The translations under genes were made by a program, and so were the position numbers. From Bacteroidota bacterium (GTDB lineage Bacteria; Bacteroidota; Bacteroidia; Bacteroidales; Bacteroidaceae), in NCBI GenBank assembly GCA_023458215.1, contig JAEXAJ010000061.1:1-38031 (forward strand): DNA of 38,031 bases, written 5' to 3'. This document shows positions 1 through 38,031 of the stretch, piece by piece. The notes beneath the pieces were generated by a model. The model ran no database searches, was not told where the DNA came from, and worked only from the letters and a program-made list of their open reading frames with translations. How positions within the stretch are numbered: the first letter of the stretch is position 1; every line of letters begins with the position of its first letter.

Positions 1-1
1 C

Positions 2-577
2 AATCAGATAGAGTGGGCAGAAGGTAACTTGATAGCCAACGCCGATAATAGCGGTTGCGAAATAGGTGCGCCAACCGATGCCGGTTTGTACTTCCAGTTC
101 GGTTCGCTCGTTGGTTGGAGCACGGAAGACCCCCTTACAATCGCTGTAAAACCGGACGGTTGCAACGTTACCGCTTGGAATTGGTCTTGGACAGGCGATC
201 CTGCTACGGAAAATACAGTAACGGGCACAGGTGATCCGTGTAAATATTACTTAAAGGGCACTTGGCGATTGCCTACAAAAGACGAATATGTGTCATTGTT
301 TAAAAATAGTGGCTATCCGTCTAACGGTCCTTGGAAATGGGAGAACTATTCTGCTACTAACAGCACATCAGGCTTAACGTTCCCGGCTTCGGGCTGTCGC
401 TACGGCGGCGATGGCAGCCTCTACGCTGTTGGAGCTAACGGTTACTATTGGAGTGCATCGCCACTCAATGCCAGCAGTGGGTACAGCCTGATCTTCGACA
501 GTTCCTACGTGAATCCGAGCGACAACTACGATCGGGCGATCGGTTTGTCTGTGCGTTGTGTCCGTGCGATCAACTAG
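2..577 (+). CDS. FISUMP/DUF1566-like surface protein, 5'-truncated by window edge
   Basis: The reading frame is open to the first base of the window (it begins ...NQIEWAEGN), so this is the C-terminal part of a longer protein and the TTG at 29 is an internal Leu codon. The visible 192 or so residues are rich in Gly, Ser, Asn and aromatic residues. They carry the pattern WRLPTKDEY in the middle, then GYYWSASP and a terminal LSVRCVRAIN. That order (WRLPT, YYWSA, VRCVR) is the hallmark of the Fibrobacter succinogenes major paralogous/DUF1566 domain found on secreted and cell-surface proteins of Bacteroidales, often behind fimbrillin-like or Ig-like domains. The N-terminal signal and any anchor are outside the window. 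Function is unknown; a surface or adhesin-like location is inferred from the family. A pair of hairpins follows the stop. Confidence 0.7.
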   Translation, partial: NQIEWAEGNLIANADNSGCEIGAPTDAGLYFQFGSLVGWSTEDPLTIAVKPDGCNVTAWNWSWTGDPATENTVTGTGDPCKYYLKGTWRLPTKDEYVSLFKNSGYPSNGPWKWENYSATNSTSGLTFPASGCRYGGDGSLYAVGANGYYWSASPLNASSGYSLIFDSSYVNPSDNYDRAIGLSVRCVRAIN

Positions 578-610
578 TTTGCGACCATCCATTTCATTTG
601 TTTTATTTTT

Positions 611-656
611 CTGGTGGGCATTAAAAGCCCACCAGTCAATTACCGGCGAAGCCGGT
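611..656 (+). terminator. Two adjacent hairpins downstream of the FISUMP gene
   Basis: The first stem is CTGGTGGGC/GCCCACCAG (611-619 and 627-635) with a 7-nt loop; the second is ACCGGC/GCCGGT (642-656) with a 3-nt loop. They start 34 bases after the stop codon. Neither is followed by a long T run on the plus strand, so termination is likely but not certain. Confidence 0.5.
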
Positions 657-732
657 CAAATATATCTATAAAATGACCTTGAAAGAGATAATCCGTCCCT
701 TTCTTTTTCAACATTAAATAAGTATTAACCCT

Positions 733-779
733 CCCTGCCCCCTTTTTCAGTCGGCATCGACCGAGAAAGAGGGGCAGGG
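733..779 (+). terminator. Long GC-rich hairpin upstream of the HU-like gene
   Basis: CCCTGCCCC at 733-741 pairs with GGGGCAGGG at 771-779, and the inner CTTTTT/AAAGA and GTCGG/CCGA segments extend the stem. It is followed by ATTTTAATTTT and lies 20 bases before the ATG at 799. It may be a terminator of upstream transcription or a leader structure of the HU-like gene; the T-rich tail allows either reading. Confidence 0.5.
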
Positions 780-798
780 ATTTTAATTTTAACTAATT

Positions 799-1590
799 AT
801 GGCAGAAGACATCAAGTATCAAATCAACGGCCAGTTGGCCGACAACACCGTAACGGTGGACGACAAGGAGGACATGATTCTCATACCCGTATCCGTCGGC
901 TCGGCCGACGAGAAGCGTATCATCGCCGAGATGAAAGCCGAAGACTCCGGCCTGCGGGAAGAAACCATCCAGCATGTGTTCGACCTCGAAAAGCGTGTCA
1001 TCAAGCGCATGCTGATGAGCGGAATGAGCGTGAACACAGGGCTGTATTACGCCAGCGCGAGTTTCCGTGGCGTTATTGAGAACTCGGCATGGAATGCCGA
1101 CAAGAACTCTATTGTAGTGAACTTCAACCCCGGAGCCGACTTGCGCGAGGCTATCAAGAAGACTACGGTAAACATCATCGGCGAGAAGGGCAGCGCCATC
1201 TACATAGGCGGCGTAACAGACGCTTCGACCCGTGCACAAGACGCCTCCGCCACCGCCGGACGTGCCTTCACCCTGACGGGCGCCAAGCTGAAAGTAGCGG
1301 GCACGCACGCTTCGGTGGGCATCACGCTGACCCCTGCTTCGGGCGGCAGTGCTACCAAAGTGACCGAAGACCTGTTTGTGGTGAACGATCCGTCGAAAGT
1401 GACCTTTATCATTCCTCCCACGCTTGCCAAGGGCACGTATCTGCTGAAGCTGACTACGCAATTTGGAAACAATGGCACCATATTGCTGAAAATGCCCCGC
1501 AGTGTGGAGAAGACAATCTATATCGGTACCGCACCGTCGGGCGGCGGCTCTACCGGTGGTGGAGACGAGAATGATAATCCGCTGGGATAA
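799..1590 (+). CDS. HU-like DNA-binding domain protein with C-terminal DUF4469-type domain
   Basis: 263 residues, starting MAEDIKYQINGQL. The first ~125 residues resemble the HU-like domain of Bacteroidales proteins (PF14848 type): a strand-rich start, a helical stretch around ETIQHVFDLEKRVIKRMLMSG, then GLYYASASFRGVIEN. Residues ~140-245 look like the Ig-like DUF4469 domain (PF14734 type), with FTLTGAKLKVAG and a closing KTIYIG strand. The tail is a flexible Gly/Ser/Asp linker (GGGSTGGGDENDNPLG). No signal peptide is visible, so a cytoplasmic nucleoid-associated role is likely. DNA binding is inferred from the family. The gene is bracketed by strong hairpins at 733-779 and 1616-1659 and appears to be monocistronic. 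Its base composition is clearly more GC-rich than the FISUMP gene beside it. Confidence 0.8.
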   Translation: MAEDIKYQINGQLADNTVTVDDKEDMILIPVSVGSADEKRIIAEMKAEDSGLREETIQHVFDLEKRVIKRMLMSGMSVNTGLYYASASFRGVIENSAWNADKNSIVVNFNPGADLREAIKKTTVNIIGEKGSAIYIGGVTDASTRAQDASATAGRAFTLTGAKLKVAGTHASVGITLTPASGGSATKVTEDLFVVNDPSKVTFIIPPTLAKGTYLLKLTTQFGNNGTILLKMPRSVEKTIYIGTAPSGGGSTGGGDENDNPLG

Positions 1591-1615
1591 GAAATATCGG
1601 GTTTTCTGATAGATA

Positions 1616-1659
1616 GAGAGAGGGGTGACGTTGCCATGCAGGCGGGTCGCCCCTCTTTC
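1616..1659 (+). terminator. Terminator-like hairpin after the HU-like gene
   Basis: GAGAGAGGGGTGAC (1616-1629) pairs with GTCGCCCCTCTTTC (1646-1659) at 12 of 14 positions, the others being one G-U pair and one mismatch. It lies 25 bases after the stop codon. Confidence 0.6.
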
Positions 1660-1728
1660 GGTAAGGTGGGGCACCCTCACATGGTAAGGTGTGTCACCCT
1701 CACATGGTAAGGTGAGTTGGCCCCACGC
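1660..1728. repeat. 23-bp direct tandem repeat, two full copies and a partial third
   Basis: Units start at 1660, 1683 and 1706, each opening with GGTAAGGTG; the first two share the ending CACCCTCACAT. The array fills the space between the terminator of the HU-like gene and the stop codon of the convergent sensor kinase gene. Function unknown. Confidence 0.75.
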
Positions 1729-1731
1729 ACA

Positions 1732-3099
1732 TCACACATGTGGCAGCTTCACGATAAACGTTGTGCCCTCGCCCAGATGCGAAAAAACTTCGATGGTGCC
1801 CCGATGCAGGGTGATTATCTTGTGGGTGAGCGTCATGCCGATGCCATAGCCTTGTACCGACTGCCGGTTGACGCCCCGGTAAAAGGGTTCGAATAGCTGA
1901 TTCTTGTCTTCTTCCGAAAGACCGATCCCGTTATCGGAGAAACGGAGTATGGACGTCTCCTGCCAATAGGAGATGTGAATCTGCGAGAAGTGATTATCGG
2001 AATACTTGCAATTATTCTCGATGAGATTGACAAAGGAGGTAATCAGCAGATAGGAGTTGCCCAGAACGGTGAGCACCGAATCGTCATCGGCTTCTTGCTC
2101 AAAAATCAAATCTACTTTATAGGCGGGATTGGCACGGATAACCATCTCGCGTGCGTCCAGCAGCAATTCGTCCAGCCGCACTTCTTCCATCTTGATCTGT
2201 TCGGGCAGGTAGTCGGCTTTCATCAGGTTCAACAAGCCTTCTATCAGCTTCACGATGCGATGAGCGTCCTGCAACACATTGCGGATGGCTTCTTGGTAGC
2301 GTTGGGGGGTACGCTCTTTGAGCAACACAAGTTCCAGCTCGGCGGTGAGGGCAGCCATGGGGGTGCGCAGTTCGTGGGACACATTGCTGACGAACATCTT
2401 CTGCGAGGAAAAGGCTTTCTCCAACCTGTTCAGCAGAGCGTTGAAGGCTATGCTGAGTTCGCCCAGCTCGTCCGCCTCGTTCTCTACCGGGAGGCGCTTG
2501 TCTATGCGGGAGGCGGTAATCTCTTCCGCCTTCTTCACGATGGCGGACACCGGCGCCAAGGAACTGCGGGCAAGCAGGTATCCCACTATAATCAGCACAC
2601 TGAGCACGATGAAAGAGAGGGCTATCAGGATTTCTTTCAATGCCGTCTGCGTGGAATATCCGTAACCGTCGTAGGCGGCGGCCGTCACTACGTAGTCTTT
2701 GCCTTGAAAGGTATATACGATGCCGATGGCCTGATAGTCGTTAATGTAAAATTCTATCGCTTTACGGGCGCTGATGCGGGCTATCATCTCGGGGCTCTCT
2801 TTCACGATGTCGCTCTGCATGGCGTCGTGGTAGAGCATTTCGAACCGGGGAGTGTAGACCGCCACTTCTACCTCGTCTATAAAGTTGCGATTGTTCCAAT
2901 AGATGGATTGCATGGTCTTGGCGTCTACCTGATTGTTGAGAAACAGGTGGGCTTTAGTCACCGCCTCCTTACGCAAAGTACGAAAAAAGGCGTCGCTGCG
3001 GGCATGCTCGCTGAAGTAGCAGACGGCCAGCATGGAGAGCAGAAACAAGAGGGCGGTGACCGCCGTGTAGCGTATGGTTAGTTTGGTGCGTATTTTCAT
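1732..3099 (-). CDS. HAMP-domain sensor histidine kinase
   Basis: 455 residues. A membrane helix at about 11-29 and a second at about 158-176 bracket a ~125-residue periplasmic sensor. A HAMP linker follows (about 177-230), then HisKA with the phospho-acceptor in SHELRTP (His242), and a HATPase domain with N box (LIENNCKYS), G1 (DNGIGL) and G2 (GYGIGMTL) motifs. The start codon overlaps the stop of the response regulator gene in an ATGA, so the two proteins are made from one transcript and are almost certainly cognate partners. The periplasmic domain has no motif I recognise, so the signal is unknown. Confidence 0.93.
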   Translation of the reverse strand: MKIRTKLTIRYTAVTALLFLLSMLAVCYFSEHARSDAFFRTLRKEAVTKAHLFLNNQVDAKTMQSIYWNNRNFIDEVEVAVYTPRFEMLYHDAMQSDIVKESPEMIARISARKAIEFYINDYQAIGIVYTFQGKDYVVTAAAYDGYGYSTQTALKEILIALSFIVLSVLIIVGYLLARSSLAPVSAIVKKAEEITASRIDKRLPVENEADELGELSIAFNALLNRLEKAFSSQKMFVSNVSHELRTPMAALTAELELVLLKERTPQRYQEAIRNVLQDAHRIVKLIEGLLNLMKADYLPEQIKMEEVRLDELLLDAREMVIRANPAYKVDLIFEQEADDDSVLTVLGNSYLLITSFVNLIENNCKYSDNHFSQIHISYWQETSILRFSDNGIGLSEEDKNQLFEPFYRGVNRQSVQGYGIGMTLTHKIITLHRGTIEVFSHLGEGTTFIVKLPHV

Positions 3100-3782
3100 G
3101 GCTTGTCGGTCAAGATGAAGCCCATGCCGGTTTTGGTATGTATCAGCTTGGGGGCAAAGTCTTTATCAATCTTCTTGCGCAGGTAGTTGATGTAGACATC
3201 AATAAAATTAGTGCCCGTATCGAAATGGGTGTTCCATACTTTATCGGCTATCTCGATGCGGCTCAGTACTCTTTCGGCGTTCTCGACCATATAGAGCAGC
3301 AGGTTGTATTCTTTGGGAGAGAGCTTGATGAGTTGCCCGCTCCGAGATACGTTCTTGGCGCTGAGGTCTATCGTGAGGTCGGCGTAGGTGAGTTGCTCCG
3401 GCTGGTGGCGCAGCTCTTCTTTACTGCGCTTCAGCAGCACGTTGATACGGGCGTTGAGCTCGCGGAAGTCGAAAGGCTTTACCATGTAATCGTCGGCTCC
3501 GGCGTCAAAGCCTTCCAGCTTATCGTCCGTAGTGCCCAAGGCGGTGAGCATCAGAATGGGCACACCGGGATTGATTTTGCGTATCTCTTTGCTCATCTCA
3601 AACCCGTTGAGCTTAGGAAGGATAACATCGGAAATCACCAGGTCGAAATGACGGGACTTGAACAGGCGCAAGCCCAGCACGCCGTCGAATGCCACCTCTG
3701 CCTGATAACCGATTTCCTCCAGTCCCATTTTAATAAGGTGGGCTACTCTTTGTTCATCTTCTACCACTAATATCTGATACAT
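3096..3782 (-). CDS. OmpR-family response regulator
   Basis: 228 residues. The receiver domain has the acidic pair near the start (VVEDEQ), the phosphorylation site Asp52 in VISDVILPKLNG, the Thr in MLTALG and the conserved Lys in MVKPF. A C-terminal winged-helix DNA-binding domain follows (LTIDL to FILTDKP) with the family pattern LSPKEYNLLLYM and VYINYLRKKID. It is the first gene of a two-gene operon with the overlapping kinase. A -7 box lies 28 bases upstream of the start. Target genes cannot be read from the sequence. Confidence 0.95.
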   Translation of the reverse strand: MYQILVVEDEQRVAHLIKMGLEEIGYQAEVAFDGVLGLRLFKSRHFDLVISDVILPKLNGFEMSKEIRKINPGVPILMLTALGTTDDKLEGFDAGADDYMVKPFDFRELNARINVLLKRSKEELRHQPEQLTYADLTIDLSAKNVSRSGQLIKLSPKEYNLLLYMVENAERVLSRIEIADKVWNTHFDTGTNFIDVYINYLRKKIDKDFAPKLIHTKTGMGFILTDKP

Positions 3783-3809
3783 AGCGTCTCCGGATTATTA
3801 TTCGCGGCA

Positions 3810-3817
3810 CAAATGTA
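3810..3817 (-). promoter_or_regulatory. Predicted -7 box of the two-component operon
   Basis: Read on the minus strand this is TACATTTG, matching the Bacteroides -7 consensus TAnnTTTG, at a short distance from the start at 3782. No clear TTTG -33 box is visible. Confidence 0.5.
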
Positions 3818-3836
3818 GGAAAAAGCTCCTAAAAGA

Positions 3837-3875
3837 AGAGACTGAACCGCAGAAAACTTCCGCTATTCAGTCTCT
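3837..3875 (-). terminator. Terminator of the carboxyltransferase gene
   Basis: AGAGACTGAA/TTCAGTCTCT form a perfect 10-bp stem at 3837-3846 and 3866-3875. On the minus strand it is followed by TCTTTTAGG. It lies 24 bases after the stop of the gene that ends at 3899. Confidence 0.7.
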
Positions 3876-3898
3876 TTCATTATATCGATGGTGGTTTA

Positions 3899-5674
3899 TC
3901 AGAATATGTCGCAGCGTTGAATATAGGCTATCACCTCTCCTTTATCAACAACAGTGCCTTGCTGTGCACATATTTCGACAATACGGCCTGTAAATCCGGT
4001 GAACACCTTCTCATATTCGCCCCAAGGGGTAGAAATGTAGCAGAAAACATCGTCGTGCTCATACCGGCGTCCGATAAAAGGTGCAGTCGAAGGTCCTTCT
4101 ACCGACACTTCCCACAGCACTTGTCCTTTAGAAGGAGCTATGATAGGATCCGCTTTAGCTCGTTTCAGTTTCTTGATTTCTTCTTCGGAATAGCCGTTCT
4201 TGACCATTGCGGCATCTTTGGCACGTTGCAGTTCGTCTTCGAAGCGTTGCTTGGCAACACCCGATTTATAATCACGGTACTGACGGTCGTGCATAGCCAG
4301 TTCGAAGAGTTCTTCGTCATCCTCTCCGTACTCCCAGTCATTGTCGTCCATCTCTTTGCGGAACTCGTCCAGTGCATCAGGGTAGTTGAGCTGGGGATCG
4401 GTATCCACAAATTCATATCCTTTAGCCTTGGCCAATTCTACGATTTCGGGTGCAAGCTCACCGGGCAGACGTCCGCTCTTGCCGATAATCATATCCCAAG
4501 TATGATTGTCTATCATGGTCCAGCGTTCCTCTCCTTTCACCAACTGCATGACGTTCATCAGCGCCACGTTCTTCACGTACTGGCTGAAAGGCGTCACCAA
4601 AGGCGGATAACCCAGCTTAGGCCATACATATTCTACTTCGTCGAAAAGCATAACGAGCAGGTCGTCAATACTGAGTTCAGGCTCATTCTTACCTCTCAAT
4701 ATCATATTGATACCGGCGTGAACGCCTTTCAAGTCTGCCATCATAGACCCCATCATACCACCGGGCAGGCCGCACTTTAATAAAAGCGAAGACATGTGTT
4801 TATTGGTGGAATCGATGAAGTAACCCAGGAAGTCATCTATAAATTCCTGCGTCATGGCACGGGCTTTCATATAGGCTTTCATGTTGATTTCGGGTACCTG
4901 GAAACCTTTATCTTTCAGCATGGCTTGCACAGAGATTACGTCCGGATGCACTTTGCCCCATGAAAGGGGCTCCATGGCTACGTCAATAATATCAGCACCA
5001 TTTTCGCAAACTTCGAGGATAGAAGCCATAGAAAGACCGGGGCCGCTATGTCCATGATATTGTATCAATACTTCGGGGTGTTTTTCCTTGATTGCCTTGA
5101 CTAATTGCCCCAACATCCCCGGACGGCCAATACCTGCCATATCTTTCAAACAGATTTCAGGTGCTCCGGCTTCAATCAACCGGTCGGCCACTTGGGTGTA
5201 ATATTCTACGGTATGAACGGGTGAATAGGTGATGCAAAGTGTTGCCTGCGGTATCATACCTGCTTCGAGTGCATATTGGATGGAAGGAATGATGTTTCGG
5301 ATCTCGTTCAGTCCACAGAAGATTCGAGTGATATCCACTCCTTGTGCATGCTTCACTTTATACATCAGCCGACGCACATCGGCCGGAACGGGATACATAC
5401 GCAAGGCATTCAAACCTCGATCCAGCATGTGTGTCTGGATGCCTGCTTCATTGAAAGGTTTAGTAAAGGCTCGAACAGCTTTATTGGGGTTCTCGCCATA
5501 CAACAGGTTCACTTGCTCGAATGCGCCTCCATTCGTTTCTACCCGAGCAAAACAGCCCATTTCAATAATCAGCGGAGCAATACGTTCTAGCTGGTCTACT
5601 CTAGGCTGATACTTACCGGAAGACTGCCACATGTCCCGGTAGACAAGACTGAATTTAATTTCCTTTTTCATCAT
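3899..5674 (-). CDS. Biotin-dependent carboxyltransferase (oxaloacetate decarboxylase alpha / pyruvate carboxylase B type) without a biotin lysine
   Basis: 591 residues. The N-terminal half is a DRE-TIM carboxyltransferase barrel: the metal-binding Asp14 and Gln/Ser in RDMWQS, the carbamylated Lys177 in CLKDMAG, and the metal-binding His pair 207/209 in HGHSGPG. A conserved carboxylase domain follows (about 290-470), then a charged linker. The last ~75 residues look like a biotinyl/lipoyl fold, but where AMKM is expected the sequence reads TPWGE: the Lys is replaced by Trp551. The family transfers CO2 between oxaloacetate or pyruvate and biotin. This copy would need a separate biotin carrier; the carrier at 31298-31822 is a candidate (inference). 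No membrane subunits (beta, gamma) are adjacent, so a sodium pump is not supported. The gene stands alone with its own promoter and terminator. Confidence 0.88.
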   Translation of the reverse strand: MMKKEIKFSLVYRDMWQSSGKYQPRVDQLERIAPLIIEMGCFARVETNGGAFEQVNLLYGENPNKAVRAFTKPFNEAGIQTHMLDRGLNALRMYPVPADVRRLMYKVKHAQGVDITRIFCGLNEIRNIIPSIQYALEAGMIPQATLCITYSPVHTVEYYTQVADRLIEAGAPEICLKDMAGIGRPGMLGQLVKAIKEKHPEVLIQYHGHSGPGLSMASILEVCENGADIIDVAMEPLSWGKVHPDVISVQAMLKDKGFQVPEINMKAYMKARAMTQEFIDDFLGYFIDSTNKHMSSLLLKCGLPGGMMGSMMADLKGVHAGINMILRGKNEPELSIDDLLVMLFDEVEYVWPKLGYPPLVTPFSQYVKNVALMNVMQLVKGEERWTMIDNHTWDMIIGKSGRLPGELAPEIVELAKAKGYEFVDTDPQLNYPDALDEFRKEMDDNDWEYGEDDEELFELAMHDRQYRDYKSGVAKQRFEDELQRAKDAAMVKNGYSEEEIKKLKRAKADPIIAPSKGQVLWEVSVEGPSTAPFIGRRYEHDDVFCYISTPWGEYEKVFTGFTGRIVEICAQQGTVVDKGEVIAYIQRCDIF

Positions 5675-5719
5675 AGTCAGTAATAAGTGATTTTTTCATT
5701 TCGGTTAACTTAACATATA

Positions 5720-5727
5720 CAAATATA
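5720..5727 (-). promoter_or_regulatory. Predicted -7 box of the carboxyltransferase gene
   Basis: Minus strand TATATTTG fits TAnnTTTG, 46 bases upstream of the start at 5674. Confidence 0.5.
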
Positions 5728-5812
5728 AAGGATTATTCTGACATATAGTCAAGAACAACCCTTAAATATTAGATATAAAAGATATGTTTTATATCATATT
5801 GACAAAAAAAAC

Positions 5813-5889
5813 AGTAATTAGTGATTAGCTGCGCTATCATTCCGAATGAAAACATCAACCAATCACTAATCACTAATAACTAATCACTA
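5813..5889. repeat. TAGTGAT-type inverted repeat, copy 1 (short loop)
   Basis: The left arm (5813-5828) pairs with part of the right arm (5861-5889) at 15 of 16 positions; the right arm is longer and shows the heptamer ATCACTA in tandem. The loop is 32 nt and codes for nothing. The element lies between the carboxyltransferase promoter and the stop codon of the sigma factor gene, whose stop is 14 bases from the right arm. It is the most eroded of the four copies. Confidence 0.8.
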
Positions 5890-5903
5890 TTTTGTTTTAT
5901 TTA

Positions 5904-6410
5904 TCACATAACGAAGTCTTTCAATTCTTCCTGCAATTTTTGTCGAGTAAAGAAGATGCGACTTTTTACGGTTCCGAGAGGTAAATCAAGACGTTCGGCT
6001 ATTTCGCGGTATTTAAAACCGGAAACATGCATAGAAAAAGGAACTTTATAATCACGGGGCAAAGAATTAACAATACGGTGCATCTCTTTTAAATCATAAG
6101 CACCTTCGGTAGTTGCCAAACCGGAATCTTGGGGCATACTCAAATGATACAAGTTATCAGTTTGATCAACAAATGTTTGTTCGCGAACTATTTTACGATA
6201 ATTATTAATAAAGATATTGCGCATAATGGTATACATCCAACCCTTGAAATTTGTATCGGGTTCATATTTATCTTCATTATCCAAAGCCTTTAGAGACGTT
6301 TCCTGCAACAAATCATTCGCTTCTTCGCGGTCGGCGGTCAACTTGTATGCAAATCGAAGCAGTTCTTCTTGCACTGCAAGCAAATCTTTTCTAAAACTGT
6401 AAGTATTCAT
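5904..6410 (-). CDS. ECF-type RNA polymerase sigma factor
   Basis: 168 residues. Sigma region 2 covers about residues 10-75, with DLLQETSLKAL and NFKGWMYTIMRNIFINNYRK. Region 4 covers about 113-165, with LPRDYKVPFSMHVSGFKYREIAERLDLPLGTVKSRI, whose GTVKSRI is the recognition helix. There is no region 3 and no C-terminal extension, which is normal for the ECF class. No anti-sigma gene is adjacent; ECF genes are usually paired with one, so this factor is either controlled at transcription or by a distant partner. An imperfect -7 box lies at 6460. Confidence 0.95.
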   Translation of the reverse strand: MNTYSFRKDLLAVQEELLRFAYKLTADREEANDLLQETSLKALDNEDKYEPDTNFKGWMYTIMRNIFINNYRKIVREQTFVDQTDNLYHLSMPQDSGLATTEGAYDLKEMHRIVNSLPRDYKVPFSMHVSGFKYREIAERLDLPLGTVKSRIFFTRQKLQEELKDFVM

Positions 6411-6459
6411 ACTTGTCTCGTTTTTAAAATGGTTAATAATGGTTTAGGTTTCTCGGTTG

Positions 6460-6467
6460 CAAGTATA
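6460..6467 (-). promoter_or_regulatory. Possible -7 box of the sigma factor gene
   Basis: Minus strand TATACTTG differs from TAnnTTTG at one position and lies 50 bases upstream of the start. Between here and 6652 I see no gene or clear structure. Confidence 0.3.
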
Positions 6468-6652
6468 AGCAAGATTTCAATGACGAAGGGACGGACTACG
6501 GTTTTTCTTAAGGGCAAAAACTATCATTTGATAGATTTTACCCCTCATACTGATAGTTTTCGGGTCTTTTTAGAGACTAAAAGCCATCTTTTTCGAATCA
6601 TTTGTGAAGTAGACAAAAGTACTTAATTTAATAAATTCAGCATAATTTAAAC

Positions 6653-6693
6653 GAAAATCCCAAGCATTTGCTACTGAAATGCTTGGGATTTTC
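6653..6693 (-). terminator. Perfect 17-bp-stem hairpin downstream of the TRIC gene
   Basis: Bases 6653-6669 and 6677-6693 are exact reverse complements (GAAAATCCCAAGCATTT on the left) with a 7-nt loop. On the minus strand it is followed by GTTTAAATT. It lies about 90 bases beyond the TRIC stop and its right arm overlaps the first unit of the 22-bp array. A terminator role for the TRIC transcript is likely. Confidence 0.7.
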
Positions 6694-6785
6694 AATTAAA
6701 ACGCCGGGGATTTCTGTTTGAAACACCAGGAGTTTCTGTTTGCAATGGCTGGGATTTATATTCGAAATAGCTGAAGTTTGAAATC
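6676..6785. repeat. 22-bp tandem array A, five imperfect units
   Basis: Units start at 6676, 6698, 6720, 6742 and 6764, each exactly 22 bp. The shared pattern is GAAAyrscyGGGATTT followed by a T-rich end; in two units this reads TTTCTGTTTG. The array ends on the stop codon of the TRIC gene. Because 22 is not a multiple of 3 it cannot be a simple protein repeat. A second array of the same period lies at 32326-32457. Confidence 0.8.
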
Positions 6786-7410
6786 AAGAGGAGGGTTCAT
6801 CCTCATGCCCCGAAAGTATAGGCAAACATATGTTGTATTTTACAGCCAAAATACGTACTATAAACACCGATACTCCGCCAATAGTCTGGCACAGAAACGC
6901 TTCCATCCCTACAAAATCGCAGAACCAATAGACCGTGCCACCCACCACACATGCCATGGCATATATTTCCTTTCTGAAGATCAACGGAATTTCATTGATA
7001 AGAACGTCACGTATTACACCACCCGCAGCACCGGTAATACTACCCATAATGATAGCTACCCAAAACGGATATCCCAGTGCAATGCTCTTACCCACACCAA
7101 CCACCGTAAACAGCGCCAAACCGATACTATCGAAAATAAAAAATGTATTATTCAAATGAATAAGATATTTGCCGAAGAGAATAACCCAAAGCAAAGCAAG
7201 CCCGGTACAAATAAGGTAAATAGGATCGGTCATCCAGCCGGGAGTAACATCCAGCAGTACATCACGTATCGTACCGCCACCTATAGCTACAACAAAACCT
7301 ACAACATACGCTCCGAACCAATCGAAGCGTTTTGCCGAAGCCAAACGTATACCGCTGATAGCAAACGCAAACGTACCAATAAAATCGAGTATCTGAACAA
7401 ATGTTGGCAT
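6784..7410 (-). CDS. TRIC/UPF0126-family membrane protein
   Basis: 208 residues, almost entirely hydrophobic, with about seven predicted membrane helices. Two internally related halves each carry a Gly-rich motif followed by a charged pair: AIGGGTIRDVLL near residue 43 and GAAGGVIRDVLI near residue 130. This duplicated GGG(T/V)IRDVL pattern is the signature of the bacterial TRIC (trimeric intracellular cation channel) family, formerly UPF0126/YicG. Cation-channel activity in the inner membrane is known for some bacterial members; the physiological role here is not shown. The start ATG is 8 bases from the inverted repeat at 7418. Confidence 0.92.
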   Translation of the reverse strand: MPTFVQILDFIGTFAFAISGIRLASAKRFDWFGAYVVGFVVAIGGGTIRDVLLDVTPGWMTDPIYLICTGLALLWVILFGKYLIHLNNTFFIFDSIGLALFTVVGVGKSIALGYPFWVAIIMGSITGAAGGVIRDVLINEIPLIFRKEIYAMACVVGGTVYWFCDFVGMEAFLCQTIGGVSVFIVRILAVKYNICLPILSGHEDEPSS

Positions 7411-7417
7411 GAAAAAA

Positions 7418-7519
7418 TAGTGTTTAGTGATTAGTGATTAGTGATTTGTTTATAAGCTGATTATACCGTTATATTGTAGAAATGACGACAAACCACTAAT
7501 CATTAATCACTAGTCACTA
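7418..7519. repeat. TAGTGAT-type inverted repeat, copy 2 (short loop)
   Basis: Arms 7418-7450 and 7487-7519 are each 33 nt and match as reverse complements at 28 of 33 positions. The left arm is four TAGTGAT-like heptamers plus TTGTT. The loop is 36 nt and codes for nothing. It sits between the divergent TRIC and epimerase-like genes, 7 bases upstream of the TRIC ATG, so it would lie in or overlap the TRIC leader. Confidence 0.9.
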
Positions 7520-7563
7520 AAAAAATTCTTGGCAAAGTAACAAATAATTTCCTTAAGAAAACG

Positions 7564-7571
7564 TATTTTTG
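7564..7571 (+). promoter_or_regulatory. Predicted -7 box of the epimerase-like gene
   Basis: TATTTTTG fits TAnnTTTG, 23 bases before the ATG at 7595. No good -33 box at the usual distance. Confidence 0.45.
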
Positions 7572-7594
7572 TCTCATCTTTTAAACCGTCAACA

Positions 7595-8680
7595 ATGAAA
7601 ATTACCATCGTATCGGGCGCACGCCCCAACTTTATGAAAATAGCCCCCATCTGCCGTGCCATCGATTTGGCCAAAGATGCAGGAAAAAATGTTTCTTACC
7701 GGCTGGTTTATACCGGCCCGGAAAATGATGCAAGTTTGGATGCTTCGCTCTTTTCCGATCTCTCTATGAGAAAGCCGGATGCTTATTTAGGTATAAGCGG
7801 ACACGATCATTCGCAGGTAGCAGCTTCCATCATGCTTGCTTTCGAGAAAGAGCTGGATCATAATCCGGCACAAGTTGTGCTGGTGGTAGATGATATGACG
7901 GCAACTATGAGTTGTGCCATCGTAGCCAAAAAACGTGGTTTAAAAGTAGCGCATGTCATAGCCGGCACTCGTTCTTTTGATATGAATATGCCACGTGAAG
8001 TAAACCGCACCATCGTAGATGCCATATCCGATTATCTATTTACAGCCGGCATGGTAGCCAATCGTAACCTCAACCAAGAAGGTATGATACCGGAATATAT
8101 ACATTATGTAGGCAATATTTTGATAGATACGATCCGCTATAACCGTCATAGACTGATACAGCCGATGTGGTTTTCTACCCTAGGCCTACGCAAAGGCAAC
8201 TATTTGTTGCTCACTCTCAACCGCCGTGACTTGCTGGAGAAGAAAGCAGTGCTGCACTCTCTGATGCAAACATTATTGGAAAAAGCGGAGGGTATGCCCA
8301 TCGTCGCTCCTTTGCACCCGTATGTAGAAAAAGCTGTAAAATCGTTGGAACTGAATGCTCCCAACCTGCATATTCTGCCTCCTCAGAGCTATTTACATTT
8401 CGGATTTCTTATCAATCAGGCCAAAGGAATCGTTACCGACTCAGGTAACATTGCCGAAGAAGCCACTTTCCTCGATGTGCCTTGCATCACGCTCAACACT
8501 TATGCCGAACATCCGGAAACCTGGCGCATCGGTACCAACGAATTGGTAGGTGAAAATTCCTTCGCCCTTTCTGCCGCACTTGACAATCTATTCCAAGGCA
8601 GTTGGAAACACGCTACCCTACCCGACCGCTGGGATGGGCGGACGGCGGAGAGAATTGTGCAGACACTGATTAGTGATTAG
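7595..8680 (+). CDS. Divergent UDP-N-acetylglucosamine 2-epimerase (WecB-type) homologue
   Basis: 361 residues, the usual length for the family, with a two-domain GT-B-like fold. Family landmarks are recognisable but altered compared with E. coli WecB: GTRPE is GARPN; HGDTTTTL is VDDMTATM (the Asp is kept); HVEAGLR is HVIAGTR, so the catalytic Glu117 equivalent is Ile122; PEEANR is PREVNR (Glu135 kept); TGHRRES is TLNRRDL, so the His213 equivalent is Asn209. TDSGGIQEE is TDSGNIAEE. UDP-sugar binding is plausible, but normal epimerase chemistry is doubtful; it may be a hydrolase, a different epimerase or a regulator. The last codons and the TAG stop lie inside the left arm of inverted repeat 3. 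No polysaccharide gene cluster surrounds it. Confidence 0.8.
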   Translation: MKITIVSGARPNFMKIAPICRAIDLAKDAGKNVSYRLVYTGPENDASLDASLFSDLSMRKPDAYLGISGHDHSQVAASIMLAFEKELDHNPAQVVLVVDDMTATMSCAIVAKKRGLKVAHVIAGTRSFDMNMPREVNRTIVDAISDYLFTAGMVANRNLNQEGMIPEYIHYVGNILIDTIRYNRHRLIQPMWFSTLGLRKGNYLLLTLNRRDLLEKKAVLHSLMQTLLEKAEGMPIVAPLHPYVEKAVKSLELNAPNLHILPPQSYLHFGFLINQAKGIVTDSGNIAEEATFLDVPCITLNTYAEHPETWRIGTNELVGENSFALSAALDNLFQGSWKHATLPDRWDGRTAERIVQTLISD

Positions 8681-8757
8681 TGTTTAGTGATTAGTGATTT
8701 GTTTGTACTCCGCATGGAAACACCAGCAAATCACTAATCATTAATCACTAATCACTA
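8671..8757. repeat. TAGTGAT-type inverted repeat, copy 3 (short loop)
   Basis: Arms 8671-8701 and 8727-8757 are reverse complements at 29 of 31 positions; the loop is 25 nt. The left arm is four TAGTGAT-like heptamers followed by TTTG. It overlaps the end of the epimerase-like gene and supplies its TAG stop codon at 8678-8680. Confidence 0.92.
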
Positions 8758-8797
8758 CTAATAACTTCTTTTTGCTTCTTGATTTACAGTAATTTGT

Positions 8798-8805
8798 TAA
8801 CTTTG
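8798..8805 (+). promoter_or_regulatory. Predicted promoter of the DUF5686 gene
   Basis: TAACTTTG fits TAnnTTTG, 22 bases before the ATG. A TTTG that could act as the -33 box lies at 8771-8774, slightly farther away than usual. Confidence 0.5.
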
Positions 8806-8827
8806 CAACCTCATTTACGAATAATTT

Positions 8828-11413
8828 ATGAAGCAACGACATATTACTCTCATTGTTTTACTGTTATCTCTTTTCGCCTCTCTCGGCGTATCTGCACAGA
8901 TAAAAGGAGTCATTACAGACTCCCTCACTCACGAACCATTAATGTATATCACCGTACAGTACGAAGGTAAGGGGATTGGTGGTATTTCAAATGCAAAAGG
9001 AGAATATCAGGTAGAGACCCGTAAAGGATGGGATGAATTGACTTTTTCAGCTGTAGGTTATATTACCAAGAAGGTGAAATTCGCACCCGGAACTAAAGTG
9101 CTTAATGTAAAAATGATGTCCGACGATATTATGCTTTCCGAAGTCATAGTAAAGCCGCAAAAGGAAAAGTATTCACGCAAGAACAATCCTGCCGTGGAAT
9201 TCATGAAAAAGGTCATCGAGAACAAGAAGGCACTCAAATTGCAGGAAAACGATTACTACCAATACCAGAAGTACGAAAAGATGAAGATGTCCATCAACGA
9301 CGTAACTCCGGAGAAGATGGAAAAAGGTATCTACAAAAAATTCTCGTTCTTCAAAGACCAAGTGGAATTATCTCCCAAAACCAACAAGATGATTCTTCCC
9401 ATCTCTATCAAAGAAACAGCCTCGAAGACTATCTATCGTAAAAATCCAAAAAGCGAAAAGACCATCATTGAAGGTATGAATTCTTCGGGTATAGAAGAGT
9501 TTTTCAGCACAGGTGATATGCTGGGTACTATCCTTACAGACGTATTCTCCGAGGTTAATATATACGACGACGACATCCGTCTCTTGCAGCGCCGTTTTGT
9601 CAGCCCCATCGGACGTGGAGCCATCAGCTTCTATAAATACTACCTCATGGATACATTGATGGTAGACAAGCAAGAGTGCGTGCACCTCACTTTCGTTCCT
9701 CAGAATCCGCAAGACTTCGGATTTACGGGGCACCTTTATGTTGTGAATGATTCTACATACGCCGTGAAGAAAGCCACGATGAACCTACCCAAAAAGACCG
9801 GAGTCAACTTCGTGGAAAACCTAGACATCATACAGCAGTACGAACAAATGCCCGATGGTAACTGGGTATTGACTGACGACGATATGACCGTAGAGCTAGC
9901 TTTAATGAAAGGCATCCAAGGATTGGAAGTGCAACGGACTACCAAATACACCGATTACCTGTTCGATGATATAGAGCCCCGGCTTTTCCGTCTGACCGGA
10001 AACGTCATTAAGGATGCAAACATGCTCAACAGAAGTGATGAATACTGGGCAAAAGTGCGCCAAGTGCCGCTAACCAAGAAAGAAAGTAATATGGACGTAT
10101 TCATGAACCGTATCGAACAAATACCGGGTTTCAAATACGTTATCTTTGGTGCTAAGGCATTGATTGAAAACTTTGTAGAAACAGGTTCCAAGAAGCATCC
10201 AAGCAAGTTTGACTTCGGACCTATCAACACTGCCATTACCAGCAACTACGTCAATGGTACCCGCTTCCGCTTGAGTGGTATGACTACCGGTAATCTTGAC
10301 CCGCACTGGAGCATGAGCGGTTATGGAGCTTACGGTACTAAGGACAAAAAATGGTTCTATTCGGGGCAGGTGGCTTATTCTTTCAACAAGCGTGAATACG
10401 TATTGTGGGAGTTCCCGAAGCATTATATCGCCTTTAAATACACCTACGACGTCATGTCGCCCATGGATAAGTATCTGGCTACGGACAAGGATAACTTATT
10501 TGTCGGCTGGAAATGGACTACGGTCGATCAGATGTCCTATATGCGCGACGCTACTCTTACTTACGAATTGGAAACCAATGCCGGATTCTCCGTTCAAGCT
10601 ATGGCACGCCATCGTAACGATCAGCCTGCGGGCAAGTTGCAATACTGGAAGAATAATGGCACAACTCCCGGCGAATGGGGAGAAAAGAACACGTTAGTGC
10701 ATGACATCACCACCACCGAGTTGGGAGTGACTTTGCGTTATGCTCCCGGCGAAACCTACGTCAACACCAAGCAACGCCGGGTACCGGTATCACTGGATGC
10801 ACCGATATTCACACTTTCGCATACGGCCGGTTTCAAAGGCGTGTTGGGAGGAGAATACAATTTCAACCTGACGGAAGCCAGCGTACGCAAGCGTTTCTGG
10901 TTTGGCTCGTGGGGTAAACTGGATGTCACTGCACGTGCGGGTGCCCAGTGGAACACTGTACCTTTCCCCTTACTGAACCTGCCTATGGCGAATCTTTCGT
11001 ATATCTCGCAGAACAACGAATCCTTCAACCTTATCAACAATATGGAGTTCCTCAACGACCGTTATGCCTCCCTCAACTTGAGCTACGACATGAACGGCAA
11101 GTTGTTCAACCGCATTCCGCTTATCAAGAAATTGAAATGGCGTGAAATGTTCCGCATTCGCGGCCTTTGGGGTACACTGACCGATAAGAACAATCCCTAC
11201 AAGAGCAGCAATCCCGATTTGTTCCTCTTCCCCATGCGCGATGGCATGCCTACCAGTCACATCATGGGCAAGACACCCTATCTTGAAGCCAGCGTAGGTA
11301 TCTACAACATCTTCAAACTATTGCACATCGAATATGTACGAAGACTGACCTACACCGATATCCCCGGTGTAAAGAATGACGGTATACGATTTATGATATT
11401 GATGATATTCTAA
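8828..11413 (+). CDS. DUF5686 / carboxypeptidase-regulatory-like outer-membrane protein
   Basis: 861 residues. A signal peptide is clear (residues 1-23, ending GVSA before QIKG). A CarboxypepD_reg-like beta-sandwich domain follows (about 24-115: KGVITDSLTHEPLMYITVQYEG, then FSAVGYITKKV). The remaining ~740 residues match the DUF5686 family in layout: a helical and strand-rich middle segment, then a long run of alternating aromatic/polar strands ending in a Phe (MILMIF*), typical of an outer-membrane beta-barrel. There is no TonB plug domain, so it is not a TonB receptor. Its function is unknown. It heads a run of same-strand genes that continues through the four-helix-bundle gene to rarA. Confidence 0.85.
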   Translation: MKQRHITLIVLLLSLFASLGVSAQIKGVITDSLTHEPLMYITVQYEGKGIGGISNAKGEYQVETRKGWDELTFSAVGYITKKVKFAPGTKVLNVKMMSDDIMLSEVIVKPQKEKYSRKNNPAVEFMKKVIENKKALKLQENDYYQYQKYEKMKMSINDVTPEKMEKGIYKKFSFFKDQVELSPKTNKMILPISIKETASKTIYRKNPKSEKTIIEGMNSSGIEEFFSTGDMLGTILTDVFSEVNIYDDDIRLLQRRFVSPIGRGAISFYKYYLMDTLMVDKQECVHLTFVPQNPQDFGFTGHLYVVNDSTYAVKKATMNLPKKTGVNFVENLDIIQQYEQMPDGNWVLTDDDMTVELALMKGIQGLEVQRTTKYTDYLFDDIEPRLFRLTGNVIKDANMLNRSDEYWAKVRQVPLTKKESNMDVFMNRIEQIPGFKYVIFGAKALIENFVETGSKKHPSKFDFGPINTAITSNYVNGTRFRLSGMTTGNLDPHWSMSGYGAYGTKDKKWFYSGQVAYSFNKREYVLWEFPKHYIAFKYTYDVMSPMDKYLATDKDNLFVGWKWTTVDQMSYMRDATLTYELETNAGFSVQAMARHRNDQPAGKLQYWKNNGTTPGEWGEKNTLVHDITTTELGVTLRYAPGETYVNTKQRRVPVSLDAPIFTLSHTAGFKGVLGGEYNFNLTEASVRKRFWFGSWGKLDVTARAGAQWNTVPFPLLNLPMANLSYISQNNESFNLINNMEFLNDRYASLNLSYDMNGKLFNRIPLIKKLKWREMFRIRGLWGTLTDKNNPYKSSNPDLFLFPMRDGMPTSHIMGKTPYLEASVGIYNIFKLLHIEYVRRLTYTDIPGVKNDGIRFMILMIF

Positions 11414-11415
11414 AA

Positions 11416-11855
11416 TAGTGATTAGTGGTTAGTGATTAGTGATTTGTTATAAAGATGAAAGACAGTATACTAAAAGAAAAAGCGATGAACTTTGCTATTC
11501 GCATAGTTAATCTATATAACTTTTTATATAATAAAAATCAGGAAAAGGTTATGTCTAAGCAAATATTAAGATGCGGAACCTCCATAGGAGCTAATATCAG
11601 CGAAGGGGTATTTGCTGAATCTCCTGCAGACTTCATACATAAATATTCTATTTCCCAGAAAGAATGTTCAGAAACATTATACTGGCTTGAATTGTTATTC
11701 AGAACAGACTATATATCACTCCAGCAGTATACCTCCTTAAATACAGATTGCACAGATCTTATTAAGATGATAACCGCTTCAATTATTACCTGTAAAAAAA
11801 GCCTTCATCATCAACCCTAATAAACAAATCACTAATCACTAATAACTAATCACTA
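11416..11855 (+). mobile_element. Putative hairpin element: 33-bp TAGTGAT inverted repeats enclosing a four-helix-bundle gene
   Basis: Left arm 11416-11448 and right arm 11823-11855 match as reverse complements at 31 of 33 positions; the consensus is four TAGTGAT-type heptamers plus TTGTT. The 374-nt loop holds 6 nt, one complete ORF (11455-11820) and 2 nt. The unit begins 2 bases after the DUF5686 stop and ends 5 bases before the rarA ATG. Its arms are the same family as the three short-loop copies at 5.8, 7.4 and 8.7 kb. Seen directly: the arms, their relatedness and the fit of the ORF. Inferred: that the unit moves or acts as one piece. No transposase or target-site duplication is recognisable. 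Confidence 0.7.
11455..11820 (+). CDS. Four-helix-bundle protein (23S rRNA intervening-sequence protein family)
   Basis: 121 residues, all helical. The family pattern is clear: KAMNFAIRIVNLYNFL at the start, then KQILRCGTSIGANISEG, then DFIHKYSISQKECSETLYWLELL. This is the TIGR02436/S23 family, first described in the ORFs of 23S rRNA intervening sequences of Leptospira and others; the Avd accessory protein of diversity-generating retroelements has the same fold. The protein is basic in part and may bind nucleic acid; its biochemical role is not established. The gene fills the loop of a 33-bp inverted repeat and is more AT-rich than rarA and the DUF5686 gene. No reverse transcriptase or rRNA gene is near, so neither a DGR nor an rRNA-borne setting applies here. 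Confidence 0.9.
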   Translation: MKDSILKEKAMNFAIRIVNLYNFLYNKNQEKVMSKQILRCGTSIGANISEGVFAESPADFIHKYSISQKECSETLYWLELLFRTDYISLQQYTSLNTDCTDLIKMITASIITCKKSLHHQP

Positions 11856-11860
11856 AAAAA

Positions 11861-13123
11861 ATGCCTCCATTAGCAGAGCGGCTTCGGCCCAAGACATTAG
11901 ATGAGTATATCGGTCAGAAACACTTGGTGGGACCGAATGCGGTGTTGCGCAAGATGATTGACGCAGGACGTATCTCGTCGTTCATTCTGTGGGGACCGCC
12001 GGGAGTGGGAAAGACAACATTGGCACAGATCATTGCCAACAAGTTGGAGACTCCTTTCTATACGCTTAGTGCAGTCACCAGTGGAGTGAAAGATGTACGC
12101 GATGTGATAGAGCGAGCAAAAAGCAACCGCTTCTTTTCGCAATCAAGCCCTATCATGTTTATCGATGAAATACACCGCTTCAGTAAGTCGCAACAAGACT
12201 CTTTGTTGGGAGCGGTAGAGCAAGGGGTAGTGACGTTGATAGGAGCTACTACCGAAAACCCTTCATTTGAAGTCATTCGACCCTTATTATCACGTTGCCA
12301 GCTTTATGTGCTGAAATCCTTGGAGAAAGAAGATTTGCTGGATTTGTTACAACGTGCTATTACTACCGACATTATATTAAAGGAGAGAAAGATAGAATTA
12401 AAAGAGACTACCGCTATGCTCCGCTTCAGTGGAGGAGACGCGCGAAAGTTGCTGAACATTCTCGAACTGGTGGTAGAGTCGGAAACAGAAAATACAGTGG
12501 TCATTACCGATGAAATAGTTACTGACCGTCTGCAGCAGAATCCCCTAGCCTACGATAAAGATGGAGAGATGCATTACGATATCATCTCCGCCTTTATCAA
12601 ATCCATTCGAGGAAGTGATCCGGATGGTGCCATCTACTGGCTGGCCCGTATGGTAGAAGGTGGTGAAGACCCTGCTTTCATAGCTCGCCGTCTTGTGATC
12701 TCCGCCTCCGAAGACATCGGACTGGCAAATCCTAACGCCATGCTGATAGCCAATGCCTGCTTCGATACCCTGATGAAGGTTGGTTGGCCCGAAGGACGTA
12801 TCCCTTTGGCAGAAGCAACTATTTATCTTGCTACGAGTCCTAAAAGCAATTCAGCATATCTTGCCATTGATAGTGCGTTGGCACTTGTACGCGAAACAGG
12901 CAATCTTCCTGTACCACTCCATTTGCGCAATTCTCCTACGAAGCTGATGAAACAATTGGGATATGGCGAGAATTACAAATATGCCCACGATTATCCGGGT
13001 CACTTCGTCAAGCAACAATTTCTGCCCGATGAAATAAAAGACCGACGAATTTGGGAACCTCAACAAAATGCAGCCGAACAGAAACATAAAGAACGGATGC
13101 AACAACTTTGGGGAAGAGAATAA
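11861..13123 (+). CDS. rarA: Replication-associated recombination protein A (AAA+ ATPase)
   Basis: 420 residues. The AAA+ core has Walker A GPPGVGKTT (Lys51), Walker B FIDEIHRF, sensor 1 in IGATTENPSFE and the arginine-finger region PLLSRCQLY. The C-terminal part (SASEDIGLANP, PEGRIPLAEATIYLATSPKSN, GYGENYKYAHDYPGHF) is the MgsA/RarA tetramerisation domain. RarA acts at stalled replication forks, related to clamp-loader subunits. The start at MPPLAERLRPKTLDEYIGQ fits the family start. The ATG is 5 bases after the right arm of the four-helix-bundle element, so its translation initiation region lies partly inside the repeat. Confidence 0.97.
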   Translation: MPPLAERLRPKTLDEYIGQKHLVGPNAVLRKMIDAGRISSFILWGPPGVGKTTLAQIIANKLETPFYTLSAVTSGVKDVRDVIERAKSNRFFSQSSPIMFIDEIHRFSKSQQDSLLGAVEQGVVTLIGATTENPSFEVIRPLLSRCQLYVLKSLEKEDLLDLLQRAITTDIILKERKIELKETTAMLRFSGGDARKLLNILELVVESETENTVVITDEIVTDRLQQNPLAYDKDGEMHYDIISAFIKSIRGSDPDGAIYWLARMVEGGEDPAFIARRLVISASEDIGLANPNAMLIANACFDTLMKVGWPEGRIPLAEATIYLATSPKSNSAYLAIDSALALVRETGNLPVPLHLRNSPTKLMKQLGYGENYKYAHDYPGHFVKQQFLPDEIKDRRIWEPQQNAAEQKHKERMQQLWGRE

Positions 13124-13130
13124 CTTTAAA

Positions 13131-13160
13131 AAAACAACTCATAACTAATAACTTACAACT
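13131..13160. repeat. Possible solo arm related to the TAGTGAT repeats
   Basis: Read on the minus strand this has a loose 7-bp period (TGTAAGT, TATTAGT, TATGAGT) ending in TTGTTTT, like a decayed right arm. No partner arm is visible. It fills the rarA-dehydrogenase gap. Relation to the other copies is tentative. Confidence 0.3.
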
Positions 13161-13161
13161 G

Positions 13162-14118
13162 ATGAAAATAGTAGTATTAGACGGTTACGCAGCCAACCCC
13201 GGCGACCTTCGTTGGGACGAACTGCAATCCATGGGCGAATGTGTCATTTACGACCGTACCGCTCCTGTAGAAGTGTTAGAACGCTCAGCAGGCGCAGAGA
13301 TCCTGCTTACTAACAAGACTGTGCTTACAGCCGAACACATGGCTGCCTTGCCTGAACTGAAGTACATCGGTGTGCTGGCTACCGGATATAACATTGTTGA
13401 TATTAACGCTGCCAAAGAACGTGGCATTGTTGTCACCAACATTCCTGCCTATAGCACAGACTCTGTAGCACAGATGGTTTTTGCCCATATATTGAACATC
13501 ACCCAACAGGTACAACACCACTCCGAGGAAGTTCGCAAGGGACGCTGGTCCAGCAGTAAAGACTTCTGTTTCTGGGATACTCCGCTCATCGAACTGCGTG
13601 GCAAAAAAATTGGTATCGTAGGTTTAGGACATACCGGTTTTACTACTGCCCGTATCGCTATCGGTTTCGGTATGCAAGTTTGCGCCTACACTTCAAAGAC
13701 CAACTTCCAGTTACCGCCCGAAGTTCGTAAAATGGAGTTGGACGAACTGTTCCGTGAATGTGATATCATCAGCCTTCACTGCCCTCTCACCGACTCTACC
13801 CGTGAACTGGTGAATGCCGAGCGCCTTAAAATGATGAAGCATACAGCTATCCTCATTAATACCGGACGTGGCCCGCTTATCAACGAACAAGATCTTGCCG
13901 ATGCCTTAAACAATGGTGAGATCTATGCTGCCGGACTGGATGTACTCTCCCAAGAGCCTCCCCATACCGATAACCCGCTACTAAGCGCACGCAATTGCTA
14001 CATTACTCCGCACATTGCTTGGGCAAGTACCGCTGCACGCGAACGCCTGATGCTCATCATGCTAGAAAACCTCAAAGCCTATCTGGGAGGAAAAACAGTC
14101 AATAATGTTGCCAAATAA
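13162..14118 (+). CDS. D-2-hydroxyacid dehydrogenase (glycerate dehydrogenase-like)
   Basis: 318 residues from ATG 13162 (MKIVVLDGYAANPGDL). An in-frame upstream ATG at 13108 would overlap rarA and add an 18-residue basic leader absent from the family, so I reject it. The Rossmann loop is GLGHTG (154-159). Catalytic residues are Arg236 (NTGRGPLI), Glu265 (LSQEPP) and His284 (TPHIAWAS). The segment after the second nucleotide-binding strand reads AYTSKT and lacks the usual Asp, so strict NADH preference is not assured. The family reduces 2-oxoacids such as hydroxypyruvate; the exact substrate is not shown. It follows rarA by 38 bases and is 5 bases from the next gene, so co-transcription is likely. 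Confidence 0.92.
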   Translation: MKIVVLDGYAANPGDLRWDELQSMGECVIYDRTAPVEVLERSAGAEILLTNKTVLTAEHMAALPELKYIGVLATGYNIVDINAAKERGIVVTNIPAYSTDSVAQMVFAHILNITQQVQHHSEEVRKGRWSSSKDFCFWDTPLIELRGKKIGIVGLGHTGFTTARIAIGFGMQVCAYTSKTNFQLPPEVRKMELDELFRECDIISLHCPLTDSTRELVNAERLKMMKHTAILINTGRGPLINEQDLADALNNGEIYAAGLDVLSQEPPHTDNPLLSARNCYITPHIAWASTAARERLMLIMLENLKAYLGGKTVNNVAK

Positions 14119-14123
14119 AAGAT

Positions 14124-15209
14124 ATGGGAAAATCTGCAGTTAAAGGTCTGTTTCAGATTTGTTTGATAATTGCCACCTTCATTTTGGCAATTATCACCAT
14201 AGTAGCAGCATTCTCAGGGAGCGTGGCACCACTTGATTCGGTCATAATGCCATTATTAGGATTGGCTGTGCCGGTATTATTAATCTGCAACCTGATTGTA
14301 GCCCTGTGTTGGGGCTTCGCACGCAAGTGCTGGGCATTCGTTCCATTGATAGCTTTCTTCTGCAATTGGAATTATCTGACCTCCGTCATTCAATTCCATC
14401 CTGACAAAGAAAGAACGCCTAACGGCAAGTATTTGAAGATCGCCACCTACAATATCCATAGCTTCGGCAATGAAATTACCGGATATTCCTGTAAGGAGAT
14501 TGCCAAATACATGCAGCAAGAACAAGTGGATGTACTCTGTTTCCAAGAGTTCGGAGCCAACCAATACTTTCCAATTGACAGTATACGCAGAGCGCTCTCA
14601 CATTGGCAATACTCTCTTATTCCCACTGAGGATTCGATCAAAGGCGTATTGCCTATTGCCGTATTCAGCCGTTATCCGTTGATACACGAACGTTTCATTG
14701 CTTATCCCAACAGTGCCAACTGTAGCATGTTGTGCGATGTTGTTTTGGGAACAGATACCGTACGCCTGATTAACAACCACCTCCAAACCACCAGCGTCAG
14801 CCAAAAACGACGTAAGTGGGAACGTGAAATGGCAACGGACGATACACGCCGTGAAGCCCAAGTAGCTAAAGATGCAGCAGAAACGTTGCATGAGAACTTT
14901 GTGAAGCGTGCCTCACAGACCTATACTATCGGTTATTTTGCCAAAAACAGTCCTTATCCGGTGTTGGTTTGCGGTGACTTTAACTCAATCCCTTCTTCTT
15001 ACACGTATCATTATCTGAATGATTTTCTTAAAGACGGCTTCCGTACTGCAGGAAACGGATACATGTATACTTTCCGCTACGGTAAGAAGTTATTGCGTAT
15101 CGACTATATTTTCCATTCTCCCGATTTAAAGGGAATGAGTTATTACTCTCCTACTCAGGAGTTTTGTAGTGACCATAATCCGGCGATAATGGAGGTGGAG
15201 ATACAATAA
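14124..15209 (+). CDS. Membrane-anchored endonuclease/exonuclease/phosphatase-family protein
   Basis: 361 residues. Three hydrophobic helices occupy about residues 9-30, 40-64 and 68-85; the rest is an EEP (DNase I-like) domain. Its motifs are in order: ATYNIHSF, the metal-binding Glu in LCFQEFG, NNHLQTT, VCGDFNSIPSS, RIDYIF and SDHNPAIMEVE. The catalytic set (Asn, Glu, Asp/Asn, Asp, His) is complete. The domain is likely periplasmic or on the cytoplasmic face; the sequence does not settle which. Substrate is unknown (lipid phosphodiester, nucleic acid or phosphoinositide-like substrates occur in the family). It is the last gene of the rarA-dehydrogenase-EEP run, followed by a terminator. Confidence 0.9.
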   Translation: MGKSAVKGLFQICLIIATFILAIITIVAAFSGSVAPLDSVIMPLLGLAVPVLLICNLIVALCWGFARKCWAFVPLIAFFCNWNYLTSVIQFHPDKERTPNGKYLKIATYNIHSFGNEITGYSCKEIAKYMQQEQVDVLCFQEFGANQYFPIDSIRRALSHWQYSLIPTEDSIKGVLPIAVFSRYPLIHERFIAYPNSANCSMLCDVVLGTDTVRLINNHLQTTSVSQKRRKWEREMATDDTRREAQVAKDAAETLHENFVKRASQTYTIGYFAKNSPYPVLVCGDFNSIPSSYTYHYLNDFLKDGFRTAGNGYMYTFRYGKKLLRIDYIFHSPDLKGMSYYSPTQEFCSDHNPAIMEVEIQ

Positions 15210-15277
15210 ATATAACACGCCAATTATAGCTGAACTTCATCGTACCGGCTTAGGTAAGAGAAGCACTAAATCAGAAA

Positions 15278-15305
15278 GGGCTGTCCCGAATCATCGGAAC
15301 AGCCC
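15278..15305. terminator. Bidirectional terminator between convergent genes
   Basis: GGGCTGT/ACAGCCC with an inner CCGA/TCGG stem. It lies 68 bases after the EEP gene on the plus strand and 46 bases beyond the stop of the TonB receptor gene on the minus strand. Both sides carry T-rich tails in their own direction (CGTTTATT and TTTCTGATTT). Confidence 0.8.
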
Positions 15306-15351
15306 TCGTTTATTGCATTTCCACTACTCAGCGGAGAATTATTAGATATTA

Positions 15352-18300
15352 TTAGTTGAAAATATAGCGAATACCTATTTGCAGTTTCCAGCATTCGCTG
15401 TAATTCTGATAAGTATCATAAGTCTTAGTAGGATATTCACCATTTACTTTGTACATAGAGTAGATTGGAGTCAAATCATTCGTACTGGTTACTCCTTCAT
15501 ATTTCAGGATTCTATTATTGTTAGAAACCGAGTTAGTTTTAGAGATACCCCATTTAGAATTAATCAAGTTGCCAACGTTCATAATGTCAAAGCTCAACTG
15601 AATGTTATGTTTCGTCTTACCAATCTTGAATTCAAAATCTTCCATCAGACGGAAGTCAAAACGATGTACCCAAGGAGCACGAGCAGCATAAGCTTCCGCA
15701 TACTCTCCTTTGTGATTTTTCAAGTAAGAGTCTTGTTCTACAAAATTCCAGAAAGCAACTCGGTCCTCATCAGTCTTAAATTTAATTTCACTGTCATCCT
15801 TCGGAATATACATCAAGTCATTATTAATACCATCACCATTCATATCATTGGTATAGCAGAAACTATAACCATTGGAGGAGTAACCAGAATAGAACAGATT
15901 CAGATGCGTGCCACGAAGCAAACCCTTATGTTTGAAAGGGATATAATAGCTTACAGAAGCAATCACTTTGTCGGGAACTACATATTGAGAACGTTGTGTT
16001 TCAGCGTAATTAGAACCGTCTATCGTATTCAACCCCTGCCATGTAGAAATAGGATCACTACCCGGAAGTCCTGAAACTTCTTTAGATTCTGTATGCGTAT
16101 AAGCCATCATCATCATCAAGTTATCCACCGGTTGGGCATTCACCGTAATATTTGCCGTGTAACCATAACCTTTTGAAGTATTGTCAAGAACAACAGCATT
16201 CTTACCACCATAATGCACAAAAGAACCTGTATACTGTACATTTTTCTCATTAATGGCAGAATAAGAATAAATCATACGATTATCTGCACCATTGAAACGC
16301 TGCATGCCTGAATGAAACAACTCAGTAGTTTGCACATCTTTTCCATCAGGTCCTTTGGTTGTGGTAACCTTATTATATTTCCATAAATCAGGATTCTTTA
16401 TATTAATATTGTTAATAGTTACCGCATTGATATTTTTGGTAAACATAAACTCACCCGTTACAGTTAGCGGGAAAGCTACCGGCACTTGATAGTCTACAGC
16501 AATAGAAGACTTCCATACTTGCGGCATCTTAAAGTCTTTGGCAACGCCGGAAATTTTGTTACCTGCCACATGTTTTTCAAGGGTAGTAGGCAAGTTGTAT
16601 TTCTCAATGATCTTATTCATGTCCGTAATCATTCCACCTGCCAATTGGTCTAAGCGTGCATCATGGTTTGTAGCAATTCCATTTGTATAATTAGTTCCGA
16701 AAACAACGGAGTTCTGCACCATCGAAGCATTGGTAGGCATATTGGTAAAGAATACCAATGGTAGACGACCTGTAAATACACCTGTACCTCCACGCACTTT
16801 CAATGATTTATCTTTCAGTACATCCCATGAAAAACCTACACGAGGAGAAATTTGCCACCTTGAATCGGGCCATTTACCAGTATCAATGTGTTGTCCATCA
16901 AAATCAAGTTCGTATATAGCATCATTTCTTTGCAGATCACCATTATCAAACATTAAGTTATCAAAACGGATACCATAAGTAAGCTTCAGATTATTACTAA
17001 GGTTCCACTCATCCTGTGCATAAAACCCTAATTGATTAAATGTAACCTGTGCATTCGGATCTTTAACTCCGTTAAAGCCATATGTTAACGCAAAAGTTTC
17101 GGGAGCTGCACCATTCAGGAAATCATCTACACTGTTATAACGATAATATCCTGTACCATTACGCATATATGCGTTATTAGCAAACTGATGTTCGTAGCTA
17201 AAGCCTGCCGTCATTTTATGATTACCGGTAAAGAAAGTAAAGTTATCGGTAATATTGGTAATCTTGTTTTTTACACCATTGTTATAAGTAAACAATTCAT
17301 AGCCGGCAGACATGTATGGTTCAAGAATCTGATTGCCTTTATCATCCTTACCATACATGATATCAATGAATGGGAACGGAGATGAATTAGTGCCACGCAT
17401 ATCCTCGATATTAGTATAGGTGAAAAGCAGTTGATTGGAAAGACGATCATTAAAACGACTGTTCAAATCGGCTGCCCAAGACTGTACTTTATTATCCATA
17501 GAATACATACTATTAGCAAAAGACATAGACTGCGTACCAACACGGTAAGTATTGTTGAGACGGGAATTGGTTCCACCGTCCATGGAGTTTCCGTTAGGAG
17601 CATTCCATGCAGTATTCTTCGTATTGTTGTAGCGTAAACTCAAACGGTGACGATCGGTAATGTTCCAATCGATACGAGCCAATAGTTTGGTATTCTCTTC
17701 ATCAGCAGGAAATCCTGTATAAGAACCGGCATCATAACCATATTTATCCTTCAAATGATTATAAACTTTCTCCATATCCGACTTCAAAGTACGAGATACC
17801 ATGCCTTCAACTTTTTCACCATCCTCGCGTGCACGATACTTAATTACCTCTCCCGGAGTCTTCTCTTTTTCATAATTCACAAAGAAGAAGAGCTTGTTTT
17901 TTATAATTGGACCACCCAATGTAAAACCGTAAGTAGTTTTAGATTCATCAGCACGAGCACCTAAGTCTTCACCGTTAATACGGTTACCACGCATGTCTTG
18001 ATTACGATAATAAGTATAAGCAGTACCTCTGAAAGTGTTATTACCAGATTTTGTAATAGCATTAATACCACCACCGATAAAGTTCGTTTGACGTACATCA
18101 AACGGAGCAACTACTACTTGCACTTCTTCAATGGCATCCATTGACACTGGGTTGCCACCACCAGGCAGAGCAGATGTTAAACCGAAGTTATTATTAAAGT
18201 TAGCACCATCAATGGTGAAGTTAGTAGAACGTCCGTCACCACCCGCAAAGCTCATGCCATTGGCATATGGAGAAAGACGGGCAATGTCACTAATACTGCG

Positions 18301-18753
18301 ATTGATTGTAGGAAGCTGCGTGATTTGTGCCGAATTAATATTTGTCGTAGCACCCGTTTTTTCTGCAGAAAACTTGGTCTTAGTACCTGTTACAATCACT
18401 TCGCCCAAAAGTTCGGAAGATTCGGACATCTCTACATTCAAGTTATAAACTTCACCCAACTGGAGGGTGATATCCTGATATACCACTGTTTGGTAACCGA
18501 TGTATGATATAGTAACTTTATAAGGACCACCAGTACGCATACCTTGAATAGAATAGCGTCCGTCGACGTTAGTTACCGTACCATACTGCGAGCCTGAAGG
18601 CGTATGAATTGCCTGAATAGTCGCACCAATAATTGGCTCATTGCTAGCATCTGTCACTTTACCAGCTAAAGAAGCTGTGGTAATTTGCGCATTTACACCT
18701 ACGGCCAACAGCAACAATGCCACCGTAAGTATGAGTCTCACTTTTTTTAACAT
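15352..18753 (-). CDS. Oar-like TonB-dependent outer-membrane receptor
   Basis: 1133 residues. Signal peptide 1-22 (ending GVNA). A CarboxypepD_reg-like domain follows at about 28-112 (LAGKVTDASNEPIIGATI, YIGYQTVVYQD). A plug domain follows (EVIVTGTKTKFS, ISDIARLSPYANG, DGANFNNNFG, IEEVQVVVAPFDVRQTNFIGGGINAITKSG), then a large beta-barrel ending in an aromatic residue pattern (LQIGIRYIFN). The plug sequence resembles the Oar subgroup, not SusC: no partner lipoprotein of the SusD type is adjacent. Members transport unknown ligands or take part in surface interactions. It has its own promoter-like element at 18803 and lies 131 bases downstream of the orphan kinase gene. Confidence 0.92.
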   Translation of the reverse strand: MLKKVRLILTVALLLLAVGVNAQITTASLAGKVTDASNEPIIGATIQAIHTPSGSQYGTVTNVDGRYSIQGMRTGGPYKVTISYIGYQTVVYQDITLQLGEVYNLNVEMSESSELLGEVIVTGTKTKFSAEKTGATTNINSAQITQLPTINRSISDIARLSPYANGMSFAGGDGRSTNFTIDGANFNNNFGLTSALPGGGNPVSMDAIEEVQVVVAPFDVRQTNFIGGGINAITKSGNNTFRGTAYTYYRNQDMRGNRINGEDLGARADESKTTYGFTLGGPIIKNKLFFFVNYEKEKTPGEVIKYRAREDGEKVEGMVSRTLKSDMEKVYNHLKDKYGYDAGSYTGFPADEENTKLLARIDWNITDRHRLSLRYNNTKNTAWNAPNGNSMDGGTNSRLNNTYRVGTQSMSFANSMYSMDNKVQSWAADLNSRFNDRLSNQLLFTYTNIEDMRGTNSSPFPFIDIMYGKDDKGNQILEPYMSAGYELFTYNNGVKNKITNITDNFTFFTGNHKMTAGFSYEHQFANNAYMRNGTGYYRYNSVDDFLNGAAPETFALTYGFNGVKDPNAQVTFNQLGFYAQDEWNLSNNLKLTYGIRFDNLMFDNGDLQRNDAIYELDFDGQHIDTGKWPDSRWQISPRVGFSWDVLKDKSLKVRGGTGVFTGRLPLVFFTNMPTNASMVQNSVVFGTNYTNGIATNHDARLDQLAGGMITDMNKIIEKYNLPTTLEKHVAGNKISGVAKDFKMPQVWKSSIAVDYQVPVAFPLTVTGEFMFTKNINAVTINNINIKNPDLWKYNKVTTTKGPDGKDVQTTELFHSGMQRFNGADNRMIYSYSAINEKNVQYTGSFVHYGGKNAVVLDNTSKGYGYTANITVNAQPVDNLMMMMAYTHTESKEVSGLPGSDPISTWQGLNTIDGSNYAETQRSQYVVPDKVIASVSYYIPFKHKGLLRGTHLNLFYSGYSSNGYSFCYTNDMNGDGINNDLMYIPKDDSEIKFKTDEDRVAFWNFVEQDSYLKNHKGEYAEAYAARAPWVHRFDFRLMEDFEFKIGKTKHNIQLSFDIMNVGNLINSKWGISKTNSVSNNNRILKYEGVTSTNDLTPIYSMYKVNGEYPTKTYDTYQNYSECWKLQIGIRYIFN

Positions 18754-18802
18754 AATACCTTTTAATTCGTTTTCTAATATGTTATTTTTCTCAAAACCGA
18801 GA

Positions 18803-18810
18803 CAAAGATA
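18803..18810 (-). promoter_or_regulatory. Predicted -7 box of the Oar-like receptor gene
   Basis: Minus strand TATCTTTG matches TAnnTTTG, 50 bases upstream of the ATG. Confidence 0.5.
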
Positions 18811-18883
18811 CGCAAAATAAAATGTATTTATATTACATATATGTTACAAAATTTAAGATTAAATAAACCAATGCTATTTGATA

Positions 18884-21154
18884 TTAATCAGCGCAAGGGA
18901 GTATCACCGTAAAACGGCTGCCTTTGCCTACTTCTGACTCGACCTCGATACGTCCTTCCAGCTTGTCGACGATTAGCATACAAATGGATAACCCCAGTCC
19001 TACCCCTTGCGAAAACTCGCTATGCTTATAGAAACGCTCAAAAATAATCTTTTGCTCTTCAGCAGAAATGCCGATACCGGTATCTTCTATGTAAATGTAC
19101 ACTTCATGCGACTGCGGCGCATAATAATAGCCCAGTTTTATATATCCTTCGGAAGTAAACTTATTGGCATTGTTCAGGAAATTAGTAATCACTTGAGTCA
19201 AACGCATTGAATCAACATGCACGCTGATATCCTCATCGGGAAATTCTTTTAGAAACTGCAAGGGGGGACGAATAAGCAACTGGTGAGTCAAGTAAATATT
19301 TTCGAGCATAGTACGCACATTTTCCTTCTCATATATAAAAGGAAGAGAACCGGACTCAATACGTGCCAATTCCAGTACATCGTCCACAAGTTTCAACAAT
19401 AATCGGGTATTAAGATTTATGATATCCACAAATTCCTGCCTCTCTTCTTCGGAAAGATCAGGATCAGCAACCAACATATTGGAGAATCCGGCGATGGCAT
19501 TGAGCGGTGTACGAATTTCGTGGCTCATATTATTAAGGAACGACTGTTTCAGTTCAGCATGTTCGGCCAGTTGACGGGCCTGTATCAACTCTTCTTCCCG
19601 ATCCTTCACATCCTGTATATTCTGCAACAGACCGGTAATAACAGGCTTACTACCCACAGTATGGATGGTATTATAGCGAAACTCCCACCATTGGTACTTA
19701 CCGGTAAAATTGCATCGGTATTGTCCTTTATGACGGGATGTAAACTGGATTCTCTTGAAGTTATGACGGAATAAAGAGTGGTCATCAGGATGAATAAAGT
19801 GGATGATCTCATCCAACCCGATAAGCTTATGTGAATGATGTATCAGGTCATTGAACTGAGAATCGAATTTTATACCTTCCCCATCAATTCGCCAGGCATA
19901 TGTAGCTGCACCTTCAACGGCAAGCGATAAAGTTTCGTGTTCATATCGCAGACTACGTTGTGCCTCGCGCTTGCGACGGCGTTCCAGTATAAGGCTGCGA
20001 AACAGATAGAAGATGAGTGCCAAAAGCACAGCACCACCCAAAATGGAACCATAAAGAATATAATAATGATAACGCACCGTAAAAGGAATATACATTACGG
20101 TGTATTCCGGTGGGATACTGCCGAGTGATATATTATAGCGGTTTAGTGTATGCCAGTTTAACACATACTGCTTAGCAGATTGTTGCACCTGCTGCTCAGG
20201 CATTTGTCCATGAAGCCTTTGATATATGGCATCCGCCATATCCTTCAACTGTGTTTCGAGTGTTACAAAGTAGCCGCCCATTTTATGATCAAGTACTCCG
20301 AAGCCCTCGTTGATCGTTTCAAAACAAGGATTCCGGAAAAGCGCGGCAGAATTTACGGTAGTAAAATCGCGCTTTGCAAAAAGTAGCAGTGTACTACTGC
20401 CACGACCAGCCCAGGTAACACCTTTCAAAGACAAGGCATTGGCCTCCAATCTTACGATGGCAGTAGTGTCAAGTCTTTCACTCTTAGGTTTGTTTTTGAC
20501 AGAATGGGAAAAAACTTCTCCATTCTCTATTCTGTACTTATATACATGCAAACCCAAATCACCATCATAAATTTCGTAACCACTATCAGCACATTGTTCA
20601 TTCAACGCCTGCCAAATAGTACGATCTAGAAACGTCTGTCCGCTTAGTAAGCAAATGCGAGATTTACCCATAATGCGTTCCACCATGCGCACAGTATTCA
20701 GATAGTCAGGCACATCAGCGTAACCGGTCACGTTGGGATATTGTTGCAACAGTCCTTCATTGGGATAATTCACTCCGCTAAAAACTACGGGCAAATTACG
20801 TAATAAAGGGTTATGACATGCCATTATGGAATAGGTAGCCTGATCGTCGAACACCGCCACCAACATCGCCCCCCATTCCGTAAGATCATCTATGATGAGA
20901 GAAGCACGTTCCTTTTCAGGCCCTTCATTAAGTTGATCACAATCAAGGTAATACTCCCGAAATACACAATTCACACCTCTGTTATTCAGTTCCTTCTTCA
21001 GTATCTTATGTATCCTTTCAGCATCTACATGTCCTTCTTCGTAAGAATGCACCAAAGCAATCTTTGTATATTGTCCCGCAAAAGCCGGATACCCCCAACC
21101 GACAAGGCAGAGCAAAACTATAAGGGCAAATATTAAAGCACTAGATGTCTTCAT
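18884..21154 (-). CDS. Orphan sensor histidine kinase with ABC-substrate-binding-type periplasmic domain
   Basis: 756 residues. Signal/anchor helix 1-26; a periplasmic domain (about 30-355) with the ABC_sub_bind look (IALVHSYEEGHVDAERIHKIL, VFSGVNYPN, RICLLSGQTFLDRTIWQAL); a membrane helix at about 364-386; a PAS-like domain (about 402-515, WRIDGEG and HPDDHSLF); HisKA with His545 in MSHEIRTP; and a HATPase domain with N box (NFLNNANKFT), G1 (DTGIGI) and G2 (GVGLGLSICMLI). The chain stops there: no receiver and no AraC domain, so it is not a hybrid two-component system. No response regulator is adjacent. It may control the neighbouring receptor genes, which is inference from position only. 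Confidence 0.92.
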   Translation of the reverse strand: MKTSSALIFALIVLLCLVGWGYPAFAGQYTKIALVHSYEEGHVDAERIHKILKKELNNRGVNCVFREYYLDCDQLNEGPEKERASLIIDDLTEWGAMLVAVFDDQATYSIMACHNPLLRNLPVVFSGVNYPNEGLLQQYPNVTGYADVPDYLNTVRMVERIMGKSRICLLSGQTFLDRTIWQALNEQCADSGYEIYDGDLGLHVYKYRIENGEVFSHSVKNKPKSERLDTTAIVRLEANALSLKGVTWAGRGSSTLLLFAKRDFTTVNSAALFRNPCFETINEGFGVLDHKMGGYFVTLETQLKDMADAIYQRLHGQMPEQQVQQSAKQYVLNWHTLNRYNISLGSIPPEYTVMYIPFTVRYHYYILYGSILGGAVLLALIFYLFRSLILERRRKREAQRSLRYEHETLSLAVEGAATYAWRIDGEGIKFDSQFNDLIHHSHKLIGLDEIIHFIHPDDHSLFRHNFKRIQFTSRHKGQYRCNFTGKYQWWEFRYNTIHTVGSKPVITGLLQNIQDVKDREEELIQARQLAEHAELKQSFLNNMSHEIRTPLNAIAGFSNMLVADPDLSEEERQEFVDIINLNTRLLLKLVDDVLELARIESGSLPFIYEKENVRTMLENIYLTHQLLIRPPLQFLKEFPDEDISVHVDSMRLTQVITNFLNNANKFTSEGYIKLGYYYAPQSHEVYIYIEDTGIGISAEEQKIIFERFYKHSEFSQGVGLGLSICMLIVDKLEGRIEVESEVGKGSRFTVILPCAD

Positions 21155-21186
21155 TATATTTTAATTGTGTTTGCCATAAACAAAGA

Positions 21187-21194
21187 CAAAGATA
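21187..21194 (-). promoter_or_regulatory. Predicted promoter of the orphan kinase gene
   Basis: Minus strand TATCTTTG matches TAnnTTTG, 33 bases upstream of the ATG; a TTTG on the same strand at 21218-21221 could be the -33 box. Confidence 0.5.
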
Positions 21195-21356
21195 GGAATG
21201 TTTGGGAAAATATAAAGCAAAAATTGGCACCGATTAGATGAATTTACACAGCTCATGCTTCGGACTGCCACAAATTAAAAGCAAATTATTACTTTCAAGC
21301 ATGGAGGGAGACAGAAACGATATTTACCTTTGTACATAATCGGAAGTAAAAAACAG

Positions 21357-21398
21357 AAAACAGGGGCGCTATCTTTATCAGATAACACCCCCTGTTTT
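21357..21398 (-). terminator. Terminator of the TonB receptor/lipoprotein operon
   Basis: AAAACAGGGG/CCCCTGTTTT outer stem with an inner TATCT/AGATA stem. On the minus strand a TTTTTT tract follows. It lies 17 bases after the lipoprotein stop. Confidence 0.88.
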
Positions 21399-21414
21399 AG
21401 TTAATAAAAAAAGA

Positions 21415-23340
21415 TTATTTCATCTCTTTCAAAGAATCTTTTACATACTCGAACTTACCTTTCGCAATTACTTTGTACTGAATGCTCCAAGTAGTGGTAG
21501 TACTTCCATTATAAATGCCAAAATTAAAGGTATAGAATACATCCAAGCCGTCAATCGGAGCTGCATCAGCATGCAATTTCTCCAAGGCAGGAATAAAGGC
21601 TTCGGGAAGACGCTCCCACATCAACTTTGTCAATTCGTCATCGCTCATACCGCCATATACAGTAGGTACATTAGTCTTCCATGCCGACGGCCGGAAATCA
21701 AAGTTATTATTGTAGGCCGAACCACCAAAGTAATAATCGTTGTTACCATAAGAGGTGACATATTCGCTATGATTCTCTTTCACCCAGTCAGTAATGGTCT
21801 GATAATAGAGCACTGAAGTAGGATCGTTCTTCACAACCGGTAAAGTGATTGTTGTACTCGGGTCGAAGTTCCACTTACCACCCGAATATACAAACTGATC
21901 GGTAGCCGTTTCTACAGCCGTATTCTTAACCCATGCTCCGGATGTATACGCATATTCGTCGGCTCTTACACTGGTAACCGAAGAAGCGAAATACTTATAG
22001 GCCACTGCCTTTACATTGTCTTCCTGAGCAAACGGATATGTCAGAGAAAGGTATTTGGGCAAATAATTATCGGGGTTCATCGTTGCACTGAAGTTATCAT
22101 AATTGCTTCCCATTAACTTAAAGTCAGCTTTATCCAATGAAATAGCTACTGTATAGACACTCCATGCCGTACCGTTGAAGCTATACAAGCCATTAGTCGA
22201 CTCGTACACATCGTCGCCAGCACCATTGCCTTCGGATTTAATAACAACGTTATCCACTTGTACGGTAGTGGTAGCAAACTTGCCATCTTCATCTTTTACA
22301 GTACTGTCACCGTTATAGCGGAAAGCTACATACACTTTCTTGCCTTTGTAAGCCGACAAGTCGTGATTGCAAACATTGCCGAGAACTCCATAGCTACTTG
22401 TAGGCACAGGTATTGAGACAGACGAACTGATGTCATCCCACTTTGCAGCAGCAATGGCCTCTTTGGTAAATCCGCTCAGATTCTCAGATACCAATACAGA
22501 AAGACGTCCGCCCGCTTTGGTGTAATTTCCATAGCAAGCATCGAATGACAAGCTCATGCCGTTGGTTATAGAGAGCAAAGGAGAAATCATATAAATCTCT
22601 AAAGCACCAGTGTGCTTGTATGCACTTGCCTGAATGTAGTTGTTGTTACTGAAAATCTTTCCATTCCATGCATAAGTTCCCACAGTAGTAACATTATGCC
22701 ACCCTGTAACCTCCGCCACATTGACTGCTTCAGTCCAATAGTTCTCAAAACCTTCGTTCAGAGCAACTACCGAGCCACCGGGTTCGTTAACAGACTGATT
22801 GTAGTCCACCAATACTATATCGCCTGTCTTGGCATCGGGCAAAGCCTTAGCCAAGATTCCGGGCACATGCTTTTGAGCTGTCTCAGCAGGAGAGAAAAAT
22901 GGAAATGCCGCTCCCCACACGCTTTCGTAATCCTCTTGGGTCACCTTATAAATGGTGGCAGTATTCAGAGTAGTGATATAGGCAGGCTGGCCCACATTCA
23001 TCTTATAAGTTACCTTTACAGCCGAACCGCCATCCGCTCCCAACCATTTTGCAGCCAAAAATGCAGGCATATACTTGGAAGCAGGTAGAGCGTCAGTAAA
23101 ACACATAGTGGTCTTCAAAGCGGCCAACTCCTTCTCTACACCATCAGCTTTTGCCAAAGCAATATTGGTCTTATTCGAAGAAATTGTTGCATAATCAGCC
23201 TCGGTCAGTGTATAACTTTTAGTAAACACATCGGTAGGCTTACTCATTTCATCCAGTCCTTCAAAATTCTTCTCGTTATAATCGCATCCTGCAAACATCA
23301 GCGCAATGGCTAGCACAGGAAATAAATATCTTTTCTTCAT
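21415..23340 (-). CDS. Surface lipoprotein with choice-of-anchor-J-like domain
   Basis: 641 residues. The signal peptide has a lipobox (MFAGC, Cys19), and the mature N-terminus CDYNEKNFEG is acidic. Residues ~195-375 form a jelly-roll-like domain with LNEGFENYWTEA, LEIYMISPLLSI, LSFDACYGNY and VQVDNVVIKSEG, matching the choice-of-anchor J/cleaved-adhesin type pattern of Bacteroidales lipoproteins. The C-terminal ~260 residues are unassigned; they contain WSVYTVAISLDKADFKLMG and a conserved-looking YPFAQEDNVKAVAYKYF. It follows the TonB receptor gene by 21 bases and ends in a strong terminator, so the two are one operon. It probably acts as the surface partner of the receptor; its ligand is not known. 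It is not SusD-like: it lacks the TPR helices of that family. Confidence 0.82.
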   Translation of the reverse strand: MKKRYLFPVLAIALMFAGCDYNEKNFEGLDEMSKPTDVFTKSYTLTEADYATISSNKTNIALAKADGVEKELAALKTTMCFTDALPASKYMPAFLAAKWLGADGGSAVKVTYKMNVGQPAYITTLNTATIYKVTQEDYESVWGAAFPFFSPAETAQKHVPGILAKALPDAKTGDIVLVDYNQSVNEPGGSVVALNEGFENYWTEAVNVAEVTGWHNVTTVGTYAWNGKIFSNNNYIQASAYKHTGALEIYMISPLLSITNGMSLSFDACYGNYTKAGGRLSVLVSENLSGFTKEAIAAAKWDDISSSVSIPVPTSSYGVLGNVCNHDLSAYKGKKVYVAFRYNGDSTVKDEDGKFATTTVQVDNVVIKSEGNGAGDDVYESTNGLYSFNGTAWSVYTVAISLDKADFKLMGSNYDNFSATMNPDNYLPKYLSLTYPFAQEDNVKAVAYKYFASSVTSVRADEYAYTSGAWVKNTAVETATDQFVYSGGKWNFDPSTTITLPVVKNDPTSVLYYQTITDWVKENHSEYVTSYGNNDYYFGGSAYNNNFDFRPSAWKTNVPTVYGGMSDDELTKLMWERLPEAFIPALEKLHADAAPIDGLDVFYTFNFGIYNGSTTTTWSIQYKVIAKGKFEYVKDSLKEMK

Positions 23341-23361
23341 ATCTTAATAGACTGTTTTTAA

Positions 23362-26097
23362 TTAGAAATTCACTTTTAGTCTAACATTGAACGTACGTCC
23401 AAATCCATAGAAAATACCATAAGCCGTCTGCCAGTCATGTTTTGCGCCATCAGTAGCATCAGTAATATACTCTTGATTGAACACGTTAGAAACGTTACCC
23501 GAAAGAATAGCCTTTACTTTACCGATATTGAAGTTATAGCGCGCATCCAAGTCTACAGTACATGCAGAGGGCACACGCCAAGGACTTTCATATACTTTGG
23601 TACCATTGGCAACAATGTCATTTGAACTGAATGCCCAGTCAGCATAAAGACGTGCATAGTAATTGAGGTTCACACCGACTTTAAAGTTCTTGTCCACCTT
23701 CACATCAGCTCCCAAAGCAGCAGTAGTTTGTGCAGAGTCGCCCACCTTTGTATTATCCAATACAATATTCATAGATGCGTGGTCTTCAGCCTGAATGCCG
23801 GATGCACGAACAATTCCCGCTTTACTCCAAGAAGCTACAGGCTGGCTGGTAGAGTCATAGAAATAACCCTTGGCTGTGCTGTCCCAACGCCAGTTACCGA
23901 TTGAGAACATACCTGTTACATCGAGCCAATGCAAGGGGCGAGCCACAAAGTCAAACTCAATACCATCGTGAATAGCATTTACACCACTCAGATTAAGGCT
24001 GACGCGATCAATAAGCACATTGTCATCTCCAATTACATCTACGCCCTTACTCATCGTCTTGTCCATCCATTTAGTATGGTAGATATTCAGATTAGCTGTC
24101 AGGAAAGTAGAGCGGAATCCATATCCCAATTCAGCCGAGAAAATCTTCTCGTTTACAGCATCGGGGTTAGTAGCATTGCTCGTTGTAGAGTTCAAAAATG
24201 CACCTTGCGAGAAGAAAGGAGCACGGCTGATATAACCAATGTTTCCAAACACGTTATGATTCTCGGTGATATTGTAATTCAAACCACCCTTTACGTTTGC
24301 TCCCCAAAAGTTCACCTTTGCCGACTTGGCATGTTCCGCATCATAATAGAAGCGGTCGTAACGCCAGTAAGCAGTATTAGAAACTGCTCCCGAAACGAAT
24401 GCACTCAATTTGCCTCGATTGTACTCCAACTGACCAAACACGCCCTCAGACATTGTAAATCCGTCATAATCACGATAAACCACATCGCCCACTTTCAATT
24501 TTTGGTTGATATAGGTAGCACCGGCAGCAGCAGCCTTGTTATTGGCAACCAACACATTGGAACGTGAAGAAGAATCAATATAGTAATTGCCACCATAGAG
24601 GTCAATAATTTCATTTGTATGCACACCTTTATAATAACGGAAGTCAACGCCTCCATAAAAATCAAAGTATTCACCGAATTTTGTAGTGTAGGTAGAAAGC
24701 AAACCATACCAGTTATGGTAGTTCTTACTCTTAGACATCACCATAACAGAACCGTTTTCGCTAGCTTGGTTTAAATCATAGATTTCATCGTAAGCAAACG
24801 TTCCATCATCTTTACGGAATGTCATATTGAGGCTGCCATAACTGCTACCATACCAATTATTACGATCTGCTGAAGTAAGTCCCTGACCGGAATAGCCATA
24901 ACCACGCCCGATTGATGCATACAATGCCGTACTTAAACTTGAAGTCTGATTAATCTGCCACAAATGGTTCAAAGAGAGTTGCGGTTTATTATATACATTA
25001 CGCACTGATACCTTTCGCTGACCATCGGGACCAAAACCATAACTAGGATTATATTTATATGGAGACTCGCCATTCATATACTTGTTTGCCACCGTCTGCC
25101 AGCCTTCAATAGTCAGTCCATCCTTTGAGTTACGCTGATTGTGCCATTGGGGTGAAGCAAAAGCCGTGAAAGACAACTGATGATTGTCATTGAATCGCTT
25201 AGTTAGATTTACAAACCAGTTATAAGCTTCAAATTCTGTACCTTGTATATATCCGTCACCCCAAGTCTTAGCACCCAGTAATGACAATGCCCAACCTTTC
25301 TTACTCATACCGGTAGAGACGTTAAACGCAATCTTATTATAACCATCGTTACCCAAAGCATAGGAAACACTACCCCCCTGGGTTACATCAGTAGTCTTCG
25401 TGATGATATTCAAGGAACCACCCACCGAAGGAGCTGCCACTTTGGATGCCCCCAAACCACGTTGGGTTTGCATGGAACGTGTCACATCAGACAAACCCGC
25501 CCAGTTTGACCAATACACACCACCCCACTCCATATCGTTCATGGGTACACCGTTCACCATCACAGCAATGTTTTCAGTCTTAAAACCACGCATGTTCAAT
25601 TTAGAGTCTCCGTAACCGCCGCCTTGCTTGGTGGCATATACACCCGGAGTAGATTTCAAAATTTCAGGAAATTCCTGTGTCCCCAGTTTTTCTTCAATAA
25701 ATACCGGATCGAGGGTAGATACTGCTACCGGAGTCTTACGTGCAACAGCTACTGAAGAAGTAATTGTAACGTCCGCCAACATTACAGCATCGGGTTGCAT
25801 TTTGATTACACCCAAATCTACAGAAGCGCCCTTCTGTGTCACCTTTTGTTTAAGGTCTTTATAGCCCACATACTTGAATATCAATGTGCCATTCGAAGCA
25901 ACACTTTGCTTGAAATAGCCATCAATGTCGGTCACCGATCCTTGTGAAGTACCGTCTACCATTACAGCAGCACCCACTAACGGTTCACCCGTTTCTGAAT
26001 CAACAAGCTGACCTCTCACTGTTGTCTGCGCAATTGCAGCGGTACAGAATACCGACAACACAGCAACCAACAGGAATTGAATTAGATTTTTTCTCAT
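23362..26097 (-). CDS. TonB-dependent receptor with CarboxypepD_reg-like domain
   Basis: 911 residues. Signal peptide 1-23; CarboxypepD_reg-like domain (about 25-110: VRGQLVDSETGEPLVGAAVMVDG, YVGYKDLK); plug domain (ILKSTPGVYATKQGGGYGDSKLNMRGFKTENIAVMVNGVPMNDMEWGGVYWSNWAGL, SVGGSLNIITK); then a long barrel that ends in the usual terminal Phe (NVRLKVNF). The plug pattern MNDMEWGGVYWSNW is characteristic of a TonB receptor subgroup common in Bacteroidales that is not SusC. It is first in an operon with the lipoprotein at 21415-23340. The substrate is not shown. Confidence 0.93.
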   Translation of the reverse strand: MRKNLIQFLLVAVLSVFCTAAIAQTTVRGQLVDSETGEPLVGAAVMVDGTSQGSVTDIDGYFKQSVASNGTLIFKYVGYKDLKQKVTQKGASVDLGVIKMQPDAVMLADVTITSSVAVARKTPVAVSTLDPVFIEEKLGTQEFPEILKSTPGVYATKQGGGYGDSKLNMRGFKTENIAVMVNGVPMNDMEWGGVYWSNWAGLSDVTRSMQTQRGLGASKVAAPSVGGSLNIITKTTDVTQGGSVSYALGNDGYNKIAFNVSTGMSKKGWALSLLGAKTWGDGYIQGTEFEAYNWFVNLTKRFNDNHQLSFTAFASPQWHNQRNSKDGLTIEGWQTVANKYMNGESPYKYNPSYGFGPDGQRKVSVRNVYNKPQLSLNHLWQINQTSSLSTALYASIGRGYGYSGQGLTSADRNNWYGSSYGSLNMTFRKDDGTFAYDEIYDLNQASENGSVMVMSKSKNYHNWYGLLSTYTTKFGEYFDFYGGVDFRYYKGVHTNEIIDLYGGNYYIDSSSRSNVLVANNKAAAAGATYINQKLKVGDVVYRDYDGFTMSEGVFGQLEYNRGKLSAFVSGAVSNTAYWRYDRFYYDAEHAKSAKVNFWGANVKGGLNYNITENHNVFGNIGYISRAPFFSQGAFLNSTTSNATNPDAVNEKIFSAELGYGFRSTFLTANLNIYHTKWMDKTMSKGVDVIGDDNVLIDRVSLNLSGVNAIHDGIEFDFVARPLHWLDVTGMFSIGNWRWDSTAKGYFYDSTSQPVASWSKAGIVRASGIQAEDHASMNIVLDNTKVGDSAQTTAALGADVKVDKNFKVGVNLNYYARLYADWAFSSNDIVANGTKVYESPWRVPSACTVDLDARYNFNIGKVKAILSGNVSNVFNQEYITDATDGAKHDWQTAYGIFYGFGRTFNVRLKVNF

Positions 26098-26155
26098 AAT
26101 TCTGTTTTTTGTTAATAGATAGTGTTAATTAAAGATTAAATTATGTTTCGAGTCG

Positions 26156-26163
26156 CAAATATA
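26156..26163 (-). promoter_or_regulatory. Predicted -7 box of the receptor/lipoprotein operon
   Basis: Minus strand TATATTTG matches TAnnTTTG, 59 bases upstream of the ATG; a minus-strand TTTG at 26189-26192 is a weak -33 candidate. Confidence 0.45.
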
Positions 26164-26241
26164 ATTAATATAAACCACATATATATTACAAATATGCTAC
26201 ATTTTTTTAGAGCGATAAAGCATATTTGAAACTTTTTTAAA

Positions 26242-26272
26242 CAAAAAAAGCCCCGCATTGTAGTGCGGAGCT
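26242..26272 (-). terminator. Terminator of ettA
   Basis: On the minus strand AGCTCCGCA pairs with TGCGGGGCT (one G-T pair) across a 6-nt loop, followed by seven T. It lies about 50 bases after the ettA stop. Confidence 0.9.
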
Positions 26273-26322
26273 TTCGTTTTGTCAACATGTTCAGATAGCT
26301 AGTATTCTGTATTTCACGAAAA

Positions 26323-28020
26323 TTAATCGTTCATAAGCTTTCTGTAACGTACTCGGGTCGGTTCTTCCTTGCCTAGACGTTTCTGTTTATTTTCCTCATA
26401 TTCCGAATAAGAACCTTCAAAGAAAAAGACATTAGAATCTCCTTCAAAAGCGAGGATGTGTGTACAAATACGGTCGAGGAACCAACGGTCGTGGCTGATT
26501 ACTACCGCACATCCGGCAAAATCTTCCAAACCTTCTTCGAGGGCACGGAGGGTATTTACGTCGATGTCATTGGTAGGTTCGTCCAGCAAAAGCACATTTC
26601 CTTCTTCTTTCAGGCAGAGCGCCAGGTGCAAGCGGTTACGTTCACCACCAGAGAGCACACCACAAAGTTTTTCCTGATCGCCACCCGAGAAGTTGAAACG
26701 TGATAAGTAAGCACGGGCATTGATATCACGTCCACCCATACGGATCAGTTCCGTTCCGCCGGAGATCACTTGATAAACACTCTTGTTAGGATCAATGTCT
26801 TTATGCTGTTGGTCTACGTATGCCACTTTTACAGTTTCGCCCACTTCAAACTCGCCCTTGTCTGCCGTTTCCAATCCCATGATAAGACGGAAAAGAGTAG
26901 TTTTACCGGCACCGTTGGGACCGATAATACCTACGATACCATTGGGCGGAAGCATGAAGTTGAGATCATCAAAGAGTAGTTTGTCGCCAAAGGCTTTGGC
27001 TACATGCTTGGCTTCGATCACCTTGTTGCCCAAACGAGGACCGTTGGGAATGAATATTTCGAGCTTTTCTTCCTTTTCCTTGATGTCTTCGTTCATCAGT
27101 TTATCGTATGAATTCAAACGGGCTTTACCTTTAGCCTGACGGGCTTTAGGAGCCATTCGCACCCAGTCGAGCTCTCGCTCAAGGGTTTTACGACGCTTGC
27201 TGGCAGTCTTTTCTTCCATCTCCATGCGTTTGGTCTTCTGTTCCAACCAACTGGAGTAGTTGCCTTTCCAGGGGATGCCTTCGCCACGGTCGAGTTCGAG
27301 AATCCATCCGGCCACGTGGTCGAGGAAGTAACGGTCGTGGGTAACGGCAATCACCGTACCCTCGTATTGCTGAAGATGTTGCTCCAACCAGTCGATAGAT
27401 TCGGCATCGAGGTGGTTGGTAGGCTCATCGAGCAAAAGCACATCGGGTTTCTGCAACAATAACCGGCAAAGAGCTACACGGCGGCGCTCACCACCTGAAA
27501 GATGTTCCACCGATTGGTCTTCGGGCGGACAACGCAAAGCATCCATGGCACGTTCCAGTTTGCTATCCAGGTTCCAGGCGTCGGTAGCGTCGATGATGTC
27601 CTGCAATTCGCCCTGGCGGGAGAAGAGCTTGTCCATCTTGTCCTGATCTTCATAATATTCGGGCAAGCCGAACTTCTGATTGATTTCTTCGTATTCGCTG
27701 AGGGCATCCACAATGGGTTGCACGCCTTCCATAACGATTTCTTTTACGGTCTTTGAAGGGTCGAGGTACGGTTCCTGCGCCAAGTATCCCACTGAATACC
27801 CCGGTGAGAACACCACTTCGCCCTGATAGGATTTGTCTAATCCGGCGATAATCTTGAGCAAGGTCGATTTACCCGAACCGTTCAGACCGATGATACCGAT
27901 CTTCGCTCCGTAGAAGAACGAGAGGTAAATGTTCTTCAATACCTGCTTGTTATTCTGTGGAATGGTCTTGTGCAACCCTACCATTGAAAAAATAATCTTC
28001 TTATCGTCAACTGTTGCCAT
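26323..28020 (-). CDS. ettA: Energy-dependent translational throttle protein EttA (ABC-F)
   Basis: 565 residues, close to the family length. Two ABC cassettes: the first has Walker A GLNGSGKST, signature LSGGERRRVAL and Walker B VLLLDEPTNHLD; the second has GPNGAGKTT, LSGGERNRLHLAL and LLLDEPTNDID. Between them lies the long charged P-site-tRNA-interaction linker (about 240-320: KTKRMEMEEKTASKRRKTLERELDWVRMAPKARQAKGKARLNSYDKL). The linker and the second-cassette LSGGERNRLHLA motif separate EttA from Uup or YheS. EttA binds the ribosomal E site and gates the first elongation step according to the ATP/ADP ratio. Monocistronic, with a -7 box at 28072. Confidence 0.96.
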   Translation of the reverse strand: MATVDDKKIIFSMVGLHKTIPQNNKQVLKNIYLSFFYGAKIGIIGLNGSGKSTLLKIIAGLDKSYQGEVVFSPGYSVGYLAQEPYLDPSKTVKEIVMEGVQPIVDALSEYEEINQKFGLPEYYEDQDKMDKLFSRQGELQDIIDATDAWNLDSKLERAMDALRCPPEDQSVEHLSGGERRRVALCRLLLQKPDVLLLDEPTNHLDAESIDWLEQHLQQYEGTVIAVTHDRYFLDHVAGWILELDRGEGIPWKGNYSSWLEQKTKRMEMEEKTASKRRKTLERELDWVRMAPKARQAKGKARLNSYDKLMNEDIKEKEEKLEIFIPNGPRLGNKVIEAKHVAKAFGDKLLFDDLNFMLPPNGIVGIIGPNGAGKTTLFRLIMGLETADKGEFEVGETVKVAYVDQQHKDIDPNKSVYQVISGGTELIRMGGRDINARAYLSRFNFSGGDQEKLCGVLSGGERNRLHLALCLKEEGNVLLLDEPTNDIDVNTLRALEEGLEDFAGCAVVISHDRWFLDRICTHILAFEGDSNVFFFEGSYSEYEENKQKRLGKEEPTRVRYRKLMND

Positions 28021-28071
28021 AGAAAATTTGTTATATATATTAATGAATGTTCAAAAACAATTATCAGGTAG

Positions 28072-28079
28072 CAAAAGTA
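28072..28079 (-). promoter_or_regulatory. Predicted -7 box of ettA
   Basis: Minus strand TACTTTTG matches TAnnTTTG, 52 bases upstream of the ettA ATG. Confidence 0.45.
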
Positions 28080-28185
28080 CACGATAATTCGGGAATCACA
28101 AAGAAAAACATCACAATGTAATTTATATGACAGTGTTTCCCCATGTAATCAGTTACTTTTATATCAAACTCTAAATTTATTGCCC

Positions 28186-29730
28186 ATGAAAGAACTACTT
28201 GCACGGCTGGAGGAAATGAACCGGTCAGCCGAAAAAGGTGGCGGCGATGCCCGCATCGAGAAACAACACGCTGCCGGCAAACTTACCGCACGCGAACGTA
28301 TCGACCTACTTCTTGAAAAAGGGTCGTTCATCGAACTGGACAAGTTGGTGACCCACAAATGCACCGACTTCGGTATGGAAAAACAAAAGTTTCAAGGAGA
28401 CGGCGTAGTCACCGGATATGGCATGATAGGCAAACGCCTGGTTTATGTCTTTGCGCAAGACTTCACCGTATTTGGCGGTGCACTCTCCGAAACCCACGCC
28501 AAGAAGATTTGCAAGGTGATGGATATGGCTATGCAGATGGGTGCTCCCGTCATCGGACTGAATGATTCGGGCGGCGCACGCATACAGGAAGGCGTTCGCT
28601 CACTGGCCGGTTACGCCGAGATTTTCCTCCGCAACTCGTTGGCTTCGGGGGTGATTCCACAGATTAGCGCCATCATGGGCCCGTGTGCGGGTGGTGCGGT
28701 TTACTCTCCTGCGCTGACGGACTTTATCCTGATGGTGAAAGATTCGGGCTATATGTTCATCACAGGTCCCGATGTAGTGAAAAGCGTCACCCAAGAGGAG
28801 GTGACGAAAGATGAACTGGGCGGTAGCGACGTGCACAGCACGAAATCGGGTGTGGCCCATCTGACTGCCGAAAACGACATCGAATGTATCAATTATATCC
28901 GCGAACTGATTTCTTACCTGCCGGGCAACAACATGGAAGAGCCGCCTTTTGTAGCCACCACCGACTCCCCCACCCGACTGACTCCGGAACTGGCCAACCT
29001 CGTTCCCGCCAACCCTAACCAGCCCTACGACATCAAGGAAATGATACGCGCCGTAGCCGACGACAATAATTTCTTTGAATTGCAAGAAGAATTTGCCCGC
29101 AATATCGTCATCGGTTACATCCGTCTGAACGGTAAGACCATCGGCGTGGTAGCCAACCAGCCTTTGGCATTGGCAGGCACGCTGGACATCAACGCGTCTA
29201 TCAAAGCCGCCCGTTTCGTTCGTTTCTGCGATGCGTTCAACATTCCGCTGCTGACGCTCGAAGATGTTCCGGGCTTCCTTCCGGGAGTGGACCAGGAATA
29301 CGGCGGTATTATTCGCAACGGTGCCAAGTTGCTGTACGCCTATTGCGAGGCAACCGTTCCGAAGGTTACTGTTATCACCCGCAAGGCCTACGGTGGTGCT
29401 TATTGCGTAATGAGCTCCAAGCATATCCGCGGCGACGTGAACCTCGCCTTCCCTACTGCTGAGATTGCCGTAATGGGTCCCGATGGTGCCGTAAACATCC
29501 TCTTCCGCAAAGACATCGACGCCGCCAAAGACTCCGACGCCAAGCGCAAAGAGTTGCAAGACGACTACCGCGACAAGTTTGCCAACCCTTACCGTGCCGC
29601 CGAACTGGGTTATGTAGACGAGGTGATCGACCCCGCCATCACCCGTCTGCGACTGATACGTAGCTTCGAGATGCTTGCCAACAAGCGGCAGTCCAATCCG
29701 CCCAAGAAACATTCTAATCTACCTTTATAA
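28186..29730 (+). CDS. Acyl-CoA carboxylase carboxyltransferase subunit (propionyl-/methylmalonyl-CoA type)
   Basis: 514 residues from ATG 28186; the TTG two codons earlier (28180) is a weaker start. Crotonase-like N and C domains: [14 protein letters not shown] with [13 protein letters not shown] form the acyl-CoA oxyanion hole; [15 protein letters not shown] and [16 protein letters not shown] form the biotin-side half. The layout matches PCCB and MmdA more than AccD. At the position where propionyl-CoA carboxylases have Asp (KAYGGAYDVM) this protein has Cys407, so substrate preference cannot be assigned. In Bacteroidales this complex interconverts methylmalonyl-CoA and propionyl-CoA in propionate formation. 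It heads an operon with the biotin carboxylase (20 bases on) and the biotin carrier. Confidence 0.92.
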
Positions 29731-29750
29731 TATAGCCGGAGGAAATAGTT

Positions 29751-31262
29751 ATGATAAAAAAAATATTAGTAGCCAACCGTGGCGAAATAGCCATGCGCAT
29801 CTTCCGCACCTGCCGTGTAATGAACATCGCCACCGTAGCCATCTATACGCGTGTAGACCGTGGCGCCCTGCACGTGCGCTATGCCGAAGAAGCTTATTGC
29901 ATCTCTGACTCTGACGAAGATACCTCGTACCTGAAACCCGAAAAGATTCTGGCCATCGCCAAGAAGACGGGAGCAGCCATCCATCCGGGTTACGGATTCC
30001 TCTCGGAGAATGCCGACTTTGCCCGCCGCTGCGAGGAAGAAGGTGTGATCTTCATAGGCCCCAGTGCCGATATCATCGCCAAAATGGGCATCAAGACCGA
30101 AGCCCGCAAGATAATGCGCGAAGCCGGACTGCCCATCGTACCCGGCACGGAGACTCCCGTGAAGGGCGTCAACGAAGCCAAGAAGGTGGCCAACGAAGTA
30201 GGCTACCCTATCATGCTGAAAGCCCTTGCAGGCGGTGGCGGTAAAGGTATGCGACTGGTTCGCTCGGAAGAAGAAATGGAAACCGCCCTGCGCGTATCGC
30301 AATCGGAAGCGGGAACCTCCTTCGGCAACGATGCCGTCTATATAGAGAAGTACATCGAAAATCCGCATCACATCGAAGTGCAGATTTTGGGCGATAAGTA
30401 CGGCAATGTCATTCATCTGTACGAACGCGAGTGCTCCATACAGCGCCGCAATCAGAAGGTAATCGAAGAGTGTCCTTCGCCTTTCGTGAAAGATGAAACC
30501 CGAAAGAAGATGTTCAAAGTAGCCGTGGAAGCGTGCAAGAAGATAGGTTATTACAGCGCCGGTACGCTGGAATTTATGATGGACAAGGATCAGAACTTCT
30601 ACTTCCTGGAAATGAATACCCGCTTGCAAGTGGAACATCCGGTGACGGAGGAGTGTACGGGTGTCGACCTGGTGCGCGACATGATTCTTGTTGCGGGCGG
30701 AAATCGTTTGCCCTACAAACAAGAGGATATCGAGTTTCGTGGTGCCGCCATCGAATGCCGCATCTACGCCGAAGACCCGGTGAATAATTTCATGCCTTCA
30801 CCCGGCATCATCACCGTACGCGAGGCTCCCGAAGGACGTAACGTCCGTCTTGACAGCGCCGTTTACGCCGGCTTTGAAGTGTCTTTGCACTACGACCCGA
30901 TGATTGCCAAACTCTGCTGTTCGGGGCGTAACCGTGCCTCGGCCATCTCCAGCATGGCGCGTGCGTTGCGTGAGTATAAGATACTGGGCATCAAGACCAC
31001 CATCCCCTTCCACCAGCGAGTGCTCAAGAACGAGGCTTTCCTAAAAGGCGATTACGACACCACCTTCATCGACACCCGTTTCGACAAAGAGGACATGAAG
31101 CGCCGGCAGAATACCGACCCCACCGTTGCCTTGATAGCTGCCGCTCTGAAACACTTCGAGGAAGAGAAAGAGGCAGCCTCTCGTGCCACGACATTGCCCG
31201 TTGTGGGCGATTCGCTTTGGAAGTATTACGGCAAGTTACAACTCACTGCCAACAATTATTAA
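29751..31262 (+). CDS. Biotin carboxylase subunit of acyl-CoA/pyruvate carboxylase
   Basis: 503 residues, ATP-grasp fold. N-terminal VANRGEIAMRIFRTCR, glycine-rich ATP loop KALAGGGGKGMRLV, IEVQILGDKYGNVIHLYERECSIQRRNQKVIEE, catalytic Glu/Asn region FLEMNTRLQVEHPVTEE, and the C-terminal lid (FRGAAIECRIYAEDP, SPGIITVREAPEG, HYDPMIAKL). The ~55-residue extension after the core (from ~450) is longer than E. coli AccC and may contact the carrier or the other subunits. An SD-like GGAGGAAA lies just upstream of the ATG. It carboxylates the biotin of the carrier encoded next; whether it also feeds the carboxyltransferase at 3899-5674 is an open question. Confidence 0.95.
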   Translation: MIKKILVANRGEIAMRIFRTCRVMNIATVAIYTRVDRGALHVRYAEEAYCISDSDEDTSYLKPEKILAIAKKTGAAIHPGYGFLSENADFARRCEEEGVIFIGPSADIIAKMGIKTEARKIMREAGLPIVPGTETPVKGVNEAKKVANEVGYPIMLKALAGGGGKGMRLVRSEEEMETALRVSQSEAGTSFGNDAVYIEKYIENPHHIEVQILGDKYGNVIHLYERECSIQRRNQKVIEECPSPFVKDETRKKMFKVAVEACKKIGYYSAGTLEFMMDKDQNFYFLEMNTRLQVEHPVTEECTGVDLVRDMILVAGGNRLPYKQEDIEFRGAAIECRIYAEDPVNNFMPSPGIITVREAPEGRNVRLDSAVYAGFEVSLHYDPMIAKLCCSGRNRASAISSMARALREYKILGIKTTIPFHQRVLKNEAFLKGDYDTTFIDTRFDKEDMKRRQNTDPTVALIAAALKHFEEEKEAASRATTLPVVGDSLWKYYGKLQLTANNY

Positions 31263-31297
31263 TCCCGTCCCCTGCGGACGGATAAACCGACAGAAGT

Positions 31298-31822
31298 ATG
31301 AATACCATATTAGGAACCTATTACGCCAAAATACAGGACATGCCCGACAGCGAGTACAAAATTGAGATACTCGAAGATGGCCCTGTGAAGAAAGTAGCCG
31401 TGAATGGCACTGTCTACGAGGTGGATTATAACGTAGGTGGCGACTCCATCTACTCCATTATCATCAATAATCATTCCCATGGCGTGCAGATCTCTCCCAT
31501 CTCCCACTCCGCCTACACCATCATGAACAAAGGCGAGCTTTTTCAGATAGAGCTGAAAAGTGAATTGGAGAAATACCACAATGCACGTAGCAGCAGTGAT
31601 ACCGCCGGTCGCCAAGTTGTGGAAACTCCCATGCCGGGAGTTATCTTGAAAGTGTATGTGAAGAAGGGCGACGAAGTAAAACGTGGTGATCCCCTCTGCG
31701 TCCTAATGGCCATGAAGATGGAAAATGAGATCCGTGCCACTGCCGATGGTACTGTTAAGGAAATCTTCATAGAAGAAGGTGCAAAGGTAGGACTGAACGA
31801 ACGGATTATGATTGTGGAGTAA
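31298..31822 (+). CDS. Biotin carboxyl carrier protein subunit
   Basis: 174 residues. The C-terminal ~70 residues are a biotinyl domain: ETPMPGVILKVYVKKGDEVKRGDPLCVLMAMKMENEIRATADGTVKEIF, with the biotin site Lys140 in AMKM. The first ~100 residues are a strand-rich domain without a known motif, probably the scaffold that docks it to the carboxylase. The Ser/Asp/Thr linker before PMPG (SSSDTAGRQVVE) resembles carrier linkers elsewhere. It is the third gene of the operon (35 bases after the biotin carboxylase). It is the only biotin carrier with an intact AMKM motif in the window. Confidence 0.95.
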   Translation: MNTILGTYYAKIQDMPDSEYKIEILEDGPVKKVAVNGTVYEVDYNVGGDSIYSIIINNHSHGVQISPISHSAYTIMNKGELFQIELKSELEKYHNARSSSDTAGRQVVETPMPGVILKVYVKKGDEVKRGDPLCVLMAMKMENEIRATADGTVKEIFIEEGAKVGLNERIMIVE

Positions 31823-31929
31823 ACAGATAATTATTGTGATGCAAGCGAATCATAGTTATGAGATAAACGGATTATGAATGCTGAATAATCAGAAAATAAT
31901 CGCTGTTTAAATAGTCACATATTCATCAG

Positions 31930-31995
31930 TAAGAAGAGAAATGTTTAGTCGTTTCAGAAGTATTTCCGGAATCATTCTACTCATTTCTCTTCTTA
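31930..31995. repeat. 14-bp perfect inverted repeat downstream of the carboxylase operon
   Basis: TAAGAAGAGAAATG (31930-31943) and CATTTCTCTTCTTA (31982-31995) are exact reverse complements with a 38-nt loop. No T tract follows, so simple intrinsic termination is not supported. Confidence 0.75.
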
Positions 31996-32325
31996 TATGG
32001 CCTCTAATCGCAGATATTTCATCAAATAACATTTTGTCATTTTGTATTTTCTAACACACAAAGAGATAGATATTTGCTGCCCCATCAAGCATGCGCACAT
32101 AAAAATAGATTCTAAGGCAACAGATAAAAATCACATCAACATCAAACCTTACAAATTAGTATTCACTTGCTATAATCCAAGTCGAATATGCCTTCAAACA
32201 GTCAGACCAAACCCTCCTTTATCATCCAAACGTCTACTCCCCATACGGCCATAATATTTTCTCAATAAGAGAAATAGACTTCCCATTTCATAGCATGCTA
32301 AGCTCTGTATCTCCGAAAAAGCATG

Positions 32326-32457
32326 ATGCATTTACTTCGAACATATCATCTGTTTACAAGAAATACATTATCTGTTCGCAAGAAATATATTATCTGTTTA
32401 CACAAAACATATTCTTTGTTTGCAAGATATTAATACTTTGCTTACTCGAAGTTAACA
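32326..32457. repeat. 22-bp tandem array B, four clear units with one decayed unit on each side
   Basis: Unit starts are 32326, 32348, 32370, 32392, 32414 and 32436. The middle units share ATCTGTTTACAAGAAAT-type sequence; the core is close to TCTGTTTGCAA. Spacing is exactly 22 bp through the array, and the outer units are decayed. It is 285 bp upstream of the tRNA-Lys gene. Array A at 6676-6785 has the same period and a similar core. Confidence 0.8.
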
Positions 32458-32708
32458 TCGTAAACTATCCTTTTGCATAAACCACGCATTTACTGCAAAA
32501 ATAGAACATATTCATGCAGAAATACATGCAGAAAATATCTATTTCATCTAAATCACAAAAACGCAATATTACTATTTTCAATATAAAAACTATAATATTG
32601 ATATAATTTTAAATATTTTTCAATCATAAAGATATTCACATTTCCTTTACCTAATCATTTCTACAACAAAAAAAGTCCTGCTTATTTCTTTATTTCTAAA
32701 AATAATCC

Positions 32709-32716
32709 TATCTTTG
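32709..32716 (+). promoter_or_regulatory. Predicted promoter of the tRNA-Lys gene
   Basis: TATCTTTG fits the -7 consensus TAnnTTTG, 26 bases before the tRNA 5' end. No exact TTTG -33 box is present at the expected distance; the area is T-rich. Confidence 0.55.
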
Positions 32717-32742
32717 CACCCGCTTAACAGCAATAAAGGATT

Positions 32743-32815
32743 GATTCGCTAGCTCAGCAGGTAGAGCACAACACTTTTAATGTTGGGGTCTTGGGTTCGA
32801 ACCCCAAGCGGATCA
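32743..32815 (+). tRNA. tRNA-Lys (anticodon UUU)
   Basis: The acceptor stem GATTCGC/GCGGATC closes with one G-U pair and discriminator A at 32815. The D arm has GCTCAGCAGGTAGAGC; the anticodon stem CAACA/TGTTG encloses CTTTTAA, so the anticodon is TTT. The T arm TTGGGTTCGAACCCCAA is perfect, and CCA is not encoded. The tRNA is intact, as expected if an element that used its 3' end as attB restored the gene. Confidence 0.97.
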
Positions 32816-32839
32816 CTGAAACAAGATGAAAAATAAAGT

Positions 32840-32878
32840 AAATCCCTGATAGTCAACCACTATCGGGGATTTCTTTTT
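32840..32878 (+). terminator. Strong intrinsic terminator after tRNA-Lys
   Basis: AAATCCC/GGGATTT outer stem and GATAGT/ACTATC inner stem joined by one T-G pair, loop CAACC, followed by CTTTTT. It ends tRNA transcription and insulates the integrase gene. Confidence 0.93.
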
Positions 32879-32884
32879 CCCCTC

Positions 32885-32964
32885 AGTCCACCATTTTAGG
32901 CAGATTACAGCAAGAAAAACAGGTGAAATCGGTGGACTTTGTTTTGGTTCGATTTTAGTCCACC
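32885..32964. repeat. Three copies of AGTCCACC in mixed orientation before the integrase gene
   Basis: AGTCCACC at 32885-32892 and 32957-32964, and its reverse complement GGTGGACT at 32931-32938. The last two form a 10-bp inverted repeat (TCGGTGGACT/AGTCCACCGA). Repeats near the integrase gene of this kind are candidates for arm-type binding sites of the recombinase or for an autoregulatory operator. Confidence 0.7.
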
Positions 32965-33026
32965 GAATTGAACTTTACTCTTTGATACACTGTGTTTTGC
33001 GTAACGGGATTTCAGGCTTGAAATAG

Positions 33027-33034
33027 TAATTTTG
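33027..33034 (+). promoter_or_regulatory. Predicted -7 box of the integrase gene
   Basis: TAATTTTG fits TAnnTTTG, 26 bases before the ATG. A TTTG at 32996-32999 is a distant -33 candidate. Confidence 0.45.
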
Positions 33035-33060
33035 AACCATTAAAATTTAAACTTAAGAGT

Positions 33061-34275
33061 ATGGACAGAAACTATTTTTCAATCCTCTTTTTCATTAAGA
33101 AGAGTAAGTTACTAAAGAATGGCGAAGCACCGATTTGCCTGCGTATCACAATCAACGGCCAACGTGCGGAAGTTCAAATCAAACGCAGTATTGAGATTTC
33201 CCAGTGGAACAGCAATAAGGAATGCGCGATTGGGAAGGAACGGAAACATCAGGAACTCAACCACTATCTTGAAACGGTACGAACAAAAGTGCTTCGTATT
33301 CATAGAGAGCTGGAACAAGACGGCAAACCCATTACCGCCGAAATCCTGAAACGCCATTTTTATGGTGAAAATGAATATCCTAAAATGCTGCTGGAAGTTT
33401 TCAGGGAACATAATAAGAAGTACCGTGAGCTTTTGGATAAAGATGTGGTATTGGGTACGGTTCTGCGATATGAAAGAACGGTCCGCTATCTCGAAGAATT
33501 CATGCAAGAGAAATATCGTTTCTCTGATATTCCATTGAAGAATATTAATCAGGAGTTTGTGAAAGAGTTCGAGCATTTTATAAAAACGGAGAAAGACTGC
33601 GCCCAGAATGCTACCGTCAAGTATCTGAAGAATCTGAAAAAGATAATCCGGAATGCGCTTGTCAATAAATGGATGGATGATGACCCGTTCGTTGAAATCC
33701 GCTTCCACCAGACTGCCAGTAACCGCGAGTTTCTGACGGAAGAGGAATTGAATAAACTGATTGAGAAAGAATTTACAATTCCAAGAATGGAAGTAGTCCG
33801 TGATATTTTCGTCTTTTGCAGCCTGACCGGACTCGCTTTCACGGATGTGCAACATCTGAAACCGGAGCATATCTTCCGCGACATGGACGGTAGTTATTGG
33901 ATTCGCAAAACAAGGGAAAAGACAGATAATATGTGCAATATACCTTTACTCGATCTTCCGATGAAGCTGATTCGGAAGTATCAAAACCATCCTGAATGTG
34001 TCCGCAAAGGCGTTGTGATGCCTGTGCCCTGCAATCAGCGGATGAACAGCTATCTTAAAGAAATAGCCGATATATGCGGAATCCAGAAGGCGCTGAGTAC
34101 GCACATCGCACGCCATACCTTTGCCTGTCTGGCTATTGCAAACAAAGTTTCTACGGAGTCTATTGCTAAAATGTTGGGACATACCGATATTAGAACTACT
34201 AAAATTTATGCCCGCATATTAGACCGGACGGTTGCTGACGAAATGCAGATACTCAGAGGTAAATTTGCAGTATAG
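33061..34275 (+). CDS. Tyrosine recombinase (Bacteroides-element integrase type)
   Basis: 404 residues. An N-terminal arm-binding domain (YFSILFFIKKSKLLKNGEAPICLRITINGQRAEVQIKR) is followed by a SAM-like core-binding domain (about 100-210). The catalytic domain has the box II motif H348-x-x-R351 (HIARHTF), His374 (LGHTDI) and the nucleophile Tyr383 (TKIYARI). Where classical enzymes have the first catalytic Arg (TGLR), this reads TGLA (Ala259), a substitution also typical of the IntDOT-like group of Bacteroides element integrases. It presumably integrates the element at tRNA-Lys, 245 bases upstream. A terminator follows the gene. Confidence 0.95.
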   Translation: MDRNYFSILFFIKKSKLLKNGEAPICLRITINGQRAEVQIKRSIEISQWNSNKECAIGKERKHQELNHYLETVRTKVLRIHRELEQDGKPITAEILKRHFYGENEYPKMLLEVFREHNKKYRELLDKDVVLGTVLRYERTVRYLEEFMQEKYRFSDIPLKNINQEFVKEFEHFIKTEKDCAQNATVKYLKNLKKIIRNALVNKWMDDDPFVEIRFHQTASNREFLTEEELNKLIEKEFTIPRMEVVRDIFVFCSLTGLAFTDVQHLKPEHIFRDMDGSYWIRKTREKTDNMCNIPLLDLPMKLIRKYQNHPECVRKGVVMPVPCNQRMNSYLKEIADICGIQKALSTHIARHTFACLAIANKVSTESIAKMLGHTDIRTTKIYARILDRTVADEMQILRGKFAV

Positions 34276-34282
34276 CGGTATT

Positions 34283-34320
34283 AAAAAAGTTGCTGTCCTA
34301 CTTTTGGATGGCAGCTTTTT
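34283..34320 (+). terminator. Terminator of the integrase gene
   Basis: AAAAAGTTGCTGTCC pairs with GGATGGCAGCTTTTT (13 Watson-Crick pairs plus wobbles). The 3' strand ends in TTTTT. It lies about 8 bases after the stop. Confidence 0.88.
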
Positions 34321-34387
34321 ACTATGATATCAAAGGTTGTTACAAATAAAATTAATATAAACCGTATTATATCTTAATGTATTTGAT

Positions 34388-34395
34388 TACTTTTG
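34388..34395 (+). promoter_or_regulatory. Predicted -7 box of the cargo gene; supports the start at 34416
   Basis: TACTTTTG fits TAnnTTTG. Transcription would begin about 34402, downstream of the first in-frame ATG (34377), which favours the ATG at 34416. Confidence 0.4.
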
Positions 34396-34415
34396 GAAAT
34401 ATTAATTTATCTATC

Positions 34416-36467
34416 ATGAAAAACAAAACTAAAAGAAGGATTCACAATAAATTCCATTCAATAAAACGTAAACACAGAAAGACTAAAAGAAAATATTATA
34501 GTAAATACAAAAGGAATAAGAAGAATAAAATAAATAATCCACCACAGGTCATAAAAAAGAATATCTCATTAACTAAAAATGTAGTTGATATAAAAGTAAA
34601 AACGTCGGAAAGCCTGATCGAGGATATTAATCAAGACAAGGAAGCTTTTTCTGTTCAAGTTAAAACGATTCGTAATACTGTGGCAAGCAAAAATGTAATT
34701 CAGGAAAAAACAGTAAATGGCGATCGACTATCAGAAGAATCGGTAGTGATACTTGCGACTACGGAATCAAACGATATTGAGACCCTAGAAGTGGGCATAA
34801 TTGTCGGATATCATTGGGTTTTTGATAATCCTATCCCTAAAACTCGTGAAGAAAGATTACAATTAATTAAGCATATACCTAAAAACGTAATCATTCACAA
34901 TATAGCTAGTTTTAATTATCTTCAACGTGAATTTAACAGTTTTTCTTATGATATAAGCGATGAACTTCAATGGAAGAATTTAACTTTCTGGTTGAATAGT
35001 CCCAAAGCCGATATATATAAAAAACGAATTCTTCAATATTTAAAGAAAATTAATCAAGAAGAGAAATCGGCAATATTATTCAATAGACAAGCAAACCTAT
35101 TTATTATACAAGAAGTAATTTATCATGGTTCAGATTTAGATGCCGAAGGTTTTGACGAATCAAAAGTAATGGAAGATGTTTTCAAGTATTACCTTTCTGT
35201 AAATTGTTTGATTGTAAATGAAAAAGATGATGAACAAGAAGATAGAGAGGATAATGAAAATGCTGAAAAAGTCTTTGACTTCAAAAGATTTACGGTATCC
35301 AATTTATACATTGACACGTATAGTTTCGCAAACAATCCAATTTTCATATTAGAAAGATACCCGGAATTAATTCAATACTTACGATCCAAACCTGAATTAA
35401 ATAAATATTTTGCTGACTATTTTAATCCACTGGGTTACGACCCCGAGCAATTACTAAAATATATTGCCGAATTTTATTTCAATCTGCCCAAATCAGAATC
35501 AAGTTATCTGGCTCCGTTTATAAGTATTCCAACAGACGATCAGCAGAGAATTCAAATTTTAGACGCTATCAGCGAATTGCGACCTGAAATAGAGTTGAAA
35601 CATAATTTTGATTTAAGCCGTATTAAAAAATCTCCATTATATAAAGTACCTGGTAAGCATTATATAGTATTGGATCATGATTTTTTGATTCAAAAACTTT
35701 ATCAGTTCGCTATAAATGATTATTTTTTTGATTATTTAAAACCAAATGGTGCTGTTAATTATGCTTATTATGCTGCCGAAATAGGGATTTTCTTTGAAAA
35801 TTATGTATCTGATATATTAAGAAAAACATTTAAAGGACAGGATGTAACACTGAAAACACTTGATGATCTTAAAACTAAAATAACAGGAGACGAAATTGAG
35901 TTGGCAGATTTCTATATCAGAGAAGGCAATAATATAATTTTAGGACAGGTTAAGGCAAGTGCATTAAATACTGAACAGAATAGAGGCACTGTAGAGTCTT
36001 TATTTACAAATGAAAAAGATTTTCTGGGCGATTTTGGTCTCTTACAAACTTTTGATACTATACAATATTTAAAAACGTATCCAAAAAAATTTGATAGTCA
36101 AATAAAAGACGATGTAGTTTATAATATATATCCGGTAATTATTTTAAATGAAGGTATCACCTCATCACTAGCTGTACATTGTTTATTTAACAATGAATTA
36201 AATACTCTGATACGATCTGATTCATTTCCAAATTTCAGATTTAGGTATGTCACATTATTGCACATTCAGGATTTGGAGAGAATATCACCTTCTATTGAAA
36301 ATAAGACTCATAAAATATGGGATATACTTGATTTTAATATGGTTAATGGAGTGCCGAAACCTCTTGATGAAACACTGGATAAACTTGGATTTACTCAAGT
36401 TCCCATAAAGACAGCAACTGATTATAAATTTATGAAGTTTGCGAATTATGATAGAGATATAAAATAG
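34416..36467 (+). CDS. Putative PD-(D/E)XK-type nuclease of unknown role (mobile-element cargo)
   Basis: 683 residues from ATG 34416 (an in-frame ATG at 34377 would add 13). I do not recognise a named family. Residues ~1-45 are extremely rich in Lys and Arg (MKNKTKRRIHNKFHSIKRKH), as in nucleic-acid-binding tails. The middle is helical and acidic, with DEQEDREDNENAEK as a linker. Near the C-terminus is a nuclease-like sequence: IGIFFENYVSDIL (helix with Glu461), then EIELADFYI (Asp498), then NIILGQVKAS (Gln511-x-Lys513). This E...D...QxK order fits the PD-(D/E)XK fold with Gln in place of the usual Asp/Glu, as in some true members. It is visibly more AT-rich than the host genes. The position just after the integrase is a common place for cargo such as defence genes. 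The activity and target are not shown. Confidence 0.6.
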   Translation: MKNKTKRRIHNKFHSIKRKHRKTKRKYYSKYKRNKKNKINNPPQVIKKNISLTKNVVDIKVKTSESLIEDINQDKEAFSVQVKTIRNTVASKNVIQEKTVNGDRLSEESVVILATTESNDIETLEVGIIVGYHWVFDNPIPKTREERLQLIKHIPKNVIIHNIASFNYLQREFNSFSYDISDELQWKNLTFWLNSPKADIYKKRILQYLKKINQEEKSAILFNRQANLFIIQEVIYHGSDLDAEGFDESKVMEDVFKYYLSVNCLIVNEKDDEQEDREDNENAEKVFDFKRFTVSNLYIDTYSFANNPIFILERYPELIQYLRSKPELNKYFADYFNPLGYDPEQLLKYIAEFYFNLPKSESSYLAPFISIPTDDQQRIQILDAISELRPEIELKHNFDLSRIKKSPLYKVPGKHYIVLDHDFLIQKLYQFAINDYFFDYLKPNGAVNYAYYAAEIGIFFENYVSDILRKTFKGQDVTLKTLDDLKTKITGDEIELADFYIREGNNIILGQVKASALNTEQNRGTVESLFTNEKDFLGDFGLLQTFDTIQYLKTYPKKFDSQIKDDVVYNIYPVIILNEGITSSLAVHCLFNNELNTLIRSDSFPNFRFRYVTLLHIQDLERISPSIENKTHKIWDILDFNMVNGVPKPLDETLDKLGFTQVPIKTATDYKFMKFANYDRDIK

Positions 36468-36483
36468 CTACAAATACACAATA

Positions 36484-36525
36484 TGCCTAGCTCTAAATAA
36501 CCTTTATAGGTTTCAGGACTAGGCA
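36484..36525. terminator. Hairpin between convergent cargo and HTH genes
   Basis: TGCCTAG/CTAGGCA outer stem with an inner AACCT/AGGTT hairpin, 16 bases after the cargo stop and 5 bases beyond the HTH-gene stop on the other strand. T tracts are weak, so shared termination is likely but not certain. Confidence 0.5.
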
Positions 36526-36530
36526 AAATA

Positions 36531-36824
36531 TTACTTGTACGACGGATAATAATTATCCTCAAGCAACTTCAATACATCACTTTCCTTATATAAGACTTTA
36601 CCGCCTACCATATAATAGGAAAGAATGCCATTGGTGCGGTAATCCTGTAAAGTCCTGCGGCTGATCTTTAAGGCATCGGCCAGTTGCTTATCGGTCATGA
36701 ACCGTTCGCCATTCAGGAAAGGTCGGCAATTGCCGGCCATGTTTTCTATATTCGTGAGCAGGGATTCCATCGTTTGAAAGAAAGCGGCCATTTGCGGGTT
36801 TCTTTCCGAGATAACATCTTCCAT
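36531..36824 (-). CDS. Small helix-turn-helix protein (excisionase/MerR-like type)
   Basis: 97 residues. A winged-HTH motif lies at about 43-90: MTDKQLADALKISRRTLQDYRTNGILSYYMVGGKVLYKESDVLKLLED. This is the HTH_17 pattern of small control or excision factors in Bacteroides elements. It is the last gene of a minus-strand group (partial gene, broken HTH gene, this gene) with only 19 bases between it and the broken gene. It may act in excision or as a switch for the element, by analogy with the Xis-type proteins of other Bacteroides elements. Confidence 0.88.
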   Translation of the reverse strand: MEDVISERNPQMAAFFQTMESLLTNIENMAGNCRPFLNGERFMTDKQLADALKISRRTLQDYRTNGILSYYMVGGKVLYKESDVLKLLEDNYYPSYK

Positions 36825-36843
36825 TCTGATTTTATTGATAGGG

Positions 36844-37143
36844 TTACTTTTTCGATTTCTTTAAGCGGTTGTTCTGAACATGAAGCAGCAAACGCTCCAC
36901 ATCTTCCGTTTTGTAATACATCTTGTGATTGATTTGTGAATAGGGTAATTTTCCGGTGTCACGAAACATTTGCAAGGTGCGCAGGGAGATGTTTAGCCGC
37001 AAACATACGTCTTGATTATCGAGTCACGAGTCAATGCCTATTTTATTACTGTTGCCACAGATAGCGTTCGCCTTATTTGCAAATGCATCGAACCGATCCA
37101 TCATTTTCTTAAATAATCGGGTTTCCATGTAAATCATTTCCAT
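36844..37143 (-). pseudogene. Second small HTH gene interrupted by an in-frame TGA
   Basis: Read as one frame the gene codes for 99 residues with a stop in place of codon 40 (bases 37024-37026). The front part is MEMIYMETRLFKKMMDRFDAF...GIDS; the rear part is LDNQDVCLRLNISLRTLQMFRDTGKLPYSQINHKMYYKTEDVERLL, a typical HTH_17 protein. Homologues of this type have Trp just before LDNQDV, so a TGG-to-TGA change explains it. Each half is under 60 residues. Spacing to both neighbours is 18-19 bases, like an intact operon member. The gene is either dead or read through; a sequencing error is possible. A tandem CGAGTCA pair (37020-37033) overlaps the site. Confidence 0.8.
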
Positions 37144-37161
37144 GTGTCTGATTCTCCTTTC

Positions 37162-38031
37162 TTATAATCGTAATCCTTTAGGTACTTTTATACTCTTTTC
37201 CATGACGGTTTTATCTACTTGATTTTCCTGCCGAATATCCGGAAAGTGCGCCTTCAATAGACTTCCGGCTAATTGCTTGGCCCGTTCCTGTACCTCATCC
37301 TGTGAATCATGGATTTTCTTCCCTGCTAATTTTTTCTCAATATCCTCAAAGTTCTCTTCGAAACTGAACTCGTTGGGATATTCATGGAACATTCCCCCTT
37401 GCGGATAGCCTTTATCCTTGATATAAAGCAAGGTTGCCAGGTCGTAATTATCTGCACTCGCCGACAGGTTTAGCCCCGTGTTATAGCCGGTTAGTTCATG
37501 GTAGTTTTTCCATGTGGGAGCCAGATTGTATGTTTCAGTGTCGGTGATATTCCTCAAAGTCGATTTCTCAATATAAGCATTTTGGGGTATTTCTTCATGG
37601 GTAAAAGCCATACCAAATTTATCACCGCATAGGTTTATCTTCCCTTCCATTAGTGACGGCCAGCTACGCAGTTCGTAGATGGTAAGCGTATCACCTTTAA
37701 AACCGGAATTAAAGAAAGGTTCCTCGATGTTTCTTTGCAGATAGTTGTTAGGTTGGTGCTGCCCGAAGGTATCCCTGCTAAAGAGCAATACTCCTTTCTC
37801 GGTTTCAATTCCCATATAATACTTGTTGCCCTGCTGTAAGTCTTCCAGCATTTCGGATATATGGGGCGAATTGATAATCTCCTGCCACGTGCCCGGCATG
37901 AGGGTGCGCGTGTGGTGTTCGTCCTTTGATAGTGGGTCTGTGTCATTCCACAGGCAGTAGACCACTTCCGAGATTCGTAGATTGCGATGAGGTATAATCC
38001 CTTGTTCATCCATCGCTTTCTGCAACCGATG
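37162..38031 (-). CDS. Unrecognised mobile-element protein, partial (N-terminus outside window)
   Basis: The frame is open to the window edge (it begins HRLQKAMDEQGIIPHRNLRI), so the TTG at 38025 is not a start. 289 residues are visible. I recognise no named domain. Features seen: a region with WNDTDPLSKDEHHTRTLMPGTWQEII, a strand-rich middle, then a charged helix (FEENFEDIEKKLAGKKIHDSQDEVQERAKQLAGSLLKAHFP) and a basic tail (KSIKVPKGLRL). No signal peptide or membrane helix is visible. It is the first visible gene of the minus-strand backbone group. A replication or mobilisation role is conceivable from position only. Confidence 0.55.
   Translation of the reverse strand, partial: HRLQKAMDEQGIIPHRNLRISEVVYCLWNDTDPLSKDEHHTRTLMPGTWQEIINSPHISEMLEDLQQGNKYYMGIETEKGVLLFSRDTFGQHQPNNYLQRNIEEPFFNSGFKGDTLTIYELRSWPSLMEGKINLCGDKFGMAFTHEEIPQNAYIEKSTLRNITDTETYNLAPTWKNYHELTGYNTGLNLSASADNYDLATLLYIKDKGYPQGGMFHEYPNEFSFEENFEDIEKKLAGKKIHDSQDEVQERAKQLAGSLLKAHFPDIRQENQVDKTVMEKSIKVPKGLRL

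Follow-up and report, generated by a model that had tools for sequence, protein, structure and literature searches.

A four-helix-bundle S23 gene between inverted heptamer arrays exemplifies a widespread association of S23 genes with heptamer hairpins

Results

Architecture of the S23 unit and its protein

The window analysed here is a 38,031-nt stretch of a Bacteroidaceae contig. It contains a compact unit in which an S23 gene encoding a four-helix-bundle protein of 121 residues (11455..11820, forward strand; TIGR02436, PF05635) lies between two inverted arms. The left arm (11416..11448, forward strand) consists of tandem TAGTGAT heptamers ending in TTTGTT; the right arm (11823..11855, reverse strand) is an inverted copy of this array. 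Each arm is 33 nt long, and the two are complementary at 31 of 33 positions (94%). Only 6 bases on the left and 2 on the right separate the ORF from the arms. The outer spacing is similarly tight: the left arm begins 2 bases past the stop of a DUF5686 gene (8828..11413, forward strand; PF18939, E 4.4e-59), and the right arm terminates 5 bases ahead of the start of a gene for a RarA/MgsA-type AAA ATPase (11861..13123, forward strand; PF12002 MgsA_C, E 4.4e-74). The S23 gene is the sole ORF of at least 80 amino acids inside the unit. An earlier note made from the sequence alone had described the arms, the ORF, the spacings and both neighbours, and all of these are confirmed here, the neighbours by Pfam.

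The heptamers run head to tail with no spacers between them, which rejects a CRISPR array. A known RNA family was likewise rejected, as the arms have no Rfam match at gathering score; the only such match in the window is a tRNA at 32743-32815. A phage-type integrase gene (33061-34275, PF00589) comes next, and the region (32743-34275) is probably the start of an integrated element running towards the window end.

The earlier note had further proposed that the transcript forms a long hairpin with the gene in its loop. Consistent with this proposal, the stem is paired in the predicted fold of the unit transcript, at -109 kcal/mol as compared to -73.2 ± 5.6 kcal/mol for 100 shuffles (z -6.4).

The assignment of the protein to TIGR02436, also anticipated in that note, is secure (score 111.4 bits, cut-off 24 bits, E 2.3e-32). 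PF05635 (23S_rRNA_IVP) matches at 101.3 bits against 33.8 (E 4.2e-29) and is the only Pfam match, so the protein has no known nuclease or polymerase domain. The AF2 model contains four helices (pLDDT 95.2) and superposes on 2rld_B (BT_0352) with a TM score of 0.90 and 58% identity; it also matches Xcc0516. The solved relatives 2rld and 2gsc carry the titles 'unknown function' and 'conserved hypothetical'. A more distant match is to Avd, both alone and in the reverse-transcriptase particle of diversity-generating retroelements (4dwl, 8ub7; E 0.12-0.20, TM about 0.75). Avd is a pentamer, and the five chains in each of the two S23 crystals are in line with this.

Inverted arms around S23 genes in other genomes

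Two sets of loci were assembled. For the first, named genome contigs were scanned with peptides of the window's own S23 protein, yielding 47 loci from Bacteroidota, Clostridia, Alphaproteobacteria, Synergistales, Kiritimatiellae and others. Most have inverted repeats built of seven-base units, and the words include TAGTGAT, AATTCCA, ATATCAA, AATTAGG, AGTGTGG, AGAGCAT and AAGGCAT, among others. The second set comprised 119 genomes of the genus group of genome G001, including Bacteroides gallinarum and Mediterranea massiliensis. It gave 112 S23 rows, 94 of which were analysed via their loci; the 18 left out were mostly fragments, contig ends or broken frames. One locus (L074) had no profile match to S23. 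In all, 146 S23 genes were found, 139 of them unique and 133 with enough flank to be scored.

Arms were called from an ungapped inverted repeat between the 200 nt upstream and the 250 nt downstream of a gene, at a score of at least 13. By this test, 102/133 S23 genes have arms, as compared to 12/451 other genes of the same loci; at a score of at least 20 the counts are 64/133 and 5/451. The remaining 31 of the 133 S23 genes lack arms at the threshold. The window unit scores 27. Four of the 451 control genes reach at least 25; among them is the window's own epimerase gene, which is flanked by two of the hairpins described below (E2 and E3).

The association extends beyond Bacteroidota. In Pseudomonadota, 62 of 398 genomes drawn match PF05635. 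Among the best-scoring 30 of these 62, one locus lay at a contig edge and 20 of the 29 scorable loci have arms (17 with period 7, two with period 8, one unclear); none of 195 random flank pairs did. Given these controls (12/451 genes and 0/195 random flanks), a chance inverted repeat was rejected. Of 25 plasmid records with S23 genes, mostly cyanobacterial, and two phage records, 16 were sampled (15 plasmid, one phage). Arms are present in 13 of the 15 plasmid records, all 13 with period 7. The S23 gene of a Pseudanabaena plasmid has none, that of Chlorohelix scored 10, and the one phage contig examined has no arms. A marine Bernardetia plasmid, from a different class of Bacteroidota than the window, carries its S23 gene with arrays of TAGTGAT, the window's word (L264, about 510-615 and 1038-1071).

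Several of these loci have noteworthy surroundings. A 0.9-Mb alphaproteobacterial genome (G120) contains six S23 genes (L246, L253, L256, L260, L262, L263), five of them with inverted repeats of different words. On cyanobacterial plasmids the S23 gene lies between cas2 and cas1 (L268, L274) or directly before cas1 (L277), and at L272, L275, L276 and L278 it adjoins helicase, methyltransferase or HEPN genes resembling defence islands.

Conservation of period and arm agreement rather than of the word

The 102 armed S23 genes have a period of 7 in 77 cases, 8 in 13, 9 in two, 10 in two and 11 in one, with none discernible in seven. Stems of period 8-11 (for example L062, L112, L070 and L136) are thus a minority, and a multiple of three is rare (2/95 with a clear period). 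In a separate test of upstream flanks, 96/133 were significant, 82 of these 96 at period 7 or 14; among control flanks 41/451 were significant, 33 of the 41 at lag 7 or 14, as expected from gene-free arrays. Arrays are usually short, 105 of 151 having four or five units.

The word itself varies widely. The 73 period-7 units use 45 distinct words, which rejects the arms as one fixed sequence motif, and the two arms of a unit nevertheless agree within one mismatch in 72/73. The earlier note had recommended TAGTGAT as the word by which to search for such arms. The generality of the arms holds, but TAGTGAT is only one of the 45 words; conservation lies in the period and in the match between the two arms. 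Read on the S23 sense strand, the words share a loose A-R-T register at neighbouring places (A in 37/45, A or G in 44/45, T in 39/45), which beats all 40 shuffled sets. Variant units lie opposite their complements, with 40 of 49 S23 units better than permuted order and three worse, the register having been picked by best score, which favours this result.

Two further readings of the words were considered. As stop codons in all frames, the arrays are too weak (38/70 left arms as compared to 25/70 on the opposite strand). Co-variation of protein and word was set aside as proof of recognition, since shared descent explains it.

Gene-free hairpins with the same arms

At up to three mismatches, TAGTGATTAGTGAT occurs 28 times in the window, as compared to 4.3 expected. 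Besides the S23 unit, these occurrences reveal three gene-free hairpins with the same arms, all within 6 kb upstream of the unit and overlooked in the earlier note; the remaining matches are few, with three mismatches each. Hairpin E1 (5812..5889) has TAGTGAT arms around a 22-base core at 5827-5848 and is missing from the same junction in L203. Hairpin E2 (7418..7519) lies between two gene starts, where L001 has a different repeat stretch. At the junction occupied by hairpin E3 (8664..8757), L001 has no TAGTGAT hairpin. The left arm of E3 (8664-8680) encodes the C-terminal residues and stop of a UDP-GlcNAc 2-epimerase-type gene (7595-8680), and its insertion seems to have replaced the native end of that gene. 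A fourth site, after rarA (13133..13155, reverse strand), is a probable single-arm remnant. It is a weak match, differing from the word at three positions, and the same junction in L001 is occupied by a full GAGTTAT hairpin.

Gene-free hairpins often have a core in common. At up to three mismatches, GGCTGCGCTATNATNCCGNATG is present in 43, 36, 33, 30 and 8 copies in five genomes with an S23 gene and in one copy in a genome without, the reversed pattern giving 0-1. Copies of the core within a single genome have different words on their flanks. The window contains the core once, in E1; at this stringency its S23 unit, E2 and E3 have no core match.

Heptamer arrays genome-wide and the presence of S23

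With S23 genes and 400 nt on each side masked, the arm word occurs at 0.181/kb in its own locus as compared to 0.0108/kb in other loci, a 16.7-fold difference, and recurs at least once in 24 of 80 loci. The same relationship is apparent across 118 genomes, many of them incomplete assemblies. The median array count for three words is 126.5 in the 68 genomes with an S23 gene and 9.5 in the 50 without (p 1e-10, uncorrected for relatedness), and at least 50 matches are present in 49/68 and 7/50, respectively. Each of the three words is also in excess in genomes whose own S23 unit uses it, as compared to other S23-containing genomes (medians 271/5, 69/2 and 122/32; p 0.0007, 0.0008 and 0.007). A backward control was uninformative for TAGTGAT because the reversed word is nearly identical.

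For two further words, ATTTACG and AGTAGTT, the genomes expected to be rich were written down before counting. The eight genomes named for ATTTACG gave 306, 130, 77, 37, 32, 22, 17 and 15 matches; beyond the unit itself, their median is about 28 as compared to 1 in the 110 others (p 1.3e-5). The highest of them (G033) has almost none of the first three words. Three of the four genomes named for AGTAGTT are rich (89, 84 and 32; p 0.008), and the prediction failed for G076, which has a 9-base arm. Rich genomes also appeared outside the predictions, namely G026 (85), G087 (39), G111 (37) and G116 (35) for ATTTACG, and G036 (281, the highest of all), G018 (66), G098 (54) and G048 (37) for AGTAGTT; no S23 gene was found in G048. 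These genomes weaken the pairing a little, and the period of 7 on plasmids strengthens it about equally.

Exceptions occur in both directions. Fewer than 10 matches to the first three words are present in 4/68 genomes with an S23 gene; G033, G046 and G061 match later words. Seven array-rich genomes have no detected S23 gene (G005, G048, G065, G069, G097, G102, G104). These could have lost their S23 units or contain them unassembled, use another partner, or need no S23. A single S23 gene also coexists with several words in G001, which has TAGTGAT, AGTTGAA, AATGTGCT, ATTAGGT and GAGTTAT. Such additional words, like the rich genomes outside the predictions, could stem from S23 units since lost, or could mean that arrays do not require S23.

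Polymorphic sites and position in gene rows

The rarA locus was compared in the closest 30 of 116 matching genomes, 27 of which have DUF5686 adjoining rarA. This junction contains an S23 unit in three relatives, a gene-free hairpin in five (L182, L183, L184, L187, L195), a poorly pairing heptamer array in two (L176, L186), a near-empty junction of 4-15 nt in 14 and an intermediate one of 26-40 nt in three. The words of the gene-free hairpins differ between relatives. The earlier note regarded a unit always present at rarA, or TIGR02436 genes elsewhere without arms, as findings that would speak against it. Neither is the case: the S23 unit is absent from 24 of the 27 comparable relatives, and arms accompany S23 genes generally, in the proportion given above. 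At L173, where the region is 77% identical at the DNA level, the S23 gene has the same position but both arms have become GAGTTAT, which indicates that the arms drift together. At L008 a related S23 gene lies on the opposite side of rarA. No target-site duplication of fixed length, the mark of a MITE, is readable, the near-empty junctions being only 4-15 nt and not alignable.

Close relatives keep their S23 genes in place. Both flanks are common to all 39 scorable pairs of S23 genes that are at least 80% identical, and on this ground the units look vertically inherited; the correlation of word and protein can then be plain descent. Pairs with neither flank in common number 24/75 at 70-80% identity and 307/361 at 60-70%. 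Frequent hopping of S23 units is unsupported in this genus sample.

Armed S23 units have the same direction as both neighbours in 85/95 cases, as compared to 251/406 small genes, a baseline that still contains S23 genes and rests on gene calls by a simple script. The median distance from the end of the upstream gene to the left arm is 1 nt, and that from the right arm to the next gene is 11 nt. Gene-free core hairpins (n=27) cluster at stop codons as well (34 distances, -20 to +26 nt, with one of 64) and are placed more loosely relative to starts (20 distances, -55 to 165).

Discussion

A model for the S23 unit

Taken together, these data establish that the unit at 11416-11855 is real and that it is one instance of a widespread association between S23 genes and heptamer hairpins, which we have not found described. 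Our preferred reading, with a probability of about one half, is that the unit is a hairpin element akin to the intervening sequences of rRNA, that it loops out of mRNA, and that the S23 protein acts on such hairpins in trans. Action in trans is the best-supported inference of the analysis.

The proposed mechanism involves: an element with a stem made of a heptamer array and its inverted copy; a loop occupied by the S23 gene or, in gene-free copies, by a short spacer that often includes a conserved core of about 22 bases; and a site directly behind a stop codon, within a row of co-directional genes. The window unit would be an S23-carrying copy of this element family. In its transcript, the arms are predicted to pair and loop out the 440-nt unit; at the foot of the stem, about 7 nt would then separate the stop codon of the DUF5686 gene from the start codon of rarA. 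This looping-out would parallel that of the intervening sequence in 23S rRNA. We consider that insertion is tolerated because the RNA folds out and leaves stop and start adjacent. The S23 protein, which by fold may form an Avd-like ring, would be expected to bind the heptamer arrays of its own stem as well as those of gene-free hairpins, and through this binding could act in trans in the spread or upkeep of the hairpins.

Hairpins placed behind stop codons might instead be dispersed regulatory sites, at the RNA or DNA level, through which the resident S23 protein controls the ends or decay of mRNAs or translational coupling; the stem of the S23 unit itself would then provide autoregulation. 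This is the most serious of the alternatives, though in our judgement unlikely. Such a role is favoured by the constancy of loci among S23 units at least 80% alike, by the stop-codon position that S23 units and gene-free hairpins have in common, and by the unit-by-unit complementarity that persists as words drift. However, that complementarity was scored in the best register, and hairpins that are polymorphic and differ in word at a single junction are less stable than one would expect of a regulon.

A protein-free origin is a more doubtful account. Here, hairpins would arise and spread by replication slippage and fold-back template switching, and S23 genes would be passengers that land or survive inside them. 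Fold-back correction can yield the agreement of arms, arrays exist in some genomes with no detected S23 gene, and heptamers are over-represented in bacteria generally, as far as the available text of two papers goes (PMC4692102, PMC6344855). This origin nevertheless leaves unexplained both the enclosure of S23 genes, given its rarity among control genes, and the match between the arm word of an S23 gene and the arrays across its genome.

The resemblance of S23 to Avd, alone and in its particle, together with the co-directional position of units in gene rows, could also fit an RNA-borne retroelement: S23 would assist a reverse transcriptase whose gene lies elsewhere, and copies of the hairpin RNA would return to the genome downstream of stop codons. 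With S23 as the only sizeable ORF in the unit, this seems very improbable. Chance or an assembly artefact, for which the low complexity of the arms is the sole argument, deserves practically no credence given low controls and the recurrence of this architecture across many phyla, in isolates, MAGs and plasmids alike.

Returning to the preferred model of a looped-out element with an S23 protein acting in trans, a broader version can be put forward tentatively, at somewhat lower confidence. Intergenic arrays of period 7 may largely be the stems of one class of hairpin element, with an S23 or Avd-like ring as partner. Recognition of the stem would depend on its period and a loose A-R-T register and not on a fixed sequence, the word being able to drift if both arms and the gene-free copies follow, and rRNA intervening sequences would be those members that landed in rRNA.

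Comparison with known systems

S23 proteins are known from intervening sequences of 23S rRNA, and the earlier note had regarded the unit as a free-standing relative of these. The terminal inverted repeats with an S23 ORF in their loop agree with that view; the position in 23S rRNA does not apply, as the unit sits between two protein genes. The unit is best classed as an intervening-sequence variant located outside rRNA, and the overall interpretation of the earlier note is partly supported.

The closest described case is a 428-nt intervening sequence of 23S rRNA with an S23 ORF between terminal inverted repeats and three tandem GACAGAT heptamers before the ORF, their number varying between strains; its cleavage by RNase III was shown in vitro (PMC4990558, from the text available). 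Like the window unit, it encloses an S23-family ORF in inverted repeats, with a stem of 28 bp as compared to 33 here. Unlike it, judging from the same text, the window unit lies between protein genes, uses another word and is accompanied by gene-free copies and genome-wide arrays, and GACAGAT by sight lacks the A-R-T register. These heptamers are the one overlap with our findings in the open-access literature, where no prior link between S23 genes in general and heptamer arms was found.

Heptamer repeats have been described separately. The available portions of these reports give GGGAATC heptamers in Xanthomonas, at about 70 inverted pairs per genome (PMC4692102), TAACTGA heptamers in Beggiatoaceae, cyanobacteria and Bacteroidetes (PMC4679880), and heptamers as the most abundant class of tandem repeat in prokaryotic intergenic DNA (PMC6344855). 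Like the S23 arms, these orphan repeats have period 7 and are mostly intergenic, and GGGAATC by sight contains A-R-T; in those portions they are not linked to an S23 gene. Xanthomonas also has an S23 gene, Xcc0516. The hairpins around S23 genes give a first clue to the abundance of seven-letter tandem repeats in bacteria. Should S23 prove to be the partner of such hairpins, the function of S23 and the orphan heptamers would both become testable. The pairing may also explain why PF05635 appears among CRISPR-array-linked domains in a survey seen in part (PMC10910872).

The fold that S23 has in common with Avd invites comparison with diversity-generating retroelements, and the available text of PMC10053308 likens PF05635 to Avd. 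In contrast to those systems, the window unit contains no reverse transcriptase ORF and, within the unit, no second ORF of at least 80 amino acids, and template and variable repeats were not seen for it.

In REP/RAYT systems, one protein gene is flanked by a palindromic repeat and the same repeat is scattered gene-free across the genome. The gene-free dispersal of the palindrome is matched in the window and in the genomes of relatives. The protein differs, being a four-helix bundle rather than a Y1 (HUH) transposase; in the unit, S23 is the only ORF of at least 80 amino acids. The repeat differs as well, being defined by its period and not by its sequence. If S23 is indeed the partner of heptamer hairpins, the two would form an unusual repeat-protein pair in which period is conserved rather than sequence.
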